A DNA stretch of 64,000 bases, taken from Natronorubrum thiooxidans (lineage in GTDB: Archaea; Halobacteriota; Halobacteria; Halobacteriales; Natrialbaceae). Location: NCBI RefSeq assembly GCF_900156475.1, contig NZ_FTNR01000004.1, positions 186,001 through 250,000 on the forward strand. Reading direction: 5' to 3'. Of this stretch, positions 1-64,000 are shown one piece after another. The position numbers and the translations under genes were made by a program. Position 1 is the first letter of the stretch, and each line of letters starts with the position of its first letter. The notes below the pieces were generated by a model that made no database searches, was not told where the DNA came from, and saw only the letters and a list, made by a program, of their open reading frames with translations.

Positions 1-146
1 ACTGAACTGTTCGTCCGATCGTTGTCGATTCGAAATCGGTAACTGACTGCTGAAAGTGACGGCAATCGTGAGATGCGAGCACCCTAATCAGTGATTGGGT
101 TTGCAGCCGGCGACCTTTTTTGCGTGCCCAGCGTGTAGCGCTTCGT

Positions 147-293
147 ATGCGAGATGAAGATGAAATCCGCGAACAGTACGAGTTTCTCACAGAACACCTC
201 GAGAGCGAGGAGATGCGCCACGACGGCGTCAGAGAGATGTTTACCTACTACAAACGTGCACTCGGCTGGGTCCTCGAGGAAGAGCACATCTGA
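147..293 (+). CDS. small conserved haloarchaeal protein, 48 aa
   Basis: A 48-residue acidic, charged reading frame beginning MRDEDEIREQYEF and ending LEEEHI. It has the amino-acid bias of real haloarchaeal genes (many Glu, few Lys) and mostly GC-ending codons. A T-rich TATA-like stretch (112-120) lies about 30 nt before the ATG, fitting a leaderless transcript. It contains no signal peptide or membrane segment and is predicted to be mostly helical. I recall similar short proteins in other haloarchaea, but no function is known to me. The start is well placed because the only upstream in-frame sequence is the TATA region. Confidence 0.75.
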   Translation: MRDEDEIREQYEFLTEHLESEEMRHDGVREMFTYYKRALGWVLEEEHI

Positions 294-393
294 ATCGAAC
301 TCCAGCCGGTGGACGTATTCGGGCACGGACGAAACGTATCACAAGTTCACCTATTGTCGTTAGTTTTAAGTACACTCGGCAGAATCTGTCACG

Positions 394-423
394 TGACGCT
401 TCGCTTGGAGGGCCGAAGCGTCA
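394..423. repeat. 10-bp-stem inverted repeat
   Basis: TGACGCTTCG (394-403) is perfectly complementary to CGAAGCGTCA (414-423), with a 10-nt loop. It begins about 27 nt after a TATA-like box at 363-370, so a transcript from that box would start at the hairpin base. Confidence 0.6.
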
Positions 424-443
424 GCGGGGACCAATTCAGGGCG

Positions 444-482
444 GCAAGCGATCGCGTGACATTTTTCCGTCACGCGATTTGC
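444..482. repeat. bulged 14-bp-stem inverted repeat
   Basis: ATCGCGTGAC (451-460) pairs perfectly with GTCACGCGAT (469-478) around the loop ATTTTTCC. After a 3-nt bulge, GCAA (444-447) pairs with TTGC (479-482). It lies 20 nt after the previous hairpin. A third, shorter one is at 545-567 (GACA/TGTC plus CCGATC/GATCGG). Confidence 0.6.
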
Positions 483-858
483 TTTCCTGTTTCCACACAC
501 GGTAATAGAGTCGCGACTGTCCTTTCGATGGCTTCAGAACGAGAGACAACCGATCCGATCGGCTGTCGCTGTGTCTCAGAACCTCGTACGACGGTTTTGG
601 GTGCGTCGGAATCAACGTGAGCCGCCAGTGTGAGTCCGTTCGTGTCCCTCGATTCGCTCGTATAATCATCCAGAAATAATCTATATGGACTGTAAACATG
701 ATACCCACAGTAGGTATTTCCCGGTTTGAACCCCTCACGGTGGTTATCTTTTGAGACAGCCCGAGATGACGATTCTCATCGGTAATATCGCGGTTTCGAT
801 CGAAACAACCCGATAGCCTTATTAAAATTCGACAGTAAGTGCGATTGGTACTTTCCCA

Positions 859-1134
859 ATGTACGACCTGACAGGATTCCAGCGGGACTTGCTGTACGTC
901 ATCGCCGGTGAAGAGGAACCGCACGGACTGGCAATCAAAGAAGAACTCGAGAACTACTACGAGAAGGAGATCCATCACGGCCGTCTCTACCCAAATCTCG
1001 ACACGCTCGTCGACAAAGGGCTCGTCGAGAAGGGGCAACGCGACCGCCGGACGAACTTCTATACGCTCACCCGGCGTGGCCGCCGGGAACTCGAGGCCCG
1101 CCGGGAGTGGGAGGCGCAGTACGTCGACCTGTAG
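859..1134 (+). CDS. PadR-family winged-helix transcriptional regulator
   Basis: A 91-residue single-domain winged-helix protein of the PadR family. The N-terminal helices (FQRDLLYVIAG) lead into the recognition region with the hallmark HHGRLYPNLDTLVDKGLVEKG (about residues 41-61). The Arg-rich wing (DRRTNFYTLTRRG) follows. There is no C-terminal effector domain, as usual for the short haloarchaeal PadR proteins related to the phiH-type repressor. TATA-like TTATTAAAA at 819-827 sits about 36 nt before the ATG, implying a short leader. The target is unknown; autoregulation is typical of the family, and the neighbouring MgtC-like gene is a possible target by position only. Confidence 0.9.
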   Translation: MYDLTGFQRDLLYVIAGEEEPHGLAIKEELENYYEKEIHHGRLYPNLDTLVDKGLVEKGQRDRRTNFYTLTRRGRRELEARREWEAQYVDL

Positions 1135-1327
1135 AGTGTGGTCCAGTCACGAACGATCACCGCGTTTGCGGGACTGGTGCCTGCTGCTTCTCTCGTTCGT
1201 CCCGATCCTCGTCCGCCAGAGCCGATCGGCAGGCGATACCGAACAGACATGAGTATCGATAGTGAGTGGCTGCATCCGGGTTCGAATCGGTCGTTTCGGC
1301 GCGACGCTTATATAGGGTCACAGTGAA

Positions 1328-2629
1328 GTGGCCACAGTGACCGAGGTCTCGCTGCAGATCGCCGGTGCGTCGCTGGATAACACCGTCCTCCGGATCGCGC
1401 TCGCCGGAGCGCTCGGGATGTTTCTGGGCTTAGAGCGCGAGTGGTCACAGAAGTCCGCCGGCATTCGGACGTTTTCGCTGATCAGTCTCCTCGGGGCGGT
1501 CTTTACGATGTTCGCTGTCGAGACCGATATCGGCGAGGGACTGCTCGTTCTCGGCGGCGTGCTCGTGATTATTCAGGGCGTATTGCTCGCGGCGCAAGGC
1601 CTGCTGAGCGATGACGACGCCGGCCTCTCGCTGACGACCTCCGTCTCGATGCTCGTCGCCTACGGTGTCGGCGCGCTGGTCGCCGCTGGCTTCATCATCG
1701 AGGGCGTCACGGTCGCCGTGCTCTCGTCGCTGTTGCTCGTGCTCAAACGGGAACTCCACGAGTTCGCGTGGGGACTGTCCCGCGAAGAGATGCGCTCGAC
1801 AACCGAGTTCGCCATCCTGGCCTTTGTCATCTACCCGCTGTTGCCCGCCGAGATCACCCTCGAGGTCGGCGGGTTGGCGCTGCCACTCGAGCCACAGGTC
1901 ATCTGGCTGATGGTCGTCGCCGTCGCGGGAATCGGCATCGTCAACTACGCGATCGTCTCGACCTACGGCGGCCGCGGCATCGCCGTGACGGGCTTTTTCG
2001 GCGGGCTCGCCTCTTCGACAGCCGTTGTCGGGACGATGCTCGATCACGTCAGCCAGCGACCGGAGGCCTCCTCGTATGCCGTCGCGGCGATCCTGCTCGC
2101 GAACGCGGCAATGGCGGCCCGAAACCTCGCGATCGCCGTCGGGTTCACCATGGGAGGCGAGACGGCAGTTCTCCTCGAGGCGATCGTCCCGCTCGGGGCC
2201 GTCATCGTGATCGCGTTCGCCGTTGCGGCGATGACCGCCGACTGGCACGAATCCGGCCCGATGGAACTCGAGAGCCCGTTCTCGATGAAAAACGCGCTCG
2301 CGTTCGGGGCCGTCTTCCTCGTCGTCCTCGTCTTCGGCTCGCTCGCTGAGACGTGGTTCGGGACGGTGGGGTTCTACGCGACCGCCGTCGCGAGCGGCTT
2401 CGTCTCGAGTGCCGGCGCGACGACGTCGGCAGTCGTCCTCTATCGTGGCGGCCAACTCGGTCCCGGTGAGGCGACGATCGCGATCTTGCTCGCGACAGTC
2501 TCGAGCATCGTCGTCAAGACCCTGCTCGCGTCGACGTCCTCGAACACCGGCTTTCGCAACCAGGTCGCAGTCTACAGCGGACTGTTGCTGCTCGGTGGCG
2601 CGCTGGCATCGATTCTCGTCGTCATCTAG
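1328..2629 (+). CDS. MgtC/SapB N-terminal + DUF4010 membrane protein
   Basis: A polytopic membrane protein of about 430 residues. The first third matches the MgtC/SapB family (start region LRIALAGALGMFLGLEREW, then ISLLGAVFTMF). The rest matches DUF4010 (motifs such as GGLASSTAVVGTM and SSAGATTSAVV). I count about twelve hydrophobic segments. Family members are linked to magnesium or ion homeostasis, but the transported species is not established. The first possible start is GTG 1328. However, a TATA box (CTTATATAG, 1307-1315) centred at 1311 puts a leaderless start better at the in-frame GTG 1337, three codons later. Confidence 0.85.
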   Translation: MATVTEVSLQIAGASLDNTVLRIALAGALGMFLGLEREWSQKSAGIRTFSLISLLGAVFTMFAVETDIGEGLLVLGGVLVIIQGVLLAAQGLLSDDDAGLSLTTSVSMLVAYGVGALVAAGFIIEGVTVAVLSSLLLVLKRELHEFAWGLSREEMRSTTEFAILAFVIYPLLPAEITLEVGGLALPLEPQVIWLMVVAVAGIGIVNYAIVSTYGGRGIAVTGFFGGLASSTAVVGTMLDHVSQRPEASSYAVAAILLANAAMAARNLAIAVGFTMGGETAVLLEAIVPLGAVIVIAFAVAAMTADWHESGPMELESPFSMKNALAFGAVFLVVLVFGSLAETWFGTVGFYATAVASGFVSSAGATTSAVVLYRGGQLGPGEATIAILLATVSSIVVKTLLASTSSNTGFRNQVAVYSGLLLLGGALASILVVI

Positions 2630-2675
2630 TGCAACGGGCGGCGACTTATTTTAACGGCGCGCGCTATCATACAAC

Positions 2676-4019
2676 ATGGACCGCGCCACGGTCGAACCCG
2701 ACGTCGAGACGATTCCGGGCGAGCGAGCCAGACGGTGGGTCGACTACCACCACCAGTTCGCTGCCCCGAGTACGTACGTCTACGAGTTCGTCTGGGACGT
2801 CGGCGCGGACGCGATCGGGCCGTTCTGCACCGACGTTGACGGCAACGTCTTGCTCGATTTCACGAGTCACGTCGCCGCCGCACCCCTTGGCTACAACAAT
2901 CCCGCCCTGCGCGAGAAACTCCGCGCGTTCGACCTCGTCGATCCGCTGAAGATCGCTGGCCAGGACTTCTACGTCAGCGGCAGTGGACCACCTGAGGACC
3001 CTGATATCCCCGGCCCAACGCAGTTGATGGACCGACTGGTCGCGATGACGAATCACTACGGAATGGACCGCGTCTTCCTCTCGAACTCCGGCGCTGAGGC
3101 CGTCGAGAACGCCATCAAGATCTGCTATGCCGCGGGCGGCCACCGCGCGTTCACCTTCGAGGGAGCCTTCCACGGCCGCACGCTCGGCGCGCTTTCGCTC
3201 AACCGATCGAAGACCGCCCATCGACGTGGCTTTCCCGAAGTTCCCGGCGTGATCAGTCTCCCCTACCCCGCGACACAAGACGAGTACGAGCGCCGCTGGC
3301 TGACCGACGGCCCCGGCGGCAACGTCGTCGCCGACAGGCTTCACCCCGACCGCGGTACCGTCGACCCCGACGAGATCGCCTTTCTCATCCTCGAGCCGAT
3401 TCAGGGCGAAGGTGGCTACCGCGTCGCCCACCCCGAGTTCGCCCGCGACCTCGAGGCGCTGCGCGAGCGTTACGACCTCCGAATCATCGCCGACGAGATC
3501 CAGTCCGGCCTCGGCCGAACGGGCGAGCTATGGGCGATCGATCACCTCGAGCTCACTCCGGACGTCATCACCAGCGCGAAGGGCTTGCGCGTCGGCGCGA
3601 CAATCGCCCGGTCGGACCTGTTCCCGACGGAGCAGGGTCGACTCTCCTCGACGTGGGGGGCTGGCGATCTGCTCGCCGCGATGCAGGGTGTGTTGACGAT
3701 CGATATCATTCACGAACAGAATCTCCTCGCGAACGTCCGAACCCGGGGCCGGCATCTCCGCGACCGACTCGAGGAACTCGAGTCCGAGTCGATCGTCGAC
3801 GTTCGCGGTCGCGGGCTGATGCTCGCCGTCGAGTTCGACACCAACGCGCGCCGTGATGCGGTCCTCAAGGCGGCGTTCTCGCGGGGCCTGTTGACGCTTG
3901 GCTGTGGGTACAAGACGTTGCGACTGTTGCCACCGCTGGACGTCACGGAGCGGGAGATCGAACTTGGCGTGCGGTTGCTCGTCGAGTCGATCGAGGCGGT
4001 CACACCGTCGGATTTCTGA
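2676..4019 (+). CDS. class-III PLP-dependent aminotransferase
   Basis: A 447-residue fold-type-I aminotransferase of class III (ornithine/GABA/acetylornithine type). The NSGAEAVE loop (137-144) binds the PLP phosphate. ADEIQSG (272-278) supplies the Asp that contacts the pyridine nitrogen. K302 in ITSAKGLRVG is the expected Schiff-base lysine. The segment GAFHGRTLGALSLN is typical of the family. The substrate cannot be read from sequence; annotations for this group range from GABA to other omega-amino acids. TATA-like CTTATTTTAA (2645-2654) is about 27 nt before the ATG, indicating a leaderless transcript separate from the upstream gene. Confidence 0.9.
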   Translation: MDRATVEPDVETIPGERARRWVDYHHQFAAPSTYVYEFVWDVGADAIGPFCTDVDGNVLLDFTSHVAAAPLGYNNPALREKLRAFDLVDPLKIAGQDFYVSGSGPPEDPDIPGPTQLMDRLVAMTNHYGMDRVFLSNSGAEAVENAIKICYAAGGHRAFTFEGAFHGRTLGALSLNRSKTAHRRGFPEVPGVISLPYPATQDEYERRWLTDGPGGNVVADRLHPDRGTVDPDEIAFLILEPIQGEGGYRVAHPEFARDLEALRERYDLRIIADEIQSGLGRTGELWAIDHLELTPDVITSAKGLRVGATIARSDLFPTEQGRLSSTWGAGDLLAAMQGVLTIDIIHEQNLLANVRTRGRHLRDRLEELESESIVDVRGRGLMLAVEFDTNARRDAVLKAAFSRGLLTLGCGYKTLRLLPPLDVTEREIELGVRLLVESIEAVTPSDF

Positions 4020-4075
4020 CTGTCGTCGTACGAAGGCCCCATCCTCTTCTCTCGTCCGAGTCAACCCGGAATACG

Positions 4076-4447
4076 ATGATTGGGGCACTTACAGTCGGCA
4101 AAAAAGCAGTGATGTTCGGCTACAAACGCTACGGCGTTCCGGGCGCAATCGCGTCAGGCGGGATCGCACTGGCAGGCTACGTCGCCGTTCGCCGAGCCCT
4201 CCAGTCAGCGACGAACGCCGACGAGGACTCACTCGGCGCGGCCATCAACGCTGACTCGCTCGAGGCTGCGATCGATCAAGGAGGACTACAGGCCGTGACC
4301 GACACCGGGACGCTCGACGAGGTCATCGACACAGAGCAACTGCGCTCGAACGTCGATATGAGCGATATCCAGTCGTCGGTGAGCGAGAAAACTGACGCGT
4401 TCACGGCTGATGGAAACGGACCGAGCGCTTCGGATCACTCGGAGTGA
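4076..4447 (+). CDS. hypothetical protein with one membrane segment
   Basis: A 123-residue protein. Residues about 17-40 ([20 protein letters not shown]) form a hydrophobic segment, followed by an acidic region with repeated Ala/Ile-Asp segments ([20 protein letters not shown]). I do not recognise a family with a known role. The topology suggests a short membrane anchor with a cytoplasmic or exposed acidic tail. Its last 13 bases overlap the 3' end of the convergent CPBP gene, so the two transcripts meet tail to tail. Confidence 0.7.
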
Positions 4448-5349
4448 GCACGAGAGCGCCCGGTCGACGCTCCCCTCTCGCCGTCCGTCGCGACGGGACG
4501 CGGCCGTTCCCACCCGCGAAGCGAGCGCGGACTCCAGCCGACGACCAGCACGAGCGCCACGAGGGCAGTTCCGACGTGGGCGTACGGATACAGCTCCGGA
4601 CTGAAGCCGAGCGTCTCGCCGGTGAGGTTGCCGGCGAAGTGGAGTCCGATCACGGCGAGGACGCTCCGCTCCGTGTTGTTGTAGACCCACGTGCCGATGA
4701 TCGCGGTGAGGACAATACTCGGGAGCCACCACCACAGCTCGGGATCGAAGGTCGTCCCCTCGTAGTAGCCAGCCATGTAGACAAGCGGCACGTGCCACGC
4801 CGCCCACACGCTCCCGAGAATCAGACTCGCCACCAGCGCGCTCCAGCGCGCCTGTAGCTGATCGAACCAGTAGCCCCGAAGCCCGATCTCCTCGATTGTC
4901 GGGAAGACGAGCGCGACAGCGACGAGTAGGACGACCGCTGTCGGATCGACCAGTCGACTGACTGTGATGACCTCGAGCGGCGACGAAACCCCCGTCACAA
5001 GCGCGATACCGGCAACGGCCAGATTGAACGCGGGATAGAAGCAGCCGATCACCAGCCACCAGCGGGGCGCGATGCGATCGCGATCGGTCAGCCGTCGCCA
5101 CAGCGAAGCGAAGCCCGCGCGGCCGGCCTCGAGCCACAGCAGGCCGAGTCCCGCGAGCAACGGACTCAGCCCGCCGACGAGGAACAGGCCGACGTTCGGG
5201 GTCGACCAGACTGACTCGCCGGAGGCGACGATCGGGAGCCAGCACAGGTACGCCCAGCCCAGATACAGTGTTGGAAAGGCCCACGGCTGCGAGCGCTCGA
5301 GCGCCCGGCGCACTCGTGTCCGGGCTGTCGATCGTGACGTGGCGTCCAT
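4435..5349 (-). CDS. CPBP-family intramembrane metalloprotease (CAAX-like)
   Basis: A 304-residue integral membrane protein of the CPBP (Abi/Rce1-like) family. The catalytic signature is intact: the EExxxR motif at E153-E154-R158 (EEIGLRGYW), WAAWHVP with H186, and LHFAGN with H237 and N241. About eight hydrophobic segments are visible. Family members are glutamic-type membrane proteases that process prenylated or other membrane substrates; no substrate can be inferred here. It overlaps the preceding plus-strand gene by 13 bp at their 3' ends. The C-terminal 30 residues are polar and Arg/Ser-rich and probably disordered. Confidence 0.85.
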
Positions 5350-5442
5350 ACTGAACGTTATGACTCGCTGAAACGATGAAGGCGCACACTCGATCTCACG
5401 GACTGGGAACGAGAACAGGACTGACAGAACGCAGCGACGGCG

Positions 5443-6735
5443 TTACTCGCCGCGAAGCTCGTTCATGTGGTCGATACGGCGCTGGACGAGGTCGACTTTC
5501 CCGATGTCGTGGCGCATGTGCAGTCCCTCGTCGCCGGCGACGGCGAGTGCGTCCTCGGCGATCGCCTCGGCTTCGCTGATCGAGTCGGCGACGCCGACGA
5601 CGGCGAACGAGCGGGAGGTCGTCGTATAAATACCGTCGTCACGCTCGTCGACGCTGGCGTAGTACAGCAGAGCATCACCCGCGCTCTCTTCATCAACCTG
5701 AACTTTCGCACCGGCTTCGGGGTCCGTCGGGTACCCCTCTGGCACGGCGTACTTACAGACCGTCGCCTGGGAGGCAAAGTCGAGTTCTGGCGGGGCCTCG
5801 CCGTCACGCGCAGCCGTAAGCACGTCGAGGAACTCCGTCTCGAGGACGGGCAGCGTGTTCATCGCTTCGGGGTCGCCAAAGCGGGCGTTGAACTCGATGA
5901 CCTTCGGCCCCTCGCTCGTGAGCATGAACTGGCCGTAGAGGATACCGCGATAATCGTCCAAGGCGTCGACGGTGGCCTCGATGATCGAGACGGCCTCCTC
6001 GTAGTCGTCCTCGGTCATGAACGGCAGTGCAGCAGTCGCGTCGGAGTAGCTGCCCATGCCGCCCGTGTTCGGTCCCTCGTCGCCCTCGTAGGCGCGTTTG
6101 TGGTCCTGTACTGCGGGGGCCGTCTCGAACGCGCCGTTGGCGACGAAGGCTTGAATCGTCACTTCCTCGCCGATCAGGCGTTCCTCGAGGACGATCCGAT
6201 CGTAATCGGAGTCGCGGATGTACTCCTTGCCCTCCTCGGGGGTAACCTGGTCGCCGATGACTTTGACGCCCTTGCCGCCCGTGAGACCGGCGGGTTTGAT
6301 TGCCAGGTCGCCATCGTACTCGTCGATAAAGTCGCAGGCGGCGTCCATGTCGTCGAACGTCTCGAAGTCCGGACAGCCGGGGATGTCGTTTTCCGCCATA
6401 AAGCGGCGCTGGAACGCCTTGTCCGTCTCGATTCGGGCGTCGTCGGCTTTCGGCCCGAACGCGTAGATGCCCGCGTCCTCGAGTGCGTCTGCGACACCGG
6501 CGTCGAGGGGTGCCTCGGGGCCGACGACGGCGATCGTCGCCTCGACGGTCTCGGCGTAGTCGACGACTGCGTCCGGGTCGGTCGTCTCGAGCGTCTCGAA
6601 CCCGGCCGCGATCCGGGCGATGCCCGGGTTTTTGTTGCCCGCACAGGCATAGAGGTCGGCTTCACTGTCCTCGAGTGCGCGAGCGATGGCGTGCTCGCGG
6701 CCACCGCCGCCGATCAGGAGTACGTTCTCTCGCAT
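5443..6735 (-). CDS. purD: phosphoribosylamine-glycine ligase (GAR synthetase)
   Basis: A 430-residue GAR synthetase. It joins glycine to 5-phosphoribosylamine using ATP, the second step of purine synthesis, in the cytoplasm. The N domain opens with VLLIGGGGREHAIA. The ATP-grasp domain shows the expected GLTGGKGVKV and HKRAYEGDEGPNTGGMG segments and the metal-binding EFNARFGDPE. The frame is open further upstream, but MRENVLL at 6735 is the family start. A TATA-like TTTACAGG (minus strand, about 6759-6766) lies near 29 nt ahead of it. It is transcribed away from the helicase/nuclease operon only in the sense of being a separate downstream unit on the same strand. Confidence 0.95.
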   Translation of the reverse strand: MRENVLLIGGGGREHAIARALEDSEADLYACAGNKNPGIARIAAGFETLETTDPDAVVDYAETVEATIAVVGPEAPLDAGVADALEDAGIYAFGPKADDARIETDKAFQRRFMAENDIPGCPDFETFDDMDAACDFIDEYDGDLAIKPAGLTGGKGVKVIGDQVTPEEGKEYIRDSDYDRIVLEERLIGEEVTIQAFVANGAFETAPAVQDHKRAYEGDEGPNTGGMGSYSDATAALPFMTEDDYEEAVSIIEATVDALDDYRGILYGQFMLTSEGPKVIEFNARFGDPEAMNTLPVLETEFLDVLTAARDGEAPPELDFASQATVCKYAVPEGYPTDPEAGAKVQVDEESAGDALLYYASVDERDDGIYTTTSRSFAVVGVADSISEAEAIAEDALAVAGDEGLHMRHDIGKVDLVQRRIDHMNELRGE

Positions 6736-6808
6736 GGTCGATAGCGGAACGCACGAACCTGTAAACGTTGCTCTTTGTTCGAGCCGAAGATGTGCACGCC
6801 TGTGGGTA

Positions 6809-9502
6809 TCAGGAATAAAACAGCGGCGGTCGTCGCTCACCGCCGTACTCGTCGTCCGGCCGGTATGCCTCGAGCGTCCCGTCCTCCGTGTTCCCGAGCA
6901 ACTGGTCTAACACGTCCACCGCGGCGTCGCGGTGCAGCGGCTGATTGTCGTTGCCACACTGGTCATCCATCACACAGGCGGGACAGCCCCCGATGGAGTT
7001 ACAGTCACAGCCCGCGATGAGTTCGCGCGCCCGCCGGGCGACGGCCTCGAACTCCTCATAGATCGCCCGCGAAAAGCCGAGTCCGCCGTCGATGCCGTCG
7101 TAGATGAACCAGCCGCTCGCAGGCTCGCGCTCGAGGCCGCTGGCGATCTCCCTGACGGTCGCCTCCGCGGCGGCGATATTCTGGGGCGCAGCCCCCGCCG
7201 TTCCGTCGGTGTCCCGATCCCGGCCGTCGGTGTCGTGCTCGAGATGCGAGTCGATCGTCAGCGTCGCGAGCCCGCCGAGGTCGCGTTTGTCGACCAGCAA
7301 CTCGAGCGGGGCGACGCCGATCGTGGCGTGTTCGGCCGCGTGAAGCCCGCCCGCGTAGCCGAGGTGGGCCGTTTCCGCGAGGCCGTCCTCGAGGTCGGGC
7401 AGGGAAAAATCGCGGTACTTCTCGATCAGCGCCGTCTCGACGCGCTGGGGAACCTCGAGCCAGCAGAGCTGGGTGTCCATCGACAGCGGCGGATTGTCAG
7501 TCGGGATCGATTGGGCCTTCTGTTTCCCGCCGTGGATCGCGACCTCGTCGTAGGTGCCGTGATAGACCAGCACCCGGCCGCGACCGAAGTGCAACGTAAA
7601 GTCGCCGATCTCGCGGGACCGCTCGGAGACGGCGTCGAGCACCGTCACGTCCGTCCGCGTGCGCGTGTAGTAGTCGACGTCCGTCGGCCGAAGCGTTACC
7701 GACGGCCGCGGCGAACCGTGCTCGACCGCGGTTACTTCGTACTGCTGACCCTGGTGGAGCCGCACCGCACCCTCGTGGAAGTCCCGCAGGACCCGTTCTT
7801 TCGCCAGCGGCTCCATCTCCGGATCGTGTTCGTCGTCGACACCGTCGGCGAGTCGCACCTCGTACTCCTCGCCGGTCGTCGAATACAGCGAAATCGAGCC
7901 CTGTGGTCGGGGCGGGCCAGTGTACGAGACCCCCGTCTCGAGCGACCCGATGAGTCGGCCGGCGCGTCGCCACATCTCGACGGCCCGCTCGAGTCGGTCG
8001 CGCTCGACGAACGTCCCAGCGTCGTCGGCCTCGAGTGCGAGTTCGTCGGCCGCACACAGCAAGTGCTGGGCGAAAACCGCGTCGTTGTCGATATCGACGA
8101 CGGCGTCCTCGACGTCGGTCTCGAGCAGATAGGCGGGGTTTGCGGCGATGTACTGATCGAGCGTGCGGTGTTCGGCGACGAGCACCGAGAGCGCACGGTT
8201 GGTTCCCCGCCCGGCTCGGCCGATCTGCTGCCAGAACGACTGGCGCTGGCCGGGATAGCCGAGTTGGACCGTCGCGTCCATCTCGCCGACGTTGATCCCC
8301 AACTCGAGGGCGTTGGTCGAGGCTACCCCGTCGAGGACGCCCGTTTTGAGCTGGTGTTCGGTGCCGTGGCGATTCCGCCGGGAGTGGCCAGCGTGGTAGG
8401 GTTCGATGGCGGCGCCGCGTTCGGGGTTCGTGTAGTACCGGCTGCGATCCCGCCGATGTTTCGACGCGCGCTTGACCGAGAGTTCGGCGAGCTTTCTCGA
8501 GGGGGTAAACAGCAGCGTCTGGGCGTCGTGGTAGGTCAAATGCGAGAGCAGCTTCGGGGCCTCGACGGTGGCCGGGACGCGTTCGACGACCGTGTCGTCG
8601 GCATCGCCATCCGGTGTCTTGTCAACCTCGCCGGACGGATCCCGTCCGTCGCCTGTCCCCTCGCGCGCACGCGGCGGCGGGTTCCAGAGCACCAGCTCCC
8701 GCGGCCCCGTCGGCGAGCCGTCCTCGTCGACGACGGTCACCGGCTCGTCGAGCAGTGCCCGCGAGTGCGCGCCGGGGTTGCCGATCGTCGCGCTTGTGAG
8801 GACATAGCGCGGGTCGGCGTCGTAGTAGGTAAGAACTCGTTTCAGCCGGCGAACGATCCAGGCGACGTGCATGCCGTGGACGCCGGTGTAGGTGTGCGAT
8901 TCGTCGATCACCACCAGCTCGCAGGCCGAGAGAAAGCGCGCCCAGCGGTCGTGGTCGTGGAGGTACGTGTTCACGCCAGCGAAGTTCGAGATGATGACGT
9001 CGGCCTCCTCGCGAATCCGTCGTCGCGTCTGGCCTCGTTCGGTGTCGCCGTCGTAGACCCGAACCGAAATCTCGAGGCCGAGGGCGTCGAAGAAATCGTT
9101 CAGTTCCCGCTCCTGATCTCGAGAGAGCGCTTTCGTCGGATAGAGGACGTACGCCGTGGCGTCCTCGCCGCGGGCCCGGGCCTCGAGGACGTTACGGGCG
9201 ATCTGGAGGGCGTAAATTCGAGTTTTCCCGGAGGACGTACTCGTGGCGACACAGACGTTCTCGTCGCGTGCGAGCGCCTCGAGGGCGTCGGCCTGGTGTG
9301 TGTAGAGGTCGTTCTCGAGCGGGGCCGCGAGTTCGGGACGGAGTACGTCCCCGTTCGGGACCGTCACAGCCTCTCGACCCGGGAGCTCGAGGCGCGTGAC
9401 GTCGTTCGGGTCGTGATACCGTGGAAACGTCTCGAGCAACTCGTCGCCGGTGATCGGGATCGTCGCCCGCTCGTCGCCTCGCGTGTCGTCGGTCTCGTGC
9501 AT
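6809..9502 (-). CDS. DEAD/DEAH helicase with C-terminal DUF1998 cysteine cluster (MrfA/YprA-like)
   Basis: An 897-residue SF2 helicase. A Q-like motif LYTHQADAL is near 67-75. Walker A TSTSSGKT is at 87-94, motif II DESH at 200-203 and motif III TSAT follows. The C-terminal helicase lobe includes STNALELGINVG and QQIGRAGR. A cysteine cluster near C832, C834, C840, C843 and C849 marks the DUF1998 domain. Bacterial MrfA (YprA) has this layout and acts in DNA repair with an exonuclease partner. The start is ATG 9502: its A is shared with the TGA of the upstream nuclease gene (TGATG), implying translational coupling. The frame also reaches a TTG at 9505, which is less likely. Confidence 0.9.
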   Translation of the reverse strand: MHETDDTRGDERATIPITGDELLETFPRYHDPNDVTRLELPGREAVTVPNGDVLRPELAAPLENDLYTHQADALEALARDENVCVATSTSSGKTRIYALQIARNVLEARARGEDATAYVLYPTKALSRDQERELNDFFDALGLEISVRVYDGDTERGQTRRRIREEADVIISNFAGVNTYLHDHDRWARFLSACELVVIDESHTYTGVHGMHVAWIVRRLKRVLTYYDADPRYVLTSATIGNPGAHSRALLDEPVTVVDEDGSPTGPRELVLWNPPPRAREGTGDGRDPSGEVDKTPDGDADDTVVERVPATVEAPKLLSHLTYHDAQTLLFTPSRKLAELSVKRASKHRRDRSRYYTNPERGAAIEPYHAGHSRRNRHGTEHQLKTGVLDGVASTNALELGINVGEMDATVQLGYPGQRQSFWQQIGRAGRGTNRALSVLVAEHRTLDQYIAANPAYLLETDVEDAVVDIDNDAVFAQHLLCAADELALEADDAGTFVERDRLERAVEMWRRAGRLIGSLETGVSYTGPPRPQGSISLYSTTGEEYEVRLADGVDDEHDPEMEPLAKERVLRDFHEGAVRLHQGQQYEVTAVEHGSPRPSVTLRPTDVDYYTRTRTDVTVLDAVSERSREIGDFTLHFGRGRVLVYHGTYDEVAIHGGKQKAQSIPTDNPPLSMDTQLCWLEVPQRVETALIEKYRDFSLPDLEDGLAETAHLGYAGGLHAAEHATIGVAPLELLVDKRDLGGLATLTIDSHLEHDTDGRDRDTDGTAGAAPQNIAAAEATVREIASGLEREPASGWFIYDGIDGGLGFSRAIYEEFEAVARRARELIAGCDCNSIGGCPACVMDDQCGNDNQPLHRDAAVDVLDQLLGNTEDGTLEAYRPDDEYGGERRPPLFYS

Positions 9503-11064
9503 CAAAAGTCACCCAGTCCGGTTTGTTCGCTGTCTGCCGTCTCGTTCGCGTCGTCCCGCGTCGCGTGCGCCGTCGTACCAGAACCCGTCGCATCGTCGCT
9601 CGAGGTGGCTGCCGCGTCCCGCAGTCGCTCGTAGACGTGCCACAGCGCCCGGCAGTCGTCCTCGCAGTAGGCCTCGTGGCGGTCCCACTCGAGTGGCTCT
9701 CCGGTTCGCATGAATCGCTGGTACGCCGCGGCCGTCTGCGCTCCGTCGAGGCCGGTCGCCGCCCCCTCGTAGCCGAGCGCGTCGGCGACGACGGCGAGTT
9801 CGTTCGTCCGCCCGGGGAGGATCGCGTGCTCGTTATGGACGGCCCAGGCGTAGAGGTCGAACGTCGGGATCGACTCCCAGTCGTCGACGTAGTAGGGGAC
9901 GTATCTGGCGATAAACGAGCCGAGGTGGCGGTAGTCGAACCGTCAGCCGTTCCAGGTGAGCAGCGCCCTGTCGGGGTGGATCCCGAGCAGCCAGTCACAG
10001 AAGGCCTCGAGCACCGGTCCCGGATTGCTCGGCTCGTCGCGTTCGACGAACGCTCGATAGGTGTCGGTTACGGGGTCGTAGACGCCGATCTGCCAGATGA
10101 TCGTCGGCGAGAGCCCGTCGGTTTCGATGTCGAGACACAGCGGCGGCGTCGACCAGCGCTCGCCCGGGAGCGGCTCGTCGGTGCGTCGGCGCGGCTCGCC
10201 CGTCTCGAGAACCGTGGCGTGTTGGTGGATCGTCCGCGCACGGTCGCGGCCTACGCCGGGAAGTTCGGCCAGCGTTTCGAGGGGGAGCTCGAGCAACTCG
10301 TCGCGTGTAGTCACGCCGCGTTCGGCGAGGCGAGTCGCAGTCTTCGGGCCAATGCCGGAGACGGCCTCGAGGCCGAAGTCCGTCACCGAGTACGTCTCCA
10401 CGCCCTCGATACCGTCGGCGGACAGCGCCAGTTTCGCGATCGAGCGGTCGCTACCGTAGCCCTCGACGGGGCCGCCACCCCGAACGCGGACGGAGACGCA
10501 GTCGTCGCCGGCCGGGGAACAGGCCACTTCGGGCTCGTGATCGACGGCGCGGACGACACCCGTGTCAGCCTCGAGGTGCCACAGTTCGTCGTAGCCGGCC
10601 GGCTCGCTCCCCGTCAGCAGCGTCGTCACGCGGCCGGTCGGCAACGCCGCGGCGAGGGTGGCCGCCCCCTCGAGGCTCGTCTCGAGCGTCGTCGGTCGCA
10701 CGCTCGTGGCGACGTCGTCACAGACGAGCGCGACAACGTCGGTCGACTCTGTGAGCGCACTCGAGACGGCCGATGGCTCGGCCTGCAGCGCTCTGCGTCC
10801 GTGGCTGACTGCGATCTCGAAATCGTCGCTCCCGAACTGCTGTCGGGACAGCGGCCCGTCGCCGGTCTCGAGCGGCGGATGGAACGTCGGCGCGTCGAAC
10901 ACCCGCCGCGCGCGGGCGAACGCCTGTGGCTCCCGGTCGGGGCCGAGCACCCAGACGGCGTCCGGCTCGAGGGTCGCGTCGACGTCCGCGAGCGTCTCGA
11001 CTGGTCGGTTGATGAGCGCCGACGGTGGGAGAGCAAGCAGCGACACGTCGGCTCGAGCGGTCAT
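9502..11064 (-). pseudogene. HhH + DnaQ-like (RNase_H_2/YprB-type) exonuclease interrupted by in-frame TGA
   Basis: The frame from ATG 11064 codes a ~230-residue N-terminal region, a helix-hairpin-helix pair (about 231-283, VSGIGPKTATRL and LPGVGRDRARTI) and a DnaQ-like nuclease domain. Exo I is LDIETDG (D312, E314). At codon 374 (bases 9943-9945) the Exo II motif reads TWNG-stop-RFD instead of NGxxFD. Without any frameshift the domain then continues to the Exo III region YCEDDCRALW and ends at 9502. A TGG-to-TGA change at base 9943 would explain it. It could be a true inactivation, a sequencing error or recoding. Downstream is the coupled helicase; upstream is the divergent thyA. The closest functional analogue I know is MrfB (YprB). 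Confidence 0.8.
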
Positions 11065-11180
11065 CGGTCGTCGGGAGGCGGGCAGGACCAAAGAGGGTTT
11101 GGACAGCGGAGTGAAAGTGAAGCGGCCCGAGCGACCGAGAACTCGAACGCATATGTATGCCCGTTCCAAATGAAAGGCTA

Positions 11181-12197
11181 ATGCAACAGTACCTCGAGCT
11201 CGTCGACACGGTCCTCTCGGAGGGCACCTACAAGCCGAACCGGACCGGCGTCGACACAATCTCGTCGTTCAGCGAGCACTACGAGGTCGATCTTCAGGAG
11301 GGGTACCCCCTGCTGACGACCAAGCAAATGGATGGCTACCGCTGGAACTCGATGCTCCACGAGGTGTGCTGGTATCTCTCCGGCGAGGAACACGTCACAA
11401 ACCTCCGTGAAGAGACCAAGATCTGGGACGCGTGGGCCGACGAAGAGGGCCGACTCGACACCGCCTACGGCCGGTTCTGGCGACGGTATCCGATTCCCGA
11501 GGATGACGCCCAACTCGAGGGCGAAACGTGGCCCGACGAGGCCCACCGCTGGGTCACCGGGGAGGAAGACGGGCGGAAGACCTTCGACCAGCTCCAGTAC
11601 GTCGTCGACACCCTCTCGGACAGCCCGAACTCGCGTCGACTCGTCGTCAACGCCTGGCACCCCGCGAACGCGGCTGTCTCGACGCTGCCGCCGTGTCACT
11701 ACTCGTTCGTCTTCAACGTGCAGGGCGACCGGCTGAACTGCCATCTCACCCAGCGCTCCGGTGATACCGCACTGGGGATTCCGTTCAATATCGCGGCCTA
11801 CGCGCTCCTGACGAAGGTCGTCGCCCAGCAGACGGGCTTCGAACCCGGAACCTTTGCCCACACGGTCGTCGACGCCCACGTCTACTGCGGCCGCGGCGCG
11901 CGCGGGGAGTGGTACGCGGACAACCTCGAGGCGCTGCAGTCTCGCCTGGCCGACGCCGACGAGCGTGCGGACTATCTCGCCGTCCGCGAGTGGCTCGAGA
12001 CCAACGCGCCCGCCGAGGCCGAGGGTGACGAGCGACTCGACCACGTCCCCGGCCTGCTCGAGCAACTGTCCCGAGAGCCACTCGAGCGCCCGACGCTCGA
12101 GATCGGTGACGCGTCGATCGACGACCTGGCCTACGAGGACGTCGAATTGCAGGATTACGACTGCCACGACGGGCTCACGTTTTCGGTGGCCGAATGA
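11181..12197 (+). CDS. thyA: thymidylate synthase
   Basis: A 338-residue ThyA-type thymidylate synthase that methylates dUMP to dTMP using methylene-tetrahydrofolate. RTGVDT (21-26) matches the phosphate-binding N-terminal arginine loop. LPPCHYSFVF carries the nucleophile C172. QRSGDTALGIPFNIAAY completes the dUMP site. The frame is open upstream to 11157, but a TATA-like box (11150-11158) centred 27 nt before ATG 11181, together with family length, favours the later start. Its last four bases (ATGA) overlap the start of the dihydrofolate reductase gene, so the two are translated together. Confidence 0.95.
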   Translation: MQQYLELVDTVLSEGTYKPNRTGVDTISSFSEHYEVDLQEGYPLLTTKQMDGYRWNSMLHEVCWYLSGEEHVTNLREETKIWDAWADEEGRLDTAYGRFWRRYPIPEDDAQLEGETWPDEAHRWVTGEEDGRKTFDQLQYVVDTLSDSPNSRRLVVNAWHPANAAVSTLPPCHYSFVFNVQGDRLNCHLTQRSGDTALGIPFNIAAYALLTKVVAQQTGFEPGTFAHTVVDAHVYCGRGARGEWYADNLEALQSRLADADERADYLAVREWLETNAPAEAEGDERLDHVPGLLEQLSREPLERPTLEIGDASIDDLAYEDVELQDYDCHDGLTFSVAE

Positions 12198-12733
12198 GCG
12201 ACGAGCGCGACCTCGAGCCCGACTGCGAACTCGTCGGCATCGTCGCCGTCGCGGACAACGACGTCATCGGCAAGGATGGCGACATGCCCTGGCACATCCC
12301 CGCGGACTTGCAGCATTTCAAGAAGACGACAATAGACCACCCGGTCATCATGGGCCGGGTCACCTACGAGGGCATCCTCGAGGCGCTTGGCGAACCGCTG
12401 CCGGGTCGGACGACGATCGTCCTGACGAGTCGGGACCTCGAGACGCCCGAGAACGCCGTCGTCGCGACCGACCTCGAGGCCGCACTCGAGGCGGCCGAGC
12501 GCGCGGCCCGCGAGCGCCACGACACCGATCGTGTGTTCGTCGCCGGCGGTGCGACGGTGTACGAGCAGTTCTTGTCCGCACTCGACCGACTGGTCGTCAC
12601 CGAAGTTCACGACGACCCCGACGGCGACACGCGATTCCCGACGTGGGGCCGCGAGTCGTTCCGCGAAGTCTGGCGGGACGAACGCGACGGATTCGCGTTC
12701 GTCGAGTACGCACGACGAGAGCGTATGGACTGA
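12194..12733 (+). CDS. folA: dihydrofolate reductase
   Basis: A 179-residue DHFR (called hdrA in halophiles). It regenerates tetrahydrofolate from the dihydrofolate made by thymidylate synthase, with NADPH. The core motifs are GIVAVADNDVIGKDGDMPWHIPADLQHFK (spanning about 15-43, with the catalytic acid D38), the NADPH loop IMGRVTYEG, and VAGGATVYEQFL. The 4-nt ATGA overlap with thyA gives a strict two-gene operon, the arrangement expected from their linked folate chemistry. The protein is strongly acidic, as in other halophilic DHFRs. Confidence 0.95.
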   Translation: MSDERDLEPDCELVGIVAVADNDVIGKDGDMPWHIPADLQHFKKTTIDHPVIMGRVTYEGILEALGEPLPGRTTIVLTSRDLETPENAVVATDLEAALEAAERAARERHDTDRVFVAGGATVYEQFLSALDRLVVTEVHDDPDGDTRFPTWGRESFREVWRDERDGFAFVEYARRERMD

Positions 12734-12998
12734 GCCCACGGACGGCGCGTCGTTCGGCCAGTTGACGACCGTTTCGAGGCTGTCTGATCGGCTTTCGACT
12801 CTTCGCCTGTGGTCATTTCTGTCCTGTTCACGGCGACACAATGGTTCGTTTTGTGCCTCACCGTGAGAATTACCCGAGACACGAAGGCCACGCTCCATCG
12901 GCGAATCGGGTCGTCCAGCGGGGGTTCTCGCTCGCCAGCAGGTCAAGCATCGATCCCTCGCGAACTGGTCGCTTCGCCACCGCTTGTCGAGTACAGTT
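12734..12998. other. intergenic region, no gene seen
   Basis: I see no supported gene. A loose inverted repeat spans about 12826-12862 (CACGG...CCGTG with inner CACAA/TTGTG) and could help end folA transcription. The region then runs into the conserved leader of the first secreted paralogue. Confidence 0.4.
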
Positions 12999-13086
12999 CG
13001 TCTTAGACGATGAAACAATGGGGCTCACTTATGCGAAAATCGGGTCAAGAGGCGCCTACCCCGAGTAGCGGGGGCAAGTGAGAAAC
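12999..13086 (+). promoter_or_regulatory. conserved promoter/leader, copy 1, with hairpin
   Basis: This 88-nt block is closely similar to 13990-14078, upstream of the paralogue. It holds the short palindrome GTCTTAGAC (13000-13008), a TATA-like CACTTATGCG (about 13027-13034) and a hairpin CCCCG-AGTAG-CGGGG (13059-13073) near the expected start of the RNA. The Shine-Dalgarno-like AGTGAGA follows just before the ATG. The protein is thus probably translated from a structured leader, unlike most genes here. Confidence 0.6.
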
Positions 13087-13503
13087 ATGACAGATACCAA
13101 TAGCGGACTGTTCGACGACTCGAGACGGTCCTCCTTGAAGAAAGGCGCACTCGCCACGACGGCGGTCGCCCTCGGCGCAAGCGCGGCCACCGCACAGGAG
13201 GACGACACAGTGCTCGTGTACGGCGACAACTATTACCCCGGCGTCGACTTCGAAGTAATATCGGCGCTCGAAACGGCGACGAAAGAGGATCTAATCGACG
13301 ACTCCGGCTCGGCGGACGACGTGTTCGACGACCCGGACGACTGGGACGCCTACATCATCAGCTACGATCTCGGCTCGGACGCCCCGACGTGGGGCGTTCT
13401 GTTTACCGAGGATGCCGACCTCAGCGCTGGCGATAGCGAGACGATGGGTGACGACGGTGAGTTCCGCGATACGCAGCTGGATCTCGTCGAAGCCAGTTTG
13501 TAG
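13087..13503 (+). CDS. Tat-exported hypothetical protein, paralogue 1
   Basis: A 138-residue protein. After DDSRRSSLKKG comes a hydrophobic run (ALATTAVALGASAATA) ending near residue 38, a twin-arginine signal peptide. The mature part is very acidic, with a DDPDDWDAYIISYDLG core and a APTWGVLFTEDADLSAGDSE segment. I do not recognise a family of known function. The paralogue 1 kb downstream shares its signal, core and upstream leader. No cysteines are visible in the mature part. An extracytoplasmic location is well supported; an earlier in-frame start at 13078 is possible but lies upstream of the family-like MTDTN start. Confidence 0.8.
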   Translation: MTDTNSGLFDDSRRSSLKKGALATTAVALGASAATAQEDDTVLVYGDNYYPGVDFEVISALETATKEDLIDDSGSADDVFDDPDDWDAYIISYDLGSDAPTWGVLFTEDADLSAGDSETMGDDGEFRDTQLDLVEASL

Positions 13504-13989
13504 TTCCACACGAACTCACTCGAGGACCGTCTTTCTCGCCGATCTGTTCGGTCGTCTCGCTCGGGTCAGCCCGCACTCGATAGTCGACTGCCGTCGAACG
13601 GCCCCGGCCTTCCGCGTCACGAGATTGGCCATCGCTGTAGAGAGTCGCGGATTGTGACCGGTTCTGCGTGCTGATTTTCCGGCTGAAAGTTCGAGGAAAT
13701 CGTTTGTTTTGCTGTATGATGAGTCCCGATCTGGACAGCTCTGACCCTCTCTCGGTACGAACGAACGGCTGAAGCCTCGGAATCGCAGGTTCAGGCGGAC
13801 GTCTCGGTGTGGCAAGCGAGCTCGGTCGCACTCTCGAGTAACGACATGTTTTAATCGGGGCCAACACGTCCGCTCTGCCTCCGCTTCGATCGATAAACAA
13901 TCATTGCTGATAGCTCTTCACCGTGATCCCGCAAACTGTCGAAACACGGCGGTATAGACGCATAATACACTTCTTGAGTGATTTCAGCC
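13504..13989. other. intergenic region between paralogues, no gene seen
   Basis: About 490 bases of lower GC content. Open frames on the minus strand lack codon bias and recognisable motifs, so I do not call them. It probably reflects divergence after the tandem duplication. Confidence 0.4.
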
Positions 13990-14078
13990 CGTCTTAGACG
14001 GTGAAACAATGGCAGTCACTTATGCGAAAATTGGGTCAAGAACTGTCTACCCCAAGCAGGGGAATTCAGGTGAGAGAC
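13990..14078 (+). promoter_or_regulatory. conserved promoter/leader, copy 2, with hairpin
   Basis: Second copy of the leader at 12999-13086. The GTCTTAGAC palindrome, the GTGAAACAATGG and CACTTATGCGAAAA blocks and the GGGTCAAGA block are kept. The hairpin here is CCCC (14050-14053), loop AAGCA, GGGG (14059-14062). A Shine-Dalgarno-like AGGTGA (14069-14074) precedes ATG 14079. Conservation of position and structure with different loop bases suggests the stem itself matters. Confidence 0.6.
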
Positions 14079-14693
14079 ATGACAGACAACAATAGCGGAC
14101 TATTCGACGACTCGAGGCGATCGTTCATGAAGAAAGGGGCGCTCGCCACGACGGCGGTTGCCCTCGGCGCGAGCGCGACGTCGGGAACCGCGGCCGCCCA
14201 GGAGGACAGTGACGGGACGGTGCTCGTGTACGCAGACGACTACCAGCCTGGCATCGATTTCGACGTGGTTTCGGCGCTGAACACCTCGACGAAAGAGGAT
14301 CTGCTCGCGGAATCCGGGTCGGAAGACGACATATTCGACGACCCAGACGACTGGGACGCCTACATCATCAATTACGACCTCGGCACGGACGCCCCGACGT
14401 GGGGCTTCCTGTTCACCGAGGATGTCAGCCTCAGTGCCGGTGACAGCGAGACGATGGGCGACGACGGCGAGTTCCGCGACCCCCAGCTCGATCTGATCGA
14501 GGCCACGCCCGGTGCGTCCGGCAACGGGGGCGACACCAACGGTAACGGCGACGAAGAAGAGATGGCCGAGGAGGAACCGATGGACGAGGAAGAAGACGGA
14601 GCTGGCGCGGGCGGTAACGGCGGCGCGGATGCCGGCGGTAACGGTGGCGGCAACGGCGGTGCCGACGACGGCGGTAACGGAGCCGGCAACTAA
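14079..14693 (+). CDS. Tat-exported hypothetical protein, paralogue 2 with Gly/Asn tail
   Basis: A 204-residue paralogue of the 13087 gene. The twin-arginine signal (DDSRRSFMKKG, then a hydrophobic run ending AAAQ) and the DDPDDWDAYIINYDLG core are shared. It adds a C-terminal tail of about 70 residues: an acidic stretch (EEEMAEEEPMDEEEDG) and Gly/Asn/Ala repeats (GGNGGADAGGNGG). The tail looks disordered and may be a surface linker or a cation-binding region. The frame is open upstream to 14001, but the conserved leader with AGGTGA and similarity to paralogue 1 fix the start at 14079. A T-run follows the gene. Confidence 0.8.
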   Translation: MTDNNSGLFDDSRRSFMKKGALATTAVALGASATSGTAAAQEDSDGTVLVYADDYQPGIDFDVVSALNTSTKEDLLAESGSEDDIFDDPDDWDAYIINYDLGTDAPTWGFLFTEDVSLSAGDSETMGDDGEFRDPQLDLIEATPGASGNGGDTNGNGDEEEMAEEEPMDEEEDGAGAGGNGGADAGGNGGGNGGADDGGNGAGN

Positions 14694-14717
14694 CGCGACA
14701 CCACGATCGCGACCCAA

Positions 14718-14731
14718 CGAGCTGTTTTTTT
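14718..14731 (+). terminator. T-run terminator after paralogue 2
   Basis: A run of seven T (14725-14731) lies about 30 nt after the stop codon. Archaeal transcription often ends at such U-tracts without a strong hairpin. Confidence 0.5.
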
Positions 14732-14861
14732 GATCGCGGACGGTCACTGACCGATCGCAACTGATCTGATAGCTGTCACAATCATCGACCGGAGACGAGA
14801 CGCCGCGCTGTCGTTTTCGTTGCCGTTCGTCCCGAGATCGTGCCATTACGACTCACGGAGG

Positions 14862-14870
14862 GTATATAAT
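14862..14870 (+). promoter_or_regulatory. TATA box of aconitase gene
   Basis: GTATATAAT is one of the best TATA boxes in the window. It predicts a transcript start near 14892 and a leader of about 33 nt before ATG 14925. Confidence 0.65.
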
Positions 14871-14924
14871 GGTTTTACAGATGTGTCTCGGGAGATTGAA
14901 ATCCCCCCCGTTCGAAAGCTGTGT

Positions 14925-17660
14925 ATGGCAATGGATTCGTTCTCGGATGCGATCCGGGAGTTCGAACACGACGGCGAGACGTACAAGATGGCCGACTTGA
15001 CGGTCCTCGAGGAGGAAGGCCTCTGTGACCTCGAGAAACTGCCGGTGAGCATCCGGATTCTGCTCGAGTCGGTGCTGCGAAACGCAGACGGCGACCAGAT
15101 CGACGCCGATTCGATCCGCGCAGCGGCGTCGTGGGAACCCGACGTGCCGGACGCCGAGGTTCCGTTTACGGTGTCGCGTGTCGTCCTGCAGGACCTGACT
15201 GGTGTGCCCGCAGTCGTCGACCTCGCGGCACTTCGCTCTGCGGCCGACCGCAAGGGCGTCGACCCGACGGTTGTCGAGCCCGAAGTCCCCTGTGACCTCG
15301 TGATCGACCACAGCGTGCAGGTCGACCACTTCGGCACCTCGGACGCCTACGAGAAAAACGTCGAGATCGAGTACGAGCGCAACGAAGAGCGCTACCGCGC
15401 GATCAAGTGGGCCCAGCAGGCGTTCGACGAGTTCAACGTGGTGCCCCCAGGAACCGGGATTGTCCACCAGGTCAACCTCGAGCACCTCGGCCGCGTCGTC
15501 CACGAGCGCGAAGTCGACGGCGAGCAGTGGCTCGTCCCCGACACGCTCGTTGGCACGGACAGCCACACCCCAATGATCGGCGGCATCGGTGTCGTCGGCT
15601 GGGGTGTCGGTGGCATCGAAGCCGAGGCCGCACTGCTCGGCCAGCCAATCAACATGAGCCTGCCGGAAGTCGTCGGTGTCCGCCTGTCGGGTGAACTCCC
15701 AGACGGCGCAACCGCGACTGACCTCGTGCTCCACATCACCGAAAAGCTGCGCCAGGTCGGCGTCGTCGACAAGTTCGTCGAGTTCTTCGGCCCCGGCGTT
15801 GCCGAGCTGTCGGTCGCAGACCGTGCGACCATCTCGAACATGGCCCCCGAACAGGGCTCGACGATCAGTATGTTCCCCGTCGACGAGAAGACCCTCGAGT
15901 ACCTCGAACTCACGGGTCGCGACGAGGACCATATCGACCTCGTTCGCGAGTACTTAGAGGCACAGGGCCTCTTCGGCAAGCAGGACCCAGAGTTCACCGA
16001 GGTCGTCGACTTCGACCTCGGCGAAGTCGAACCAAGCCTTGCCGGCCACAAGAAGCCCCACGCCCGCATCCCAATGGGCAACCTGGACGAACACTTCCCA
16101 ACGCTGCTCGAAGAGCAGGGTGTTCTCCCATCGGGCGCTGCTGAAAGCGACGGCGGCCTCGTCGCCGAGCAGACGCCATCGCTCGACGAGAAGGTCCCCA
16201 TCGAACTCGAGGACGGCACCGAGATCGAGATCGGTCACGGCGACATCCTCGTCAGCGCGATCACGTCCTGTACGAACACCTCGAACCCGTCCGTGATGGT
16301 CGCGGCCGGCCTGCTCGCACGCAACGCCGCCGAGCAGGGTCTCGAAGTGCCCGAGTACGTCAAGACGAGCCTCGCACCTGGCAGCCGCGTCGTCACGGAG
16401 TATCTCGAGCGTGCAGAACTGCTCGACGACCTCGAAGAGCTCGGCTACCACGTCGTCGGCTACGGCTGTACGACCTGTATCGGGAACGCCGGCCCACTGC
16501 CGGAGCCAGTCGAGGCAGCCATCGACGAGCACGATCTCTGGACGACGAGCGTCCTCTCGGGCAACCGGAACTTCGAAGCCCGCATCCACCCGAAAATCAA
16601 GGCCAACTACCTCGCCAGCCCGCCGCTGGTCGTCGCCTACGGCCTCGCAGGTCGCATGGACATCGACCTCGAAGAGGAGCCAATCGGCACGAACGACGAG
16701 GGCGAGCCGGTCTTCCTCGAGGACATCTGGCCGGACACCGAGGAAGTCCGACAGACGATCCACGAGAGCGTCTCCCCCGACATGTTCGAGGAAAAATACT
16801 CGAGCATCTATGAGGGCGACGAGCGCTGGGAGGCACTCGACGCGCCAACCGGCGAGGTCTACGACTGGGACCCAGAGTCGACGTACATCCGCGAGCCACC
16901 GTTCTTCCAGGACTTCCCGCTCGAGGAACCCGGCGTCGACAACGTCGAGGGCGCACGCGCGCTGTTGACCCTCGGTGACACCGTCACGACCGACCACATC
17001 AGCCCTGCGGGGCCGTTTAGCGAGGACCTGCCCGCCGGCCAGTGGCTCAAAGAGCGCGGCGTCGAACCGTACGCGTTCAACACGTACGGCTCCCGTCGTG
17101 GGAACCACGAAGTCATGATGCGTGGCACCTTCGCGAACGTCCGCATCAAAAACGAACTGCTCGACGGCAAGGAGGGTGGCTACACGATCCACCACCCAAC
17201 CGGCGAGGAGACCACCGTCTTCGAAGCCTCCGAGCGCTACCGCGAGGAGGAGACGCCGCTGATCGTCATGGCCGGCGAGGAACTCGGAACCGGCTCGAGC
17301 CGTGACTGGGCCGCGAAAGGAACCGACCTGCTCGGTATCCGCGCGACCATCGGCAAGAGCTACGAGCGCATCTACCGTGACAACCTCATCGGCATGGGCG
17401 TCCTGCCCCTGCAGTTCCAGGACGGCGAGGGCTGGGAAGAGCTCGGCCTCGAGGGCGACGAGCACTACTCCATCGAGGGTCTCGAGGACGGCCTTGAGCC
17501 GAACGCCGTGCTAACCGTCACCGCCGAGGACGATGACGGCGAGACCACCGAGTTCGACGTGACCGCACAGGTCGACACGCCGATGGCTGTCGAGTACGTC
17601 GAGAACGGTGGCGTGCTCCACCTCGTGCTCCGCAAACTGCTCCAGGAAGAGACGGCCTAA
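14925..17660 (+). CDS. acnA: aconitate hydratase, AcnA type
   Basis: A 911-residue monomeric aconitase of the TCA cycle, isomerising citrate to isocitrate. The 4Fe-4S ligands are visible: one Cys in ITSCTNTSNPSV (near 449) and two in GYGCTTCIGNAGPLP (near 514 and 517). The swivel domain has GEELGTGSSRDWAAKG and the start of domain 4 ALLTLGDTVTTDHISPAG. The substrate-binding VGTDSHTPMIGG is present. Length and motif order fit the bacterial/eukaryotic cytosolic AcnA group rather than AcnB. The start is ATG 14925 or the in-frame ATG 14931; sequence upstream of these includes the promoter and is not coding. Confidence 0.95.
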   Translation: MAMDSFSDAIREFEHDGETYKMADLTVLEEEGLCDLEKLPVSIRILLESVLRNADGDQIDADSIRAAASWEPDVPDAEVPFTVSRVVLQDLTGVPAVVDLAALRSAADRKGVDPTVVEPEVPCDLVIDHSVQVDHFGTSDAYEKNVEIEYERNEERYRAIKWAQQAFDEFNVVPPGTGIVHQVNLEHLGRVVHEREVDGEQWLVPDTLVGTDSHTPMIGGIGVVGWGVGGIEAEAALLGQPINMSLPEVVGVRLSGELPDGATATDLVLHITEKLRQVGVVDKFVEFFGPGVAELSVADRATISNMAPEQGSTISMFPVDEKTLEYLELTGRDEDHIDLVREYLEAQGLFGKQDPEFTEVVDFDLGEVEPSLAGHKKPHARIPMGNLDEHFPTLLEEQGVLPSGAAESDGGLVAEQTPSLDEKVPIELEDGTEIEIGHGDILVSAITSCTNTSNPSVMVAAGLLARNAAEQGLEVPEYVKTSLAPGSRVVTEYLERAELLDDLEELGYHVVGYGCTTCIGNAGPLPEPVEAAIDEHDLWTTSVLSGNRNFEARIHPKIKANYLASPPLVVAYGLAGRMDIDLEEEPIGTNDEGEPVFLEDIWPDTEEVRQTIHESVSPDMFEEKYSSIYEGDERWEALDAPTGEVYDWDPESTYIREPPFFQDFPLEEPGVDNVEGARALLTLGDTVTTDHISPAGPFSEDLPAGQWLKERGVEPYAFNTYGSRRGNHEVMMRGTFANVRIKNELLDGKEGGYTIHHPTGEETTVFEASERYREEETPLIVMAGEELGTGSSRDWAAKGTDLLGIRATIGKSYERIYRDNLIGMGVLPLQFQDGEGWEELGLEGDEHYSIEGLEDGLEPNAVLTVTAEDDDGETTEFDVTAQVDTPMAVEYVENGGVLHLVLRKLLQEETA

Positions 17661-17689
17661 CGGACTCGATCGACACACCGGACCACCGC

Positions 17690-17701
17690 GAGCGGTTTTT
17701 T
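17690..17701 (+). terminator. T-run terminator after aconitase
   Basis: GAGCGG followed by six T (17696-17701), about 35 nt after the aconitase stop codon and before the next promoter. Confidence 0.5.
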
Positions 17702-17769
17702 GACGCCGATACCGGCACAGGAGCGGGTCGTACGTCGGGCTTTTACAATTCCCATCCGTAGCTGAGCGT

Positions 17770-19947
17770 ATGACCACTCCGACCACACGGAACCGCCTCG
17801 ATGAGGAGGAGAGTCCGTATCTGCGCCAGCACGCGGATAACCCCGTCAACTGGCAGCCGTGGGACGAACAGGCCCTCGAGACGGCACGAGAACACGACGT
17901 GCCGATCTTCCTCTCGATTGGCTACTCGGCGTGTCACTGGTGTCACGTCATGGAAGATGAGAGTTTCGCCGACGATGAGGTCGCCGAGATGCTCAACGAG
18001 AACTTCGTGCCGATCAAAGTCGACCGCGAGGAGCGCCCGGACGTCGACAGTATCTACATGACCGTCTGCCAGCTCGTCACCAGCCGGGGCGGCTGGCCGC
18101 TCTCGGCGTGGCTCACGCCCGAGGGCAAACCGTTCCACATCGGGACCTACTTCCCGAAAGAATCCAAACGCGGCCAGCCCGGCTTCCTCGACGTCCTCGA
18201 GCGCCTCGCCGAGACGTGGGAGACGGATCGCGAGGAAGTCGAAAACCGCGCCCAGCAGTGGACCGACGCAGCGACGGATCAACTCGAGGAGACACCAGAC
18301 ACCGTCGCTGCTGCCGAACCACCATCCAGCGACGCCCTCGAGACGGCAGCCGACACAGCCGTTCGCAGCGCCGACCGCCAGCACGGTGGCTTCGGCTCCG
18401 GCGGGCCGAAGTTCCCACAGCCCTCCAGACTCCGCGTGCTCGCCCGCGCGTTCGATCGGACGGGGCAGAGCGAGTATCTCGAGGTGCTCGAGGAGTCCCT
18501 CGACGCGATGGTCGACGGCGGCCTCTACGACCACGTTGGCGGCGGTTTTCACAGGTACTGCGTCGACCGAGACTGGACGGTCCCTCACTTCGAGAAGATG
18601 CTGTACGACAACGCCGAAATCCCGCGAGCGCTGCTTGCGGGCTACCAGCTCACGGGCGAAGAGCGCTACGCCGAGGTCACTGCGGAGACCCTCGAGTTCG
18701 TCGAGCGGGAACTCACCCACGACGACGGTGGCTTCTTCAGCACGCTCGACGCCCAGAGCGAGGATCCAGAGACGGGCGAGCGCGAGGAAGGTGCGTTCTT
18801 CGTCTGGACGCCCGACGAGGTCGCTGAGGTGCTCGAAGACGAAACTGACGCCGACCTCTTCTGTGCGCGCTACGACATCACCGAGTCAGGCAACTTCGAA
18901 GGGCAGAACCAGCCCAACCGCGTGCAATCGATCTCGAGTCTCGCCGAGGCGTTCGACCTCGAGGAGCGCGAGGTCGAAACGCGACTCGAGGCCGCCCGCG
19001 AACGACTGTTCGAGGCCCGCGAGCAGCGGCCACGACCGAACCGCGACGAGAAGGTTCTCGCAAGCTGGAACGGCCTGCTGATCGCGACCTACGCCGAGGC
19101 AGCGCTGGTGCTGGGCGACGACGAATATGCCGAGACCGCTGTCGACGCCCTCGAGTTCGTCCGCGATCGGCTCTGGGACGCCGACGAAAAGCGACTCTCC
19201 CGGCGGTATAAAGACGGGGATGTCGCCGTCGACGGCTACCTCGAGGACTACGCGTTCCTCGCGCGCGCTGCGGTGGGCTGTTATGAGGCCACCGGCGACG
19301 TCGACCACCTCGCCTTTGCACTCGAGTTGGCTCGCACCATCGAAGCGGAGTTCTGGGACCCCGAGGCCGGGACGTTGTATTTCACCCCCGAGAGCGGCGA
19401 GTCGCTGGTCACGCGGCCACAGGAACTGAACGACCAGTCGACGCCCTCGGCGGCCGGCATCGCCGTCGAAACGCTGCTCGCACTCGATGGCTTCGCGAAC
19501 GAGGAGTTCGAGGCGATCGCCGAAACCGTCCTCGAGACCCACGCGAACCGCATCGAGGCGAATCCGCTCCAGCACGCCTCGCTCTGTCTGGCCGCCGACC
19601 GGCTCGAGTCGGGCGCACTCGAGCTCACCGTCGCCGCCGACGAACTGCCCGATGCGTGGCGCGACCGCGTCGCTGAGACGTACTATCCCGACCGGCTGTT
19701 CGCCCGCCGACCGCCGACCGAGGACGGACTCGAGACGTGGCTCGAGCAGTTAGGGCTCACGGACGCGCCGGCGATCTGGGCCGGCCGTGAGGCGCGTGAC
19801 GGCGAACCGACGCTGTACGTCTGTCGCAATCGGACGTGCTCGCCGCCGACCCACGACGTCGAGGATGCTCTCGAGTGGCTGGGCGAGAAGGCGAGCGCAG
19901 ACACGACTGACGAAACGACGAGCGACGGACCTGAAAGTCCGTTCTAA
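17770..19947 (+). CDS. DUF255/thioredoxin-fold + six-hairpin glycosidase-like protein (YyaL/SPATA20 family)
   Basis: A 725-residue member of the YyaL/SPATA20 family. The N-terminal thioredoxin-like domain (DUF255) has the typical NRLDEEESPYLRQHADNPVNW opening and C55-H-W-C58 in SIGYSACHWCHVM. The larger C-terminal part resembles an alpha/alpha six-hairpin barrel (GGLYDHVGGGFHRYC, VPHFEKMLYDNA, SWNGLLI). A final CRNRTCSPP segment is conserved. The biochemical role is unsettled in all species; a redox or sugar-modifying role has been suggested. TATA-like CTTTTACAA (17740-17748) lies 26 nt before the ATG. The convergent neighbour is a thioredoxin. Confidence 0.9.
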   Translation: MTTPTTRNRLDEEESPYLRQHADNPVNWQPWDEQALETAREHDVPIFLSIGYSACHWCHVMEDESFADDEVAEMLNENFVPIKVDREERPDVDSIYMTVCQLVTSRGGWPLSAWLTPEGKPFHIGTYFPKESKRGQPGFLDVLERLAETWETDREEVENRAQQWTDAATDQLEETPDTVAAAEPPSSDALETAADTAVRSADRQHGGFGSGGPKFPQPSRLRVLARAFDRTGQSEYLEVLEESLDAMVDGGLYDHVGGGFHRYCVDRDWTVPHFEKMLYDNAEIPRALLAGYQLTGEERYAEVTAETLEFVERELTHDDGGFFSTLDAQSEDPETGEREEGAFFVWTPDEVAEVLEDETDADLFCARYDITESGNFEGQNQPNRVQSISSLAEAFDLEEREVETRLEAARERLFEAREQRPRPNRDEKVLASWNGLLIATYAEAALVLGDDEYAETAVDALEFVRDRLWDADEKRLSRRYKDGDVAVDGYLEDYAFLARAAVGCYEATGDVDHLAFALELARTIEAEFWDPEAGTLYFTPESGESLVTRPQELNDQSTPSAAGIAVETLLALDGFANEEFEAIAETVLETHANRIEANPLQHASLCLAADRLESGALELTVAADELPDAWRDRVAETYYPDRLFARRPPTEDGLETWLEQLGLTDAPAIWAGREARDGEPTLYVCRNRTCSPPTHDVEDALEWLGEKASADTTDETTSDGPESPF

Positions 19948-19963
19948 CGCCGACACGTCGGCG
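19948..19963. terminator. palindromic terminator between convergent genes
   Basis: CGCCGAC (19948-19954) and GTCGGCG (19957-19963) form a 7-bp stem, followed by GAAAAA. It begins at the stop codon of the DUF255 gene and faces the 3' end of thioredoxin. Confidence 0.5.
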
Positions 19964-19997
19964 TCGAAAAATCCGCGTCGAAACCGTTTCGGACCGG

Positions 19998-20369
19998 TTA
20001 CAGCTTTTTGTCGAGTTGCTCGGCGAGCCAGACGGCTGGCGGGAGATCCTCCGACTCGACGAATCGCGTCACTTCTTCGCCGTCGTCGGTTTCGACGACG
20101 ACAGTCGGGATGTACTCGATGTCGTACTCCTCGACACCGGGGCCTTGCTTGTCCTGATCGAGGGCGATCTCCTCGATGCGCTCGTCGGGAACCTCGGCGG
20201 CCTCGAGTGCCGCGCCCAGGTCGGGCAGGAGCTTTCGGCAATCCTTACACCAGTCGCCGCCCCAGACGGTGTACACCAGTTCGTCGTTGTGCGCTGTGAG
20301 CGTGTCGACAGCCGCCTCGTAGGACGCGGCGTCCCACGTCGGATTTGGCTGCATGGTCTCGAGACTCAT
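19998..20369 (-). CDS. thioredoxin-family protein
   Basis: A 123-residue thioredoxin-fold protein. The redox motif is W40-C41-K-D-C44 (GGDWCKDCRKLLPD), unlike the WCGPC of classical thioredoxin. The cis-Pro loop is IEYIPTVVV. Asp in place of Pro in the CxxC dipeptide usually shifts redox potential, so it may not be the general thioredoxin. There is no signal peptide, so it acts in the cytoplasm. Met6 (20354) is an alternative start. It converges on the DUF255 protein, which also carries a CxxC thioredoxin fold. Confidence 0.85.
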   Translation of the reverse strand: MSLETMQPNPTWDAASYEAAVDTLTAHNDELVYTVWGGDWCKDCRKLLPDLGAALEAAEVPDERIEEIALDQDKQGPGVEEYDIEYIPTVVVETDDGEEVTRFVESEDLPPAVWLAEQLDKKL

Positions 20370-20443
20370 ACCCCCGGTAGCGTATCCGGCGGCTTAACCG
20401 TCCTGTTTCCGTCGGGGTTTCGTCGAGTCGCCCAACAGTGTCC

Positions 20444-22081
20444 CTACACCGTCCGTTCGTCGTAGCGGACGGTCTGCTGTTGGCCTTCGTTGACCAGTTC
20501 CGTCAGGACGTTTTCGATCATCTCCACTTTCGAGAACTGCTCTTCGATCTCGCCGGTGACGGTCTCGACGTCGTCGTTGATCGACTGTGCTTCGTCGTCG
20601 ATCGTCTCGATCCGGGTTGCCATCTCCTGTGTGTTCGAGGCCTGCGCGTCGACGAGCGCCGAGAGTTCGTCGACGTCCGTCATAAAGCCGTGTGCGCTCT
20701 CGCGGACGGTGGTGAGGTCATCGGTCAGCCCCGAAAGCTCCTGTCGGCTGGTGGCGACCCGTTGTTGGTTCTCCGCGACCGCGTCGAGTGTGTTGTCGGC
20801 TCGTTTGCGGAGCGTTTCGACTCGCTCGTCGATCTTCTTTGTTCGGCGTGTCATCTGCTCGGACAGTTCCTGGAACTGGTCAGCGACGACGTTGAAATTG
20901 CCGTCGTCACCCGACCGCTTGGATTCGACGTTCGCGTTGACCGCGACCATGCGCGTCTTCTCTGCGGTGTCGGCGATCTCGTCGTTGAGCCTGTCGATCT
21001 CGTCGACTATCTCTTCGAATGCTTCGACCTCGTCGTGAATGTTTTGTTCGGAATCTCGGAGTTCGGTTATTGACTCCGTCGCCTGCTCACAGTGTTCCTC
21101 GCTGCTTTCGACGCGGTCCAGTAGCCCATCGTCACGTCCGGCGATCGTGTCCGTCGTCGTCGCGAGTTCCTCGATCGAGACGCTAATATCTTGCATTTCC
21201 GACGACGCCTGTCGGGTCTGTTCGGACTGTGCCGTGACGGATTGGCTGATGTCGTCGATGCTCGTTGCGATCGCTTCGCCGGCCATGGAGATATCCTGCA
21301 GCGCGTGGGACACCTTGTTCGTGACGTCCTGTTGTTGATTCAATAACTCCTCTGTGTTGGAGTAGGAGTCGATGTACGTGTCGATCGCAACCTGCATGTC
21401 CAGGTTGATGATCTTCAGCAGCGAGTGGAGTTCGTCGATGCGCTCATCGATGCGCACCGAGAGTTCGTCCTCGAGTTCCGAGATCGTGGTGTCGAACGCC
21501 TCGTCTTCGTCGTCGTCACCGCCACGACCGAGCAGGGAGGACAGCCGACCACCGCTATCGTCTTCGTCGTCTTGCAGCTCCGACTGCCGTTCGACCGCGT
21601 CCCTGATCGCCATCGAAATATCCTCCTGTATCTGATCGGCGATGATCGGCAACAGGAGATTGTAGTAGACGCCGTACTGACCGATGTAGTGTTTCACCGG
21701 CATCTCGAGCATATCGTGTAACTTCCCGATCCGGGCACGATTCTCGAAGTACTCCTGGTCGTACGACCCCGTTGCGAGGGTCACCAGGTACATCTGCTGG
21801 GACCATTTGAGCTGTTCGATGCTTCGCGGCGACCGATCGAGAATCTCGAGGACTTGTGGATTGTCTTCAATTTTCTCGTAAAACATCTCCGCCACGTCGT
21901 CGCCACGTTGGTTCAGCGTCTCCTCGTACCGACGTAACCGTTCGACGTCGTCGTCGGTAAACTCAATGAACTGCTTTCGCCACTCGATTTCGTCCGCAGA
22001 GAGCCCAATCCGGTCGACGAGTTCCCCTGCATCGACACCCCTGCTGTGCCCCACGGAACCGAACTGCTGAGATCGATCCAT
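20444..22081 (-). CDS. hemAT: globin-coupled sensor transducer (HemAT-like)
   Basis: A 545-residue soluble oxygen-sensor transducer. The N-terminal globin-coupled sensor domain (about 25-175) contains IGKLHDMLEMPVKHYIGQYG, in which H122 is the likely proximal haem ligand. An acidic linker (about 176-215) leads to a long coiled coil and an MCP-like signalling region. The tip (ADTAEKTRMVAVNANVESKR) departs from the usual TNLLALNA-IEAARAGE pattern. No membrane segment is present. ATG 22081 is chosen over the in-frame GTG 22096 because TATATAAAGG (22101-22110) is centred about 25 nt ahead of it, so the transcript is leaderless. Confidence 0.9.
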   Translation of the reverse strand: MDRSQQFGSVGHSRGVDAGELVDRIGLSADEIEWRKQFIEFTDDDVERLRRYEETLNQRGDDVAEMFYEKIEDNPQVLEILDRSPRSIEQLKWSQQMYLVTLATGSYDQEYFENRARIGKLHDMLEMPVKHYIGQYGVYYNLLLPIIADQIQEDISMAIRDAVERQSELQDDEDDSGGRLSSLLGRGGDDDEDEAFDTTISELEDELSVRIDERIDELHSLLKIINLDMQVAIDTYIDSYSNTEELLNQQQDVTNKVSHALQDISMAGEAIATSIDDISQSVTAQSEQTRQASSEMQDISVSIEELATTTDTIAGRDDGLLDRVESSEEHCEQATESITELRDSEQNIHDEVEAFEEIVDEIDRLNDEIADTAEKTRMVAVNANVESKRSGDDGNFNVVADQFQELSEQMTRRTKKIDERVETLRKRADNTLDAVAENQQRVATSRQELSGLTDDLTTVRESAHGFMTDVDELSALVDAQASNTQEMATRIETIDDEAQSINDDVETVTGEIEEQFSKVEMIENVLTELVNEGQQQTVRYDERTV

Positions 22082-22100
22082 GTTGACTGCTGACACCTCG

Positions 22101-22110
22101 TATATAAAGG
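22101..22110 (-). promoter_or_regulatory. TATA box of HemAT gene
   Basis: On the minus strand this reads CCTTTATATA. Its distance to ATG 22081 (about 25 nt) decides the start against the longer GTG frame. Confidence 0.65.
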
Positions 22111-22304
22111 CGTACTGGCCATCTAGTAAGGGAGTGCCGACGCGAGAGTGCTTCGGCTCCAGCTACATCGGCGTGCGAAAGCCATTAATGCCGATCTCCA
22201 GGTCTTTCGTCCGATCGATTGCGTTACGGGCTTGATGACAGGTATCAGACAGTGGATCTCCTGGACAGCAAACAGTATACGTCTCGACTGTTTAGCGATC
22301 AGCA

Positions 22305-23279
22305 ATGAAGGGAAGCATTCTGGACACGATCGGCTCGCCGCTCGTCCGGGTCGATTCGCCGGCAGGGGTGACCGTCGCCGCGAAAGTCGAATCCTTCAAC
22401 CCCGGCGGCTCGGCGAAAGACCGGCCGGCCCTCCAGATGATCCGATCAGCCGAGCGCGACGGCGTGATCGAACCGGGCGACTGGCTCGTCGAACCGACCA
22501 GCGGCAACACGGGGATCGGCCTTGCACTGGTCTGTGCCGCCCGGGACTACGACCTGACGATCGTCATGCCAGCGAGCAAGTCCAAAGAACGCCGCCAGAT
22601 CATGGCCGCCTACGGGGCCGACCTCGAGTTGGTCGATGGCGATATGACGGCTGCTCGAGAGCGTGCCGACGAACTCGAGGCCGAGGGTGCGACCCAACTC
22701 GGCCAGTTCGAGAACCCGGCGAACCCCGAGGCCCACTACAAGACGACCGGCGAGGAGATCATCGAGCAAGTTGGCGACCGCGAGGTCGACGCGTTCGTCG
22801 CCGGCGTCGGCACTGGTGGAACGCTCTCGGGCACCGGCCGCCGCCTCCGCGAGGCGTTCCCCGAGATGGAGATCATCGCCGTCGAACCGGAACGCAACGC
22901 CGTCCTCTCGACGGGCGAGGCCGGCAACGACGACTTCCAGGGAATGGGGCCCGGCTTCGTCAGCGACAACCTCGATGTCGACCTGATCGACCGCGTCGAG
23001 ACGGCCCGTCTCGAGGACGCCGAAGACGAGTGTCGCCGACTCGCCCGCGAGGAAGGGGTTCTGGTCGGCCAGTCGAGTGGCGCGACGAGTCTCGTCTCCC
23101 AGCGTATCGCCCGCGAACTCGCCGACCCTGACCAGACCTGTCCCGAACCCTCGAGTGCGTTCGACGACCCGACGCCGCCCGAAGCCGACGGCGGCGAGCC
23201 GGCCGACGACTGCCCGCTCGTGGTGACGGTCTTCTGGGACAGCGGCGAGCGCTATCTCTCGACTGGGCTGTTCGACTGA
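22305..23279 (+). CDS. cysM: cysteine synthase family (O-acetylserine sulfhydrylase-like)
   Basis: A 324-residue fold-type-II PLP enzyme that makes cysteine from an activated serine and sulfide. K38 in NPGGSAKDRPA is the PLP lysine. PTSGNTGIGLA binds the substrate carboxylate and GVGTGGTLSGTGR binds the PLP phosphate. The C-terminus has VGQSSGATSLV and a late insertion rich in Pro/Asp (about 275-305), which probably forms a loop. CysK and CysM cannot be separated by eye. GTATAC at 22275-22280 is about 27 nt before the ATG, fitting a leaderless transcript divergent from HemAT. Confidence 0.9.
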   Translation: MKGSILDTIGSPLVRVDSPAGVTVAAKVESFNPGGSAKDRPALQMIRSAERDGVIEPGDWLVEPTSGNTGIGLALVCAARDYDLTIVMPASKSKERRQIMAAYGADLELVDGDMTAARERADELEAEGATQLGQFENPANPEAHYKTTGEEIIEQVGDREVDAFVAGVGTGGTLSGTGRRLREAFPEMEIIAVEPERNAVLSTGEAGNDDFQGMGPGFVSDNLDVDLIDRVETARLEDAEDECRRLAREEGVLVGQSSGATSLVSQRIARELADPDQTCPEPSSAFDDPTPPEADGGEPADDCPLVVTVFWDSGERYLSTGLFD

Positions 23280-23389
23280 GAACCGGCTCGAGCGAGGTGC
23301 TCTCCTAACTCGACTGCGGGTCACGACGGAACAATCGCGGTTTCACCTTGGCTACTCCTTTTTATCCGGTGCCGTGTCAGTTTCGAATA

Positions 23390-24079
23390 ATGGCATCTCC
23401 ATCCAGACGGACGCTGCTGTGTGGTACTGCGGGTCTGTTCGTCCTCTCAGCCGGCTGTCTCGACGCAGCTGATGTCGACGCGTCGGCACCCGAAAACGAC
23501 GCGGATGACACCACTGCGTCCAGCGCTGACGGTTCGAACGCACCCAGCGAACCCGACGCTGGCGGCGCGAACGGGTCCGATCCCGAGCAAACTGCCAGCG
23601 AGACGACCGATGGGGACGACACCGTCCCGTTTCGCCACGCCGACGCGCCGACGGCACCCGATGCGAGGCTCTTCGGCAGCATCGACCGCGCCGAGCAGTG
23701 GCTCGAGGAGCGTCCTATCCGCGACGACCAGCCCCTCGAGTTCGTCGCCGACACCGACTTCGAGAACAGTGCCCTGCTCGCTCTCGAGGCCGACGCGCCG
23801 CGGCTCGACTACGAACTGGTCCTCGAGTCGGTGACGCTCGAACACGACGACGGTGAGCCACGGCTCGTCGTTGAAGCGAGCGTCAGCGAGACGGCGGGTG
23901 ATGTGGGTGCGACCCAGTTGGGTACGGTGGGACGCCTCATCCGAGCGACGGCCGACGGCGAGCCAGTGACCAGCGCCACCGTGACGATCGTCGACAGCAG
24001 CGGTCGAAAACACAGGTCGAAACTCACTGTCGATCCGGCGAGCGAATCGGCGTCCGGCAGTGAACGCGACGACCGCTGA
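23390..24079 (+). CDS. Tat lipoprotein of unknown function
   Basis: A 229-residue exported lipoprotein. SRRTLLCGTAG starts a twin-arginine signal and LSAGC is the lipobox, with lipidation expected at the Cys. A long low-complexity Asp/Ala/Ser/Thr linker follows, then a compact domain (from about residue 90) with a ERPIRDDQPLEFVADTDFENSALL segment that suggests a beta-rich fold. I do not recognise a function. The frame is open earlier, but the TATA-like CTTTTTATC (23358-23366) lies 28 nt before ATG 23390. It is anchored on the outer face of the membrane. Confidence 0.75.
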   Translation: MASPSRRTLLCGTAGLFVLSAGCLDAADVDASAPENDADDTTASSADGSNAPSEPDAGGANGSDPEQTASETTDGDDTVPFRHADAPTAPDARLFGSIDRAEQWLEERPIRDDQPLEFVADTDFENSALLALEADAPRLDYELVLESVTLEHDDGEPRLVVEASVSETAGDVGATQLGTVGRLIRATADGEPVTSATVTIVDSSGRKHRSKLTVDPASESASGSERDDR

Positions 24080-24146
24080 TACGGCGCGCTGATGTACCGG
24101 TACGACCGCGATCCTGCTGTGGGTGTGCTGGCTGACCGTCGGTGGG

Positions 24147-24157
24147 ACATATAAGAG
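24147..24157 (+). promoter_or_regulatory. orphan TATA-like box in convergent gap
   Basis: ACATATAAGAG lies between two converging genes. Read rightward it would start an RNA near 24180, antisense to the 24182 gene; no coding frame begins there. Confidence 0.3.
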
Positions 24158-24181
24158 TGCCAACCCTCGAGTGCAGCCCAC

Positions 24182-24736
24182 TCAGGGCGAGTGTTCGGCT
24201 TCGGTGAGCCGTACGACGAGCGTCTCGTCGACGTCTCTGAGATCGTACTCGGGGAGTTCGCCACCGGTTCGACGCACGTACAGCGGTTCGACGAGCCGCC
24301 AGGTCGCCACCCGCTCGTGTTCCGACTCGCTCGAGTCGGCTTCGTCCGCGTCGTCGGCCGTCGCAGCCGATTCCGGCTCATCCTCGTTGGCCTCCCCGCC
24401 CACGCGCTCGAGGCCGTAGATCTTGCAGAACTCGGCCGTTTCTTCGGGCTCTATAGCCCCGTTTCGAAGCTGTTCGGCGAGTGACCGCGAGAGCCACTCG
24501 TCGTCGCTGACGCTCGGTTCCTGGACGAGCGCCTCGTCGACGAAACGCGTGAGATACCAGTTCAGGTCGTTCAACAGCGAGACGGCAGCGCCGACGCTGA
24601 CCGTCCGAAGGGCGATCGTGTTCTCGAACGGCCGCGTGAGATCGTACGTCGCAAGCGCCTCGCGGGACGTCTCCCGGGAGAGGAGTTCGTACTGGAGAGT
24701 GCAGCCGTCGGTCCCGATGAGACAGACACGAGTCAC
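24182..24736 (-). CDS. conserved haloarchaeal protein (DUF5804-like)
   Basis: A 184-residue protein beginning MTRVCLIGTDGC, followed by LQYELLSRETSREALATYDL and a hydrophobic IALRTVSVGAAVSLLNDLNWY region. It ends with an acidic linker and a short beta-like tail (ATWRLVEPLYVRR). I associate this pattern with DUF5804, a haloarchaeal family of unknown role; the assignment is from memory. No signal peptide is present. It precedes thiI's 3' end on the same strand region but has its own 5' region after the thiI stop at 24777, with only 40 bases between them, so it may be co-transcribed as the second gene after thiI. Confidence 0.75.
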   Translation of the reverse strand: MTRVCLIGTDGCTLQYELLSRETSREALATYDLTRPFENTIALRTVSVGAAVSLLNDLNWYLTRFVDEALVQEPSVSDDEWLSRSLAEQLRNGAIEPEETAEFCKIYGLERVGGEANEDEPESAATADDADEADSSESEHERVATWRLVEPLYVRRTGGELPEYDLRDVDETLVVRLTEAEHSP

Positions 24737-24776
24737 TGTTCTGTGGTCGGTGCGTCTGTGTAATGTCGGTTACGGA

Positions 24777-25955
24777 TCAGGGCTCGATCAGAGTCGCGTT
24801 CGTCGCCGCTTCCTCGGCTCGCTCGAGCAGGTCGTCCGGCTCGGCCGCAAGCAGCGGCTCGAGGCGGGCGTTGGTTTCGACGCGGTCAGGAGCGACGCGG
24901 TTGCAGCCGGCGTTGATCGTCGAGTCGGTGAACGTGCCAATCTCGCGAGCCTTGGCGACGATGTCCTGTTTGTCCCAGGTCAGCAGCGGCCGGTGAATCG
25001 GCAGCCGAGTAGCTCGACTGGTGACGCCGAGGTTGCGGACGGTCTGGCTCGATTTCTGGCCGACCGCCTCGCCGGTGACGATCCCGTTGGCGTTGACGCG
25101 TTCGGCGAGGGTTTCGGCGGCCCGGTAAAAAAAGCGCCGCAGCGAGAGCATCCGCCCCTGGTTCATCTCTTCGACCAGCAGGTCGACCGTCTCGCCGCCG
25201 GGGATCTTGTAGACCTGCATGCCGAAATTGGGTGCGTATCGCGAGAGTTTTCGCACGGTTTCCATCGCGCGCGCTTCGTGGTCGATGCCGCCGTAGTCGC
25301 CAAGATCGACGTAGGCAGGGATGACAGGACAGCCACGCCGCATCATCTCGTAGGCCGCGACGGGCGAGTCGATGCCGCCGCTGATCAGCGCGATCACCGG
25401 CTCCTGTGCGCCAAGCGGCAGCCCGCCCGGCCCGGAGACGTGCTCGAGGTAGATGTACGCGACCTCCGACCTGACCTCGACGCCGAAGGTGAGGTCGGGG
25501 TCGTCGAGGTCGACTTCGGGCTCGAACTCGTCTTCGACGGCGTCCCAGATCGCGTTGCCGGCGTCTCGAGCGAGGTCTTCGCTGTCATAGGGGAGCGTCT
25601 TGTCCGCTCGGCGTGCGTCGACGGCGAACGTCCCGCCGTCGTAGTGTTCGTGAGCGGTTTCGACGAGCGCCTCGATGATCCGCGCTTTTTCGGTACTAAC
25701 GACCAGTGTGGGGCTTGCGGAGACGACACCGAACGCGTCCGCTGCGGCCGCGGCCGCATCCTCGACGGCGGCTTCGGTCGTATGAATCAGCGGCCGGTTC
25801 CAGCCCTGTTGGACGTCGCCGGGGATCGAGCGGTCCTCGAGGAGCGCTTCGATGTTCTCGACCAGCAACTCCCCCATGTACCGCTTGACCGCATTACTCT
25901 TCGTGTTGACGTCCCCGTGGCGGAGGAGGACGGTATCGGCTCCCGGCGGGTGCAT
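24777..25955 (-). CDS. thiI: tRNA 4-thiouridine synthase ThiI
   Basis: A 392-residue archaeal-type ThiI. It adenylates U8 of tRNA and transfers sulfur to it; it may also serve thiamine synthesis. An N-terminal ferredoxin-like/THUMP region (about 1-175) precedes the PP-loop ATPase domain with ISGGIDSPVA (SGGIDS at 192-197). The rhodanese domain of the E. coli enzyme is absent, as in archaea. A Cys in the expected C-terminal region is C351 (NAGCNRVAPDRVE). TATAAG-like GGCTATAAGG (25977-25986 on plus) is about 27 nt ahead of the ATG, so the transcript is leaderless. The 24182 gene lies 40 nt downstream. Confidence 0.92.
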   Translation of the reverse strand: MHPPGADTVLLRHGDVNTKSNAVKRYMGELLVENIEALLEDRSIPGDVQQGWNRPLIHTTEAAVEDAAAAAADAFGVVSASPTLVVSTEKARIIEALVETAHEHYDGGTFAVDARRADKTLPYDSEDLARDAGNAIWDAVEDEFEPEVDLDDPDLTFGVEVRSEVAYIYLEHVSGPGGLPLGAQEPVIALISGGIDSPVAAYEMMRRGCPVIPAYVDLGDYGGIDHEARAMETVRKLSRYAPNFGMQVYKIPGGETVDLLVEEMNQGRMLSLRRFFYRAAETLAERVNANGIVTGEAVGQKSSQTVRNLGVTSRATRLPIHRPLLTWDKQDIVAKAREIGTFTDSTINAGCNRVAPDRVETNARLEPLLAAEPDDLLERAEEAATNATLIEP

Positions 25956-26033
25956 GAACTGGCATAGATGACCGGGGCTATAAGGGAATTACGAGGCGAG
26001 CGTCCGAGAACCGCGTGTGAGCATCCATCACGG

Positions 26034-27263
26034 TTAGTTGACCGACTCACTGATCGTCGGACTCAGCCGTCCCGTGTGAGCGTAGATCCCGACAACCAGG
26101 ACGACTCCGGCGAGCATCGGCACGACAGCGCTGATTCCGTAGATCAACTCGAATCCGAGGACATCGATCAGCGGGAGCGAGACCAGCGGCCCGAGGCCGC
26201 CGCCGACGTCCCCGAGGACGTTGTTCGTCCCCATCGCGCGACCGACGCGATCCTCGGGCGTGAGATCCGCGAGCAGCGCCGTCAGCGGGCCACCGACGCC
26301 GCCCTGTCCGGCACCGATCAGGATGCAGGCGAGGACCAGGACCTCGACCCTCGAACCGAAAGCCAACACGACAAAGCCGAGACACGAGGTCACCAGAAAG
26401 GCGAGCATGACGGGGACGCGCGCCCCGACGGAGTCGCTCAGTGCGCCGCCACCGAGGGTGAACACCGACCCTGCGAGCACCGTGATCGCCATCAACATCC
26501 CCGAGGAGCCCTGCGCATCGAGGCCGAAAACCGTGATCGAACGCTCGCCAAGCAAGAGTACGAGCGTCGAAAAGAGCACGCCGATGTACGCGAAGTAGAG
26601 CCCGAAGTTGACGAGCCCGATCGTCAGCGCAGGCAGCGTCGTCTCGAGATCCCACGGCTTGACCGACTCCTGTTCGTCTTCGACGTGGGTTTCGGGGACG
26701 ATCAGATAGGCGATGACGCTCGCGAGACCGGCGAACGAAGCCGCGAGAACGAACGCCTCGACGTTCCCCCAGAGGTCACTGACGACGCCGCCCAAAACGA
26801 GGCCCGCGGGAAAGCCGAACGTGATGCCGGCGCGAACGATGCCCATACTGGTCCCTCGAGAATCAGCCTCGCTGACGTCGGCTGTGATCGTGTACGCGGT
26901 CGCGAAGACGAGCGCGCTGCCGATCCCCCAGAGAATCCGGGCGATCAGAAACCAGAACTCGGGCAGCGATGAGAGGATCGCGACGACGTACATGAACGTC
27001 GCGACGGCCTCGATCGCGAGCCCAGCGATGAACGGTGTTCGTGTGCCGATGCGATCGATGAGGACGCCGGCTGGCGCGTTGGCTACGAGCCGGGTAAACC
27101 GGTTCGCGCTCAGGATGACTCCGACCATGAACGCCGAGATACCGAGCACCTCGCCCAGATTCGGCAAGATCGGGAAGATGACACCGCCACCGAAGCCGAC
27201 GAAGAAGGTACTCGCGACGACGGCGAGGACGATCCGGTTCGAACTGGCTGATGGCAGGGACAC
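26034..27263 (-). CDS. major facilitator superfamily transporter
   Basis: A 409-residue MFS carrier with about twelve membrane segments. The loop after helix 2 reads GVLIDRIGTRTPFIAGL, a variant of motif A, with a second copy after helix 8 (GALSDSVGARVPVML). Its substrate is not evident; drug/H+ antiporters of this type are a common comparison. No ATG is available: the frame offers TTG 27269 and GTG 27263, and I prefer GTG. A TATA-like TTTATGCC lies near 27325-27334 (minus strand), implying a leader of about 40 nt. Confidence 0.85.
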   Translation of the reverse strand: MSLPSASSNRIVLAVVASTFFVGFGGGVIFPILPNLGEVLGISAFMVGVILSANRFTRLVANAPAGVLIDRIGTRTPFIAGLAIEAVATFMYVVAILSSLPEFWFLIARILWGIGSALVFATAYTITADVSEADSRGTSMGIVRAGITFGFPAGLVLGGVVSDLWGNVEAFVLAASFAGLASVIAYLIVPETHVEDEQESVKPWDLETTLPALTIGLVNFGLYFAYIGVLFSTLVLLLGERSITVFGLDAQGSSGMLMAITVLAGSVFTLGGGALSDSVGARVPVMLAFLVTSCLGFVVLAFGSRVEVLVLACILIGAGQGGVGGPLTALLADLTPEDRVGRAMGTNNVLGDVGGGLGPLVSLPLIDVLGFELIYGISAVVPMLAGVVLVVGIYAHTGRLSPTISESVN

Positions 27264-27494
27264 TGGCAATCGCTCTCGAGCGCTGTTTCGAGTCGAAACT
27301 CGCTACGCGTCTCTGACAGGCGTGGCATAAAGGGCCTATCGAAAGCGGTGCTCACTCGGTCACGTCGCTTCCGTCTCGAGGCCGTACTCGAACTGCGAAA
27401 ATCCCACGCTGCAGGCCAGTATCGGCCGGCTGCGCGGTAATTGAGACAGTTACCTTCGACAAGCGTTATCATACGAAGACGCATACTAACCCAC

Positions 27495-27833
27495 GTGGTG
27501 TCGTTAGACCGAGTATTCGAGCTTCTAAGCAAAGAGCGGCGACGGTACGCGCTGTATTATCTCGAGCAACGAGGCGGGCCAGTTCCCATAGAGGAGGTCG
27601 CTGAGCAAGTTACCGAGTGGGAGACTGAGGGCGTCCCGGAATCGATTCCGGAAGAATTGTTCGAACGCGTTGAGTGTAGCCTCCGTCATACTGATCTGCC
27701 AAAAGCGTCCGAAGCAGAATACGTCGAGTATGACCCTGAGAGAGGAGTCGTTGACGTTACCGGCACACCCCCTGAGGTGGACGCCATTCTCACCGTGGCC
27801 AAGGTCATCGAACGTCCAGATCGGAATCCATAG
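27495..27833 (+). CDS. small winged-HTH protein (DUF7344-like)
   Basis: A 112-residue protein. The start VVSLDRVFELLSKERRRYALYYLEQ is the haloarchaeal winged-helix opening that I associate with DUF7344. A helix with PVPIEEVAEQVTEWE and a wing-like YVEYDPERGVVDVTG follow. It is likely a DNA-binding regulator; its target is unknown. GTG 27495 (or GTG 27498) is favoured over the upstream frame because a TATA-like GTTATCAT (27465-27472) lies 27 nt ahead. It is divergent from the MFS gene, so control of that transporter is plausible by position. Confidence 0.75.
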   Translation: MVSLDRVFELLSKERRRYALYYLEQRGGPVPIEEVAEQVTEWETEGVPESIPEELFERVECSLRHTDLPKASEAEYVEYDPERGVVDVTGTPPEVDAILTVAKVIERPDRNP

Positions 27834-27939
27834 TCTGTCACGCCTACACCGACCGCCGTGGCTGTCATCTTCATCTGTTGTGCACCTCGAGCGAACCGAC
27901 GAACACGTATATCCGCGTGTGGTGAGCGGACGAATACAG

Positions 27940-28620
27940 ATGCTCGAACAACGGGACGACAGATTCTGGACGTCCGAAGAACCGCTTCGGTTTCTCGGCC
28001 TCGAGTTCGGCCGTATCATGTCCGTGATTCGACTCTCGAGCGGCGGGCTCTTCGTCCAGTCGCCGGCCGAACTGACTCCCGAACTGCGAGCGGCACTGGA
28101 CGACCTCGGCGACGTGCGCTTCGTCGCGCCGGCGAGCAAACTCCACGGGCATCTCTACATGGAACAGTACCGGGCTGTCTATCCCGACGCCGAACTGCTG
28201 GCTGCACCTGGACTTCCCGCACGGCGGCCCGACCTCCAGTTCGATCAGCTGTTGGGTGACACACCCGACCCACGGTGGGCTCCCGACATCGATCAAGTCG
28301 CGATCGTCGGCCATCGGTGGCTCACCGAACTCGCCTACCTCCATCGCCCGAGTCGAACGGTGATTCTCGGCGACGTCGGCTTCCACATCAGCGAGGGGAG
28401 CCCGCTCACGACTCGGCTCGTGGCCCGCGCATTGCGAGTTTATAAGCAGGTTGGGCCACCGCTCGAGTTCCGGCTCACGATCGCAAACGAGCAGTCGTTT
28501 CGCCGGTCGATACAGGACGTCCTCGCGTGGGAGTTCGATCGGGTCGTTCCCGGCCACGGGGAGATCATCGAGACTGGCGGCAAACGGGCCGTCCTCGAGG
28601 GATACGACTGGCTGCTCTAG
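27940..28620 (+). CDS. DUF4336-type metallo-beta-lactamase-like protein
   Basis: A 226-residue protein of the DUF4336 group, related to the metallo-beta-lactamase fold. Recognisable segments are VIRLSSGGLFVQSPAEL near the start, VAPASKLHGHLYMEQYRAVYP (HxH-like) and DRVVPGHGEIIETGGKRAV near the end. The classical HxHxDH motif is not complete, so hydrolase activity is uncertain. ATATCC at 27909-27914 is about 29 nt ahead of ATG 27940, arguing against longer in-frame starts. It converges with the SAM synthetase gene. Confidence 0.8.
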   Translation: MLEQRDDRFWTSEEPLRFLGLEFGRIMSVIRLSSGGLFVQSPAELTPELRAALDDLGDVRFVAPASKLHGHLYMEQYRAVYPDAELLAAPGLPARRPDLQFDQLLGDTPDPRWAPDIDQVAIVGHRWLTELAYLHRPSRTVILGDVGFHISEGSPLTTRLVARALRVYKQVGPPLEFRLTIANEQSFRRSIQDVLAWEFDRVVPGHGEIIETGGKRAVLEGYDWLL

Positions 28621-28621
28621 A

Positions 28622-28635
28622 TCGTTAAAAAACGA
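28622..28635. terminator. small A/T hairpin between convergent genes
   Basis: TCGTT (28622-28626) pairs with AACGA (28631-28635) around AAAA. It starts just after the stop codon of the DUF4336 gene and may serve both converging transcripts. Confidence 0.35.
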
Positions 28636-28656
28636 ACGCCGTCGAACAGGCCGTCC

Positions 28657-29862
28657 TCAGAACGTCGTCAGTTCGCCGTCGATCACGCGACGAGTGATGT
28701 CGGTGACGTTTGTGAGTTCCGTATCGACGATCGCTTCGATCTCGGCTTCGACGTCGCTGAGTTCGACGCCGTCCTCAGTGACGACGTGGACGTCAGCGAC
28801 GTGGGGTTGGTCGATCGGGCGGCCGATCTGGCTGAGCAGGCGCACGCGCAGGTCACGAATGCCGTCGACCTCGCGGACGACCTCCTCGGCGATCTCGGTC
28901 GAAAGCAGGTTGTAGATCTTGCCGATGTGGTTGACCGGATTCTTCCCGCTCGTGGCTTCGATCGACATCGAGCGATTGGGCGTGATGAGGCCGTTCGCAC
29001 GGTTACCGCGACCGACGGAGCCGTCGTCGCCCTGCTCGGCGGAGGTGCCGGTGACGGTCAGGTAGATCGAGCCCTCCTCGTAGTCGTCGGCCGTGTTGAC
29101 GTGGACGTTGACGTCACGGTCGGTGTGTTCGCTCGCCACCTCGGCGACGAACTCGCGGACGGATTCAACGGCCTCGGCGTACGCGTCCAGATCAGCGATA
29201 TGCTCGTCGATCATCGCCGCCGCGACGGTGACGTCGATCTCGTCGCCCTCGCGTTTGCCCATGATTTTGATGTCCGTTCCGACGTACGGGTTCTCCTCGG
29301 CGAACTCGCCGTTGAGTCGGCGCTCGGACTCGAGGACGATCTGTTCGGTTTCGGTCAGCGGCGCGTGGCCGACGCCGAAACTCGTGTCGTTGGCCATCGG
29401 GACGCTCACTTCGTCCTCGCCGAAGACGTCCTGCAGATCGCCGCTGCCTTCGCCGAGTCTGACGTCGACGACGATATCCTCGCCGACGGTGAGCTGTGGG
29501 ATCTCGGACTCGAGGTACTCGCGGGCAGCCCGCAGTGCGATGGTCTCGGCGGGGATGGTCTGGCCGTTGTAGTGTTTGGTTGCACGGCCGACGATCAGCA
29601 GATAGATGGGGTCGACGACTTCGCCGCCGCCGAAGGCGGGTGCGGCTTCGCCTGCGACGAGCTGGCTCTCGTCGGTGTTGAAGTGGAGCACTTTGCCAAC
29701 GCGGTCGAGATACTCCCGGGCCAGCGCGCCGGCGACGGCCTCGGCGACCCCGTCGCTGATCGAGTCGGGGTGGCCGATCCCCTTTCGCTCGACGATCTCT
29801 ACTTCCTGGTCTTCGACTGCCTGTCGGTCGATCGGCTCGACCCGAATGTTCCGCTCACTCAT
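28657..29862 (-). CDS. mat: methionine adenosyltransferase, archaeal type
   Basis: A 401-residue archaeal S-adenosylmethionine synthetase making SAM from methionine and ATP. Diagnostic segments are [36 protein letters not shown], and [20 protein letters not shown]. The family is distinct from bacterial MetK. The frame runs further upstream, but [11 protein letters not shown] at 29862 is the family start. TATA-like TTATAG (minus strand, 29886-29893) lies 28 nt ahead of it. It is cytoplasmic and essential in most archaea. Confidence 0.95.
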
Positions 29863-29956
29863 TACCGGACGTTGGCGGACCGTGGTTCTATAACTTGCGG
29901 AAACAAAATCGGGTGAAAAATGTCTAACAGTAATATGAACTCGAGCGGTGTCCGGC

Positions 29957-30502
29957 TCAGGACTCGAGCAAGAGCCCCAGATACGACGTTCGAAGCTGGT
30001 CGTCCGGCTCGAGTCCCAGCCGCTCGAGGACGTCGTAGGCACCCTCGCGGGCCGACTCGAGGTCGGCTTCGCGCTCGACGTCGGTTTCGACCTCGACGTA
30101 CTCGCCGACGTCGTCGACGGCATCGAGCGTGATCGTATACCCATCGAAGGAGAACCGGTCGCGTTCTTTGCGGACCGTCGCGGCGGGCGCAAAGCCCAGA
30201 TTCGTCAGGATGGCATCCATCGTCTCGCCATCGTCGACTGCGGTCTCGAACTCTTCGCGGCTCTTGGATTCGCCGTCCAGCAGTGGTCCCTTGTAGGTAA
30301 CGCGTGTCTCCTCAGCTCCCGACTCGGGGGTCGACTCCCGGCGGATTCGCAGCGCTTCGTCGGTTTCGACGAACTCGCGGTGCGGGGCGTCGTAGTACGT
30401 ATCCGCCTGCACGATGGTCCGCTCTCGAGTCGCACCCAGTTCGTCGAGCTGTGTTCGAACGGCCTCGAGATCGGCGGGAACCTTCGTTTCGACTTCGTAC
30501 AT
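29957..30502 (-). CDS. CYTH-domain protein (class IV adenylate cyclase/CyaB-like)
   Basis: A 181-residue CYTH-fold protein. The N-terminal MYEVETKV gives the ExExK signature of the triphosphate tunnel family. Arg/Lys-rich strands follow (RIRRES, VTYKGPLL, VRKERDRFSF) and E-x-E near the end (GEYVEVETDVE). The family includes class IV adenylate cyclases and thiamine triphosphatases; the archaeal members' substrate is not settled. A longer frame exists, but ATG 30502 matches the family start. A TATA-like CTTACGATC sits near 30524-30532 on the minus strand. Confidence 0.85.
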   Translation of the reverse strand: MYEVETKVPADLEAVRTQLDELGATRERTIVQADTYYDAPHREFVETDEALRIRRESTPESGAEETRVTYKGPLLDGESKSREEFETAVDDGETMDAILTNLGFAPAATVRKERDRFSFDGYTITLDAVDDVGEYVEVETDVEREADLESAREGAYDVLERLGLEPDDQLRTSYLGLLLES

Positions 30503-30590
30503 GGCCGAGGCCACGGGAAGCGATCGTAAGTATCGGTCGTTCTGGGGCAAAAACGTCGACCTTAAATGTAGACGGCGGGACGTACAACGT

Positions 30591-31556
30591 ATGACCGAGG
30601 ATCAGGAGGCCGAGCTCGAGGAGCAGGCCGATGACGTCGAAGCAGCAGTAGACGACGAGGAAACCGAAGAAGCCGAGGGGCTTCAACACGGCGACTTCGT
30701 CGAGATCGACTACACCGCATACACCGCCGACGGCGACCAGTTGGTCGACACGACCGACCCCGACGTCGCCGAGGAAGAGGGTGTCGACGACCAGGGCCAG
30801 GAGTTCAAGCCCCGAACGATCGTGCTGGGCGAGGGCCACATCTTCGACGGCGTCGAAGAGGCACTCGTCGGCAGCGAAGTCGGCGACTCCGGAACCGTGA
30901 CGATCGATTCCGAGGATGCCTTCGGCGCGTACGACCCCGACGACGTCCAGACCATCAGCGCCGAGAAGATCGACGAGGACGACCGCTACCCCGGTGCGAA
31001 CGTGCAGGTCGACGGCCAGCAGGGCTATATTAGCACGATCATCGGTGGCCGCGCCCGCGTCGACTTCAACCACCCGCTTGCGGGCGAGGACGTCGAGTAC
31101 GAGTACGAGATTCTCGACGAGGTCGACGACCGCGAACAGCAGGCCGCCGGCCTGTTCGAGATGTACCTCGGGATGGAGCCCGAGCTCTGGATCGAGACGG
31201 ACGAAGTCGAAGAGGAAGTCCCCGTCGAGTCCGACGACGATGACGAGGACGCCGAGCCCGAGTTCGAGACCGAAACCGTCGAGAAGGAGACGGTCTACCT
31301 CGAGGCCACGCCACAGATGACCATGAACCAGCAGTGGATGATGGGCAAACAGCAGATCGGCCAGGACATCATCGAGAAGATCGGTGTCGACCGCGTCATT
31401 GTCCAGGAAGTCATCGACGGCATGGGTGGCATGGGAATGGGCGGTATGATGGGCGGCATGGGCGGTATGGGCGGCGGCGACATCGAGGAGGCCCTCGAGG
31501 ACGCTGACGTCGACGCCGACGAAATCGTCGACGAACTCGAAGGCGCAGACGAGTAA
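30591..31556 (+). CDS. FKBP-type peptidyl-prolyl isomerase, SlyD-like, with long C-terminal extension
   Basis: A 321-residue archaeal FKBP. The FKBP domain begins at about residue 33 (GDFVEIDYTAYTADGDQLVDTT) and includes VLGEGHIFDGVEEALVG. An insert-in-flap chaperone domain follows (IDEDDRYPGANVQVDGQQG...), then the strand RVDFNHPLAGEDVEYEY, the signature of the SlyD group. The last 120 residues are an extra acidic region with MNQQWMMGKQQIGQDIIEKIG and a Gly/Met repeat (GMGGMGMGGMMGG). It probably assists folding in the cytoplasm. TATA-like CTTAAATG (30561-30568) is about 27 nt before ATG 30591, excluding the longer frame. Confidence 0.9.
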   Translation: MTEDQEAELEEQADDVEAAVDDEETEEAEGLQHGDFVEIDYTAYTADGDQLVDTTDPDVAEEEGVDDQGQEFKPRTIVLGEGHIFDGVEEALVGSEVGDSGTVTIDSEDAFGAYDPDDVQTISAEKIDEDDRYPGANVQVDGQQGYISTIIGGRARVDFNHPLAGEDVEYEYEILDEVDDREQQAAGLFEMYLGMEPELWIETDEVEEEVPVESDDDDEDAEPEFETETVEKETVYLEATPQMTMNQQWMMGKQQIGQDIIEKIGVDRVIVQEVIDGMGGMGMGGMMGGMGGMGGGDIEEALEDADVDADEIVDELEGADE

Positions 31557-31654
31557 GCCGGTTCCGTTCTTTTCGGGTCGACAACCAGGGGTAGCACCAG
31601 CAGTCGTTGCTGGGTCACATTCGAGACCGGTCGAGAAACGCGTTCGGCTCCGGA

Positions 31655-32281
31655 TTAGGCAATATCCCGGCTCGTGTCGATCGCCACTTCTTCCGTGAGT
31701 TCGAGTTTGATCGCCTCGGTCGGCTGGCCGCCGCCGCGGAACTTCGGGATCGTGAGGTGGCTCTCGAGTTCGGCACCCGTGATCTTCGTCCGGAGATCGA
31801 AGACGGCGTCGGCCATATGGATCGTCCGAGAACGGTTTTCGGGGGTCGACTCGCTTTTCAGGCAGTGTAACACGGCGATCGAGCCCGTCTCGAGCATCTG
31901 CGATTTGAGGTCGTTACAGAACTTGATATACTCGTCGGTGTCGGTTCGCTCCAACACGTCCATGGTGTCGATAATCAGGTTCGCGCCGTCGGGCAATGCG
32001 CGGATGAGCCGGGTTGCCTCCTCGAGCGGGTCGGCGCTGGTAACCTGTCTGACGGTCGGACTGCCGACTGCAGATGGGGAGACATCAATTGCGTGATCGA
32101 CGGCGGCGTCAGAGCGTTCAGTCGTGAGATACAGCGTCCCGCGGGCAGCTGTTAGCTCGTATAAGAGTAGCTCCGACTGACTGGCCGGATCAGCGCTGTA
32201 GGCGACGATACAGCCCGGTGGCAACCCGCCATCGAGCTTCCGATCCAGCACGTCGATTCCGGTATCTAGCCGCCCGACCAT
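31655..32281 (-). CDS. RecA/KaiC-fold protein lacking a P-loop lysine (HTR-like/DUF7504-like)
   Basis: A 208-residue RecA-superfamily protein. The opening RLDTGIDVLDRKLDGGLPPGCIVAYSA resembles KaiC/RadA start motifs. The P-loop position reads DPASQSELLLYE, without GK(S/T), so it probably cannot bind ATP in the usual way. A Walker-B-like strand follows (GANLIIDTMDV). I associate it with the haloarchaeal HTR-like group (DUF7504). TATA-like GTTATTCGG lies about 27 nt ahead of ATG 32281. Its role is unknown; signal transduction has been proposed for the group by name only. Confidence 0.75.
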   Translation of the reverse strand: MVGRLDTGIDVLDRKLDGGLPPGCIVAYSADPASQSELLLYELTAARGTLYLTTERSDAAVDHAIDVSPSAVGSPTVRQVTSADPLEEATRLIRALPDGANLIIDTMDVLERTDTDEYIKFCNDLKSQMLETGSIAVLHCLKSESTPENRSRTIHMADAVFDLRTKITGAELESHLTIPKFRGGGQPTEAIKLELTEEVAIDTSRDIA

Positions 32282-32340
32282 TCAATTGTGACCAGTTACT
32301 GCAGCGTCCGAATAACTCTTTGGTTTCATGTTCAATCAGT

Positions 32341-32350
32341 TATTTAAGAA
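32341..32350 (+). promoter_or_regulatory. TATA box ahead of pyrB with long leader
   Basis: TATTTAAGAA is a good TATA box but is about 150 nt before pyrB ATG 32495. It predicts a transcript start near 32372 and a leader of about 120 nt, unusual in this window. Confidence 0.5.
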
Positions 32351-32494
32351 TAGTGTACGCAGAAAAAGAGAGAGTCAGCCGACACCGATGGTGGTACCGG
32401 AACCCGCTTCGTGTCGTCGCCATCACGTATCACTCGAGTCATGGCGAGTTCGAATGGAGAGATTCAAGGGCACAGCAAGAGCCAACACGAACGA

Positions 32495-33445
32495 ATGCGC
32501 CACGATCACCTCATCACGAGCAAACAACTCTCACGGGCGGACATCGAGACCGTCCTCGACCGGGCGGCCGAGATCGATGCCGATCCGTCGGCCGTCGCCA
32601 ACCGACACGCGAACTCGGTGCTTGGACTCCTGTTTTTCGAGCCCAGCACGCGAACGAAGATGAGTTTCGAGACCGCGATGAAACGCCTCGGCGGCAGCGT
32701 CGTCGACATGGGCTCGATCGAGTCCTCGAGCGTCAAAAAAGGCGAGACGCTCGCTGACACCGTCCGCGTCACGGAAGGCTACGTCGACGCACTCGTCTTG
32801 CGCCACCCAAAACAGGGGTCGGCCGCCATGGCCGGTGAGTTCGTCGACGTCCCGCTGTTGAACGCTGGCGACGGCGCGGGCCACCATCCCACACAGACGC
32901 TGCTCGACCTGTATACGATCCGGGAGAACGCCGGGCTGGACGACCTCACAATTGGGATTATGGGCGACCTGAAGTACGGCCGGACCGTCCACTCGCTCGC
33001 CTACGCGCTGACGAACTTCGACACCCGTCAGCATTTCATCAGTCCCGAGAGCCTCCAGTTGCCACGCGAGGTCGTCTTCGACCTTCATCAGGAAGGCGGC
33101 GGCACACAGATCCGCGAACACGACTCGCTCGAGGAGATCCTCCCCTCGCTGGACGTGCTGTACGTGACCCGGATTCAACGCGAGCGGTTCCCCGACGAAA
33201 ACGAGTACCAGAAGATCGCCGGCGAGTATCAGATCGACCTCGAGACGCTCGAGGACGCCCGCGACGAGTTGACTGTGATGCACCCGCTGCCACGGGTCGA
33301 CGAGATCGCCCCGGAGATCGACGACACCGACCACGCGGCCTACTTCGAACAGGCCCACAACGGCATTCCGGTTCGGATGGCACTGCTCGATATACTGCTC
33401 GAAAACAACAGCGACGCCGACACTCGAGGTGAGACCGATGAGTGA
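32495..33445 (+). CDS. pyrB: aspartate carbamoyltransferase catalytic subunit
   Basis: A 316-residue ATCase catalytic chain that condenses carbamoyl phosphate with aspartate in pyrimidine synthesis. The carbamoyl-phosphate motif is [27 protein letters not shown] and [11 protein letters not shown] complete the active site. The frame is open to 32411 with in-frame ATG 32441, but the [13 protein letters not shown] start gives the family length. The stop overlaps the pyrI start by 8 nt, so the two subunits are co-translated. Confidence 0.95.
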
Positions 33446-33926
33446 GAACCACGACCACCACGACGGCCAGGACGACCACGAACTGCGGGTCAGCAAGATC
33501 CGAAGCGGGACCGTCATCGACCACGTTCGTGGCGGCCAGGCACTGAACGTGCTGGCGATCCTTGGGATCGACGGCACTGACGGTGAGGAGATTTCGATCG
33601 GGATGAACGTCCCTTCGGACCGATTTGCGCGCAAAGACATCGTCAAAGTCGAGGGCCGCGAGCTCAGTCAGGACGAAGTCGACGTCCTCTCGTTGATCGC
33701 CCCGGACGCGACGATCAATATTATCCGTGAGTACGAAGTGGTCGAAAAACACCGCGTCGAACGCCCTGACGTCGTCGAAGGGGTGCTCTCCTGTCCGAAC
33801 TCGGCGTGTATCTCGACCGGTGACGAGCCGGTGGCATCCCGGTTCGAGGTGCTCGACGACGGTGTGCGGTGTGCCTACTGCGAGACGATCGTTCGGGACG
33901 AGATCCCGTCGCTGATCGATACCTGA
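33438..33926 (+). CDS. pyrI: aspartate carbamoyltransferase regulatory subunit
   Basis: A 162-residue regulatory chain. The N-terminal nucleotide-binding domain includes [24 protein letters not shown]. The C-terminal zinc domain shows C-PNS-AC and CAYC, the four-Cys site that contacts PyrB. It is preceded by a His/Asp-rich tag ([13 protein letters not shown]). ATG 33438 lies 8 nt inside the end of pyrB, with GAGGTGA (33426-33432) as a good Shine-Dalgarno site. It makes the pyrimidine pathway subject to CTP/ATP control, as in the enteric enzyme. Confidence 0.93.
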
Positions 33927-34099
33927 TCGCGGTCGTTCGAACGCGCGACCGACTGCCAACGATCAGCAAAACCGTCGACAACGCATCGAACGGCCGTCGC
34001 TCTGGCGATCGGTCGAATGCGACTCAGGGAGTCCGTCCTTCGCACCCAGAGAACTATCCAGAATATCTAAGTGTACACCGGCCGACCATCTAGGCGTAC

Positions 34100-34219
34100 A
34101 TGTCACGTACAGTCAAAATCCTGGTTGCCCTGTTCGTTATCGCTGTCCTCTGGAAAGTCGTCTCCGGCGACTCTTCGGACGTCGATATCGAAGAGATCGA
34201 GTACGAACCAGCAGAGTAA
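34100..34219 (+). CDS. 39-aa single-pass membrane microprotein
   Basis: A 39-residue frame. It begins MSRTVKILVALFVIAVLWKVV, a basic N-terminus and one membrane segment, then an acidic tail ending EEIEYEPAE. The pattern (positive inside, one helix, acidic outside or inside tail) is convincing for a real small membrane protein. TATA-like AATATCTAAG (34063-34072) is about 32 nt before the ATG. It lies 66 nt ahead of the next gene, on the same strand, and may be co-transcribed with it. No function is known to me. Confidence 0.7.
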   Translation: MSRTVKILVALFVIAVLWKVVSGDSSDVDIEEIEYEPAE

Positions 34220-34285
34220 CGTCTCGAGGCGACACTCCCCGTTCGATTCCGAACGGCTTACGAACGCGGCGCCGTACGATAAGCT

Positions 34286-35125
34286 ATGTACGGCGTCGTC
34301 ACGCGTAACGCTGAAGAAGTCCGGTGGCCGGAGTTCGACCGCGGATTTTACGAAGTCAAAGACGTGACCGGCCGGTCCGCCGAACCGATCGAAGACGGTG
34401 TGAACATGGTGTCCTGTTTCGGCGACAACGCCGCCGCGGACGCCGATCCGTCGCTCATCGCCGTCGACGACTTCGGACGACCGGCCACGCGGGATCGATC
34501 GTACTTCGACTGGGCCTATATTTGTCCGAGCCGCGAGGATTATCGCGAGGGCCTGTTCGACATCATCGACGACTGTGTCGAGGCCAACGAGGACGTCCGC
34601 CTCGACGACATCGGATTTCCGCGAGCCGAGTACTGTCGCTGTGGCGTCTGCGAGGAGTCGTTCAAAGCGAGCGAGTACGAGGATCGCTTCGAGTGGCGCG
34701 CCAGCGTCATCACCGAGTTCGTCGAGGAAGCCGTCGATCGCATCCCTGGCCGCGTCTACATGACGCTGTACCCCGACCCGTATCCCGGCCATCTCTACGA
34801 ACGGGCCGGCATCGATCTCGAGGCTCTCGAGGAACACGTCGACGAGTTCGTCGTCCCGCTGTACGACATGGCCTACGAGACGACCTACTGGCTCGAGACG
34901 ATCGCGAAGGGGTTCGAAAGCGCACTCGAGACGCCGTTCAATATCGAGTTATACGCGGTAAACATCGATATCGATAAGTTGATTCACGCGACCGAAGTCG
35001 CCGAGGCCTACGGAAACAACGTCTTCTTTGGCTACGAGGCGAGCAACGCACGAGGGGCGCTACGGCGTATGCGGGCGGACGAACGAGACGGTGTGACACA
35101 CGGCGATCCGGAAACGGACACCTGA
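34286..35125 (+). CDS. conserved protein with TIM-barrel-like features
   Basis: A 279-residue protein I cannot assign. Visible features are FDWAYICPSREDYREGLFDIIDDC, GFPRAEYCRCGVCEESF with three closely spaced Cys, GRVYMTLYPDPYPGHLYERAGID and ALEEHVDEFVVPLYDMAYETTYW. Alternating strands and helices with acidic strand ends suggest a glycoside-hydrolase-like (alpha/beta)8 barrel, which is an inference. The Cys group could bind zinc. There is no signal peptide. It has Shine-Dalgarno-poor upstream sequence and may be cotranscribed with the preceding microprotein. Confidence 0.7.
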   Translation: MYGVVTRNAEEVRWPEFDRGFYEVKDVTGRSAEPIEDGVNMVSCFGDNAAADADPSLIAVDDFGRPATRDRSYFDWAYICPSREDYREGLFDIIDDCVEANEDVRLDDIGFPRAEYCRCGVCEESFKASEYEDRFEWRASVITEFVEEAVDRIPGRVYMTLYPDPYPGHLYERAGIDLEALEEHVDEFVVPLYDMAYETTYWLETIAKGFESALETPFNIELYAVNIDIDKLIHATEVAEAYGNNVFFGYEASNARGALRRMRADERDGVTHGDPETDT

Positions 35126-35356
35126 TAACGCCGGTCGTCCGTCTCAGGAGTTGGTATCGTCCCGTTTTCGACATGCATCCCGCTGACATGGCGTCTCGCC
35201 GATGGCTGGGCCTCGAAACGACCGCTCGAGCGAGATGGAGCATCGTGACTCGTCGACTCGAGTGGTAACTCGCCGTCCGAGGTGGCTTATCGAACGAAGG
35301 CAACGGGTCGAGAATCAACTGACAGATCGCTGCTCGAGTCGTCGTCCGACGGGTGG

Positions 35357-35833
35357 CTATCGGGTTCGGGTGGTATCGTCATCGTCACCGATGAGGTCGT
35401 CGTCATCATCGCCGATCAGTTCATTATCGTCGTCACCGATCAGATCGTCGTCATCGTCCGTCATACCCTGATCGTCATCGTCACCGATGAGGTCGTCGTC
35501 ACGCATCCCCGTGTCTCGATCGGTCTCTCGCCCGCTGTCTGTTTCCATCCCGGTCGAACGGCTGGTGCTGGTGGCACCGCCGCCTGTTCCCGAGAGGTCG
35601 CTCTCGAGGTGAACCGCATCGTCTGTCACTTGAGCGACGGAGTCCTCCTGGAGCGGGTACGCGTCTTCGTCGGTTCCGCCCCAGCCGAGTTTCGCTTTGA
35701 TCGTATCGGTAATTCCGGGATCCGGTTCGACGTGTGCTGTGCCGTGCTCGACATCCGCGACGAGCCCGACTTCCTCGCCGTTGGCGTTGACGACGCGCTT
35801 GCCGATGTCGTCGTCAGTAAACTCAGATATCAT
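35357..35833 (-). CDS. PRC-barrel protein with Asp-rich repeat tail
   Basis: A 158-residue protein. The N-terminal PRC-barrel (about 1-72) opens ISEFTDDDIGKRVVNANGEEVGLV. A Ser/Thr/Gly linker (about 80-105) leads to a tail with four DDLIGDDDD-like units. PRC barrels bind RNA or proteins in several systems; the halophilic ones are mostly uncharacterised. The tail DNA is a short-period repeat (listed separately). The longer frame upstream is not coding because it overlaps the enoyl-CoA hydratase in another frame; ATG 35833 gives the domain start. Confidence 0.8.
   Translation of the reverse strand: MISEFTDDDIGKRVVNANGEEVGLVADVEHGTAHVEPDPGITDTIKAKLGWGGTDEDAYPLQEDSVAQVTDDAVHLESDLSGTGGGATSTSRSTGMETDSGRETDRDTGMRDDDLIGDDDDQGMTDDDDDLIGDDDNELIGDDDDDLIGDDDDTTRTR
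35375..35500 (-). repeat. tandem repeat encoding DDLIGDDDD units
   Basis: The 3' end of the PRC-barrel gene repeats DDLIGDDDD-type units four times, with one irregular spacer (QGMTD). The bases repeat GATCAGATCGTCGTCATC-like blocks, a sign of slippage-prone expansion. Confidence 0.75.
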
Positions 35834-35901
35834 TGCAATATACCAAACGCCTACCGGAAGGAAGTTGGTGGTGCTTGCGTTGGCTTGCGACGGCGACTGG
35901 C

Positions 35902-36669
35902 CTACGTCTCGAACTCCGGTTCTCGACCCTCGAGGAAGGCGCTGACACCCTCTTCGTGGGCGTCGGTGGTTCGGGCCTGTACCTGCAGCAGGTTCTCGTA
36001 ATCGAGTGCCTCCGACCAGGGACGGGCCATGTTTTCGTGCATCGCCTGTTTCATCAGGCCGATGATCTCCGTCGGCCGCTTGCGCAGTTGGGCGACGGTT
36101 TCGTCGACTCGATCGTCGAGTTCTGCGGCAGGGACCGCGTCGTTGACTAACTCGAGGTCGGCTGCCCGCTCGGCACCGAAGAACTCGCCGGTGAACGCGA
36201 GTTGCTTTGCGGCTCGCAGGCCGATGATGTGTGGGAGCATGAACGTGCCGCCGGTGTCCGGGATCAGCCCAACGCGGACGAACGCACAGGAAAAGGTTGC
36301 GTCCTCGGCCGCGTAGGCGATGTCCGCGAGGGCGACGATCGCCAGCCCAGCCCCGATAGCGTCGCCGTTGACCTTCGCGACGATCGGAACGGGACACTCG
36401 AGCATCGCCTCGACGACGCGGCCGAACGTGTCGGTGACCGATTCGTAGGCATCCCGGGTCGACTCGGGGGCTTGCGACAGCGCCTGCATGTCGCCGCCGG
36501 CGCTGAAGGCATCGCCTTCGCCCATGATGACGATCGCGTGGTACTCCTCGACCGAGGCAGCTTCGATCGTTTCGGCCAGGCTTATGGCCGTCTCTTTCGT
36601 GAGCGCGTTGAGCGCGCCCGGTCGGTCGAATGCGATCCGGCAGATTCCGTCGTCACTGTCGACGTTCAT
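35902..36669 (-). CDS. enoyl-CoA hydratase/isomerase family protein
   Basis: A 255-residue crotonase-fold enzyme. Oxyanion-hole segments are FSAGGDMQAL and VNGDAIGAGLAIVALADIAYAA, followed by FVRVGLIPDTGGTFMLPHIIG, the typical catalytic-loop region. The Asp/Glu position matches crotonases with IPD-TG. Enoyl-CoA hydration or isomerisation in beta-oxidation is the likely role, but substrate chain length is not evident. ATAAATAAT (36691-36699, plus strand) reads as a good TATA box about 26 nt before ATG 36669, giving a leaderless transcript. Confidence 0.88.
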   Translation of the reverse strand: MNVDSDDGICRIAFDRPGALNALTKETAISLAETIEAASVEEYHAIVIMGEGDAFSAGGDMQALSQAPESTRDAYESVTDTFGRVVEAMLECPVPIVAKVNGDAIGAGLAIVALADIAYAAEDATFSCAFVRVGLIPDTGGTFMLPHIIGLRAAKQLAFTGEFFGAERAADLELVNDAVPAAELDDRVDETVAQLRKRPTEIIGLMKQAMHENMARPWSEALDYENLLQVQARTTDAHEEGVSAFLEGREPEFET

Positions 36670-36882
36670 GCTCGAACGGTTATCCGCACGATAAATAATG
36701 GTACTTGTTGATCGTCGGATGTTCAGCGGTCCACTGTGGTGCCACTCGAGTAACTGGTGTCGGCTGGTGGCCGAGCCACCGTGAACAACATCGAGCGGGA
36801 CGGAGGACGTGGGTGTGGGCGTGTCACGGTCCGAATCGACGACCGACCGGCGGGCCCACCAGTCTATGGACAACAGACCGTC

Positions 36883-37557
36883 TCAGTCGGACGGCATCGG
36901 CGGTGCGACGGTTTCGTTTTCGGAGACGTTCAGTTCCGACGTGACGAGAGCCCGGTAGGCCCGACGAAGCCGTTCTGACAGAGCTTGATGGGAGATATCC
37001 AGCTCCTCGGAGAGTTCCTGCATCGATACTTCGCGGGGAATCTCGAAGTAGCCGTGATCGATCGCTGCGACGAGCGTTTCGTACTGTCGGGTGGTGAGCC
37101 CACACTGTGAGCTGGCTTCCTCGGCCAGATCGAACAGCCGGACGACCGTCGGTGTCACTCCCTCGTCGTCGAGCCGATCGTAGAGCGAACTGACACAGTC
37201 ACGGTCAGTAAACCGAATGCTCAGCAACCACGTGTCACTCGAGGCCGAAGCACTCAGTACGGTTCCGCCTTCCTCGAGGACGACTTCGAAGACATCGATG
37301 GTGTCGGGTTCAAACTCGATGTCGTACAGCCACCGATCGTTGTCGTCGTCGCTATTGATCAGCGAGTACGCACCGACCGCGCCAGCCTTGTCCAGTGCGG
37401 TTTCGATCGCGTCCTGCGATGGTCCTGAGAGCCACAGCCCGTGGCCACTCGAGGCAATTACCCGCTCCATCTCACAGGTCAGCGACGGGACCGCCTCGAA
37501 CAGTTCTCCGGTTCCGGTTCCATCGGCTGGAATCTCGATGTCTGCGATTGAGGTCAT
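36883..37557 (-). CDS. Bat-type HTH-10 transcriptional regulator
   Basis: A 224-residue regulator. The C-terminal HTH-10 domain (about 150-212) reads GLTTRQYETLVAAIDHGYFEIPREVSMQELSEELDISHQALSERLRRA, the Bat signature. The N-terminal part is a small sensor-like domain without recognisable PAS/GAF motifs, ending in the strand-rich WLYDIEFEPDT... region. Haloarchaeal Bat-like proteins regulate diverse genes. ATG 37557 is chosen from domain position; the frame is open further upstream. The target is unknown. Confidence 0.85.
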   Translation of the reverse strand: MTSIADIEIPADGTGTGELFEAVPSLTCEMERVIASSGHGLWLSGPSQDAIETALDKAGAVGAYSLINSDDDNDRWLYDIEFEPDTIDVFEVVLEEGGTVLSASASSDTWLLSIRFTDRDCVSSLYDRLDDEGVTPTVVRLFDLAEEASSQCGLTTRQYETLVAAIDHGYFEIPREVSMQELSEELDISHQALSERLRRAYRALVTSELNVSENETVAPPMPSD

Positions 37558-37704
37558 GTGTTCAGACAGTGGTACAGCGAGGATCCAGATAACCCCATTT
37601 CCAAAGCGATTAGCAACGACAATGGCGAATAACACGATCGCTGATCAATTGTACTGCTTACGGGGTCGGCACCTCGGCCGCCGTCCGACGGCCCTCGTGG
37701 TGGG

Positions 37705-38226
37705 TCACTCGAGGGGCGCAAGCGGCTCGAGTTCGAGGATCGCCTCCACGAGGTCGTCGATCCCGTCCGTACTGTGGCCGACCACCTCGCCGCCGACCGC
37801 AGCCGGATCGCGGTCTCCGACGAGAATCGTCGGCAGTGGGGCTGTTGTAAAGCCCTCGACGACGACGAACGCATAGCCCCGTCGCTCGAGGCGTACGAGC
37901 GTGCTCGCAAGCGCCTGCAGTTCGTGATCGTTGGACTCGGGCAACCGGTCACCGTCGGGTGCTGGCGGTGGGTCCCGTTTTCCGTGTGTGCTGATGTCGA
38001 AGGTGAGTTCGGGGGTGATCCCGACGACGGTCTCGGCACCCGCCGTTCGGTGGCGATGGGTATCGGCACCCGGCGTATCGATCTCGATATCGTGGTGGAT
38101 CGATTTGACCGTTGCGACGCGCCCGTACGCGGCCAGTTTTGGCACGAGCTGCTCAACGAGCGTGGTCTTTCCCGAGTCGCTCGGCCCGGCGAGACAGACG
38201 ACCCGAACTGTCGGCTCTTGGCTCAT
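37705..38226 (-). CDS. mobB: molybdopterin-guanine dinucleotide biosynthesis protein B (MobB)
   Basis: A 173-residue P-loop GTPase. Walker A is GPSDSGKTTLV near residue 14-24, followed by VATVKSIHHDIEIDTPGADTHRH with the MobB-specific His-rich segment and VVVEGFTTAPLPTIL. MobB aids attachment of GMP to molybdopterin, making the bis-MGD cofactor used by halophilic nitrate and DMSO reductases. A TATA-like TTGTATCC about 27 nt ahead of ATG 38226 supports the start. No MobA or molybdoenzyme genes are adjacent. Confidence 0.9.
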   Translation of the reverse strand: MSQEPTVRVVCLAGPSDSGKTTLVEQLVPKLAAYGRVATVKSIHHDIEIDTPGADTHRHRTAGAETVVGITPELTFDISTHGKRDPPPAPDGDRLPESNDHELQALASTLVRLERRGYAFVVVEGFTTAPLPTILVGDRDPAAVGGEVVGHSTDGIDDLVEAILELEPLAPLE

Positions 38227-38456
38227 TGTGGCTGGGTTTGGGTGGCGGATACAAGATTTGTTCGACCGGTTGCGTTCGATACTGCGCTCGAGGCTCGACC
38301 GGCAGTCGAACGATTGTGGCTCGAGCGTCGCCTCCGAACGCGGCTGTACGTCATCGGGAGTCTCGTCGCCAGCCGGGTGTCGCTGCCCGGACGTGCAGTT
38401 CCGGCGCGGCCACGAACGGCAGACGGTCACGTCAAGACACGGGGACAGCCGCGGTA

Positions 38457-39122
38457 TCAGAACAGTTCGACGCGAATCCCGTCGGCCTCGAGTTCCTCGG
38501 CGAAGGCCTCGGCGTCAGTTTCGACCGCCTCGAACGTGTCGTAGTGTTCAGGCAACACTAGGTCGGGCTCGATGCTGCGAGCCAACGCTGCCGCCTCGTG
38601 GCGGTCCATCGTGTAAGTGCCGCCGATCGGTGGCACAAGTACGTCCGCGCTGATCGACTCGTGGTGCTCGAGGACGTCCGTATCCGACGGGAAACAGATC
38701 GTCGTCCCCGACAGCGTGAGAACGAGGCCGATGACCTCTCCCTCAGCGTGGAACGGGTTCCCATCGTCGTCGACGTGGTCGCCCTCGGGGTCGTTGTAGG
38801 CGGGCATTGTCTGCACGTCGATCCCGTCGACGGTCGTCTCGCCCTCGAGGGGCAGGTCGATGACGTCGAACGCGAGGTCGGCCGTGTCGACCGCCTCGTA
38901 GACCGCGACCGTGGCATCCGGCCCCGCAACGGCCTCGATTCCGTCCGGATCGTAGTGATCGAAATCGTCGTGGGTGACCATCACGATATCGCCGTCGCCT
39001 GGCTCGCCCTCGAGGACGTTGCTCCACGGGTCGACGTAGATGACGAGTCCATCGTCGGTCTCGAGGCGTTTGCTTGCGTGGCCGAGTCGCTCGAACGTGA
39101 TTCCGTCATGGGTGACAGGCAT
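38457..39122 (-). CDS. metallo-beta-lactamase-fold hydrolase (UPF0173-like)
   Basis: A 221-residue metallo-hydrolase. The metal motif is VTHDDFDHYDPDGI (HxxxDH variant: THDDFDHYD), with GTTICFPSDTDVLEHH and PPIGGTYTMDRHEAAALAR later, typical of the UPF0173/YtkL group whose substrate is unknown. ATG 39137 starts the same frame, but the TATA-like TTATATTT (39153-39160) predicts a transcript start near 39130, so ATG 39122 (MPVTHDG) is more likely. No signal peptide is present. Confidence 0.85.
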   Translation of the reverse strand: MPVTHDGITFERLGHASKRLETDDGLVIYVDPWSNVLEGEPGDGDIVMVTHDDFDHYDPDGIEAVAGPDATVAVYEAVDTADLAFDVIDLPLEGETTVDGIDVQTMPAYNDPEGDHVDDDGNPFHAEGEVIGLVLTLSGTTICFPSDTDVLEHHESISADVLVPPIGGTYTMDRHEAAALARSIEPDLVLPEHYDTFEAVETDAEAFAEELEADGIRVELF

Positions 39123-39137
39123 GCTCGCTCGAGACAT

Positions 39138-39427
39138 ACGCAGTCGTAGTTCTTATATTTCGTCACAAGCGGTCACGATATCGAGACGACCGACTGGATA
39201 GGTTTCTGATGTATCTCTTGACAGTCGGTTATTTGTCAGTACTGACGTCACTATTGTCCTTCGAATCAGCACAACTGTTGCACTCGTCATTAGTGCCGAC
39301 CTATTCGCGTACTTCTCTGGGAAGCGCTCGAAGGGCCGCTGTGCCACCTATCGCTTCCGGGGGATCGTTTCCGCACCAGAACCGTTTCACAAACTGTTCG
39401 GATACTGTGACAGTTTCGGGACGGATT
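39138..39427. other. intergenic region with palindrome
   Basis: About 290 bases between divergent genes, with no supported gene. It contains the perfect palindrome GTCAGTACTGAC at 39235-39246, a possible operator. The TATA box of the upstream metallo-hydrolase lies at its left end. Confidence 0.45.
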
Positions 39428-40963
39428 ATGACAGATATAGATAATATAGTATATCGCCGAACGGCAGACGTGACTTCGAACAATTCACACCGTCAGTTCG
39501 GTCGACGGTCGTATTTGAGAGGCTGTCTCGTCGGGCTTGGGACGCTTTCGGTCGCCGGTGTGGCGTCCGCAGACGGTCTCGAGGAAGGCTACGAGACCGT
39601 GGTCGACGTCGCCGAAAAAGGGGCGGATACCGAGGGCACCGAATCGATCACGCCAGTCTTGCGAGACCTCGTCGACGACGACACGCTCCTCAAATTCCCG
39701 CCGGGGCGGTACTACATGGACGAACAACTGCGGTTCACCGGGTTCGAGAACGTCGGCTTCGTCGGCGAGAACGCGACACTGGTTCCGGCGACCTATCACG
39801 AGTTCGACGGCCCACAGTATCGCCTGTTCCGGCTGGGCACCAGTGACAATCCCGGTCGCAAGCTCCGATTCGAGCAGTTCGACGTCGACCAGACCGCCGC
39901 GGAGACGGGGATTCGAGTTATCAACGCCGAGGTCGAAGACGGTCTCTCCGTTCGCGACGTCACAGTCTACGGCGTCCACGACAGCGGAACGTGGGGGCCG
40001 GGACTGTTCAACGTCACCGACCCCGACGGCGAGGGCCTCGTCCACTGCTTCCGTGCGCCCGACGGTGCTGCCCACATCGACGAAACACCAAACCAAGGGA
40101 ACATGTGGCGCGGTGCGACCGGCATCACCGTCAATCAACACCACCGCGGGACGCTCGTTTTCAGGAACTGTACGCTGGGCGGATTCCCGGACAACGGCTT
40201 GTACGCGTCGAACGAGACCGGTCGAGTCGGTGTCGACGGCGGCCGCTTCCAGAACAGCGGGACGGCCTCGATCCGTCTCAGCGGAACAGCCGGGAAGATC
40301 GCGGACGCGACCGTCGTCATCGACGAGAACCCACATGGATCGAACGGCCAACACGCGATCCGACTCGACGGTGGGGATCAGTTCGAACTCGACGGCCTCA
40401 TCGTCGATCTGCCGCGGCCCAACGGCGACGCGATTAGGATCATGCGCGACGTCGACGAAACGTCGATTACGAACTCACAACTCACCATCGGTCAGCAGCC
40501 GAACAACGGCATTCGAATCGATGCCGGAGCGGGGCCGACATCCATCGAGCGCGTCGATATCGACATCGACGGGAGCGCCAATGCAGTGCGGATTCTCGGC
40601 CGAGACGCCGGTGTGGTCGATCTTGAGGGCGTTCAGATCACCGGCGACGCCAGGGGGACCAGAAATCGTCACGCGATCTTCTGCGAGCGAAACGCGTGCC
40701 GGTTCGTCGATCTCTCGATCGAGCAGTCGGGCGATGATAAGCGACGCGGCCTCGAACTCCGCGGCGAGGATTCCCTCGTCGCCGATAGCGAGTTCGAGAC
40801 GACACACACGCCGATCGTCGTCAACGGCGCGGACGGCGTCCGGATCGAGAACTGTGTCGGCCGATCGCTCGAGGACGGCTCCTCACTCCGTCTTACGAGT
40901 GACTCCGGGTCGGTATCGCTCGCTGATAACGAGTTCCCCGACGGCGTCCGCGACGATCGATGA
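39428..40963 (+). CDS. Tat-exported right-handed parallel beta-helix protein
   Basis: A 511-residue secreted protein. The twin-arginine signal is FGRRSYLRGCLVGLGTLSVAG (about residues 24-45), cut near VASA-D. The mature protein has many beta-helix turns (LRDVTVYGVHDSG, GITVNQHHRGTLVFRNCTLGG, IRIDAGAGPTSIERVDIDIDGS), as in pectate-lyase-like or glycan-binding proteins. No catalytic acid set can be picked out. It is expected on the cell surface or outside the cell. ATG 39428 is the start nearest the signal; a much longer frame upstream has no signal-like start. Confidence 0.8.
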   Translation: MTDIDNIVYRRTADVTSNNSHRQFGRRSYLRGCLVGLGTLSVAGVASADGLEEGYETVVDVAEKGADTEGTESITPVLRDLVDDDTLLKFPPGRYYMDEQLRFTGFENVGFVGENATLVPATYHEFDGPQYRLFRLGTSDNPGRKLRFEQFDVDQTAAETGIRVINAEVEDGLSVRDVTVYGVHDSGTWGPGLFNVTDPDGEGLVHCFRAPDGAAHIDETPNQGNMWRGATGITVNQHHRGTLVFRNCTLGGFPDNGLYASNETGRVGVDGGRFQNSGTASIRLSGTAGKIADATVVIDENPHGSNGQHAIRLDGGDQFELDGLIVDLPRPNGDAIRIMRDVDETSITNSQLTIGQQPNNGIRIDAGAGPTSIERVDIDIDGSANAVRILGRDAGVVDLEGVQITGDARGTRNRHAIFCERNACRFVDLSIEQSGDDKRRGLELRGEDSLVADSEFETTHTPIVVNGADGVRIENCVGRSLEDGSSLRLTSDSGSVSLADNEFPDGVRDDR

Positions 40964-41020
40964 CGTCGTCGATACCGCCGCTGTGTGTGATCGCCTCGTG
41001 ATTCGACTCGCTCGAGTCGC

Positions 41021-41053
41021 TTTGCTCGGCGTAAAAGCGGGCCGGGCGCGATT
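41021..41053. repeat. partial copy of tRNA-Lys 3' end
   Basis: Bases 41021-41053 match 41135-41167 at 30 of 33 positions, offset by 114 nt; the last 21 bases are identical and include the 3' part of tRNA-Lys (acceptor and T-stem). Confidence 0.7.
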
Positions 41054-41118
41054 GTGAACTCCGCCCAGAAATGCTCGCTCCGCTGCACCTTTCTGGTCTA
41101 GTTCAAACCGCGGAGCCG

Positions 41119-41150
41119 TTTTGCCACTCGCGAGTTTGCTCGTGGCAAAA
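41119..41150 (-). terminator. hairpin immediately downstream of tRNA-Lys
   Basis: TTTTGCCAC (41119-41127) pairs with GTGGCAAAA (41142-41150), with CGAG/CTCG inside. It begins two bases after the tRNA 3' end and likely ends or processes the tRNA transcript. Confidence 0.55.
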
Positions 41151-41152
41151 GC

Positions 41153-41225
41153 GGGCCGGGCGCGATTTGAACACGCGACCGTCTGATTAAGAGTCAGACG
41201 CTCTGCCGGACTGAGCTACCGGCCC
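41153..41225 (-). tRNA. tRNA-Lys (anticodon CTT)
   Basis: The 73-nt minus-strand sequence folds into a full cloverleaf: acceptor GGGCCGG/CCGGCCC, D arm GCTC/GAGC, anticodon stem TCTGA/TCAGA around loop CTCTTAA (anticodon CTT), and T arm GCGTG/CGCGC around TTCAAAT. There is no intron. A 33-nt partial repeat of its 3' end lies downstream. Confidence 0.95.
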
Positions 41226-41372
41226 TGTACCACATACTTTCGGATAGGAACTAAAATACGTTTCCTTTGGGCGGCGTTATGCCAGAGAGCAACAGGCGCT
41301 GTGCTGCCTCGAGTCACCCGCTCATTCCCCGACAAATCCGTCATGATGTAATACTCTTCGGGAGCATTAAGT

Positions 41373-41389
41373 GTGGTCGGGCCGACCAC
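41373..41389. promoter_or_regulatory. 17-bp palindromic operator-like site
   Basis: GTGGTCGG-G-CCGACCAC is a perfect 8-bp inverted repeat centred on 41381. It lies between the TATA-like CATTAAGT (about 41363-41370) and ATG 41397, where a bound repressor would block transcription. Confidence 0.55.
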
Positions 41390-41396
41390 TCGACCA

Positions 41397-42845
41397 ATGA
41401 GTACGGGGGTTACAATCTCGTCGATCTCTGACTACGCGATCTTGGGCTGTGGGAGCGTCGGCTACGCCGTCGCAGAGGAGCTCGTCGAACAGGGCAAAGA
41501 CGTCCGCATCATCGATCGTGACGAGAGTCGTGTCGAGTCACTCCGCGATCAAGACTTAGACGCCCGTACCGCAGACATCCGCGAGCCCGAGGCGGCCGAA
41601 CTCGTCGCCGACCGCGACGTTGTTCTCATCCTCGCCTCGGACGTCGAATCGAACAAACGCGCCGTCGAACACATCAGAGCCGCCGACGACACCCAGTTCG
41701 TCGTCGCCCGCGCGAGCGATCCCGTCTCCGGGGACGAACTCGAGGAACTCGGCGCGGACATCGTCATCAACCCCTCCTCGGTTATCGCCGAGTCGGCGCT
41801 GCGTGCCCTCGAGTCGGGCGAACTCGAGTACAACGCGGGCAAACTCGCCCAGCTGTTAGAGGAGACGGAGACGCGACTGGCGATCGTCACCCAGGACAGC
41901 CCGGATCCGGACTCGATCGCCAGCGCGGCGGCGTTACAGGCGGTTGCCGACCATCTCGGGATCGACTCCGATATCATCTATCTGGGCGATGTCGGCCACC
42001 AGGAGAACCGTGCGTTCGTCAATCTGCTGGGGATCGATCTGGTCCAGTGGGACGAAATCGAGGATCACTCGATATATGACACCGTCGCACTCGTCGATCA
42101 CGCGACGTCGACGGAGATGGATCTCCCGGTCGATATCGTCATCGACCATCACGAATCCGACGCGGAGTTCGAACCGGAGTTCGTCGACATTCGACCCAAC
42201 ATGTCCTCGACGTCGACGATCATGACGAAGTACATCCAAGAGTTCGATATGAACGTCTCCGAGGAAGTCGCGACGGCGCTTCTATACGGTATCCGCGCGG
42301 AGACGCTGGATTTCAAACGCGACACGACCCCCGCCGATCTCACCGCCGCGGCCTATCTCTACCCGTTTGCGAACCACGATACCTTGGAGCAAGTCGAGTC
42401 GCCGTCGATGTCTCCCGAAACGCTCGACGTCCTCGCCGAAGCGATCGCCAACCGCGACGTCCAGGGGAGTCATCTCGTCTCCAACGCCGGCTTAGTCCGT
42501 GATCGGGAGGCGCTGACCCAGGCCGCGAGTCACCTGCTGAATCTGGAGGGCGTCACCACGACCGCCGTCTTCGGCATCGCCGACGAGACGATCTTCCTCG
42601 CGGGGCGCTCGAAAGACATCCGCATCAACATCGGCAAGGTGCTCGAGGACGCCTACGGCGAGATGGGTGAGACGGCGGGCCACTCGACACAGGCCAGCGC
42701 CGAGATCCCACTCGGCATTTTCACTGGCATCGAAATCTCGGAGGATACCCGGGACACGCTGCTCGAGTTGACCGAAGAAGCGGTCAAACGGACGCTGTTC
42801 GACGCGATGGGCGTCGATGGCAGCGAAGGCTCGAACGGCAGCTAG
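41397..42845 (+). CDS. TrkA-N + DHH/DHHA1 phosphoesterase fusion
   Basis: A 482-residue fusion. Residues about 12-125 form a TrkA-N/RCK Rossmann domain (YAILGCGSVGYAVAEELVEQG). The DHH domain follows with DSPDPDSIASAAAL, LVDHATS and VIDHHESD, the metal-binding signatures. DHHA1 (FLAGRSKDIRINIG... GHSTQASAEIPLG) closes it. DHH proteins hydrolyse nanoRNA, pAp or cyclic dinucleotides; the NAD-binding domain suggests ligand-controlled activity. A TATA-like box and a palindrome sit just ahead of ATG 41397, about 29 nt away, supporting this start rather than 41373. Confidence 0.9.
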   Translation: MSTGVTISSISDYAILGCGSVGYAVAEELVEQGKDVRIIDRDESRVESLRDQDLDARTADIREPEAAELVADRDVVLILASDVESNKRAVEHIRAADDTQFVVARASDPVSGDELEELGADIVINPSSVIAESALRALESGELEYNAGKLAQLLEETETRLAIVTQDSPDPDSIASAAALQAVADHLGIDSDIIYLGDVGHQENRAFVNLLGIDLVQWDEIEDHSIYDTVALVDHATSTEMDLPVDIVIDHHESDAEFEPEFVDIRPNMSSTSTIMTKYIQEFDMNVSEEVATALLYGIRAETLDFKRDTTPADLTAAAYLYPFANHDTLEQVESPSMSPETLDVLAEAIANRDVQGSHLVSNAGLVRDREALTQAASHLLNLEGVTTTAVFGIADETIFLAGRSKDIRINIGKVLEDAYGEMGETAGHSTQASAEIPLGIFTGIEISEDTRDTLLELTEEAVKRTLFDAMGVDGSEGSNGS

Positions 42846-42849
42846 ATCG

Positions 42850-43143
42850 TTACGCGATCAGTTCGTCTTCTTCGTCGTCGGGTTTGCGGACCCGTTCGAC
42901 AACGTCGTTGATCAGGATCACGTCGCCGACGGACCGGACCCATCGGTAGGGGACGATGACGCCCTGACCACCGTGGGCGGCATCCGCGAACAGTTCGGAG
43001 TTCAAGTTGCCGAGTGCGAGTCCGGTCACGGCTTCGCCGTCGACGTTCAGCCGCAGGTCTTCGACGTCGCCGACGAAGACGCCGTTGTTCGAGTACACCT
43101 CGCGTCCGACGAGAGAGGTAATCTCCTGGGGAGTATCGTCCAT
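42850..43143 (-). CDS. PRC-barrel domain protein
   Basis: A 97-residue single PRC-barrel (EITSLVGREVYSNNGVFVGDVEDLRLNVDG, then VGDVILINDVVER). Haloarchaeal genomes have several such proteins, some linked to cell division or RNA binding; this one's role is unknown. ATG 43155 is also in frame, but TATA-like GAATTAAG (43168-43175, minus strand) is centred 28 nt ahead of ATG 43143, favouring the shorter leaderless start. It converges with the DHH gene and ends 4 nt beyond it. Confidence 0.85.
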   Translation of the reverse strand: MDDTPQEITSLVGREVYSNNGVFVGDVEDLRLNVDGEAVTGLALGNLNSELFADAAHGGQGVIVPYRWVRSVGDVILINDVVERVRKPDDEEDELIA

Positions 43144-43245
43144 GTCTGGCTTCATGCAGGGTGGACTCTTAATTCTTGGTCAGACGTGACAGTCACCGAG
43201 CGTCGGGTCTCGGTCTTGGCGAGAACAGTGTGGTATCCACACGGG

Positions 43246-43330
43246 TGATACGGTCTGCTGTACCGATGTACCGCCGATCACCAGAAACAGGGTCGGTGAT
43301 CGGCGGGAATTGACGACAGCAGTCCGTCTG
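43246..43330. repeat. 82-nt palindromic dispersed element, copy 1
   Basis: A nested imperfect palindrome (core 43248-43329). The outer arm ATACGG-T-CTGCTGT pairs with ACAGCAG-T-CCGTCT. The inner arm CCGCCGATCACC (43271-43282) pairs with GGTGATCGGCGG (43295-43306) around a 12-nt loop. A second copy in the opposite orientation is at 59913-59994. The 7-bp direct repeat ACACGGG flanks it (43239-43245 and 43331-43337), like a target-site duplication. Confidence 0.8.
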
Positions 43331-43379
43331 ACACGGGCCACCGATCACGTACCGGGTAACGATGGAGGGTGCGTTGTCT

Positions 43380-44522
43380 TCAGTGACTCCCCTCGATGTC
43401 GACGCCCAGGATCGAATCGACCGTGGCGTGGTCGGTGAGGAGCTGTTCCATCCGGTCGACCGTTTCGACGTTGCGTGTCCGCCCGCTTCGGACGATGTCC
43501 TCCGCGCGCTCGACGGTGGTGAGAGTGTCCGTCTGTACCGAGAGGATCGGCGTTTCGCTCTCCGTCGCCTGTCCGATGATCGTTCCCGACGGCCGGTGGC
43601 CGCCGGTCAAGATGAGACACCGAATGCCGGGGGCCTCGAGCGCAGCCGTGTGGATCTCGGCGCGGTCGCCGCCGGTGATTACGGCGGCATCTTTCGTTCG
43701 GCGGAAGTGACGCAGGGCGCTGTCGCCCCCCATCGCGCCGACGGTGAACCGTTCGATGTAGGCGTCTTGTCCGGCGTCGACGAGCGTCGACGCACCGAGT
43801 TCATCCGCCAGTTCCGCGACGGTCACCCCCGAAAGCGTCCGCTCGCTCGGAAGGACGCCAAAGACCGGGATCCCCTGCCCCTCGAGGAAGGGGACGACGT
43901 CGGTCTCGAGGGGATCGTAGACGGCGTCTGCGATGTCGTTGAAGATGACGCCAGCGAGTCGGTCGCCGAAGGTCTCGGCCGCGGCCACGACGTCGTCGAT
44001 GTCGCTGGGGACCGCGTAGGGGGCGACGAGGACGACGCGGGCATCCAACAGGGCCGCGATGGCAGCGTCAGTGAGGTCGACGATGCCGCCGATGGTGTAC
44101 TCGCCACCGCCCTCGAGAAACAGCCGGTCGGTGCCGTCTGCGAGCGTTTCGAACGCCTCCGAAACGCGCGCTCGTAGCTCCGTCGGGTCCTCGCGGCCGC
44201 GGATGGCCTGCTCGATGAACGTCGGCGAGTAGACGATCGGCTCCAGATCGTGCATCTCCGCCTCGAGATCGAGCAACTCGCGGGCAAGCAGTGGGTCCTC
44301 GTCGAGGGTTTTCCCGACGTTGCTCTGCAGACGGGTCCCTTTCGGTTTCATGTAGCCGACGCTGTCGCCCTCGCCCTGTGCGATACGGGCAAGCGCGAGC
44401 GTGATGGCGGTTTTGCCGGTGCTTTCCTCGAGCGAGCTGACGAGGATGGTGTCGGGGCTGGCGTCGGTCGGTTCGGTGCGCTCGGTGTCGTCGTCAGTTT
44501 CCGTGGGTTCGGTGTCGGTCAT
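43380..44522 (-). CDS. phosphotransacetylase-family (P-loop + DRTGG) protein
   Basis: A 380-residue protein without the catalytic phosphotransacetylase domain. The N-terminal P-loop segment (SLEESTGKTAITLALARIA) resembles dethiobiotin synthetase-like domains. The DRTGG-type domain (about 215-330) includes VGAMGGDSALRHFRRTKDAAVITGGDRAEIH, and TGGHRPSGTIIG. In other organisms this pair of domains sits at the N-terminus of long phosphotransacetylases and regulates them. Its start overlaps the stop of the acd gene by ATGA, so it is translated with the acyl-CoA synthetase, suggesting a regulatory role there. Confidence 0.85.
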   Translation of the reverse strand: MTDTEPTETDDDTERTEPTDASPDTILVSSLEESTGKTAITLALARIAQGEGDSVGYMKPKGTRLQSNVGKTLDEDPLLARELLDLEAEMHDLEPIVYSPTFIEQAIRGREDPTELRARVSEAFETLADGTDRLFLEGGGEYTIGGIVDLTDAAIAALLDARVVLVAPYAVPSDIDDVVAAAETFGDRLAGVIFNDIADAVYDPLETDVVPFLEGQGIPVFGVLPSERTLSGVTVAELADELGASTLVDAGQDAYIERFTVGAMGGDSALRHFRRTKDAAVITGGDRAEIHTAALEAPGIRCLILTGGHRPSGTIIGQATESETPILSVQTDTLTTVERAEDIVRSGRTRNVETVDRMEQLLTDHATVDSILGVDIEGSH

Positions 44523-46615
44523 AGGGTCTCCGTGTCGACGGTAAGTCTGAGGTCGATCGCCTGTACGCCATCGGGGCCGGCCACGAGCGGATTGATGTCG
44601 AGTTCGAGGATCGCCGGGAAATCCGTCACCAGCTGTGAGAGCCGCTGGATGGTCTCGACGATAGCATCGATATCTGCGGGATCGCGCCCGCGAGCGCCGC
44701 GTAACAGCGGCGTCGCCTGAATCTCCTCGACCATCTCGTGGGCCTCGCTCTCGCCAATTGGGGCGACCCGAACCGACGTATCCTCGAGGATCTCGACGAA
44801 GATGCCGCCGAGACCGAACAGGAGAAGCGGGCCGAACTGCGGATCGCGGTTCATTCCGACGATCGTCTCGGTGGCGACGTCAAGGTCGACCAGTTCCTGG
44901 ACCTGCACGCCGAGGATCGTCGCGTCGGGCTGGTAGTTACGCGCTCGAGCGACGAGGTCTTCGTAGGCGTCGTAGACGTCGTCGTCGGCGACGCCGACTT
45001 TCACGCCACCGATATCCGACTTGTGGGAGATGTCGGGGCTGACGATTTTCATGACGACGTCGCCGTCGATCCCAGACGCGACCTCGCATGCCCGCTCCGG
45101 ATCGTCGACGATCTCGCCGTCGGGGGTCGGAATGCCGTAGGCCTCGAGGAGAGCCATCGATTCGACGCCCAGCCGGTTGTCGTCGCGGTCGGCTGCGCGC
45201 GCCAAGATCTCACGGGCGCGCTCGCGGTCGACGTCGAACCGTTCGGGCTCGTCGATCGTCTGTTCGCGAATATCGCGGTACTGAGCCAGCGCGTCGAGGC
45301 CCGAGACCGCACGTGCTGGATCGAAGTAGTTCGGGATCCCGAACTCGCGGAGGACGTCCTCGGCGGCACGGGCCCGCTGTCCTCCCATCAGGGAGGTGAC
45401 GACGGGCGTCTCGTACGCGTCGCGTTTCTCGATTACGGTCTCGGCGAGGGTGTCGTACTCGAGGACGGCCGTCGGCGCGCTGACGACGACCGCGCTGCCG
45501 ACGTTCGGATCGCCGAGTGCGATGTCGAGTGCCTCACCGAAGCGCTCGGCGTCGGCGTCGCCGATGGCGTCGATCGGGTTGTAGACGTTTGCCTCCTCGG
45601 GCATCGCCTCGCGCAGTTCGTCGAGCGTCTCGTCGGTAAAGTCGGCCATCTCGAGGCGCGCGTCGCCGACGGCGTCGGTCGTCAACACGCCGGGGCCGCC
45701 CGCGTTCGTGACGACCGCAACGCCGTTCGAATCGGGTTCAGACAGTCCCGACAGCGCCCGCGCATAGTCGAACAGCTCCTGGACGGAGTTGGCCCGAATC
45801 ACGCCGGCCTGCTCGAGGCCGGCCTCGTAGGCCCGCTCGCTGCCGGCAATCGCGCCCGTGTGTGAGGAGGCGGCCTGTGCGCCGGCGTCAGTGCGGCCGG
45901 ATTTGACGAGCACGATCGGCGTCTCCTCGGCCACCTCGCGGGCCGCCTGGATGAACGCTCCTCCGTCGTCGATCCCCTCGAGATAGCCGATGATGACGTC
46001 CGTGTCAGGGTCATCACCCCACTCACGGACGAAGTCGGTCTCGTCGAGGACGGCCTTGTTGCCAAGCGAGACGACGTCCTGAAAGCCGATCCCCTGCTCG
46101 TTGGCCCAGTCCAGGACGGCCGTGATGAACGCGCCGGACTGGCTCATAAACGAGATCGAGCCCTCGAGGGCGGTTTCGGGGCCAAAAGAGGCGTTCATCT
46201 CGTTCGGTGTCGACATAATCCCGAGACTGTTGGGGCCGACGACGTTGAGGTCGTGTTCGTCGGCGAGCTCGCGCAGTTGGCGCTCGCGTTTGGCTCCCTC
46301 GCTGCCCGTCTCCGAGAAGCCGGCGGTGATGACAACGACGTTTTTCGTCCCGGCCGCGGCGATATCGCGGATCGACTCGATCACGATATCGGGCGGGACG
46401 ACGACGACCGCCAGATCGATCGGCGGCGCACTCGACACAGCTGCATAACACTCGAGCCCGAGGATCTCGTCGCGACTGGGGTTTACCGGCACGACCTCGC
46501 CTACAAAGTCGTCCTGTAGGTTCTCGAGGATCGCGCGGCCGACAGCACCGTCGCGGTCGGTCGCACCGACTACGGCGACGGTCTCGGGATCGAACAACGC
46601 GGATAACCGTCCCAT
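44519..46615 (-). CDS. acd: acetate-CoA ligase (ADP-forming), fused alpha-beta
   Basis: A 698-residue NDP-forming acyl-CoA synthetase with alpha and beta parts fused. It converts acetyl-CoA (or related CoA ester) to acid with ADP phosphorylation, the archaeal route for ATP from acetyl-CoA. The CoA-binding start VAVVGATDRDGAVGRAILENL and the phospho-His segment SSHTGAIAGSERAYEAG are present, then an ATP-grasp region (LVKPDISHKSDIGGVKVGV-like). ATG 46615 is chosen because TATA-like TTTAATTCC (minus strand, about 46638-46647) is 28 nt ahead. The next gene overlaps by ATGA. Confidence 0.92.
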   Translation of the reverse strand: MGRLSALFDPETVAVVGATDRDGAVGRAILENLQDDFVGEVVPVNPSRDEILGLECYAAVSSAPPIDLAVVVVPPDIVIESIRDIAAAGTKNVVVITAGFSETGSEGAKRERQLRELADEHDLNVVGPNSLGIMSTPNEMNASFGPETALEGSISFMSQSGAFITAVLDWANEQGIGFQDVVSLGNKAVLDETDFVREWGDDPDTDVIIGYLEGIDDGGAFIQAAREVAEETPIVLVKSGRTDAGAQAASSHTGAIAGSERAYEAGLEQAGVIRANSVQELFDYARALSGLSEPDSNGVAVVTNAGGPGVLTTDAVGDARLEMADFTDETLDELREAMPEEANVYNPIDAIGDADAERFGEALDIALGDPNVGSAVVVSAPTAVLEYDTLAETVIEKRDAYETPVVTSLMGGQRARAAEDVLREFGIPNYFDPARAVSGLDALAQYRDIREQTIDEPERFDVDRERAREILARAADRDDNRLGVESMALLEAYGIPTPDGEIVDDPERACEVASGIDGDVVMKIVSPDISHKSDIGGVKVGVADDDVYDAYEDLVARARNYQPDATILGVQVQELVDLDVATETIVGMNRDPQFGPLLLFGLGGIFVEILEDTSVRVAPIGESEAHEMVEEIQATPLLRGARGRDPADIDAIVETIQRLSQLVTDFPAILELDINPLVAGPDGVQAIDLRLTVDTETL

Positions 46616-46699
46616 CGCTCGATGAGTCGACCCGAGAGGAATTAAAGGCGTGCCCTGCTCCCACCCATTGGGCACACGTGTGTTCGTTGGACGCTAGTC

Positions 46700-47812
46700 T
46701 CAGTGCATCGTGATCGACGACCCGGTGCGATCCGAGACGGCGATCGCAAGCACGTAGAAGCCGATTGCAACGACGACGATCGAGCCACCGGGTGGGAGAC
46801 TCGCGCCGATCGAGAACGCTAACCCACCGAGGATCGCGGCTTGACCGAACAGGACCGAGAGATACAGCGTTTCACGGAAACTCTGAGAGAGCTGTGACGC
46901 GGTTGCGACCGGGATTACGAGCATCGCCGCGACGAGAATCACGCCCAGAATCTGCATCGCACCGACGACGACCACGGCAGTCATCACAATCAGCAGCGTA
47001 TTGTATCGATCGACATTGAGACGTGCAACACGGGCAGCCTGTTCGTCGAACGTGATGAACAGCAGTTGCTTGTACGTGATGGCGATGACGGCGACGACGG
47101 CCACGCTGAGGACGGCGACCATCTGTGCCCCCTCAGGACTGACGATCGAAAGGCTCCCGAACAGAAAGCCCTCGATGTCGACCGCCATCGAGGCGAAGTC
47201 CCGGCCCCAGCTGATGAGCAACGTCCCGACCGCAAAGCTGCCGCTGAGCATGATCGCGATGGGAACATCGCCGTAGGTGTTCGTCCGTTCGGTCAGCTTC
47301 TGGAGTCCGATCGCACCGAGTGCGCTCACGACGAGCGCGACGAGCAGCAACGAGCCGTCCCAGCCGGTCACGGCGATGAACAACAGCCCAATGGCGACAC
47401 CTGCGAACGCCGTATGGGCGAGCGTCTCGCCGATGAGTGCCATCTGGCGGTGAACCAGATAGGTGCCGACGAGCGGCGCGACGACGCCGATGAGCACGCC
47501 CGTCGCGAGCGCCCGCCACATGAACGGATGCTGGAAAACGTTCGTCCCGAGATAGAAGTCCATCCACTCTCCGACAATTAGAAACTGACCGAACAGCATG
47601 TCCGCAAGCGGGCCGACACCCGTCCAGCCGGGTGCGAACCGAAGCCAGTCGAACAAAATAAAACCAATCATCGCGACCGCGAGCGCAGCCGTCGCGACGA
47701 TGCCGGCGAACTCGAGGCGTTCCCGTTTCGAGCCCGCGACGAACCATCCGAGTCCACCGGTCGCTCGAGCGACCGATTCGCCGTCGTCGGACCGTTTCGT
47801 GTCGAGGCTCAT
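46700..47812 (-). CDS. znuB: zinc/metal ABC transporter permease (ZnuB type)
   Basis: A 370-residue ABC-3 family permease. About eight membrane segments are visible; the signature FMWRALATGVLIGVVAPLVGTYLVHRQMALIGETLAHTAFAGVAIG is typical of ZnuB/MntB permeases. A long N-terminal cytoplasmic stretch precedes the first helix. Its start overlaps the ATPase stop by ATGA, so the cluster order is znuA-znuC-znuB with strict coupling. Zinc is preferred by context (see the His-rich lipoprotein) but manganese cannot be excluded. Confidence 0.9.
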   Translation of the reverse strand: MSLDTKRSDDGESVARATGGLGWFVAGSKRERLEFAGIVATAALAVAMIGFILFDWLRFAPGWTGVGPLADMLFGQFLIVGEWMDFYLGTNVFQHPFMWRALATGVLIGVVAPLVGTYLVHRQMALIGETLAHTAFAGVAIGLLFIAVTGWDGSLLLVALVVSALGAIGLQKLTERTNTYGDVPIAIMLSGSFAVGTLLISWGRDFASMAVDIEGFLFGSLSIVSPEGAQMVAVLSVAVVAVIAITYKQLLFITFDEQAARVARLNVDRYNTLLIVMTAVVVVGAMQILGVILVAAMLVIPVATASQLSQSFRETLYLSVLFGQAAILGGLAFSIGASLPPGGSIVVVAIGFYVLAIAVSDRTGSSITMH

Positions 47813-48708
47813 GAGTGATCGTGCTCGACGACGCCGTGGGCAGCGCCGTAGGCCTCGGCGAGTGCCTCGCTCTCGAGGAACGAGACGGTGTCCCCGTGAT
47901 GGTACAGCTCTTTGTTGATACAGGCGATTTTGTTCACGTGTTTGGTGAGGATATCGATGTCGTGTTCGATGAGAATAATCGAGATTCCTTGTGTGTTGAG
48001 ATCATCAAGCAAGCCGTAGAACTGATCGCGAGACTCGGCGTCGACGCCGACCGTTGGCTCGTCGAGCGCCAGCAGGTCGGCTTCAGAGGCAAGCGCCCGG
48101 GCGATGAACGCTCGCTGGCGCTGGCCGCCCGAGAGCTGGTTGATCTGGCGGTCGGCCAGATCAGCGATATCGACGGTCTCGATGGCCTCGTCGACGATTT
48201 CGTAATCGTTCTCGGACAGCCTCGAATGACCGACGTGTGCAAACCGCCCCATCGTCACCGCTTCGCGGACGGTAATCGGCATCGTTCCGCCCCTGTCGGT
48301 CGATCGCTGGGCAACGTAGCCGATTCGTTCGCCGTCTTCGAACGCCTCGGCCGGTTCGCCGAACAGCTCAATCGAGCCGCTATCGGGCCGCTGTAAGCCG
48401 AGCATGAGATGTAACAGCGTCGTCTTTCCGGAGCCGTTCGGACCGATCAGCCCGAGGAAATCCCCTTGCTCGACCGACATCGAGATGTTCTCGACGGCGG
48501 TCTTTTCGCCGTAGGCAAACGTCACGTCGTCGATGTCGATCACCGGTTTCACTGTGGTCTCGACGGACGTTCGACCGGCACTGTGTTGAGTGCTTCCATC
48601 TGCTGGCTGCTCGCGATCCGTTATCGAACCGACCCGTGAATCGGGCGAACTATCGGCCGAAAGTACTCCCGTAATCGCCCGTCGAACCCCATTCATGTGC
48701 TCACTCAT
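47809..48708 (-). CDS. znuC: zinc/metal ABC transporter ATP-binding protein
   Basis: A 299-residue ABC ATPase. Walker A GPNGSGKTTLL, the Q-loop (IGYVAQRST), LSGGQRQRAFIARAL signature and Walker B LLALDEPTVG are all intact. The ABC domain starts near residue 57; the first 55 residues are a disordered-looking extension, and ATG 48696 is an alternative start that would trim 4 of them. The chosen ATG overlaps the end of znuA by 8 nt. The tail ends with EHDHS. Confidence 0.9.
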   Translation of the reverse strand: MSEHMNGVRRAITGVLSADSSPDSRVGSITDREQPADGSTQHSAGRTSVETTVKPVIDIDDVTFAYGEKTAVENISMSVEQGDFLGLIGPNGSGKTTLLHLMLGLQRPDSGSIELFGEPAEAFEDGERIGYVAQRSTDRGGTMPITVREAVTMGRFAHVGHSRLSENDYEIVDEAIETVDIADLADRQINQLSGGQRQRAFIARALASEADLLALDEPTVGVDAESRDQFYGLLDDLNTQGISIILIEHDIDILTKHVNKIACINKELYHHGDTVSFLESEALAEAYGAAHGVVEHDHS

Positions 48709-50077
48709 CGAGTGCCTGCTGTAAGGAGGGAATGTTGATTTCTCTCATCTGCTCGAGATATCCCCAGTCGCGCTCCTGCCACTCGCGTGTGGTCCCGGAC
48801 ATGGGCGTGATCGGTTCGGCGTTCGTCGCATCGCTTTCCTCGAGCAGCGTCTGTGCCTCGCTCGGGATCTCATCCTGTGACCCAGTTTCGAAGGGATCGT
48901 AGAGGATCGTATTGATGTCGTGAGTCTCGATCACGTCGATCAGATCGGCGACGGCTGACGGCGACATTCGTTCGTTCGGCGAGATTCCTACCGGCGTCCG
49001 GAAGTCGAAACCGTACCGGTGTTCGAGATACTGAAACGAGTCGTGGCCGACGAAGACGGCCACATCGCGCTGGGCAGTCTCGGTGAGTTCTCGAAGCTGG
49101 TCATCGATCGCCGACAGCTGCTCGATGTATGCCGTCGCGTTCTCTCGGTAGGTGTCTTCGTTGTCGGGATCGGTCTCGGTGAGCGCGTCGGCGATCGTCT
49201 CGACGATTCGCTGGGCGAGTACCGGATCGACCCAGACGTGCGGGTCGTGGAACTCGTCTGCCCCCTCCGATAGCTCTTCGACGACGTCAACTCCGAGCGC
49301 TTCCTCGTCGGTCTCGAAGACGACCTCCCCGTCGCGACGAAGTTGGAGGATGACCGCGGTCGATCCGAGGGCCGTGCCATGAAACGCCACGTGATCTCCG
49401 TTCGATTCAATCTCGACGACACCGTCCTCGGCTCCGTCGGCGAGTCGAGCGTCGAGTTGGAACTGCTCGTCTGCTCCCAGCGGGAGGACCCGTCCCTCAG
49501 TGTCCTCGATCACGACTCCGATCGGGACGCTCTCATCGAGCGGAACGTCGGGAATCCCGCCATGCCAATGTTCGATGTGCCAGTAGCCGAGCACCTCGTT
49601 CGATCGAAGATCGACGTGATCGAACTCATCGAGTTGCAGGTCCTCGAGGACGAAGTCGTGGTCCGTGTCGGGTTCCGGAACCGGCTCCGCGTCGAACGGG
49701 AGTAGATACGGCCCTAATCCCTCGAGCCCATCGATCACGGTGACACTGTCATCGTAGTCCCGCTCGAGGTCCGATACGATGTCCTGTGCCCACGAAAACT
49801 CGGGCGTATCGAGATAGACGAACGCCTCACTCGAGGCGATTTCCGGAGCGAGGTTCCCGTCCGGCTCCCAGCCATGGCCCATCTCGCCCGCGTCGATAGG
49901 GTTCTCGAACGCCATCTCATCGCCGCCGACCTGATTGGCCCAGTCCCAGAGCGCAAAGAAGGAAGCATATCCACCTTCCCCGCCTCCGCTGTCGGGACTG
50001 CTTAGACAGCCAGCGAACGCACCCAGTGAGACGGCACCAGCACTACGTTTGAGTACTGACCGCCGTGTCAGATCCAT
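48701..50077 (-). CDS. znuA: metal-binding lipoprotein of zinc ABC transporter with inserted domain
   Basis: A 458-residue substrate-binding lipoprotein, longer than the usual 300-330. A twin-arginine signal (LTRRSVLKR) leads to lipobox FAGC with C24. Candidate metal ligands are H68 (GHGW), H280 (DPHVWVDP), H345 (GHDSF) and D394 (DPFET), the ZnuA pattern. Between about 150 and 265 there is an extra beta-rich region with EHWHGG and GDHVAFHG, which may bind more metal. The AT-rich upstream region (50100-50140, TTATTAACTAAGG) may hold metal-responsive control. Confidence 0.9.
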   Translation of the reverse strand: MDLTRRSVLKRSAGAVSLGAFAGCLSSPDSGGGEGGYASFFALWDWANQVGGDEMAFENPIDAGEMGHGWEPDGNLAPEIASSEAFVYLDTPEFSWAQDIVSDLERDYDDSVTVIDGLEGLGPYLLPFDAEPVPEPDTDHDFVLEDLQLDEFDHVDLRSNEVLGYWHIEHWHGGIPDVPLDESVPIGVVIEDTEGRVLPLGADEQFQLDARLADGAEDGVVEIESNGDHVAFHGTALGSTAVILQLRRDGEVVFETDEEALGVDVVEELSEGADEFHDPHVWVDPVLAQRIVETIADALTETDPDNEDTYRENATAYIEQLSAIDDQLRELTETAQRDVAVFVGHDSFQYLEHRYGFDFRTPVGISPNERMSPSAVADLIDVIETHDINTILYDPFETGSQDEIPSEAQTLLEESDATNAEPITPMSGTTREWQERDWGYLEQMREINIPSLQQALDE

Positions 50078-50239
50078 ATCGGACGGTGGAACCGCGCGAC
50101 TAAAAGTATTATTATTCTAAAAGCCTTAGTTAATAACACGTGGTAGCACGATCGGGTCCGTTGGTAACCGCCCGAGAGACGGGATGGCCGTTGCTCGACA
50201 AGCACCAAATCGGCAAAAACCGTCGTCGAACGCTTCCGA

Positions 50240-50917
50240 TCAGGCGGTGCTGGCGAGTCGAAGCACCGTCGTTCCCTCGTGAATGTCGACAACGTGGTAG
50301 GCTTCGATCCCGTCACAGCCGTCGACACCGGATTCCTCGTGTTCTGTGTGACCGTCGAGCGCCTCGAGTGTCCCTTCGACATCGGTGAAAAAGGCGAAGG
50401 TTCCGTCCTCGTCGCTCTCGAACCCAACGTACCCTTCCTCGCCTTCGATCGTGACCTCGTATGGCTGGTGGGTCTCCGAGATCGTCGGCGCGTCCTCGGC
50501 CGACGAGCCCGCAGTCAGCGACTCGGACTCGTCGTAGTCCATATGGCCGCAAGCATGGTCGATATCGACCCCATGGTCGTCGTGGCCGTCGTCATGGTCG
50601 TCGTGGCCGTCATCATGGTCGTCGTGACCGTCGTCATGGTCGTCGTGGCCGTCATCATGGTCGTCGTGGCCGTCATCATGGTCGTCGTGACCGTCGTTAT
50701 GCTCGTCGTGACCGTCGTTATGATCGTGGCCACCGACTCCTTCCACGAGAAGGGTCATAGTCGACTCTGTCGTTTCGTCACCGTTGCCGCCGTTGTCTTC
50801 ATCGCTGTTGTCTCCGTCGTCGTCGTCACCGAGACAGCCCGCGGCACCAATGAGCGCGATCGAACCGGATGTTGCAAGCAGCTTTCGGCGGGATGTCGAG
50901 TGTGGGTTTGTCGTCAT
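50240..50917 (-). CDS. Tat lipoprotein with Asp-Gly-His metal-binding repeats
   Basis: A 225-residue lipoprotein. STSRRKLLATSG and lipobox GAAGC mark a twin-arginine lipidated signal. A low-complexity acidic linker is followed by seven consecutive 7-residue units of DGHDDHD type (one is DGHDEHN, the last DGHDDHG), then HACGHMDYDESES and a small beta-like C-terminal domain (GYVGFESDEDGTFAFFTDVEG). The His/Asp density suggests zinc or another divalent metal is captured outside the membrane. It is 162 nt upstream of znuA on the same strand, which supports a metal-uptake or storage role. No enzyme motif is seen. Confidence 0.88.
   Translation of the reverse strand: MTTNPHSTSRRKLLATSGSIALIGAAGCLGDDDDGDNSDEDNGGNGDETTESTMTLLVEGVGGHDHNDGHDEHNDGHDDHDDGHDDHDDGHDDHDDGHDDHDDGHDDHDDGHDDHGVDIDHACGHMDYDESESLTAGSSAEDAPTISETHQPYEVTIEGEEGYVGFESDEDGTFAFFTDVEGTLEALDGHTEHEESGVDGCDGIEAYHVVDIHEGTTVLRLASTA
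50570..50716 (-). repeat. seven 21-bp tandem repeats in lipoprotein gene
   Basis: Seven units of 21 bp encode the DGHDDHD repeats. Third-position changes (GGC/GAC, GTC/ATC) vary between units, so the repeats have existed long enough to diverge while the protein is preserved. Confidence 0.85.
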
Positions 50918-51150
50918 GAGGAGTTACCAGCAGTTGCTTATGACTTGTTGGTAATGAACTTGACGATATTATTAACAGGAAACAATGCTATACAGATCAA
51001 TAACAGATACTGGTATAGAAGAAGCGACAGTGACTAACTCGAGCAACTCCGTCGGCCGACGCGACTGCTGACGACTGTCTCATCGATTTCTGATAACACT
51101 GCTACTCTGGATGCTCGCCGCGAGATGGTACCAGTATTCGCACCCGAATC

Positions 51151-51573
51151 TCACCGGAGGGATATATCGAGGCAAATCCCGTCCCGGCGTCGATACGCCG
51201 GCGGCTGTTCGGGATCGTCATCACGGACGACCTCGAAGGCATCGAACCGAACGACGAGCCGCCCCGGTTCGATCGTCGCTCGCAGTATCGGGCCACGACT
51301 CGTGACGACGACGTACGGCGGCGCTGGGACTGGCTGGGCGCGCAACTCATATCCCATCGCCGCGACGACGTCTGCAAGCACCAGTGGGAGCTGCTCGAGC
51401 AGGCCCGTCGCCTCGAGTGCCGACCGAAGCCGCTCGGAAACCGCATCGCTATCGGTGGTCCGGGCGGTGTCCCAGGGCTCGGCGACCTGTTCCGCACAGT
51501 GGGCGATTCCCTCGATGATCGCGGCATGTTCGTCTTCGATCCGTCGTCGAGCGTCTCGTACCGGGCGCGACAC
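51151..51573 (-). CDS. conserved haloarchaeal protein (DUF7988-like)
   Basis: A 140-residue protein starting at GTG 51573. Features are HAAIIEGIAHCAEQVAEPWD, RLRSALEATGLLEQLPLVLADVVAAMG and a strand-rich C-terminus (PPYVVVTSRGPILRATIEPGRLVVRFDAFEV). I associate it with DUF7988 from memory. No signal peptide or catalytic motif is seen. The TATA-like AGCTTAGTAAC (minus strand, 51594-51604) is centred about 26 nt before GTG 51573, supporting that start although it is not ATG. Confidence 0.65.
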   Translation of the reverse strand: MSRPVRDARRRIEDEHAAIIEGIAHCAEQVAEPWDTARTTDSDAVSERLRSALEATGLLEQLPLVLADVVAAMGYELRAQPVPAPPYVVVTSRGPILRATIEPGRLVVRFDAFEVVRDDDPEQPPAYRRRDGICLDISLR

Positions 51574-51666
51574 GACTGTGCGTGCGTGGAGGAGTTACTA
51601 AGCTGTCCCGACTCCATCAGCGAGCGCAATGCCCACCCATCGAGACCATCGCCGTCGGGATCACCG

Positions 51667-52812
51667 TCAGTTTCGTTTGCTGACCGCGATATTGACTGTC
51701 TGGACGCGATTGAGCACCGCTTGCGCGAGCTGTCGCCACGCCGGTTCCTGTCGCGTCTGGACCTCGAGTTCGGTCCGCAACCGTTCGTTTTCGGCCTCGA
51801 GCGTGCTGGTCGTCTCCTCGAGAGCCGTCACTCGGTCCTCGAGACGGGCTCGACGCTCGCGCTGGGCGTGCAGGTCGAGCCGGAGCTTATCGCGTTCGCG
51901 CTCGAGCCTGTCGGCACGCTCGGTGAGGCACTCGCGTGCACGTCGATCGTCGTCGACGAACGGTTCGGTCGCGTCCGACTCGGGCTCGTCGCGTTCGGGC
52001 TCGAGATAGCCGGTTCCGATCGCGTTGACGACGGCACCCGACAGCAGGATCACTCCGCCGAAGTAGAGCCACGTCAGCAACAGGAGGATGGCCCCGACTG
52101 GTCCCGCACCCTCCGAATCGGCGGCAAAACTCACATAGACACGAAAGAGCGACTGAAGTGCCATCCAGCCGACGGCTGCGAGAACGACGCCGGGGAGGAT
52201 CTCCCGCCGAGTGGCATCGACGTCAGGGAAGTAGTAGTACATCGGGTAGAACGCTGCCGTGAGAACGACGACGAGGAGAAGCGACTGCACTACGCCCAGC
52301 CCCGGAATCGACGGCAGGAACGCGAACGCGATGCCCGTGGCGGCTGCCACGACCAGTGCCCCGCCGATCGCACCGAAGACGATCAGCGCATCGCGGAGTT
52401 GTTCGACGAACGAGTTCTCCCCAGTTGTGCCGTAGATCTCCGAAAACGCCGTATCGAGCCCTCGAAAAATCTTCAGCGAGCCCCACAGGAGCACGACGAC
52501 CCCGATCAGTGACGAGCCCGCCGTCGCGGGCGAGTCCTCGATAGCGTCCTCGATCAGCAACTGGCCGCTTTCGGGGAGAAATCCCTCGGTCGTTGCCGTG
52601 ACTTCGGCCGCAAACGTCTCGTCGCCGACGATCGTGACGAGAAAGAACACCAGCACGAGCAACGGCAGTAACGAAATAAACGCCTGATACGCGATACTCG
52701 CGGCCATGAACGGGACGTTCTTTTCCTGGATCCCGCTGACGACCGTCTTTCCGAACGAAACCGCGTCTCGAGCGGCAGTGGACATACGGAAGAAAGCGGA
52801 ACGAACCGTCAT
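51667..52812 (-). CDS. YihY/BrkB-family membrane protein with C-terminal coiled coil
   Basis: A 381-residue membrane protein. The YihY/RNase-BN-like region (PFMAASIAYQAFISLLPLLVLVFFL, then FRGLDTAFSEIYG, PDVDATRREILPGV and YVSFAADSEGAGPVGAILLLLTWLYFGG) has about six membrane segments. Despite the old name these are not nucleases. From about residue 280 the protein turns hydrophilic with a long Arg/Glu coiled coil (ERERDKLRLDLHAQRERRARLEDRV). Met10 (52785) is an alternative start. Its partner is unknown; the coiled coil may couple it to another protein. Confidence 0.85.
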   Translation of the reverse strand: MTVRSAFFRMSTAARDAVSFGKTVVSGIQEKNVPFMAASIAYQAFISLLPLLVLVFFLVTIVGDETFAAEVTATTEGFLPESGQLLIEDAIEDSPATAGSSLIGVVVLLWGSLKIFRGLDTAFSEIYGTTGENSFVEQLRDALIVFGAIGGALVVAAATGIAFAFLPSIPGLGVVQSLLLVVVLTAAFYPMYYYFPDVDATRREILPGVVLAAVGWMALQSLFRVYVSFAADSEGAGPVGAILLLLTWLYFGGVILLSGAVVNAIGTGYLEPERDEPESDATEPFVDDDRRARECLTERADRLERERDKLRLDLHAQRERRARLEDRVTALEETTSTLEAENERLRTELEVQTRQEPAWRQLAQAVLNRVQTVNIAVSKRN

Positions 52813-52850
52813 AGGCCGTCGGCTTGCAGCAACCGTGTCCGTTTCCGTTT

Positions 52851-54320
52851 TCAGAGCACGATACTCTTCTTGCGCATCATTGCGTGGATGGAGGCGTCGA
52901 GCCCCTCGCGACCGATGCCGGAGTCTTTGTTACCACCGAAGGGAATGTCGCCGAGACCGTGACTCGGTGCGCCGTTGATCCGGACCGCACCGGCATCGAT
53001 GCGCTCGGCCATCTGCATCGCGCGCTTGTAGTCGTTCGTGAAGACGGCCGCGTCGAGTGCGAGGTCGGAGCCGTTGGCGAGCTCAAGCGCCTCGGCCTCG
53101 TCTTCGAAGGTGGTGATGGCGGCGATCGGGCCGAACTGCTCTTCGTCGACGATGCGGGCGTCCTGGGGGACGTTCGCGAGCAGCGTCGGCTCGAAGAACT
53201 GGCTGCCGAGTTCGTCCGGGACACCCTCGGGGGCGCGGCGTTCGCCGCCACGGACGATTTCGGCTCCTTTCTCGACGGCGTCCTCGACGAGTTCCTCGAC
53301 CCAGTCGGCCTGATCTTCGGAGATAAGCGGGCCGAGCGCGGTGTTCTCGTCGAAGAGGTCACCGGCTTGCCAGGCGTCCATCTGCCCGTCGATCAGGTTG
53401 ACGAGGTCGTCGTGGACGTCTTCGTGAGCGAGCACGCGCGAGATGGCCGAGCAGCGCTGGCCGGCGTACTTGAACGACCCCTTCGCGCAGTTGCCCGCGA
53501 CGTCGGTGAGATCAGCGTCGTCGAAGACGATCGCTGGGGCGTTGCCACCCAGCTCCATGTGGAGGTTGACCATGCCGCTCTCGCGGGCGACGTGTTTGCC
53601 AGCGCCCGAGGAGCCAGTCATGGCGATCGCGTTGATGCGGTCGTCACCCGACAGCAGGTCTCCGATCTCGCTCGCCTCGCCCGGGACGAAGTTGAACGCC
53701 CCGTTCGGGATGCCGTCGACGTCGGCGATGACGTCCGCGAGGATCGCAGCCGAGATCGGCGTCTTGCTCGCGGGTTTGAGCAGGACGCTGTTGCCGGCGG
53801 CGAGTGCAGGGGCAACCTGTAAGGCCGTCGTCGCCAGCGGATAGTTATACGGCGTGATACAGAGCACTGCACCGATCGGCTCGTGTTTGACGATCGCCTG
53901 CCAGCCCTCGTGGCCCTCGGTCGAGCCTTCGCGATACTCGCCACTACTGACGACGGTTCGGGCCTCTTCGGCCGCGCGGTCGAACCGCGTCGCGGCCTGT
54001 TCGACCTCGCCGCGGGCCGATGAGATCGGTTTGCCAGCCTCGCGGACGATGACCTCTGCGAGTTCCTCTTCACGTTCACGAAGCCCTTCGGCGATCGTCT
54101 CACACCACCGCGCGCGCTCGACGACCGTCGTCTCCCGCAGTTCGGGTTTGATTTCGTGGGCCGCCTCGAGTGCGGCGTGTGCCGTTGCTGGGTCCGTGGC
54201 GGCGACCTGTGCGAAGCTGCCACCGTCGGCGAGATCTGAGACCGAGATGACGCTCTCGGTTTCGAGCCACTCCCCGTCGACGTAGATCCGCTCTCTCCGC
54301 TGTGCGACTCTCGTTGCCAT
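52851..54320 (-). CDS. NAD(P)-dependent aldehyde dehydrogenase
   Basis: A 489-residue ALDH. Cofactor-binding SVLLKPASKTPISAAILADV and TGSSGAGKHVA are present; the catalytic base is E256 in HMELGGNAPAIV and the nucleophile C290 in KYAGQRCSAISR. The sequence looks closest to the GapN/lactaldehyde dehydrogenase group, but substrate is not proven. ATG 54320 is preferred to the frame's earlier ATG because TATA-like CTAAAAATG (plus strand, about 54342-54350) lies 27 nt ahead. It is divergent from dpsA across an AT-rich region with an inverted repeat. Confidence 0.9.
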   Translation of the reverse strand: MATRVAQRRERIYVDGEWLETESVISVSDLADGGSFAQVAATDPATAHAALEAAHEIKPELRETTVVERARWCETIAEGLREREEELAEVIVREAGKPISSARGEVEQAATRFDRAAEEARTVVSSGEYREGSTEGHEGWQAIVKHEPIGAVLCITPYNYPLATTALQVAPALAAGNSVLLKPASKTPISAAILADVIADVDGIPNGAFNFVPGEASEIGDLLSGDDRINAIAMTGSSGAGKHVARESGMVNLHMELGGNAPAIVFDDADLTDVAGNCAKGSFKYAGQRCSAISRVLAHEDVHDDLVNLIDGQMDAWQAGDLFDENTALGPLISEDQADWVEELVEDAVEKGAEIVRGGERRAPEGVPDELGSQFFEPTLLANVPQDARIVDEEQFGPIAAITTFEDEAEALELANGSDLALDAAVFTNDYKRAMQMAERIDAGAVRINGAPSHGLGDIPFGGNKDSGIGREGLDASIHAMMRKKSIVL

Positions 54321-54412
54321 ACGAACTCCTTGAACCTCCACCCTAAAAATGTTTACTCATACTTGAAAAAATACAATCGCGGTGTAACGTAGTACGCACT
54401 ATTTCGCGCACG

Positions 54413-54469
54413 TTCTATATACGGAAATCTATCAGCAGCATTCAAGAACAATAGTTTCTGTATATAGAA
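54413..54469. promoter_or_regulatory. 15-bp inverted repeat in ALDH/dpsA divergent region
   Basis: TTCTATATACGGAAA (54413-54427) and TTTCTGTATATAGAA (54455-54469) are inverted copies with one mismatch, 27 nt apart. They lie in the AT-rich spacer, about 57 nt before dpsA ATG and 93 nt from ALDH. Confidence 0.6.
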
Positions 54470-54526
54470 AAAATATTCCGTCATGGGTAATCTTTAAGTG
54501 GAATGCGCGTGTACCTGTGTAATACG

Positions 54527-55072
54527 ATGAGCACCCAGAAGACCGTCCGTCAGCAGGCCGACACCGTCGAAGAAAACGAGCTTCGTCTCGAGCAAGACAA
54601 AGCCGAACAGCTCGTCGATGCGCTGAATACGGAGTTGGCAAACGCGTATGTGCTGTATCACCAGCTCAAAAAGCACCACTGGGTCGTCGAGGGTGCGGAG
54701 TTCCTACCGGTCCACGAGTTCCTCGAAGAGGCCTATGAACACGTCGAGGACGGCGCAGACGTCATCGCCGAGCGCGCACAGGCCCTCGGCGGCGTCCCCG
54801 TCTCCGGTCCGACCGCCCAGGAGCGACGGGCGACCGTCGAGTTCGAGGGTGAGGACGTCTACGACGTCCGCACGATGTTGGAAAACGATCTCGAAATGTA
54901 CGGCGATATCATCGAATCGATGCGCAACAGCATCGAACTCGCCGAAAACCTCGGCGACTACGCCACCACCGAGATCCTCCGTGAAATCCTCGTCACGCTC
55001 GAGGAAGACGGCCACCACTTCGAGCACTACCTCGAGGACGACACGCTGGTGCTCGAAGAAGCAACGAAATAA
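54527..55072 (+). CDS. dpsA: DNA-protecting ferritin-like protein DpsA
   Basis: A 181-residue Dps/ferritin-like protein, the length of Halobacterium DpsA. The ferroxidase-site helices include NAYVLYHQLKKHHWVVEGAEFLPVHEFLEEAYEHVEDGADVIAERAQALGG, with the characteristic HHW-VEG and D/E ligands across the subunit interface. It stores iron and reduces hydroxyl radical formation. TATA-like TCTTTAAGT (54491-54499) is about 31 nt before ATG 54527. The AT-rich divergent promoter with an inverted repeat suggests regulation; neighbouring iron-box control supports an iron theme. Confidence 0.94.
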   Translation: MSTQKTVRQQADTVEENELRLEQDKAEQLVDALNTELANAYVLYHQLKKHHWVVEGAEFLPVHEFLEEAYEHVEDGADVIAERAQALGGVPVSGPTAQERRATVEFEGEDVYDVRTMLENDLEMYGDIIESMRNSIELAENLGDYATTEILREILVTLEEDGHHFEHYLEDDTLVLEEATK

Positions 55073-55259
55073 CAGGTCGGACGGCGACGGTAACGGTCGA
55101 GGTTCCATTTTCAGCCGGTCGAACACGAGATGTCACCAGCCCGTCAGCCCGTTCTTTGACGAGCGTCGCGATCAGACGACGGAGCCACACCGGTCGCTGA
55201 ATGCGGTCACAGCATGAAACGTGATCAGCGGACCACCAGCCCTCGATCGATGTGTTTGT

Positions 55260-55427
55260 TCAGGGCTCGAGATCGACAGTAAAATCCGTCGCGATCCAGC
55301 CGTCGGTGTTGTCGCGTTCGGTAAAAACCATTTTGCCGGGGCGGGTCTCGTGGCTAGTCACGATTACTGCCGACTCTTCCGGTTTCTCGTTGGGTTCAGC
55401 GTCTTCCCGTCGGGCAGGCACGTCCAT
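55260..55427 (-). CDS. 55-aa small protein with iron-box promoter (DUF7331-like)
   Basis: A 55-residue frame on the minus strand. It begins MDVPARREDAEPNEKP and ends with VFTERDNTDGWIATDFTVDLEP; the DNTDGWIATD segment recurs in small haloarchaeal proteins that I associate with DUF7331. Codon bias is genuine. A T-rich box (minus strand, about 55453-55462) is roughly 29 nt ahead of ATG 55427. TTAGGC-GA-GCCTAA lies in the promoter between them. It is an easily missed gene, probably regulated by iron. Confidence 0.75.
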   Translation of the reverse strand: MDVPARREDAEPNEKPEESAVIVTSHETRPGKMVFTERDNTDGWIATDFTVDLEP

Positions 55428-55436
55428 TACGTGGAC

Positions 55437-55450
55437 TTAGGCGAGCCTAA
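55437..55450. promoter_or_regulatory. iron-box palindrome (DtxR/SirR/Idr-type)
   Basis: TTAGGC-GA-GCCTAA is a perfect inverted repeat resembling the haloarchaeal DtxR-family (Idr/SirR) iron operator. A half-site GCCTAA follows at 55471-55476, next to the plus-strand TATA-like GTTTATACC. The two sites lie between the small minus-strand gene and the macro-domain gene. Confidence 0.65.
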
Positions 55451-55541
55451 ATCTAAAAAGGTTTTGGTCGGCCTAAGTTTATACCATCCCCACGCGTCCC
55501 CGTGGCACACTTTCAACTCCGTCGCGCTCGTTACCTCGAGT

Positions 55542-56054
55542 ATGGAGTTCGACGTCGTTCAGGGCGATATCGCCGCACAGTCCGCCGACGCGCTCGTCAA
55601 CGCTGCCGGGACGAGTCTCCGGATGGGCTCTGGCGTCGCCGGCGCGCTCCGACGTGGCGCGGGCGCGGAGCTCAACGAGGAAGCCATGTCGAAGGGGCCG
55701 GTCGACCTCGGCGCGGTCGCGGTCACCGACGCCTACGATCTCGACGCCGACTACGTCATCCACGCCGCCGCGATGCCCCACTACGGTGATGGGCAGGCAA
55801 CTGCCGAGAGTATCCGTGAGGCGACGCGGAACTCGCTCGAGACGGCCGACGATCTCGGCTGCCGATCGCTCGTGATCCCGGCGCTTGGCTGCGGTGTCGC
55901 CGGTTTCGACCTCGCCAGCGGTGCCGAGATCATCGGCGAGGAAATCAGCGCGTACGAACCGGCGTCGCTCGAGGACGTCCGGTTTATTACTTATACTGAC
56001 GAGGAGTACGAGACGATTCGTTCGGCGATCGATGGGAATCACAGTCGAGACTAA
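55542..56054 (+). CDS. macro-domain protein (ADP-ribose-binding/hydrolase-like)
   Basis: A 170-residue single macro domain. FDVVQGDIAAQSADALVNAAGTSLRMGSGVAGAL is the ADP-ribose-binding opening, with IPALGCGVAGFDLASGAEII as the second binding loop. Macro domains remove ADP-ribose from proteins or hydrolyse ADP-ribose-1''-phosphate. The frame runs further upstream, but MEFDVVQG at 55542 is the domain start. Its promoter may include the iron-box half-site. Confidence 0.9.
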   Translation: MEFDVVQGDIAAQSADALVNAAGTSLRMGSGVAGALRRGAGAELNEEAMSKGPVDLGAVAVTDAYDLDADYVIHAAAMPHYGDGQATAESIREATRNSLETADDLGCRSLVIPALGCGVAGFDLASGAEIIGEEISAYEPASLEDVRFITYTDEEYETIRSAIDGNHSRD

Positions 56055-56209
56055 ACGAAGCGCGTGATTCGATTCGAGACCGACCGTCGACAACCGCTCT
56101 GCCCCCGTCGCTTACGGCGTGGCGGGAACTGGGTACTCGTTTCTATACATTGAGAATTGCTACCAGCTTTACTATGGTCTGTCTCCCATCAGTAAGTGGG
56201 TGAACGATA

Positions 56210-56632
56210 ATGTACGATACGATCCTTATCCCGACCGATGGAAGCGAACAGGCCGCTCGTGGCGTCGAGCAGGGTCTAAACCTCGCCACACAGTACGACG
56301 CAACGGTCGTGTGTCTCTACGTTGTCGACGAACGTCGCCACGGGCGACCGCCGGCGCTCGGGAGCGTCGAGGCCGAACACGAAAAAGTCGAGGATGAGGC
56401 CACCGAGATGCTCGCAGAGATCGAAGCACGTGCCCAGGACCTCGGACTCGAGGTCGACTGCGAGTGCTGTCGAGGGCTTCCGTGGGAAGAGATCATCACC
56501 CACGCTCAGCAGCACGATGCCGACCTGATCGTGATGGGGCGTCGAGGAGCGACCAACGATCGGGGAACACCGCTGGGAAGCGTCACCGAGCGAGTGATAC
56601 GGCTCACCGAGATTCCCGTCCAGGCAGTCTGA
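56210..56632 (+). CDS. universal stress protein (UspA family)
   Basis: A 140-residue UspA-fold protein. The opening MYDTILIPTDGSEQAARGVEQGLNLA and the ATP-binding G-RRGATNDRGTPLGSVTERV-type motif (GxxG then GS) are present. Such proteins bind ATP and help survive stress; direct client functions are unclear. A Shine-Dalgarno-like GGGTGAA (56198-56204) lies five bases before the ATG, so it is leadered, unlike most genes nearby. The tRNA-Trp gene follows on the other strand. Confidence 0.92.
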   Translation: MYDTILIPTDGSEQAARGVEQGLNLATQYDATVVCLYVVDERRHGRPPALGSVEAEHEKVEDEATEMLAEIEARAQDLGLEVDCECCRGLPWEEIITHAQQHDADLIVMGRRGATNDRGTPLGSVTERVIRLTEIPVQAV

Positions 56633-56722
56633 CGGTATCGCGATCAGGGGTTCAACTCAAACGCTGATATCTTCGCCTGAACGACAGCGAACTCGCTCAC
56701 GAAGTTGTTCGCGGTGAGGAAA

Positions 56723-56897
56723 TGGGGTCGGAGGGATTTGAACCCCCGATCGACTGATATCTCCGGTGCGCCTCGGAACTCCAGAGGGTCATCACACGGA
56801 CACTGATCAGGTGTCCGATCAGTATATCAGTCTGGAGTGTCGTCCCGGGCGCGTTGCCTCTGGAGTCAGTCGCCATCCCTGGCTTGGCCACGACCCC
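56723..56897 (-). tRNA. tRNA-Trp (anticodon CCA) with 101-nt intron
   Basis: The 175-nt minus-strand gene has exon 1 at 56897-56860 and exon 2 at 56758-56723. Spliced, it gives 74 nt with acceptor GGGGTCG/CGACCCC, D arm GCCA/TGGC, anticodon stem ACTGA/TCAGT around CTCCAGA (CCA), and T arm GGGGG/CCCTC around TTCAAAT. The intron junctions fit the archaeal bulge-helix-bulge (CTCC-AGA and GGAG-ATA). This is the typical haloarchaeal tRNA-Trp. Confidence 0.95.
56759..56859 (-). ncRNA. tRNA-Trp intron with C/D-box guide RNA
   Basis: The 101-nt intron contains GTGATGA as a C-type box, CTGA and CCGA D-type boxes, and two guides. CCTCTGGAGT pairs with exon 1/intron bases and places the fifth nucleotide from the D box on C34. 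ACTGATAT pairs with the exon 2 junction and places it on U39. These are the known self-methylated positions in Haloferax tRNA-Trp. Confidence 0.85.
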
Positions 56898-56949
56898 TCG
56901 TCATCCAGTTGGGGGATGTTACCTAAAGTGGTTTCGATTCGGAACCGCG

Positions 56950-57852
56950 TTACAGCCACGGGGCGCGGCCCTCGGTATCCGTCGAATCGTCGCCCGGATA
57001 CGTCCCCTCGTCGGGTTCGTCAACTGGCTCGAGGTCCACATCGTCGAGTTCCGGCTCCCCGTCGCCGCCGTCTGCTACCGGTCCACTGTCGTCTTCGGGG
57101 GTGTCGTCCGACGGACTCGAGTCGCGCTCGAGTGGCAGATCGATCGCGAAGACGGCGGCGACGACCAGCGCTGCGAGGGGGGCCTGCCCGAAGGCCATCC
57201 CGAGCATCGAGAGCGGGAGCAAGCCGAGCGCGACGGCGCTGCCGAAGCGGAAGCGGTCAATGTCCATGTATTCGCGCAGGTACGGCCCACCGAGGGCTAT
57301 CGAAAGCGCGAAGCCGACGCCGACGCCCGCGGCGAGGACGGCGTTGGCAACGAGTGCGGGGTCGTCCATCACGACGATGGATGCGCCGTTAGGGTCGAAA
57401 CTCGCGACGAGTCCAAGCCCGATGATGACGACGGGGTTTGGCAGATACTCGCCGATCGTCGCGCTGGCGGTTTTGGCCGCGATGGCGAGGATGACTAGTG
57501 CCGCGAATCGCGTGATGATGACGTTATCGAGGACGCTGCCGATCGCCGGCGCGAGAGCGGCCTGGACGGCCGCAAGCAGTATCAACGGGATGCCGACCAC
57601 CAGGACGATCGCCGTCTGTTCACGCGGCGTACCGGTCATATCCGCGAGGATCACCGCAACGGTGGCGCTACCACCGAAGATCAACAGCCCGACCTGGATC
57701 GCGCCAAGTGGATCGTCCAACGCGCCCGCGAGGATCAACGCCGGAAAGACGCCGTCGATCAGCGGCAGCATCATCACCAGCGCCAACAACCGCGCGTCAC
57801 CACCGACTACCCGCTCGAGACGGAGGGCAACCGGGTGTCGTGACGTACTCAT
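56950..57852 (-). CDS. haloarchaeal membrane protein (DUF5794-like)
   Basis: A 300-residue membrane protein with about eight hydrophobic segments (LLALVMMLPLIDGVFPALILAG, IQVGLLIFGGSATVAVILADM, IITRFAALVILAIAAKTASATIGEYLPNPVVIIGLGLVASF and so on). It ends with a 60-residue acidic tail (SDDTPEDDSGPVADGGDG...). I associate it with DUF5794 from memory. No transport motif is obvious. The gene is transcribed towards tRNA-Trp, 52 bases away, on the same strand. Confidence 0.8.
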   Translation of the reverse strand: MSTSRHPVALRLERVVGGDARLLALVMMLPLIDGVFPALILAGALDDPLGAIQVGLLIFGGSATVAVILADMTGTPREQTAIVLVVGIPLILLAAVQAALAPAIGSVLDNVIITRFAALVILAIAAKTASATIGEYLPNPVVIIGLGLVASFDPNGASIVVMDDPALVANAVLAAGVGVGFALSIALGGPYLREYMDIDRFRFGSAVALGLLPLSMLGMAFGQAPLAALVVAAVFAIDLPLERDSSPSDDTPEDDSGPVADGGDGEPELDDVDLEPVDEPDEGTYPGDDSTDTEGRAPWL

Positions 57853-58402
57853 CGGTCAGGGCCGATGGCCATGACCCGAGGCCGGTGGGTAATAGGGTGG
57901 ACGATCCCGAAGGGAGTGGTGGGTGAGCCACCAGTTCGTCCGATTGCGACCTCGTGCTGTGAGTTTTGTATGCTGATTCCCGAATGTAAATTTGGAGGCG
58001 GAGTGACGGCTCATCCGACCACCGGTTCGGGATTCACTGGAACTCACAGCGTACATACCCAGATAATACACCGGAGTGTCAATAAACGTTGTGTGGGAAA
58101 CCGTTGCACAACTCGTCGTGTTTTCGGCACTGACGCCCATATCTGCGAGTAAATGTACGGGCTTGCGATCGAATACCAGCGTTTTGATCGGCTCCTGGTA
58201 GACAATCGTCTTCTTTTGAAACTGTTGATGAGCACTCACGAACCGGGAGAGTGCCACCGAACTCGAGCGGTCGAGACCCAGCTACTGCTGTCGAACGTGT
58301 GAGGACGCTGAACACGCCGAATCGGCCGTTGACGGCCGCGTCAACCGTTGACACCCAAATATATCTCGCAACGCTTTTTGCCCACGGGTTCGGACGGTTT
58401 AC
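57853..58402. other. 550-base gap, AT-rich, no confident gene
   Basis: Bases about 57960-58240 are clearly less GC-rich than the surroundings. A minus-strand frame of about 130 codons covers it, but its residues are not acidic and I recognise no motif, so I treat it as non-coding or a decayed gene. The right end holds the guaB promoter and GTTGAC palindromes. Confidence 0.45.
58328..58365 (+). promoter_or_regulatory. guaB promoter with GTTGAC palindrome
   Basis: GTTGAC (58328-58333) and GTCAAC (58340-58345) form an inverted repeat, followed by another GTTGAC at 58347-58352. AAATATATC (58358-58366) is the TATA box just after it. This resembles an operator overlapping the upstream promoter element. 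Confidence 0.55.
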
Positions 58403-59905
58403 ATGGCGAACGACGTTCCCGAAGAGGGACAATATTCTTCGAAACTGGCAGTACCGGAAGCGCTAACGTTCGACGACGTGCTCCTTCGCCCGAAGGAGAG
58501 TCGCGTCGAACCGGACGATGCTGATCTCACCTCGCAGGTCTCGAAAAACGTCGAGGTCTCCGTCCCGATCCTTTCGGCGGCGATGGACACCGTCACCGAA
58601 AGCGGGATGGCGATCGCGATGGCCCGCCACGGCGGCCTCGGCGTGCTCCACCGCAACATGAACGTCGACGAGATGGTCGAGGAGATCGAACGCGTCAAAA
58701 GCGCCGACGAGCTCATTATTCCCCTCGACTCGGTCGTCACCGTCGCCCCCGAGATGAGTGTCCGCGAGGCAGACGAACGGATGGCCCGCAACGGCGTGGG
58801 TGGCGCACCGGTCGTCAACACCCGTGGTGAAGTGCTCGGGATCATCTCGAGTACCGACATCCGGCCCCACCTCGAGGTCAACGAAGACGACCCGGTCACT
58901 GCGGCGATGACCGACGAAGTCATTACGGCACCCGAGGAGATCGACCCTCGCGATGCGTTCGAACTGATGTACGAGCACAAGATCGAGCGCGTCCCGGTCG
59001 TCGACGACGAGAACCTCCTCGTCGGCCTCGTGACGATGCAGGGCATCCTCCAGCGCCGGGAGTACAAAGAAGCCGTCCGCGACGAGGACGGCCGGCTCCG
59101 CTGTGGGGTCGCTGTCAGCCCCTTCGAGCAAGACCGCGCGGAGGCCGCCGACGAGGCCGGCGCTGATGTGCTGTTTATCGACACCGCCCACGCGCACAAC
59201 CTGAACGTCATCGACGGCGCTCGAGAAATCAAAGAATCCGTCGACGCCGACGTCGTGGTCGGCAACGTCGGGACCCGCGAGGCGGCTGCCGATCTAGTCG
59301 ACTTCGCGGATGGGATCAAGGTCGGTATCGGTCCGGGTTCGATCTGTACGACGCGTGTCGTCTCCGGTGCCGGCATGCCCCAGATCACCGCCGTCACACA
59401 GGTCGCGGACGTGGCGAGCGAACACGACGTGCCCGTGATCGCCGACGGCGGCATCCGCTACTCCGGCGATGCGATCAAAGCGGTTGCCGCCGGCGCGGAC
59501 GCGGTCATGCTCGGTTCCTACTTCGCTGGCACCGACGAGGCCCCCGGCCGCGTCGTCACGATGAACGGCAAGAAGTACAAGCAGTACCGCGGCATGGGAA
59601 GCGTCGGCGCGATGAAATCCGGCGACAGCGACCGATATCTCAAGGACGAACCCAACGAGGACGACGAGTACGTCCCGGAGGGTGTCGAGGCCGCAACGCC
59701 GTACAAGGGGACACTCAAATCCGAACTCCACCAGCTCGCTGGCGGGATGCAGTCGGGCATGGGCTACGTCGGTGCCGAGACGATCCCGGCGTTCAAAGAG
59801 CGATCTGAGTTCGTCCGCATCTCCTCGGCCGGCCAGGCTGAGAGCCACGCCCACGACGTCGTTATCACCGACGAAGCGCCGAACTACTCGCCCGACAACA
59901 GCTAA
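58403..59905 (+). CDS. guaB: inosine-5'-monophosphate dehydrogenase
   Basis: A 500-residue IMPDH that converts IMP to XMP with NAD+, the committed step to GMP. The catalytic loop GSICTTR (Cys near 315) and the IMP site [23 protein letters not shown] are intact. A pair of CBS domains sits between about 95 and 215. The loop [10 protein letters not shown] is also present. ATG 58403 follows TATA-like AAATATATC by about 40 nt, so a short leader is expected (or a start from the TTTTTG region at 58375). A hairpin repeat element follows the stop. Confidence 0.95.
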
Positions 59906-59912
59906 ACGATTC

Positions 59913-59994
59913 ATACGGACTGCTGTCGTCACTGACCGCCGATCACCGACCCCGTCTCTGGTGATCGGCGGTAACTCGTTACAGCAGACCGTAT
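59913..59994. repeat. 82-nt palindromic dispersed element, copy 2 (inverted)
   Basis: ATACGG-A-CTGCTGT (59913-59926) pairs with ACAGCAG-A-CCGTAT (59981-59994), and ACCGCCGATCACC (59935-59947) pairs with GGTGATCGGCGGT (59960-59972). Reverse-complemented, it matches copy 1 at 73 of 82 bases, including the 12-nt loop at 10 of 12. Here it sits between the converging guaB and acyl-CoA synthetase genes and could act as a terminator. Confidence 0.8.
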
Positions 59995-61667
59995 CACTCC
60001 GTCGTGAGTTCCGTTCGCCGAATCTTCCCCGTGGTCGTCGTTGGCAACTCCTCGCGAAACTCGATCTTGCGCGGGTACTCGTAGGCCGCCAGCCGCTCGC
60101 GAACGAACTCGCGAAGCTCGGCTCGTAACTCGTCGGTTGCCGACGCCTCCGGTGCGAGTTCGACGGCTGCTTTGATTATTTCACCACGTCGCTCGTCAGG
60201 CACACCCACGACACCGACCTGCGCGACGGCGTCGTGGGTGAGCATCGTTTCCTCGACCTCTCGCGGCGCGACGCGATACCCGCTCGTGATGATAAGGTCG
60301 TCGTCTCTCGAGATGTACCAGAGATACCCCTCGTCGTCTCGCTCGGCGAGGTCGCCAGTCAGATGCCAGCGGTCGCCATCCGGCCCGTCTGAGAGCGTTA
60401 CTGCATCCGTCTTCACCGGGTCGTTCCAGTACGACTCGAAGATCACGGGATCGTCACCGCGGCGAACCGCAATTTCACCGACTTCGCCCGCCTCGACCCG
60501 CTCGCCCGTCTCGGGATCGAGCACCGCAACGTCGTGGCCGGGCACTGGTTTCCCCATACTGCCCGGTTTCGCCGGGAACCACTGCCGGCAGTTCGTGACG
60601 AGCAGGTTCGCCTCCGTCTGCCCGTAGAGTTCGTTGACGATCACGCCCGCGAGTGCCTCGTCGGCCCACTCGAGGATCTCGTTCGTCAGCGGTTCACCAC
60701 CGGAGCAGATCGCCTCGAGCGAGAGATCGTAGCGCTCGGTCGGGTCGTCGACGTCCATCAGCATCCGGATCGCGGTCGGCGGAAGAAAGGCGTTCGTCAC
60801 GTCTTCTGCGGCCATGAGTTCGAACGCGCGCCCGGGATCGAACGGTCCCATGGGATAGCCGACGACCGGCTGCCCGTAGTGCCAAGCGGGAAAGACGAGA
60901 TCGCCGAGTGCGCCGATCCAGGCCCAGTCGGCAGGCGTCCAGTAGACGCCGTCGCGGACGTCGCGTTCGAAGTAGAGCTGAAACGCCGGACAGTGGCCGA
61001 GCCAGACGCCGTGGGTGTGAAGGACGCCTTTGGGCTCGCCGGTGCTGCCGCTCGTATACATGATGATCGCAGGCGTGTCGACGTCGGTGTCTGCCTGCTC
61101 GAACGTCGTCTGCTCCCAGTCGACCGCGTCATCGAACGGCTCCATTGCGGTCCTGCCGACTCGCTCGCTATCGAGGGATTCAGCGCTCGCGCCGTCGACC
61201 ACGAGGACGGCCTCGAGTGCCGGACAGTCGGGTGCGACCTCGCGAATCGTCTCGCGCTGGCTGGCGTCAACGACGGCGACGCGAGCGTCGCTGTCGGTCA
61301 GCCGGTATCGGAGCGCGTCGTCGCCGAACAGCACCGACAGCGGCAGCGAAATCGCCCCCAGCTTCCAGCAGGCGAGATGGGTGAGCACGTTCGCCGGCTT
61401 TTGTGGGACGACGACAGCGACACGGTCGCCGTGTTCGATACCACGCGCCTCGAGCGCGGTCGCGACGGCGTTCGACCGTGCGTCGAGGTCGCCGAACGTG
61501 TACGTCGTCCGCGAGCCGTCGGCGCTCACCTGCACCAGTGCGGGCTGGTCGCCGTCGTGTTTGCCGACTAGATCCACAGCCGCGTTGAAGCCGTCGGGAA
61601 CGTCCCACGAAAACGACTCGCGAGCCGCCGCGTCCGTCTCGCCGTCGACCGTAACGTAGTACGACAT
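59994..61667 (-). CDS. AMP-forming acyl-CoA synthetase
   Basis: A 557-residue ANL-superfamily enzyme. The P-loop A3 motif IMYTSGSTGEPKGVLH, A5 (NELYGQTEAN), A7 (WHLTGDLAERD) and A10 (TTTTGKIRRTEL) are present with the catalytic lysine. The region GVYWTPADWAWIGALGDLVFPAWHYG is typical of medium-chain or propionyl/acetyl-like synthetases. It activates a carboxylic acid to its CoA ester through an acyl-AMP. Substrate is not proven. Its stop codon coincides with the end of the 82-nt repeat element. Confidence 0.9.
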   Translation of the reverse strand: MSYYVTVDGETDAAARESFSWDVPDGFNAAVDLVGKHDGDQPALVQVSADGSRTTYTFGDLDARSNAVATALEARGIEHGDRVAVVVPQKPANVLTHLACWKLGAISLPLSVLFGDDALRYRLTDSDARVAVVDASQRETIREVAPDCPALEAVLVVDGASAESLDSERVGRTAMEPFDDAVDWEQTTFEQADTDVDTPAIIMYTSGSTGEPKGVLHTHGVWLGHCPAFQLYFERDVRDGVYWTPADWAWIGALGDLVFPAWHYGQPVVGYPMGPFDPGRAFELMAAEDVTNAFLPPTAIRMLMDVDDPTERYDLSLEAICSGGEPLTNEILEWADEALAGVIVNELYGQTEANLLVTNCRQWFPAKPGSMGKPVPGHDVAVLDPETGERVEAGEVGEIAVRRGDDPVIFESYWNDPVKTDAVTLSDGPDGDRWHLTGDLAERDDEGYLWYISRDDDLIITSGYRVAPREVEETMLTHDAVAQVGVVGVPDERRGEIIKAAVELAPEASATDELRAELREFVRERLAAYEYPRKIEFREELPTTTTGKIRRTELTTE

Positions 61668-61755
61668 GCCATGGTGTTTGTCGACATATCACAAGAAAGA
61701 ACCGGCGTCACCGGCCAAGCAGGTCAGCAATAACTCGGGCCGAACGCGCCTTGAG

Positions 61756-62367
61756 TTATAGATCGACGGTCGGTGTTTCGAACGCCCCCTCGTCGGCTTC
61801 GGGATCGTACTCTTCTAAGGCGGCGCGGACGAGTTCGAACACGCCGCGTTTGCTCCAGCGTGCGGTGTTGATGTTGAGGTCGTAGAACTCGCGTTCGTCG
61901 ATGTCGATCTCGTAGTAGGACTTGTAGCGGCCAGCCTCGCTGACCTCCCGGACGCGCATCTCGGCTTCCGTTTCGCCGCGGTCTTCGATGCGAGCGAGTC
62001 GGACGTCCTCTGGGGCATCCAGCCAAATCCGAAGATCGGCGCGCTCGCCGGCGAGCCAGCCGGCCAGCCGCGACTCGAGGATGAACGGCTTGTTCGCCAT
62101 CCCCCATTCTTCGGCGATCGACTGCAAACGCTGATCGATCGCCCGATCAATCTCGTCGGATTCGTCAGCTTTCGCCGTCAGCTGGTTGAGTGTCATCTCC
62201 TGTTCGTCCGCGATCTCGCGGAAGATGTCCCCACCGGAGACGTACGGGCAGCCCATCGCCTCGGCGAGTTGAGTACACAGCGTCGTCGCCCCACAGCCCG
62301 GTGGCCCGGAGACGGTGATGAACAGTGTGGTGTCAATTTCGGCCGTCGACGGATTCTCTGTGGACAT
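61756..62367 (-). CDS. cytidylate-kinase-like P-loop protein
   Basis: A 203-residue nucleotide-kinase-fold protein. The P-loop reads VSGPPGCGATTLC, with Ala where the Walker lysine is expected, as in the cytidylate kinase-like family. YVSGGDIFREIADEQEMTLNQL (nucleoside-binding) and a LID-like RIEDRGETEAEMRVREVSEAGRYKSYYEIDID segment follow. Substrate and activity are uncertain. The TATA-like GATATC near 62391-62396 is about 28 nt ahead of ATG 62367; a longer open frame is not favoured. Confidence 0.8.
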   Translation of the reverse strand: MSTENPSTAEIDTTLFITVSGPPGCGATTLCTQLAEAMGCPYVSGGDIFREIADEQEMTLNQLTAKADESDEIDRAIDQRLQSIAEEWGMANKPFILESRLAGWLAGERADLRIWLDAPEDVRLARIEDRGETEAEMRVREVSEAGRYKSYYEIDIDEREFYDLNINTARWSKRGVFELVRAALEEYDPEADEGAFETPTVDL

Positions 62368-62499
62368 ACAGGAATACTCACCGTTCAGGGTGAAAAGATA
62401 TCCGGCTGACGACGCACTCGAGTCTCGGTTGCGATCGACACCGCAGGGTCTCGCTGTGAGAGCGGCAGCGAGCGGGAACACGTGTTCCCGAACACACCG

Positions 62500-62985
62500 T
62501 CAGAAAAACGGCCAGCGCCGCGTGTCGAGTTCGATATCGACGTGCTCGAGGCGTGGATCCTCCGCGAGGGAGGCGACGATGTCCCGTTGTGCGTCGGCGT
62601 CACTGGTGCTGACTAGCGTCATCTGTCCGTCATAACGGCTGTCGGCATCGTCCCGCCATTCGAGTTCGAGTTTGGCGCGGCGGAATCGTGTGCCCGCAAC
62701 GAGTCGAATCGATTCGAGGGCCTCGAGCGGGATCTCGAAGTTCTCCTCGGCGAGGGCCTCGAGTTCGTCCAGCTTGCTGTCGTCGACGATCGCCCGGTCG
62801 CGTTCGCCCATATCCGCTCGCAACAGCATCGAGCGGTAGGATTCGCCGACGAAACACCAGACGACGCGGTCGTCGGTCACGACCAGCTCCCAGAACTCGA
62901 TCGAGTTCGGCCGCTGACGGAGCCAGTGCGTGAGTCGGGCGATCGGGGTGTCGGTCTCAGTCATAGCCTCGAGAGACGGTGTCAT
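62500..62985 (-). CDS. hypothetical protein coupled to sodium symporter
   Basis: A 161-residue cytoplasmic protein. Parts are FWELVVTDDRVVWCFVGESYRSMLLRADMGERDRAIVDDSKLDELEALAEENFEIPLEALESIRLV and a C-terminal beta-like stretch. I do not recognise a family. Its ATG 62985 overlaps the symporter stop by four bases (ATGA), which implies translational coupling and a role connected to that transporter; an alternative in-frame ATG is 62964. Confidence 0.75.
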   Translation of the reverse strand: MTPSLEAMTETDTPIARLTHWLRQRPNSIEFWELVVTDDRVVWCFVGESYRSMLLRADMGERDRAIVDDSKLDELEALAEENFEIPLEALESIRLVAGTRFRRAKLELEWRDDADSRYDGQMTLVSTSDADAQRDIVASLAEDPRLEHVDIELDTRRWPFF

Positions 62986-64000
62986 CGCTCGAGCAGCGCA
63001 TGTAAGTCAGTCGGCACGCTTCGGTCCGTTGTGACCGTCTGGACGTACAACGAGACGCCGACGAACAGGACGGTGGCGACCAACAGTGCGACCGTGCCGA
63101 CCGGGAAGACGTCCGGGTATGGGTACCACCACATGATCGATGCCGCCAGCCCGTCGAAGCCGGCGACCTCGAGCGCCATGGGGACGGCGCTAAAGAGGAT
63201 GTTGATGCCGAGCCCGGCGACCAGTGCGACGATCGCGCCCTCTTTCGTCGCGCCCTTCCAGTTCAGCCCGAAGACGACGACGGGGACGAACGCGGCGGCA
63301 AAAAAGCCCCAGCCAATCGTGCCGAGAATGCCGACCAGCGCGTCAGAGTAGTAGACGACACCGGTCGAGAGGATCGTCAACGCGGCCAGCGCACCCTGTG
63401 TGACGCGGAGTTCAGTCTGGTCGTCCGTGATCGGGTGGCCGAGCGCTCGCGGGATATCCCGCGAGGCAGCTGCCGCGCCGATGTTGAGGAACGAGTCACT
63501 CGTAGACATGATCGCCGCGAGCAGTGCCGCGAGGATGAGCCCGGCGACGACACTCGGCGTGTACTCGAGGACGAAGACGGGGCCGACCTCAGAGGCAGCG
63601 AACGTCTCGCCGATCTCGCCGGCTTCAACCATCGACCGCATCGAGAGCCCCGCCGAGAACGCGATCAGACTCGAGATCGCATAGGAAATCGCCGCGATGG
63701 GGGCACCCCATTTCAGGATCGTCATGTTCCGACTCATGTAGAACTTGGTGATCAGGTGGGGTTGGCCGGCCGCACCGACGGAGAACAGGATCCACCACGC
63801 GATTCCCACGAGGACGGCCGCGCTCGCAGAGCCCATCGCGCCGAACGGAGAGATGAGGTTCGGATCCGCACTCGCCAGGTTCCGCGAGATGGTGCCCATG
63901 CCGCCACCAAAGGAGAGGGCGTAGGCGAAGACGAAGCCGGCTCCGATGATCATCGTGATCGCTTGTAGGAAGTCCGTCCAGACGCCGGCGATCATGCCAC
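62982..64000 (-). CDS. sodium:solute symporter (SSS family), partial
   Basis: The C-terminal 339 codons of an SSS-family symporter; the N-terminus lies beyond the right edge. Membrane segments such as TDFLQAITMIIGAGFVFAYALSFG and WWILFSVGAAGQPHLITKFYMSRN, with the GQPHLITKFYMS signature and IMSTSDSFLNIGAAAASRDI, mark the family (proline/acetate/pantothenate type). Substrate is not evident. The next gene overlaps its stop by ATGA. Confidence 0.85.
   Translation of the reverse strand, partial: GMIAGVWTDFLQAITMIIGAGFVFAYALSFGGGMGTISRNLASADPNLISPFGAMGSASAAVLVGIAWWILFSVGAAGQPHLITKFYMSRNMTILKWGAPIAAISYAISSLIAFSAGLSMRSMVEAGEIGETFAASEVGPVFVLEYTPSVVAGLILAALLAAIMSTSDSFLNIGAAAASRDIPRALGHPITDDQTELRVTQGALAALTILSTGVVYYSDALVGILGTIGWGFFAAAFVPVVVFGLNWKGATKEGAIVALVAGLGINILFSAVPMALEVAGFDGLAASIMWWYPYPDVFPVGTVALLVATVLFVGVSLYVQTVTTDRSVPTDLHALLER

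Follow-up and report, generated by a model that had tools for sequence, protein, structure and literature searches.

A probable recent nonsense codon in the exonuclease gene of a haloarchaeal nuclease-helicase module

The closest described counterpart of the gene pair considered here is MrfAB (YprA/YprB) of Bacillus subtilis, a helicase and an exonuclease of mitomycin C repair (PMC11194089). The two loci are alike in that adjoining genes encode a YprA-type helicase with an MZB domain and an RNase_H_2 exonuclease of the DnaQ/DEDD superfamily (PMC11194089). For overlapping genes in haloarchaea, studies of Haloferax volcanii found strict translational coupling in all nine pairs analyzed, translation of the downstream gene falling close to zero once its upstream partner carried a premature stop (PMC6728339). 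The present pair lies in Natronorubrum thiooxidans within a window of 64,000 nucleotides, which is the whole stretch analyzed and forms part of one contig (C40) of a 4.21 Mb draft genome of the Natronorubrum group. In this copy the nuclease gene is interrupted by an in-frame TGA, and we favor a recent, ordinary nonsense allele in the nuclease gene of a nuclease-helicase operon as the explanation, with a probability of about 0.74.

The nuclease gene (positions 9502 to 11064, minus strand) runs from an ATG at 11064 through 520 codons to a natural TGA at 9504-9502, and its codon 374 is a TGA at 9943-9945 where the closest relatives have TGG. The local context is CTC ACC TGG AAC GGC TGA CGG TTC GAC TAC, which places the stop inside the conserved Exo II motif NGxxFD (codons 372-377, 9934 to 9951, minus strand), read here as NG*RFD, with D377 falling after the stop. 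Beyond codon 374 the frame stays open and homologous through YCEDDC up to the natural TGA. The initial annotation had reported just such a TGA within Exo II, followed by homologous sequence, and it was right in giving codon 374, a length of about 520 residues and base 9943 for the third codon position; it gave no strand, which is the minus strand. Its statement that the stop sits exactly at the active site holds for the motif and fails for the residue, which is the first x of NGxxFD and no metal ligand. Since the read-through translation has an RNase_H_2 match in Pfam that spans the stop (E 1e-29), shares about 90% protein identity with the closest relative's orthologue, and yields dN/dS values on either side of the stop that are given below, the sequence is a genuine coding frame and not a chance one.

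The gene divides into a degenerate phosphoesterase-like N-terminus, a helix-hairpin-helix (HhH) segment and a DEDDy exonuclease, the last of which is broken by the TGA. The HhH segment (HHH_5 in Pfam) occupies codons 232-282 (10219 to 10371, minus strand). Within the exonuclease, the Exo I motif D312-x-E314 (10123 to 10131, minus strand) precedes the stop and the Exo III motif Y466-C-E-D-D470 (9655 to 9669, minus strand) follows it. The five catalytic residues D312, E314, D377, Y466 and D470 are invariant across 22 homologues, and three of them (D377, Y466 and D470) lie past codon 374. In the same homologues His463 is near-invariant, seven residues before Asp470, and the Tyr466-x3-Asp470 spacing is that of DEDDy enzymes. 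A predicted structure of the read-through protein has a pLDDT of 85, with residues 489-520 forming a low-confidence tail; model residues 305-481 match the proofreading domains of B-family DNA polymerases with Z scores of up to 15.8 over 163 residues (rmsd 2.5). With an Exo I DxE, an Exo II Asp, an Exo III YxxxD and a predicted DnaQ fold, the intact relatives appear to be DEDDy exonucleases, and this copy would be one only if read through. No Pfam TPR match was found in the nuclease C-terminus. PADLOC returned no match for the nuclease and general helicase matches only for its partner.

The N-terminal domain (codons 1-230, 10375 to 11064, minus strand) is assigned to the calcineurin-like phosphoesterase fold by fold comparison. 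Folded alone, it reaches a pLDDT of 91 and a Z score of 10.9 to Rv0805, with Mre11 and purple acid phosphatases also among its fold matches, and it recalls the B-subunits of eukaryotic replicative polymerases. Pfam gives no phosphoesterase match for these codons and the metal-binding motifs are not conserved, and on the model the region has the look of a phosphoesterase domain inactivated within a repair nuclease. The genome also encodes a distant paralogue (L002:679-2226, G000:C24), which combines a Pfam Metallophos domain bearing GDD, GNDD and GHCH motifs with RNase_H_2, and perhaps represents the ancestral two-enzyme form.

The alignment of orthologues that the initial annotation called for identifies the residue at codon 374 as Trp in the closest relatives. 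TGG occupies the position in all seven of the closest genus orthologues, which backs the earlier proposal that one G-to-A change turned TGG into TGA, and a scan of genome contigs for the closer Halobacteria orthologues recovered TGG in 24 of 25 and CGG in the other. In distant homologues the position holds H, Y, W, N, E, D, R or L. As judged from this alignment, residue 374 is replaceable, neither catalytic nor a metal ligand, and the harm would therefore come from truncation and not from the loss of Trp374 itself. The nuclease gene is carried by 102 of 125 family genomes, and an internal stop occurs in this copy only. The TGA flagged in another genome (G011) proved to be a gene's own terminal stop, as did the TGA "stops" in topoisomerase homologues. 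Frameshifts are present in the orthologous nuclease genes (L042, L049) of the Natrialba hulunbeirensis and Halostagnicola sp. A56 drafts, either as independent breaks or as draft errors; these two sequences suggest that the gene is occasionally broken in other genomes as well.

The proposed course of events begins with a single, very recent G-to-A transition that would have changed Trp374 from TGG to TGA. Translation would then end after 373 residues, and the product would consist of the phosphoesterase-like part, the HhH segment and no more than the initial third of the exonuclease domain. Because three of the five catalytic residues would be missing, the truncated nuclease is expected to be null or nearly so, and we infer from the sequence a loss of nuclease activity. 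A protein split in two by internal initiation was considered and rejected, since the only in-frame start past the stop in a list of ORFs of at least 20 amino acids, an ATG at 9711 (9502 to 9711, minus strand), opens a frame of 69 codons that could not encode a nuclease at such a length. This restart lies 232 bases downstream of the stop and after Exo II.

Immediately downstream, the partner gene (6809 to 9502, minus strand) encodes a YprA/MrfA-type DEAD/DEAH helicase of 897 amino acids with an MZB domain, identified by Pfam, and comparison with the closest genome finds its frame intact. The stop of the nuclease gene and the start of the helicase gene overlap as TGATG (9500 to 9504, minus strand), with a Shine-Dalgarno-like GGTGA just upstream, and in other members of the genus the helicase start lies within a few bases of the nuclease stop. 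Ribosomes ending at codon 374 would miss this overlap, so that helicase translation would drop too. Given the overlap, the coupling known from Haloferax volcanii and a sole restart so far along, the helicase is probably poorly translated because of the upstream stop despite its intact sequence, and the whole nuclease-helicase module would probably be silenced. The earlier view that the helicase stays intact is thus borne out for the sequence as compared with the closest genome and likely fails for translation; a TGATG-linked loss had not been raised in it.

Across the family the two genes travel together. The nuclease is found in 102 genomes and the helicase in 103, with both present in 102 of the 103, and among the listed genomes the two sets differ by one. 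That genome (G094) has a helicase at 48% identity and, at the threshold applied, no match to the nuclease, and is the only family genome of this kind. In all 42 pairs checked the two genes are adjacent and co-directional. One genus mate lacks both genes, another has two pairs, and the present genome has a single nuclease and a single helicase of this type. Since the pair is gained and lost together, loss of the module appears tolerable.

Regarding the age of the lesion, dN/dS against the closest genome is 0.25 for the whole gene, with 0.26 for the part before the stop and 0.22 for the part after it. Other genus pairs give 0.17-0.36 for the nuclease, suggesting that the gene always evolves in this manner, while the helicase and twelve sampled neighbor genes give 0.05-0.20. 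The branch leading to this copy bears 12 nonsynonymous and 21 synonymous changes, as against 17 and 15 for the sister, and at columns invariant in the outgroups the copy shows, apart from the stop, a single private change, as against four in the sister. The branch of the stop-bearing gene thus displays neither decay nor an excess of amino-acid change, from which it follows that the lesion is young or not real. More fully, it may be too young to leave a trace, not real, or not fully inactivating, and base rates favor the first. It counts against the young-lesion reading that the missing signal of relaxed selection is equally expected under a base error or in a gene that still functions.

That base 9943 is real in the strain is something we infer from one base in one 62-contig draft. 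If the base were instead a sequencing or assembly error, the strain would have TGG and an intact nuclease gene. The draft status of the source, the constrained and undamaged remainder of the gene, and the standing of this copy as the sole one with an internal stop among 102 gene-bearing family genomes all speak for such an error. Isolated substitution errors are rare in draft assemblies. Moreover, the conserved genes of the window, set against those of a relative, are free of indel-type or other nonsense damage, and the assembly looks clean; when about 56 kb was compared with the closest genome at the protein level, codon 374 was the only interior stop in a conserved gene. The other "stops" in that comparison were located ahead of start codons, in frames that are antisense or non-coding, or at the edge of the window. 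Of the explanations named in the initial annotation, recent inactivation fits best, sequencing error is possible though unlikely, and recoding is disfavored.

Readthrough at a low or regulated level, with a near-cognate tRNA-Trp decoding UGA-C, would make the gene down-tuned and not dead. Such a reading would account for the sequence after the stop being without decay, could draw on the tolerance of position 374 for several residues, by which an inserted residue could be harmless, and has a parallel in bacterial in-frame stops under purifying selection that were interpreted as readthrough (PMC7918605). However, the lesion is too young for missing decay to be informative, no relative shares the stop, such in-frame stops last only a short time (PMC7918605), and the cases demonstrated in a review of archaeal recoding are confined to Sec, Pyl and frameshifting (PMC8211752). 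We therefore regard readthrough as improbable. More doubtful still is the idea that the UGA works as a translational dimmer, with a little full-length nuclease made by readthrough and the amount of helicase set as well through the TGATG overlap; if true, one stop codon would tune a whole repair or defense module in a haloarchaeon. Dedicated recoding, whether as selenocysteine or by a genome-wide reassignment of UGA to tryptophan, is scarcely credible. Although the TGA stands exactly where relatives have TGG, those relatives carry Trp and not Cys at codon 374, and 26 of the 37 genes in the window end in TGA. The genome gave no match for SepSecS, the best matches to tRNA-Sec fell below the cut-off and belong to normal tRNAs for Arg, Leu and His, and the anticodon TCA is absent from all tRNA genes found; thus neither SepSecS with tRNA-Sec, nor a UCA-anticodon tRNA, nor an avoidance of TGA as a stop was seen. 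The tRNA search did not recover tRNA-Trp, probably because of its long intron.

The main value of the analysis is one of correction, in that the TGA would reflect a nonsense allele of an ordinary kind and very recent origin, or else a base-call error, and not a new genetic code. If the base is real, the strain offers a natural experiment in which both halves of the module may have been lost through one base and coupling, and it would be useful for asking what role this largely unstudied haloarchaeal nuclease-helicase module has.

Compared with known systems, the module is MrfAB-like on sequence grounds and its exonuclease is not MrfB. An RNase_H_2/DEDD domain does occur beside a YprA-family helicase gene, as in the MrfB type, while a DEDDh set, in which His precedes the final Asp, and a C-terminal TPR domain were not found. 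MrfB is a DEDDh enzyme with His in Exo III and a C-terminal TPR, whereas the haloarchaeal exonuclease is DEDDy (Tyr466) with HhH and a phosphoesterase-like N-terminus in place of a TPR; it is on these differences in catalytic set and extra domains that the name MrfB is withheld. In addition, the nuclease gene comes first here, and the present copy is interrupted by a stop. Neither the solved structures matched by sequence nor the fold hits listed include MrfB, an absence that does not argue against kinship. The proofreading domain of B-family DNA polymerases shares the fold and the style of Exo II and Exo III (NGxxFD, YxxxD); unlike those polymerases, the haloarchaeal protein has no polymerase domain, is fused to HhH, has a helicase partner and shows about 18% identity. 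As for the lesion, it resembles young prokaryotic pseudogenes (PMC7918605) in being a single substitution with the remaining frame open and the signature of purifying selection kept. It departs from the nonsense alleles of that study in that the stop is found in one genome only and, through the TGATG overlap, is likely to act on the helicase gene as well by polarity.
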